From Candidatus Altimarinota bacterium (GTDB taxonomy: Bacteria > Patescibacteria > JAEDAM01 > BD1-5 > UBA2023): 12,453 bases of DNA. The first letter of the stretch is position 1, and each line of letters starts with the position of its first letter. The DNA is taken from positions 1 to 12,453 of the forward strand of contig JAGYHI010000027.1 in NCBI GenBank assembly GCA_018457335.1, read 5' to 3'. Both the position numbers and the translations under genes were made by a program. Positions 1 through 12,453 of the stretch are shown here, one piece after another. The notes below the pieces were generated by a model, which had not been told where the DNA came from, searched no databases, and saw only the letters and a program-made list of their open reading frames with translations.

Positions 1-157
1 CGCTTTACGCTTCATCTTTTAATAACTGATTTTCATCATCGCTCATCGATTTTTTCACTCTTTATTTATTTTTAAAGGTAAAAAATCTCTTGGCAGTATT
101 TGCCCCTCTTGTACCCTGCGGATGTAAACCCCATTTTGTACAGTTTTTCGTTTTAGA
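1..157. other. Window edge, no supported gene
   Basis: No coding region can be supported here. The minus strand holds only very short open frames (for example 20 residues at 134-72, starting MGFTSAGYKRG, and 13 residues at 46-5, MSDDENQLLKDEA). The plus strand has an open frame without a start that ends at 73-75. None has a promoter of the type seen in front of the other genes. A gene lying mostly outside the window cannot be excluded. Confidence 0.3.
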
Positions 158-190
158 AAAAACCACCAAATAGAATATTTGGTGGTTTTT
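158..190. terminator. Bidirectional intrinsic terminator
   Basis: A perfect 15-bp inverted repeat (158-172 and 176-190) encloses a 3-nt loop. The core is CCACC/GGTGG, with A runs on the left and T runs on the right, so it can terminate on either strand. It lies 32 nt past the stop of the small secreted protein gene on the minus strand and is probably its terminator. Confidence 0.8.
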
Positions 191-221
191 AGTTTGCATA
201 TTTTCTACAAATTTGACCCAT

Positions 222-512
222 TTATTTTTTTGAAAAAATTGGTTTAAAAAAGAATATTTTATTTTTTTCAATCTCCTGAATCCCTTTTTTCAACATTGTA
301 ATTTTATCATCAAAATCCTTCAAACATTCTTCTGGCGCCTTAGAGGATTTCACACATTCTTGATATAATTCTTTCGTCAATTCTAATTGTCTTATTTCTA
401 TTTCTCTTTCGTCAATCTGAGATTGCATTGTACTGTCATTTGAATGAATACAGAAAATTGCAAAGACAAGGGAAAAAATAGTAATCTTTATAAAAAATTT
501 TAATATTTTCAT
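222..512 (-). CDS. Small secreted or membrane-tethered protein, function unknown
   Basis: I do not recognise this 96-residue protein. Residues 1-22 (MKILKFFIKITIFSLVFAIF) form a Lys-containing, then strongly hydrophobic segment, which is a signal peptide or N-terminal anchor. The rest is hydrophilic, Glu/Lys-rich and probably helical or coiled-coil (QSQIDEREIEIRQLELTKEL). It has two Cys spaced C-x9-C (ECVKSSKAPEEC), which suits an extracytoplasmic disulfide or a helical-hairpin fold. The stop is TAA and there is no in-frame TGA. A TATAAT lies at 535-530, 17 nt before the ATG, so the leader would be about 10 nt; no Shine-Dalgarno sequence is visible. A strong terminator follows at 190-158. It is divergent from the hydrolase gene. 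The ORF is convincing because of the signal-like N-terminus and flanking signals; its role is unknown. Confidence 0.65.
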   Translation of the reverse strand: MKILKFFIKITIFSLVFAIFCIHSNDSTMQSQIDEREIEIRQLELTKELYQECVKSSKAPEECLKDFDDKITMLKKGIQEIEKNKIFFFKPIFSKK

Positions 513-582
513 ATACTGAAATATATAAAATTATACTTGCCTATAATATATAAAAAATCCAAAATTTGTCAAAAATTATCTC

Positions 583-610
583 TTGATTTCCTCGAAAAAT
601 TTCTTATACT
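583..610 (+). promoter_or_regulatory. Promoter of the serine hydrolase gene
   Basis: TTGATT (583-588), a 16-nt spacer and TATACT (605-610) lie 25 nt before the ATG at 636. This matches the promoter pattern repeated through the window and helps choose 636 over the upstream in-frame ATG at 537, which would lie before the promoter. Confidence 0.65.
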
Positions 611-635
611 TTCTACTAAATTTAATTCATACAAA

Positions 636-1247
636 ATGAAACAACAAATCGTCCACATCCACGGCGGAAGTGCTTTTGATAGCCATAAACAATATCTCCA
701 TACTCTCAAAAATTTCATCGAATTTTCACCAGAGAAAAAAGAAGAGAGAAAGAAGTGGAAAAATCGCTATGAAGAATTTCTTGGAGAAGAAAAATATCAA
801 ATCCTGCGGCCAAGCTTCCCGTGTAGCGACAATGCTAAATACAATGAATGGAAAATTTACTTTGAAAAAGTGATTCCATTTTTGGATGAAAATGTGATTT
901 TTGTCGGACACTCACTTGGGGGGATTTTTATCACAAAATACCTCAGCGAAAATATTTTACCGAAAAAAATAGCCCAACTTCATCTCGTCTCACCAGTATA
1001 CGATCATACGAGTGAAATCGAGCAACTCGGCGATTTTTGGCTTGTAGACGGCTGGGAAAACTCTATTGCGAAAAATAGCATTAAGGAAATTTTCATTTAT
1101 CACTCGACTGACGACACAATTTGTCCTATCACAGAAAGCGAAAAATATCACGAAAAACTCCCAAATTCTAAATTGCAAATTTTTGCAGATAGATTTCATT
1201 TTATTTGAGAGGACTTTCCGGAGTTGTTTGAGAATATTAGAAATTAA
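636..1247 (+). CDS. RBBP9/YdeN-type alpha/beta serine hydrolase
   Basis: This is a 203-residue cytoplasmic alpha/beta hydrolase of the small RBBP9/YdeN kind. The N-terminal strand and oxyanion region are MKQQIVHIHGGSAF. The nucleophile elbow is GHSLGG, with Ser93. The acid is Asp159 or Asp160 in HSTDDTICP, and the catalytic His188 is in ADRFHFI. The natural substrate is unknown; family members act on small esters or peptides. With the standard code the frame would stop at TGA 1206-1208, just after the catalytic His. Read as Gly191 it continues GEDFPELFENIRN to TAA at 1245, the usual family ending. The start at 636 is preferred because HIHGG must lie near the N-terminus and the promoter sits at 583-610. 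Its 3' end overlaps the convergent membrane-protein gene by 11 nt. Confidence 0.85.
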
Positions 1248-2475
1248 GTAGGTGAGTATAACCAATGACAGTTATTAACGCGAAATATACAATTATAATC
1301 CTCAAAGAAATATTTTCATCTTGATTTGGGAATACTTTCATGGTTTTATTCCAAAAACTCATTGTAATTAAAAACATTGATGCTCATAAGACAATTATTC
1401 CTGCCTGATCTCAAAAATCATAGAATCAAAAGGCTAATTTTGGGAGTAAAATTGATACTCTCCCCACCATATACAGAATTCCTGTATATAAAACAAATTC
1501 TATAATCAACTCAAAAATATTTCCTATTCAACTTTGTGATTTTTGTTTTTTCGGTATATTCTCTTTTTTTTCTTGCTCCTTGATAAACTTTTGAAGTTTT
1601 AAATCATTTTTATCTTGCAAATATCAATAAGAAAAGAAAAATATTTTAAACACATAAAGAATAAAAAATATAAATGGTGCGATAAAAATAAAAGAAAAAA
1701 TAGTAAAAATAAAAATATCTTTTTCTCCAGTATATTTCTCAAAAGTAAGATAGCAAATTAATAAGCAAATCCCAAAAGATACATATTGAAAACCAAGATA
1801 GAGAAAATTTTTCATGGTTTTTTTGTGCTCTTGCACGGATTTATATCGAACCATATTGTCATATTCAAGGTAAAAATCAAGGATTTTGCCAGTTTCTTCT
1901 ATGGAAATATCTTTTCTCATTCGAGCAAGAAGAAAAAAGAAAATATTTTGCTTAATGAGAGATATATTTTGTGGTATTTTTGAAATTCTTTTAAAAAAAT
2001 TATGCTTACCACCTTCTATATATAAGGAAAATATACCGAAAAAAATAAAAACACCTATTGTGAGAATCCCGTCCGAAATATTAAAATTCACCAAAAAAGA
2101 AATAATAAAATACAATATTCATCAAAATATAACAATCAATGCATAAAAGCCCAATTTTACAAACTGCATTTGCCCGTAGATTTTTTTCGCGAGTTGTGAG
2201 TATTCTTTTTCTTTTTCGGTTTTCTGAAAAAAGGTATTTACCATATCGAGAGCGATGAGATTGACATTTTTTCCAAAAATTTCATTTATCGTCTTTGAAA
2301 AGAGGAGATAGACAAACATGCAAAGCAAAATACTCATAAAATAGCCTTCATTTACAGAAAACCCAAGTATCTTATAAAAATCAAAAAGATAGATTTCTTG
2401 CAAAAAATTGATAAAAGAAAAGGCTCCAACCAGTGCAGCAAGCGAAAATACGATGGAAAGAAAAATGTAATACAT
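1237..2475 (-). CDS. Multi-pass integral membrane protein, function unknown
   Basis: A 412-residue protein results only when seven in-frame TGA codons are read as Gly (at 2124, 2121, 1626, 1530, 1428, 1413 and 1386 on the minus strand). Two are adjacent, giving Gly-Gly inside a membrane segment (VIFGGILYFII). I count about eight or nine hydrophobic segments. Between the second and third is a charged cytosolic-looking stretch with FQKTEKEKEYSQLAKKIYG. A second loop contains ARMRKDISIEETGKILDFYL, and a third is Lys/Gln-rich (KLQKFIKEQEKKENIPKKQK). I cannot assign a family. The ATG at 2475 is chosen because it lies 25 nt after a TATACT; a TTG two codons upstream is possible. It ends in TAA at 1239-1237, 11 nt inside the convergent hydrolase gene. 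About 26% of its Gly codons (7 of 27 by hand count) are TGA, which is high for the window. Confidence 0.8.
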
Positions 2476-2480
2476 AACCA

Positions 2481-2515
2481 AAAAAATATGCTATATTTCC
2501 AGTATAGCATATTTT
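2481..2515 (-). terminator. AT-rich terminator hairpin after the rhodanese gene
   Basis: A 13-bp inverted repeat (2483-2495 and 2503-2515) has a 7-nt loop. On the minus strand it is followed by a T run. It starts 19 nt after the rhodanese stop codon. The stem is AT-rich with few G-C pairs, so termination may be partial. Its plus-strand reading also ends in T residues. Confidence 0.5.
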
Positions 2516-2529
2516 ATAAAAAAATTCAA
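2501..2529 (-). promoter_or_regulatory. Promoter of the membrane protein gene
   Basis: On the minus strand, TTGAAT (2529-2524), a 17-nt spacer and TATACT (2506-2501) lie 25 nt before ATG 2475. The -10 box falls inside the hairpin that appears to terminate the upstream rhodanese gene. Confidence 0.6.
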
Positions 2530-2533
2530 GATT

Positions 2534-2902
2534 TTATCGCACGATTTCGACATTTTTTATATCTCGCATTCCGCCGAGATTTTGGATATTTTTGTAGCCA
2601 GCTTTTTTGAGGATTTCGAGGGCAATATCTGCTCGTCGTCCGCTTCGACAGTAGAGTGCAACATTTGTATTTTTTGGGATTTTTTCAAAATTTCCTGCTT
2701 GGATTTCGCCGAGTGGCACATGAATCGCCCCTTTGATATGTCCAGCGTCCCACTCAGAATCTTCACGCACATCAACATAGACAAGAGTATTTTTTGTTTG
2801 ATTTTGAGATTGCATATTTTGTGGGTTATTATTTGAATTTTCTGTTTTAGAAGCACAAGAAAAAAGCAGTGAAAGAGAAAGTAAAGCGACAAGATATTTC
2901 AT
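2534..2902 (-). CDS. Lipoprotein rhodanese (single-domain sulfurtransferase)
   Basis: A 122-residue exported rhodanese similar in layout to PspE-type proteins. Residues 1-16 (MKYLVALLSLSLLFSC) are a lipoprotein signal peptide with lipobox LFSC; Cys16 would be lipidated, placing the protein on the outer face of the membrane. A Ser/Asn/Gln-rich linker runs to about residue 37. The rhodanese domain has YVDVREDSEWDAGHIKGAIHVP and the active-site loop C85-RSGRR, and ends in the usual ALEILKKAGY..NLGGM segment. It probably transfers sulfane sulfur or acts in extracytoplasmic thiol or cyanide chemistry; the partner is unknown. The start was placed at the signal peptide Met, not at the longer in-frame ATG at 2953, because the longer start would put 17 extra residues before the signal and lies upstream of the predicted promoter. 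It has no TGA codon. Confidence 0.9.
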   Translation of the reverse strand: MKYLVALLSLSLLFSCASKTENSNNNPQNMQSQNQTKNTLVYVDVREDSEWDAGHIKGAIHVPLGEIQAGNFEKIPKNTNVALYCRSGRRADIALEILKKAGYKNIQNLGGMRDIKNVEIVR

Positions 2903-2925
2903 GGAGTGAAAATTAATTTTTTTAA

Positions 2926-2953
2926 ATTGTAAGCATTTTGAGAGAGAAAGCAA
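2926..2953 (-). promoter_or_regulatory. Promoter of the rhodanese gene
   Basis: On the minus strand, TTGCTT (2953-2948), a 16-nt spacer and TACAAT (2931-2926) lie 23 nt before ATG 2902. The pattern is the same as for neighbouring genes. Confidence 0.55.
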
Positions 2954-2961
2954 ACAAAAAA

Positions 2962-2989
2962 TTGAATTTTTTTAAGAAATGTATATAAT
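2962..2989 (+). promoter_or_regulatory. Promoter of the YvlD-like gene
   Basis: TTGAAT (2962-2967), a 16-nt spacer and TATAAT (2984-2989) lie 25 nt before ATG 3015. It is back-to-back with the rhodanese promoter on the other strand. Confidence 0.7.
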
Positions 2990-3014
2990 TTTTGCAAATC
3001 ATAATTTCTTAACT

Positions 3015-3380
3015 ATGAAACTTATCATCAAATTTTTACTCACAGCCGTCGGTATTTACTGTCTGGGTAAATTCGCACCAGAATACACAGACCTTATAAA
3101 AATCTCCTTCCCATGAGATCTCCACTCGCAGGAGTTTTATAAATCCCTTCTGACTTTTACCGTCATTCTCGCACTTGTAAATACTTTTATCGGAACAGTC
3201 GTGCGATTTATTACTTTTCCGATTCGACTTTTGACACTCGGGCTTTTTAATTTCGTCATCATCGCTGCAATGGCATATTTGACGACACAAATTTATGACG
3301 GAATTCATCTTCAAGGTCCGCTTACTTATCTTGCTGTCGGATTGATTCCTGTCATGATAAATCTCATCCTTGGAAAATAA
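3015..3380 (+). CDS. YvlD / phage holin family IV-like small membrane protein
   Basis: A 121-residue integral membrane protein with about four transmembrane segments: near residues 5-20, 44-62, 72-92 and 104-119. The central segment LVNTFIGTVVRFITFPIRLLTLGLFNFVI matches the hallmark of the YvlD / 'Mycobacterial 4 TMS phage holin, superfamily IV' family (PF04020), in which an N-x-x-I-x-P...P-I-x-x-x-T-L-G-L-F core is typical. Despite the holin name, family members are mostly housekeeping membrane proteins of unclear role, and there is no phage context here. TGA at 3114-3116 encodes Gly34 in SFPGDLHSQEF; under the standard code the gene would be truncated. The stop is TAA. It has its own promoter and lies 62 nt before the MscS-like gene. 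Confidence 0.85.
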
Positions 3381-3382
3381 AA

Positions 3383-3410
3383 TTGCATTTTCTAAAAAAA
3401 TCAATATACT
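3383..3410 (+). promoter_or_regulatory. Promoter of the MscS-like gene
   Basis: TTGCAT (3383-3388), a 16-nt spacer and TATACT (3405-3410) start right after the YvlD-like stop codon (3380). The ATG at 3443 follows 32 nt later, so this gene has an independent promoter as well as possible read-through from upstream. Confidence 0.65.
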
Positions 3411-3442
3411 AGCATTGTTTTATTTCTTAAAATTCTCTCTTT

Positions 3443-4360
3443 ATGGATAAATTTTCACTTTCTAAATTTACAGACCAAGCTACCTGGATGGGAATCTGGG
3501 ACACTGTTTCGCCTTGGCTTTTTGGTCTTCTTCTTATCATTGTCGTCTACATTGTCGCAAAAATGATACGAAAACTTCTCGTAAAAGTTTTATCAAAACT
3601 TAAAATCGATGAAAAAGCTACAAAACTCCTTTCTGGAAAAGGAAAAATGAGCCTTGTAGACCCAATCAGCACAGTAGTATACTACCTCATCTGGCTTCTT
3701 GCTCTCCCTACTATCCTCGAAAAGTTTAGCCTTTCTTCATTGGCAGTATCTATCAATAAACTTATCAGTGATGTACTCAGCTTTATACCAAATCTTGTAT
3801 CAGCAGTTCTTGTTTTTGCTATTTTCTACTTCATTGCAAATGCAGTAAAAGTCGTCATCGAAAAAGTACTCGAAGGACTTGATATCAAAAACTGGCTCGA
3901 TAAAGTTGGACTCAAAGGTCTTACTGAGAAAGTAGATCCAGTAAAACTCCTTGCTAATATTGCTTTCTTTATTATCATTTTGACAGCAGTCAATCAATCA
4001 CTTCGAATCCTCAATCTTCCAGTTCTTTCAAATATCGTAGATACAGTACTTGCAATCTCTGGAAATGTACTCTTCGGAAGTGTCATCATTGCAATCGGTG
4101 TATGGGTAGCAAGCTTTGTAGCAAAACTCATCACTGAACACGGTGGACAAAAAAATCTCGCTCTCCTTGCTAAATACGCTATTATTGCTCTTATTGGTAT
4201 CAGTGGTATCGAGCAAATGGGGCTTCAAACTGCTATCATTACTGATGTAGTTCGAATGTTTATCGCAGCTCTTGCTCTCGGTTTTGCTATTGCTATGGGA
4301 CTTGGAGCCAAAGAATCTATCGGAACATTAGTCTCAGATATTATTAAAAAATTTAAATAA
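3443..4360 (+). CDS. Mechanosensitive-channel-like conserved TM-helix protein
   Basis: A 305-residue membrane protein built from repeated hydrophobic helices, like the 'conserved TM helix' (PF05552) proteins annotated as small-conductance mechanosensitive ion channels. Segments lie near residues 22-45, 72-95, 110-135, 165-185, 205-230, 240-258 and 268-292. The pattern PNLVSAVLVFAIFYFIANAVKVVIEKVLEGLDI recurs as VLAISGNVLFGSVIIAIGVWVASFVAKLI, which shows an internal duplication. The last helix AALALGFAIAMGLGAKESIGTLVSDII is Ala/Gly-rich like the MscS pore helix, but no C-terminal MscS beta domain follows. It may be a channel or a scaffold; ion transport is an inference. It contains no in-frame TGA among 19 Gly codons, unlike its neighbours. 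The stop is TAA, and a terminator follows 19 nt later. Confidence 0.85.
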   Translation: MDKFSLSKFTDQATWMGIWDTVSPWLFGLLLIIVVYIVAKMIRKLLVKVLSKLKIDEKATKLLSGKGKMSLVDPISTVVYYLIWLLALPTILEKFSLSSLAVSINKLISDVLSFIPNLVSAVLVFAIFYFIANAVKVVIEKVLEGLDIKNWLDKVGLKGLTEKVDPVKLLANIAFFIIILTAVNQSLRILNLPVLSNIVDTVLAISGNVLFGSVIIAIGVWVASFVAKLITEHGGQKNLALLAKYAIIALIGISGIEQMGLQTAIITDVVRMFIAALALGFAIAMGLGAKESIGTLVSDIIKKFK

Positions 4361-4378
4361 TTTTTTATAATAGATTTT

Positions 4379-4417
4379 AATAAACCCTTTCTTAAAATGA
4401 AAGGGTTTATTTTTTTG
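4379..4417. terminator. Shared bidirectional terminator
   Basis: A perfect 13-bp inverted repeat (4379-4391 and 4399-4411, core ACCCTTTC/GAAAGGGT) with a 7-nt loop is followed by a T run on the plus strand. It terminates the plus-strand MscS-like gene. On the minus strand, the TAA stop of the 430-residue gene (4409-4407) lies inside the right arm, so the same hairpin can serve both convergent genes. Confidence 0.85.
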
Positions 4418-5699
4418 TGAGTTCTTCTCAATATTTTTGAAGGAAAACATCAATATCTTTTCGTACTTCTTGCAAATTAGTATCACCCAATTCTTTCAAA
4501 GATACCTCCAATTCCTGTCAAATCTTCAAAAAAGATATATGTCTCCATGGTTTATGAAGCGATCTCATAAAAAAAATTGACTTAGGACTTTGATCAAAAT
4601 CTATTTGCCGTTTAGGTTTTTCTGCTGGATTCCACTCCACTCAATAGATACAGCCTTTTATCAAAACCACATTTCCATATTCATCAATAGTATCTTTAAG
4701 TGCTAAAAATGTCGGCTCTCATACATCTTTTGTAAAACCGACCAACTCATCTTGAAAATAATATGTTTTCAAAATATTGCAAATATTTCACTGTAGAATT
4801 TCATAAAAATAAGGATCAGCTTGAGGACAACCCATAAAATCAATACCTTGATACATTTCTAAATTGAGATATTTTTGGTTAATTTGGGTGGGATTTTCAT
4901 ATTTTTTATTTATCACAAAATCATGTACAGTTGCAAAAAAGAGCCCCTCTTCTTTTAAAAGCCCTTCCTTTGCGCAGGCTTGATTGAGCAATAAAAATTC
5001 TGGATTTTCTATATGTTGTAAAAAATCATCCAAGGAATCAAAAGAAGAAAGATACACGGAAAGATTCTCGGGAATAGCATCACTAAGGAGTCTCTGTAGT
5101 TTTCAAGATTTTTCACTCGCTTTCCAGTTTTCATAAAGTTTTGCAGTCGGACAATATTTCTGTGCAATCTGAAAAAAATTAAGTATATATTTTTCTGTAA
5201 TTCCTACAAATTTTCTACCAAGGATTTTATCGAGATTTTTATGAGTCATTTCAATCAGCTGAGAAGTAGAATGAATCTGATATATTTTTGCGAGATATGA
5301 AGCAATCTCGAAAAGTCACCACATTTTTTCAAGTTCATAATAATCATCAATCATTAATTGTGGATTTTCTTTCAAAAGCTTTATCATTAAAACACTTTCT
5401 TCATTTTGAGTTTTATGTACCAATGGGAGAATATTGTATGTATCCCTCTGTTTTAGTCGAGAAAAAACAAATTGAAAATCCTCAAAATTCATATTTCATA
5501 AAATTTCATTCACTCCAATCTTAATATTATAGTTTCGTAAAAATTTGGAAATTTTCTTGTTTTCCTCAAAACTATTTCCTTCAATTGTTTCTTCTGCATC
5601 AAATAAAACAGTGACAGAATCATGAAAAAAATTGCGCACATCATGTGTTTTATTTTTTACAGTCTTCAAAATGCTTTGTATATTTTCAAAAATTTCCAT
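4407..5699 (-). CDS. Uncharacterised 430-residue soluble protein downstream of the ATPase
   Basis: I do not recognise this protein. It is complete (430 residues, ATG to TAA) only if eight in-frame TGA codons are read as Gly: 5498, 5318, 5105, 4790, 4721, 4643, 4520 and 4430 on the minus strand. They give about 40% of its 20 Gly residues, the highest share in the window. There is no signal peptide or transmembrane segment. The sequence is mostly helical and charged, opening MEIFENIQSILKTVKNKTHD, with several Cys (EKYCPTAK, NQACAKEG, DFMGCPQAD, GNICNIL, IKGCIYG). The C-terminal third (GEPTFLALKDTIDEYGNVVL, then KGCIYGVEWNPAE) looks more beta-rich, so two domains are likely. It starts 14 nt after the ATPase stop with no promoter or terminator between, so the two are probably co-transcribed. 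A role with the ATPase is only a guess from context. Confidence 0.75.
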
Positions 5700-5713
5700 A
5701 TTTTCAAAAAAAA

Positions 5714-8350
5714 TTATACTCTTTTTAGCTGCTTGTGAATCTCGTGAATCGCACTCGGAATCACTGCGAGTCCGATGACATAAATCCAATTTTCTGATGA
5801 AAGATAAGAAAGATGGAAAATATCATGAAGTGCTGGCACACTGACAAGTAAAATCTGCAAAACTACCCCAAGAACAACAGATCCAACGAGAAATTTATTT
5901 TTGAAAATGCCACTCTCGACGAAAGAAAGCGTCGTACTACGAATAGAAAAAGTGAAAAACATTTGTGTAAATACAAGTGTTATAAAAGCAAAAGTCCGTG
6001 CTTGAGTTGTGATCTCTGCTGGGATATTTTCTGCGAAAGGCGAGTAGCCAGCGATATAGTGTCCGTACCAAAAAGCAACAATCGTCATAAGTCCCATCAA
6101 GAATCCATATACAATAATCCGCAAACCTGCTCCACCAGCAAAAAAACTTTCTTTGGCAGGACGTGGTTTTTTCTTCATGACAGCGCTCGATCCGTTGTCC
6201 ATACCGAGTGCAATGGCCGGAAGTGAATCCGTCAAAAGATTGATCCAGAGGAGTTGGATTGCGAGTAGGGGAGTCTCCCACCCGATAAAAATCACTACAA
6301 ACATTGCCACAACTTCCCCAAAATTACAGGCAAGAAGGAAGACAATCGTTTTTTTGATATTATTAAAGATATTTCGTCCTTGCTCGACGGCAGTGATAAT
6401 CGTCGCGAAATTGTCATCAGTCAAAATCATATCTGAGGCTCACTTAGCGACATCAGTCCCAGTAATTCCCATCGCAACACCGATATCAGCGCCACGAAGC
6501 GACGGTGCATCATTGACACCATCACCCGTCATCGAGACGATATGTCCTGCTTTTTTGAGGGCTTTTACGATGCGGATTTTGTGCTCTGGCGACACTCGAG
6601 CAAAGATGCGATAATGTTCGATATTTTTACAAAAATCAATTTCATTCATCGCGTCGATTTCTTCGCCGGTGATGACAGCATCAACATCATCTGTGATGCC
6701 GAGCTCTTTCGCGATCGCAAAGGCTGTATTTTTATAATCACCCGTGATCATAATCGGGGTAATGCCTGCTTCTTTTGCGGTGCGAATCGAGATTTTGACC
6801 TCTTCTCGTGGCGGATCAATCATACCGACAAGCCCCACAAAGATAAGATTATCTTCAAAGTTTTCACTTTTGAGATTTTTGTCAGCTTTTTTGTAGGCAA
6901 AACCAAGGGTCCGCAAGGCTTTGTTTGACATTCTCTGCATTTGCAAGAGGATTTCTTTTTTGTCTTTTTCGGTGATTTCTCGGACGCTGTCATTGATTTT
7001 GATATGCGTACAGATTTCGAGCAGTTGGTCGATGGCTCCTTTTGTGTAGAGGGTAATATTTTCACCTTCTTTTACGAGGGTAGACATCATCTTTCGATCA
7101 CTATCAAAAGGAATTTCATCGAGTCTTTCAGTTTTTTCTGATAACTTTGCTCGGTCAACTCCGACTTCATCAGCGAGATAAAGAAGTGCCACTTCTGTCG
7201 GATCACCCGTCACTTTTCCGTCTTCGTAGGTCGCGTCCGATGAGAGTACCATACCTTTTGCGAGCATTTTTTCTTGTGGAGTGATTTTCATCTCTGGCGA
7301 GATTTTTTTGGTCATATTTGATGTCCACATTTCGACGACGGTCATTTTATTTTGTGTCAGCGTCCCCGTCTTGTCGCTACAAATAATATCAACCGACCCG
7401 AGCGTCTCGACAGCAGGAAGTTTTTTGATGATGGCATTTTTCTTGGACATACCACTGACACCGATCGAGAGTACGACTGCTACGATAGCCGCGAGCCCCT
7501 CTGGGATACTGGCTACCGCGAGAGAAACGGAGACCAGAAACATCTCAGTGGCTGGTCGCCCCTGCAAAATCCCAATCGCAAACATAATCACACAGATAAA
7601 AATTGCGATTTTCCCGAGGGTTTTACCGAGCATTTGGAGTTTTATTTCGAGTGGAGTTTTTTCTTCTTCGCCGTCGTCAAGGAGTTTTGCGATTTTTCCG
7701 ATTTCTGTATGTTTTCCAGTTGCCACGACGATAGCCTCACCACGACCAGCCGTAATAATAGTCGACATATACGCCATATTTTTTCGGTCACCAACGCCCA
7801 TATCTTCTCGCGCGACAAAATCCGCATCTTTATTGACGGGGAGCGACTCACCCGTGAGAGCCGATTCTTCGATCTGCAAATCCGCCGTCTCTATAAGTCG
7901 CAAATCTGCTGGTATCACACGCCCAGCATCGAGTATCACGACATCACCGACGACGATTTCACTCGCGTCAATCTCCATCGCAACGCCATCACGACGCACC
8001 AGCGTCCGCGGTGACGAGAGTTTTCGCAGCGCATCAATTGCTTTGCCAGCCTTGTATTCCTGGACGACACCGAGAAGAGCATTAACCAAAATTACACACA
8101 AGATAATCACCGAATCAATATACTCACCCATAAATCCCGTAATTAGCACGGCAGAAAAGAGAATATAAATCAGCCAATCATTGAGCTGAGACAAGAAAAG
8201 CTCAAAAAGAGATTTTTTCTTGTGTTTTGGGAGGGTATTTTTCCCGTAGTTTTCTAGATTTTCTTGGACTTGTGCTTTTGTGAGCCCATTTTCGATATCC
8301 AGCGAAAAATGTTTTGTAATATTTTCAAGTTTTTCGGTAGTAAAATTCAT
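5714..8350 (-). CDS. P2A-type cation (probably Ca2+) transporting ATPase
   Basis: An 878-residue P-type ATPase with all domains: N-terminal cation-ATPase region, A-domain TGES (166-169), M4 PEGL (283-286), phosphorylation motif D326-KTGTLT, N-domain KGA (437-439), P-domain TGDY and TGDGVNDAP (608-616), and a C-terminal M5-M10 block. Ca2+-type coordinating positions are visible in M4 (Glu284), M5 (NFGE, Asn676 and Glu679) and M6 (NLLTDSLP, Asn704, Thr707, Asp708). The SERCA M8 Glu appears replaced by Gln (FTQMFF), as I recall for bacterial PacL-like pumps, so it may carry one or two Ca2+. It would export Ca2+ or a similar cation using ATP. TGA at 6442-6440 encodes Gly637 in VAK-G-ASDMILTDDN; a standard-code reading would split the gene between the P domain and M5. 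Only one of about 63 Gly codons is TGA. Stop TAA. Confidence 0.93.
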
Positions 8351-8380
8351 AAATTTGTGATAAAAAATAAAATCTCTCTT

Positions 8381-8409
8381 ATTGTAGCATATTTTTTTGA
8401 TAAATGCAA
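8381..8409 (-). promoter_or_regulatory. Promoter of the ATPase operon
   Basis: On the minus strand, TTGCAT (8409-8404), a 17-nt spacer and TACAAT (8386-8381) lie 30 nt before ATG 8350. It points away from the first peptide/antisense unit. Confidence 0.65.
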
Positions 8410-8442
8410 GAGGAAAGGAGAGATTTTTTAAAGATGTTATTT

Positions 8443-8470
8443 TTGCTATTTTGATAAATTTTCATATACC
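8443..8470 (+). promoter_or_regulatory. Plus promoter of unit A (peptide mRNA)
   Basis: TTGCTA (8443-8448), a 16-nt spacer and TATACC (8465-8470). The predicted transcription start is G8477, seven bases on, so the RNA begins GCCUC. Unit B has the same spacing and the same first bases. Confidence 0.65.
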
Positions 8471-8536
8471 ACTTTCGCCTCAGCACTTTTCTGAGGTGTT
8501 GAGGAATATTTTTTATTTCTTAACGGTTTTGCGTAT

Positions 8537-8617
8537 ATGGAAATATTTTTCCATATAGTGATGACAGTGTACTATCTGCATCACTATTTTAAAGCCTGCA
8601 TCTGTGATAAGATGTAG
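8537..8617 (+). CDS. 26-residue hydrophobic peptide, candidate type I toxin (copy A)
   Basis: A 26-codon ORF, ATG to TAG, starting MEIFFHIVMTVYYLHHYF and ending KACICDKM. Residues 3-18 are hydrophobic and aromatic, enough for one membrane helix; the last eight are polar and Cys-containing. Copy B, 297 bp downstream, encodes a peptide of exactly the same length that aligns without gaps, sharing M1, I3, V8, T10, Y17, K19, A20, I22, C23, K25 and M26. This conservation, while surrounding DNA has drifted, supports a real gene. Its place in an mRNA opposed by an antisense RNA suggests a membrane-acting toxin like Fst or Ldr, but it lacks the motif I know from Fst. There is no Shine-Dalgarno sequence, and the start is next to the antisense-complementary region. 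Function is inferred from architecture. Confidence 0.7.
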   Translation: MEIFFHIVMTVYYLHHYFKACICDKM

Positions 8618-8618
8618 C

Positions 8619-8648
8619 AAAAAGAGGCTCGGGGGAGCCTCTTTTTTT
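8619..8648. terminator. Bidirectional terminator of unit A
   Basis: GAGGCTC (8624-8630) pairs with GAGCCTC (8635-8641) around a GGGG loop; the stem extends through flanking A and T runs to 12 bp. Seven T follow on the plus strand and five on the minus strand, so converging transcripts can both end here. Confidence 0.85.
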
Positions 8649-8704
8649 GTTGAGGAATTTTTATTTTCCTAACGATTTGCATTTTGGAGCTCTTTCGAAC
8701 TCTT
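8619..8704 (-). ncRNA. Unit A antisense RNA (antitoxin-like, RNA II analogue)
   Basis: A predicted minus-strand RNA of about 85 nt from A8704 to the shared terminator. It starts AA-GAGUUC-GAAA-GAGCUC, a 6-bp hairpin (8702-8687) with a GNRA tetraloop. One pair is G-U in this RNA but would be a C-A mismatch in the plus strand, which argues that the minus strand is the functional one. It then carries the complement of X' (8649-8687), a near copy of leader element X (8498-8540) of the plus RNA. It can therefore pair with the plus RNA both at the terminator and at the leader and start codon, as in par RNA II. Confidence 0.6.
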
Positions 8705-8710
8705 ACAAAG

Positions 8711-8738
8711 AGTATATCATATTTTTGGAAAAAAGCAA
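8711..8738 (-). promoter_or_regulatory. Minus promoter of unit A antisense RNA
   Basis: On the minus strand, TTGCTT (8738-8733), a 16-nt spacer and TATACT (8716-8711). It lies in the best conserved part of the unit: the 8680-8741 block is nearly identical to 8980-9043 in unit B. It is back-to-back with the plus promoter of unit B, whose -35 box starts at 8745. Confidence 0.65.
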
Positions 8739-8744
8739 ATGTTT

Positions 8745-8772
8745 TTGATATTTTGAAGATTTTTTATATACT
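8745..8772 (+). promoter_or_regulatory. Plus promoter of unit B (peptide mRNA)
   Basis: TTGATA (8745-8750), a 16-nt spacer and TATACT (8767-8772). The predicted start is G8779, so the RNA begins GCCUC as in unit A. Confidence 0.7.
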
Positions 8773-8833
8773 AAACTAGCCTCGATATCTTTCGGGGTAT
8801 CGGGGTTATTTATTTTTTAACCTCTGTCATATT

Positions 8834-8914
8834 ATGTATATAGTGATATATACGGTATATACACTGTTTCACTGGTATATATACACAAAGGCTTACATTT
8901 GTAGTAAAATGTAG
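8834..8914 (+). CDS. 26-residue hydrophobic peptide, candidate type I toxin (copy B)
   Basis: A 26-codon ORF, ATG to TAG, starting MYIVIYTVYTLFHWYIYT and ending KAYICSKM. Residues 2-18 are hydrophobic, with many Tyr and one Trp, fitting a single membrane helix; the tail is polar. It matches copy A at 11 of 26 positions without a gap, mainly in the K-A-x-I-C-x-K-M tail, and both stop with TAG. The leader (about 55 nt) and the distance from stop to terminator are close to those of copy A. Low-complexity TA-rich DNA (8835-8884) encodes the helix, so compositional bias alone could give hydrophobic residues, but not the shared tail. It is probably a membrane-active toxin controlled by the opposing RNA; toxicity is untested. 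Confidence 0.7.
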   Translation: MYIVIYTVYTLFHWYIYTKAYICSKM

Positions 8915-8920
8915 AGTCAC

Positions 8921-8956
8921 AAAAAAAAGAAGACCATGGGACGGTCTTCTTTTTTA
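8921..8956. terminator. Bidirectional terminator of unit B
   Basis: GAAGACC (8929-8935) pairs with GGTCTTC (8943-8949) around a 7-nt loop, extended by A and T runs to about 13 bp. It has T runs on both strands. Its sequence is unrelated to the unit A terminator although it holds the same position. Confidence 0.85.
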
Positions 8957-9006
8957 TCGAGGTTATTTAACCCTCTGTGCATATTTTGGAGTTCTTGCGA
9001 ACTCTT
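8921..9006 (-). ncRNA. Unit B antisense RNA (antitoxin-like, RNA II analogue)
   Basis: A predicted minus-strand RNA of about 85 nt from A9006 to the shared terminator. It begins AA-GAGUUC-GCAA-GAACUC, a perfect 6-bp hairpin (9004-8989) with a GNRA tetraloop. It carries the complement of X' (8955-8989), which matches leader element X of the same unit (8798-8836) apart from a short internal gap and a few substitutions, and would cover the region up to the peptide start codon. Confidence 0.6.
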
Positions 9007-9012
9007 ACAAAG

Positions 9013-9040
9013 AGTATATCATATTTTCGGGAAAAAGCAA
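9013..9040 (-). promoter_or_regulatory. Minus promoter of unit B antisense RNA
   Basis: On the minus strand, TTGCTT (9040-9035), a 16-nt spacer and TATACT (9018-9013). The boxes and spacing are the same as in unit A. Confidence 0.65.
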
Positions 9041-9052
9041 ATGTTTTTTCAG

Positions 9053-9115
9053 ATCCCCTAGTACACCCTCTGAGACACAAGAGGGAAATGTCCGAAGGAT
9101 AGGGGGATTTTTTTA
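9053..9115. repeat. Compound hairpin with T tract
   Basis: Outer arms ATCCCCTA (9053-9060) and TAGGGGGAT (9100-9108) enclose an inner 6-bp hairpin, CCCTCT (9066-9071) with AGAGGG (9080-9085), followed by a run of T. It could act as a plus-strand terminator, but it marks the start of the repeat island and is more likely a dispersed palindromic element. A second small palindrome, TTTCCCTT/AAGGGAAA, lies at 9164-9182. A worn copy of the TTCCCGC..GCGGGAA palindrome lies at 9211-9235. Confidence 0.5.
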
Positions 9116-9246
9116 GGTAATATTTTCTCGAAGATAATCCCTTTGTCTCACTATCGCTCGACATTTCCCTTATTAAGGGAAACCTTTTAGAGGAATTTGT
9201 TTATTGATTGGATTCCCACATGCGCGGAAATGACATACTCCCTCTG

Positions 9247-9365
9247 TCATCGCGAGCGACTAAAAGGAGCGTGGCGATCTCAAAGTCCATAGTCAGAGAT
9301 TGCTTCGCTGACGCTCGCGGGTGACGACTTTTTGAGAGATTGCCACAGCTTCGCCTCGCAATGAC
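9247..9365. repeat. GTCATCGCGA-type palindromic element, copy 1
   Basis: It begins GTCATCGCGAG and ends CTCGCAATGAC, with internal GTGGCGATCTC, AGATTGCTTCG and GAGATTGCCACAG blocks that form nested inverted repeats. This is the widely dispersed 'cgcaatgac' class of intergenic palindromes known from several bacterial phyla. A related copy is at 9981-10089. The GC content is clearly above that of its surroundings. Confidence 0.7.
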
Positions 9366-9386
9366 AGTTTCTATTTTTCTGAAAAA

Positions 9387-9489
9387 ATCCCCCCTTAGTC
9401 CCCCCTCACAGGGGGAAATAGAGAGGTGGAAATCCCCCCTCACAGGGGGAAAGAGAGAGGTGGAAATCCCCCCTCACAGGGGGAAATTT
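9387..9489. repeat. 34-bp tandem repeat with CCCCCT/AGGGGG palindromes
   Basis: Three units with exact 34-bp spacing start at 9400, 9434 and 9468. Each has the core CCCCCCTCACAGGGGGAAA, and the first two are followed by a purine-rich AGAGAGGTGGAAAT-like linker. The core is a hairpin (CCCCCT/AGGGGG type). The segment before the first unit (TCCCCCCTTAGTCC, 9389-9402) recurs with the core at 9785-9819. Confidence 0.8.
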
Positions 9490-9519
9490 TAGTTTTTCTC
9501 ATTGAAGGCTCCCCATTCT

Positions 9520-9580
9520 GTCATTCCCCAATCAAGTTGAGGACAGGCTCTGAACTTGTTTCAGGATCTCGTGCAGTACT
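9520..9580. repeat. Palindromic repeat, 'caagttgagg..gaacttgtttcaggatct' type
   Basis: CAAGTT (9533-9538) pairs with AACTTG (9553-9558). It is preceded by GTCATTCCCC and followed by TTTCAGGATCTCGTGC, a phrase typical of dispersed intergenic repeats in many bacteria. Confidence 0.45.
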
Positions 9581-9611
9581 ATGGAACACTTTCAAAAAAT
9601 GACTTTTCCTC

Positions 9612-9647
9612 TTTTGGCTGGATTCCGTGTCGGAGCACGGAATGACA
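9612..9647. repeat. Palindrome ATTCCGTG/CACGGAAT with GACAT end
   Basis: ATTCCGTG (9622-9629) and CACGGAAT (9636-9643) enclose a 6-nt loop. It is preceded by GGCTGG and followed by GACAT. It is a sister element of the palindromes at 9677-9699 and 9740-9759. Confidence 0.6.
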
Positions 9648-9674
9648 TATGCTGCTTTATATGTCTCCAAGATG

Positions 9675-9703
9675 TCATCCTCGGGCTTGACCCGGGGATC
9701 TAG
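9675..9703. repeat. Palindrome ATCCTCGGG/CCCGGGGAT
   Basis: The 9-bp arms 9677-9685 and 9691-9699 enclose a 5-nt loop. It is preceded by GTC and followed by CTAG. GC-rich compared with its surroundings. Confidence 0.6.
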
Positions 9704-9737
9704 TTTGGAATTTTCACTTGGGTACGTTTTCCCACCC

Positions 9738-9764
9738 AGATTCCCGCCTGTGCGGGAATGACAG
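9738..9764. repeat. Palindrome ATTCCCGC/GCGGGAAT with GACA end
   Basis: The perfect 8-bp arms 9740-9747 and 9752-9759 enclose a CTGT loop and are followed by GACAGTTTCTATTTTTC. The same trailing phrase follows the copy ending at 9365, so the island is made of duplicated blocks. Confidence 0.65.
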
Positions 9765-9783
9765 TTTCTATTTTTCCGAAAAA

Positions 9784-9822
9784 AATCCCCCCTTAGTCCC
9801 CCCTCACAGGGGGAAATTTTAA
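9784..9822. repeat. Distant fourth copy of the CCCCCCTCACAGGGGGAAA element
   Basis: It repeats 9387-9420 almost exactly: TCCCCCCTTAGTCC followed by CCCCCTCACAGGGGGAAAT. The preceding GACAGTTTCTATTTTTC also matches, so a block of about 60 bp (9363-9420) is duplicated at 9760-9820. Confidence 0.75.
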
Positions 9823-9980
9823 TTTCCCACTTTCCTTATAAAATACACAAAAACCGTACAAAAATAAATCCCACCACAATAAATAATAAAATAGTCAAGT
9901 CGAAATATTTGCATAAAAAGAAAAATTATGATACGCTATATTTGTAACCTTTAAGAAACTTTTTTGCTAACAAGTCTTTC
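9823..9980. other. AT-rich spacer inside the repeat island
   Basis: No gene is seen. A possible weak plus-strand promoter, TTGCAT (9909-9914), 17 nt, TACGCT (9932-9937), points toward the surface-protein gene. If it is used, the leader would cross the second GTCATCGCGA element and the AG microsatellite. Confidence 0.3.
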
Positions 9981-10089
9981 GTCATCGCGAAGGAGTGAGG
10001 AACGAACGACTGTGGCGATCTCTCTAGTCAGAGATTGCTTCGTCGCTGTCGCTTCTCGAAATGACGAAAATGTCGATTCTCGCAATGAC
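9981..10089. repeat. GTCATCGCGA-type palindromic element, copy 2
   Basis: It starts GTCATCGCGAAGGAG, contains TGTGGCGATCTCT and AGTCAGAGATTGCTTCG as in copy 1, and ends TCTCGAAATGACG followed by a half-element TCTCGCAATGACGAG. The two copies share the AGTCAGAGATTGCTTCG block exactly. Confidence 0.7.
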
Positions 10090-10154
10090 GAGTTTTCCAA
10101 GAAAATTTCTCAAAAGTTCCATGTTGTAATTTTATTTTTTTAACCAATACAAAT

Positions 10155-10250
<96 letters not shown>

Positions 10251-10313
10251 TACGCTTGGTACATCTCGATGCGAAATAACCACTGTTGACTCGCAGAAAA
10301 AGTCAGCAGGATT

Positions 10314-10341
10314 TTGAATTTTTAATTTTTTTAATCATAAT
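10314..10341 (+). promoter_or_regulatory. Promoter of the surface protein gene, apparently leaderless
   Basis: TTGAAT (10314-10319), a 16-nt spacer and CATAAT (10336-10341). The ATG at 10348 begins at the expected transcription start, so the mRNA would have little or no 5' leader. Confidence 0.5.
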
Positions 10342-10347
10342 ACAAAT

Positions 10348-12453
10348 ATGAATACAAATAGAAAGTCTCCAATATGGGGCAAAAAACTCCTTGCGGGAGT
10401 ACAAATCGTCGCGATAATGACGACACTGACGCCAGTTGGTGGAATGCTTGGTGGAAGCGTCAATCCGCTGAATAGCGTCATCAGTGTAAGCGCAGAAGTC
10501 AACTACAATCAATATACACAAGATGACTTCACCTATGCAGATGGAGCAAAAACCATCGTAACAGGTTTTTCTCAATCTGGAACTAATAAAGCCAATGACC
10601 CAAGTGGAAAAGATATCCGCTTCCCAGATAATGTAAGAATCATAGCGGAGCGCGCTTTTGAAAATGCACGACTTACAAATGTCGATCTCAATCAAATCAC
10701 TGAGGTCAGAGAAAGAGGTTTTGCAAATAACTCCATCATAGAACTCAAAAATACAGACAATCTCGTCACAGTCTGAAGAGAAGCTTTTAAGGTAAATAAA
10801 ATCTCGGGTACCCTATCACTTGCAAATATCGTCAACCTCGAACCCTATGCTTTTGCAAGCAATGATATCTCAGGGGAACTCAGTCTCCCAAATGCAACCA
10901 TTATCAAAAAAGGCGTTTTTAGTAGTAATAAAATCACAAGCGTCAATCTCCCAGAAGTCGTGACGATTGAGGAAGTTGCTTTTCAGGAAAATGATATCCA
11001 AGAACTGCACCTCCCAAAAGTAGAAGTAATCTGAGATGGATTTACTTGAGATGGAAATTGAGCTTTTTTTGCAAATGGAAGCATCACTACTATCGATCTC
11101 CCAAAAGCCAGAATTATCGGAGCAAGGACTTTTGGGGGATGCCCTCAGAAAAAAACTACCATAAATCTGCCAGAGGCTGAAATAATTTGAGAGGCTGCTT
11201 TTAAGGGCTGTCAAATCTCTGGAGAAATCACTCTTCCAAAAGTAAAAACGATTCGGGGATGTGCTTTTATGGAAAATAAAATCCAAAAAGTCAATTTACC
11301 TGACGATATACAATCAATTTGAGACTACGCTTTTCATAATAACCACATAAATGATCTGACGAATTTTCCAGAAAATTTTAAAAATAGTGATGTCCTCGGT
11401 CGTCAAACTATCATTGTAAAACCTCCATATCCGGAGTTTGAAGCTGATCCATACAACATCAAAATCGATGAAGCGACACAAGTATTTCTCTCTGATGAAT
11501 TTCCAGACTATCTAAGCTATAACACAGAAGCAAATACCTATCTTTTTAATACAGAATATTTTATTGAACATCCATTTGATGTTTTAACATCATCTATTCA
11601 AGATTCACGAGTGAATTATAAATACGAATTTTACCCTCCAACTCCGAGTACACCAGTCATCGCTCCAGTCAAAAACTCAGATGAAAATATCAAAATCAAT
11701 GTCGTCGACGACCGAGAAAATGTCCGAAAACTCGAAGTACATCTAGGAGAGTGAACAGAGACATGTAATTTTGATTTAATAAAATGATATGTATGTAATA
11801 CAGTTTATGAAGATGAAAATACTTTTATACTCACTCGAGATACAGCCGATGGACCATTTATGCTCGATGGCAAAGAAGTGGTAGTCGAAGATGGAAAATA
11901 TGTCATACCAATTCCAGAAGGAAAATTGTATAATGGTGGAAAAATTAATGCTACGGTCACAAATAATATTAATATTCCATCAGGCACAACTACAATCAGT
12001 ATCCACGAAGTCTATCTCTACACTGCTACAAAATCAGGGACACGATCTCAGGATTTTAAAAGAGAGTGTGAGGATCAATTTGAAGGATCTACCGAGACCT
12101 ATACAACTCCTGAAATCACTGTAGAGCGAAAAGCTGAAACGCAAGAAGAAGCTGACCAAAAAGCTCAAACCGAGCTCGATAAACAGCTTCAAAACAATAT
12201 CGATGTCTACGGACAAACCCATGCAAATGCAAACGGAACTTGTACGCAAGTCGAGTGGACCGAAGATAGTTTTTATATAGAAAGTATACTCGTCCAAAAA
12301 GATGATTGTGAATCCGAAAAAGTCGGACAAGATGTCGTAGTGACTTCACTCAAATTTGCAACTGCTACTGGATCAAGTCATGAAAATGCAAGACAAAATG
12401 CTACAGAAAAAGCAAAACAACTCGTCGAAGCAGATCTCGAACAGCACAAACAA
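10348..12453 (+). CDS. BspA-type leucine-rich-repeat surface protein with DUF5977-like repeats (3' end outside window)
   Basis: The first 702 residues of a large exported protein. Residues 1-49 look like a signal peptide: basic start MNTNRKSPIWGKK, a hydrophobic core, then VISVSA. Residues 90-335 hold about eleven BspA/LRR_5-type repeats with the motif LP-x-(5)-IG-x-x-A-F-x-x-N-x-I-x-x-(V/I)-x-L. Residues 350-570 are a region of unknown fold rich in Asp and Asn. From Cys574 there is a DUF5977-like unit (STETYTTPEITVERKAETQEEAD to YGQTHANANGTC, ending Cys632), and a second begins near residue 672 (SSHENARQNATEKAKQ). Eight in-frame TGA codons encode Gly; those at 11032, 11188 and 11320 fall on the Gly of the IG-x-x-(A/G)-F motif. 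The roles expected are adhesion or host-cell contact. An AG microsatellite upstream suggests variable expression. Confidence 0.88.

Follow-up and report, generated by a model that had tools for sequence, protein, structure and literature searches.

Two tandem units of par-type design, candidate type I toxin-antitoxin modules, in a Candidatus Altimarinota contig and further units in related genomes

Positions 8443 to 9041 of contig JAGYHI010000027.1 of a Candidatus Altimarinota bacterium hold two tandem units, each with a plus-strand leader and an ORF of 26 amino acids, a bidirectional terminator and a converging promoter (the window, 12,453 nucleotides long, is the whole stretch of DNA analyzed here). 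Each unit probably encodes a peptide under antisense control in an arrangement of the par type, and a type I toxin-antitoxin module is its most likely identity. At the level of sequence, the case is built on the layout, the complementarity of the two predicted RNAs, the co-variation of the two repeats that produce it and the selection on the peptide reading frame. Read along the plus strand, each unit opens with a plus promoter (16-nt spacer) and a start at GCCTC; the 5' helix, the leader and the ORF follow, then a perfect hairpin flanked by A and T runs and, finally, the converging promoter. An earlier note on this DNA had described the tandem pair in much the same way, with GCCUC at both plus starts and with direct repeats (X in the leader, X' past the terminator) making each antisense RNA complementary to the leader of its target; these features hold on re-checking the sequence, the predicted starts being at 8477 and 8779.

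The plus promoter of unit 1 (TTGCTA-16-TATACC, 8443 to 8470) is weak, with 8 of 12 consensus positions by our own count, and was not among the matches of an E. coli-style scan; it is in register with that of unit 2 and lies 6 nt 5' of GCCTC. The predicted peptide mRNA spans 8477 to 8651, with its 5' helix at 8477 to 8497 (z of −6.55 for the fold of 8476 to 8625). Leader repeat X, found by alignment (8497 to 8548), extends over the start codon of the ORF (8537 to 8617; MEIFFHIVMTVYYLHHYFKACICDKM), for which the frame is conserved with respect to unit 2. The terminator, with a 12-bp stem, occupies 8619 to 8646, and X' follows it at 8648 to 8695 (repeat D4 and alignment). On the minus strand, a promoter of the form TTTGCT...TATACT (8711 to 8739, a pattern match) would drive an antisense RNA of ca. 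88 nt (8617 to 8704, start placed from the −10; z of −6.15 for 8617 to 8708). In unit 2, the plus promoter (TTGATA-16-TATACT, 8745 to 8772) scored 10/12 in the E. coli-style scan, and the predicted mRNA (8779 to 8958) likewise has a 5' helix (z of −5.35 for 8779 to 8928). Its repeat X (8799 to 8836) comes in two blocks, the second ending at the ATG of the ORF (8834 to 8914; MYIVIYTVYTLFHWYIYTKAYICSKM; frame conserved with respect to unit 1), and X' is at 8956 to 8988 (repeat D5 and alignment, both extents drawn by eye). The terminator, with a 13-bp stem, lies at 8923 to 8955, and the predicted antisense RNA, of ca. 86 nt (8921 to 9006, minus strand, start again placed from the −10; z of −6.20 for 8921 to 9010), is preceded by a minus promoter at 9013 to 9041, also a pattern match. 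The earlier note had put the antisense RNAs at ca. 85 nt. The 66-bp stretch surrounding the minus promoters is 94% identical between the units, while leaders, terminators and ORFs diverge more.

Matches to the E. coli type of promoter are not above chance in the region (6, versus 3.8, sd 1.8, in shuffles). Four matches to the pattern TTTGCW-N15..18-TATNNT were found in the window, among them both minus promoters. The same pattern is enriched in the closest relative, G001, with 190 matches in 926 kb versus 74 in one shuffled copy; 55 of the 190 fall within 150 bp 5' of an ORF start (11% of positions) and 62 inside ORFs. Sequences resembling the window minus promoters also stand 5' of ordinary genes in G001. 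On these two grounds the putative minus promoters are taken as ordinary promoters of this lineage. The converging promoter is nearer to the lineage consensus than the plus promoter. The convergent arrangement typical of par is present in the window at the level of sequence, with a weak plus promoter in unit 1.

More units of the same design occur in related genomes, where the earlier note had said that they should be sought. R1, a covariance model built from the mRNAs of both window units, gave matches at E ≤ 1 in 12 of 353 genomes of the class; eight of the 12 loci were inspected and one, L022 (E = 2.5e-5 per genome), was a real unit. With L022 included (R2), at least 36 of the 40 genomes of its family (that of G110) had matches at E ≤ 1. 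Among 18 inspected regions (20 fetched), 9 were recognized as units. Peptide profile A8 had 35 matches across the class, spread over 24 of the 353 genomes (E ≤ 0.05), and clear ones (E < 1e-10) in four; the 11 best matches were units, as was a weak one (G088:C221), and weak matches in G080 and G014 were not. Profile A9, which includes the window peptides, matched five of 40 genomes at E ≤ 0.01, the fifth being G087 (E = 0.009). A third covariance model, R3, had matches at E ≤ 0.01 in 12 of 353 genomes; 13 matches were units, all in the same four genomes, and nine weaker ones were not counted, five of them having been inspected and found not to be units. The tally is thus 13 further units in four genomes (two in G110, three in G119, four in G120 and four in G088), or 15 with the window pair. 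As clear matches are confined to 4 of the 353 genomes, the units are rare, which weighs against the main reading. Absences in the class-wide model searches are soft, since only seven candidates were scored per genome. Among 379 sampled genomes of the phylum, the peptide profile recovered at E ≤ 0.001 only G110 itself. In all 12 non-window units taken into the layout analysis, a −10 is present on the minus strand and a repeat covers the start codon; the same is true, by eye, of L169.

The complementarity created by the repeats is strong and private to each unit. In both window units, the antisense re-reads the leader as far as the start codon, with X' mismatching the A of the ATG. The leader duplex of unit 1 reaches −43.1 kcal/mol with its own antisense versus −20.2 with that of its neighbor, and the leader of unit 2 −34.4 versus −15.2; none of 500 shuffles attained the cognate energies of either unit, nor those of any of the 14 units so analyzed (L169, found later, was left out of this test and of the matrix). 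In a 14 × 14 matrix of leaders and antisense RNAs, the cognate pair came out strongest in all rows but one and all columns but one, the exception being the near-identical sister pair L084/L090. L086 and L092 adjoin the same gene in the same arrangement, the encoded protein being 91% identical, and their cognate duplexes (−27.1 and −30.0) are much stronger than the crossed ones (−14.5 and −17.9); as read from these energies, both repeats have changed together. A repeat split in two blocks, the second at the ATG, was seen by eye in much of subfamily B (see below) as well as in window unit 2. Predicted antisense RNAs across the units range from 58 to 88 nt. A peptide of <60 amino acids with an antisense RNA complementary to its mRNA, one of the marks of a type I system, is what the sequences alone predict.

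The four folds of the window, i.e., two mRNA pieces and two antisense RNAs, have z values from −5.4 to −6.6, with 0 of 200 dinucleotide shuffles as stable in each case. Both window terminators are perfect stems with an A run 5' and a T run 3', and over 14 units the stem is paired in 92.3% of cells. Co-variation in the terminators over these units is modest, the score being matched by 3 of 500 shuffles, and pairs changed on both sides are not more frequent than in shuffles. At the predicted starts, the first 8 nt of the mRNA are held in the 5' helix in the window (unpaired 0.16 and 0.02), and the helix is missing in five of the 12 non-window units, their starts being predicted as well. The AUG is hidden within the mRNA fold in unit 1 (0.02) and partly so in unit 2 (0.30). 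Occlusion of the start codon by the mRNA's own fold is clear for unit 1 and L093 only, and five units (L022, L084, L134, L137 and L103) have an AUG that is more exposed than that of shuffled sequences. No Shine-Dalgarno sequence was seen by eye. Leaders of the kind TATTTTTTTAA before the ATG recur, by eye, in ordinary genes of the lineage (window positions 10129 to 10157; L006 and L007), and the motif is thus not peculiar to the units; it may serve the lineage generally as the setting of translation starts that lack a Shine-Dalgarno site. A YUNR motif stands in the sense terminator loop of 10 of the 12 non-window units (L022, L084, L085, L086, L087, L090, L092, L093, L134 and L137) and in that of neither window unit.

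The window pair and the other units probably share a common ancestor. Global alignments of whole mRNAs, window units against peptide subfamilies A and B, outscored every one of 200 dinucleotide shuffles in each of four comparisons (z of 3.8 to 7.3); local alignments were less clear (P of 0 to 0.045), and the shared terminator and the non-specific leader motif contribute to the signal. We grade it no higher because piecewise alignments were mixed (for unit 2 against A, the leader, aligned locally, and the ORF part were at chance) and the reverse test was weak: a profile lacking the window gave E = 0.064 for unit 1, nothing on the plus strand of unit 2 matched along its mRNA, and the leader model favored the leader of another gene. 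Other candidates were discarded. Unit 2 DNA matched 1 of the 27 genomes of the relative's family at E ≤ 0.001, at a promoter and not at a unit, and R2 gave matches at E ≤ 1 in 24 of these 27 (best 0.002), the locus inspected (L102 in G014) not being a unit. Searched against G110, the genome it comes from, L022 DNA matched 75 times at E ≤ 1; one match was itself, and two others, on inspection, were promoters of ordinary genes. A scan for the layout over the 926 kb of G001 scored 22 places; the top one was attributed to a duplicated tRNA stretch, the second, on inspection, was not a unit, and the remaining places scored 11.6 or less. The minus-promoter DNA pattern had 0 matches in the genome and viral collections. 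Against Rfam, nothing in the window reached the gathering score, and a lenient search with the window region and six unit loci produced only sub-threshold matches.

From this arrangement we infer transcription of both RNAs, a translation block, toxicity of the peptide and a role in addiction or stress. The plus promoter would produce a highly folded mRNA of ca. 175 to 180 nt, and the converging promoter a short antisense RNA that stops at the terminator common to both. The predicted RNAs are complementary at the terminator and at repeat X. Since repeat X covers the leader up to the start codon, their pairing would block ribosome entry. If antisense transcription dropped or the locus were lost, the peptide would be made and the cell harmed. 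Each antisense fits its own mRNA best, and tandem units should therefore act independently. The toxic step is suggested by the layout, the private antisense RNAs, the copy number and the loss of ORFs with the RNA kept. This last feature was found in 3 of the 15 units (L090, with an early stop; L169, with a small frame-shifting deletion; and L134, which reads through its terminator), where the ORF is disrupted or extended and X' and the minus promoter are retained. It is the outcome expected if loss of the peptide is tolerated and loss of the RNA is not, although it could be plain decay.

The main rival to a toxin-antitoxin module is that these are antisense-regulated genes for small peptides that are not toxins (a signal, a regulator or a nucleic-acid-binding peptide), silent until needed, which we hold to be rather unlikely. 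The nature of the peptides speaks for it. They had been described as hydrophobic, which is moderately so in the window (best 19-residue hydropathy of 0.93 and 0.73; elsewhere from −0.17 in L094 up to 1.31 in L022), but no tested peptide has the profile of a transmembrane helix, and the six tested from other genomes are short and basic, with net charges of +4 to +12. This lack of a membrane-helix profile counts against the toxin reading. In addition, no partner gene was prominent by eye at the 11 loci with surroundings. However, diverging paralogues with private antisense RNAs, together with ORF loss where the RNA is kept, argue against harmless peptides. Toxin-antitoxin loci typically show just these features. 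The window peptides, neither of which contains Pro or Gly, align without gaps (11 of 26 residues identical), as the earlier note had said, and two further subfamilies exist, A (MRIYLSFKLKNGYIFAFSILNNTKKKAKKKRG and the like) and B (MKVLVTFPVWKGYIVSFSLRKKKFSRKRKTI and the like). They had also been proposed as a new family unlike Fst, and indeed the tested peptides match no known family: there was no match at E ≤ 10 in Pfam or NCBIfam for seven peptides including both window ones, no significant match in PHROGs or PADLOC-DB for five (the sole row being one PHROG at E = 0.5), and none in the PDB for profile A8 and the unit 2 peptide (one chain at E = 0.96). A 49-amino-acid homologue searched against a protein database gave one candidate, none scoring. 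Tentatively, and with more doubt than confidence, Gracilibacteria may have evolved or retained a par-like circuit whose type I peptides, read in code 25, form a new class: short, beta-rich and often basic instead of membrane-helical, and acting in the cytoplasm, for example on nucleic acid or the ribosome.

It is improbable that the units are pairs of non-coding RNAs, two complementary structured molecules with an incidental ORF. Strong folds along the whole mRNA and the three disrupted or extended ORFs would fit such pairs, but the constraint is specific to the reading frame, in seven homologues and in the window pair. When observed substitutions were relocated at random, the seven subfamily-B ORFs (first 22 codons) had 19 amino-acid changes versus 27.2 expected (P = 0.0006), whereas frames +1 and +2 gave P of 0.81 and 0.58, with stops in all seven. 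Five B ORFs compared across 31 codons gave P = 0.025, and the window pair 0.003 to 0.005 for similarity and 0.002 to 0.004 for similarity without stops. Window ORFs are read in code 25. L137 and its near-copy L169 have an in-frame TGA where most relatives have Gly (correspondence by eye), which also argues against non-coding pairs. The peptide reading frame is, on these substitution patterns, under selection, as the earlier note's proposal of a maintained frame demanded.

Plasmid and phage copy-control systems likewise place an antisense RNA across a leader that carries a small ORF; we give hardly any credit to the units being remnants of such a system, because no replication gene was seen beside them by eye and three scans of viral contigs (with the minus-promoter pattern, the L134 ORF and the subfamily-B pattern) detected no relative. 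Surroundings are known for 11 units; other genes flank 10 of them, and L094 is close to the end of its contig. The neighbors look chromosomal by eye, with no mobile gene prominent. In the window, the mechanosensitive-channel protein is 76% identical to that of the nearest named relative, the metagenome-assembled Candidatus Gracilibacteria isolate DOLZORAL124_35_19. Gene order with respect to the relative is conserved as far as the P-type ATPase; upstream of its start (8350), the alignment continues to ca. 8425, with a poor gapped extension to 8461, and so breaks down close to the start of unit 1. No unit was seen at the corresponding place in the relative. On the other side, dispersed intergenic repeats lie within 9230 to 9960 (by eye also present in L001 and L019), and a 34-bp tandem repeat lies at 9399 to 9487. 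Farther along, a BspA-like leucine-rich-repeat gene starts at 10348, and a 25-copy AG tract (10196 to 10245) separates this start from an ATG at 10155, the two ATGs being preceded by similar leaders. As no stop interrupts the gene's frame when it is followed 5' across the tract, a change in AG copy number could switch the frame, and the gene is a candidate for a phase-variable surface protein.

If the peptides are toxic, the design extends beyond its known toxin family, and a layout search can recover it where one with peptides does not succeed; it would also represent an unexpected regulatory device for bacteria with reduced genomes. Fifteen units are available for direct tests.

The txpA/RatA pair of Bacillus interacts at its 3' overlap, whereas here a separate repeat targets the start codon. 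Overlap of the genes at their 3' ends is nevertheless common to both (txpA-ratA is named in the accessible part of PMC4147584). Another type I candidate outside the classical phyla is msoT1/msoA1 of Microcystis, from a different phylum and likened here by description and not by layout; according to the accessible part of that 2025 paper (PMC12390103), no type I system had been found outside Proteobacteria, Firmicutes and Tenericutes before this one from a cyanobacterium. A type IV system is named in Vampirococcus in the accessible part of PMC8080830. According to the earlier note, par-type systems are not known to be described in such a Patescibacterium, and none of the titles and abstract openings listed by searches of the open-licence literature on Patescibacteria, Gracilibacteria or CPR is about a type I system in this group. 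The earlier note had recognized the arrangement of par of pAD1 (RNA I/Fst and RNA II), and the greater part of the likeness stands. According to the accessible text of PMC7472228, par and its relatives have convergent promoters, a shared bidirectional terminator, an antisense made across direct repeats reaching the translation start of the toxin and a 5' helix on the mRNA, with copies outside mobile elements and private repeats per copy; the split repeat blocks found here are comparable to DRa and DRb. Another par feature in that text is a 5' stem-loop that conceals the Shine-Dalgarno site; the window shows the AUG concealed in unit 1 and partly so in unit 2, and the picture in the other units is mixed. 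The U-turn and the Fst signature are the part that did not stand. The U-turn motif acts in pAD1 par, although not every par homologue has it (PMC7472228, accessible text), and the window terminator loops are without one; the Fst/Ldr signature (transmembrane helix, Trp, charged end and PXXXG) is absent from the peptides tested here, which match no family model. The par antisense, at ca. 40 nt in the accessible description, is also shorter than the 58 to 88 nt predicted here, and par belongs to Firmicutes and not to Gracilibacteria. Because the U-turn and the Fst signature are lacking, the window units are not placed in the Fst/par family; they share with it the layout, the terminator, the repeats and the 5' helix and would work in a par-like way.
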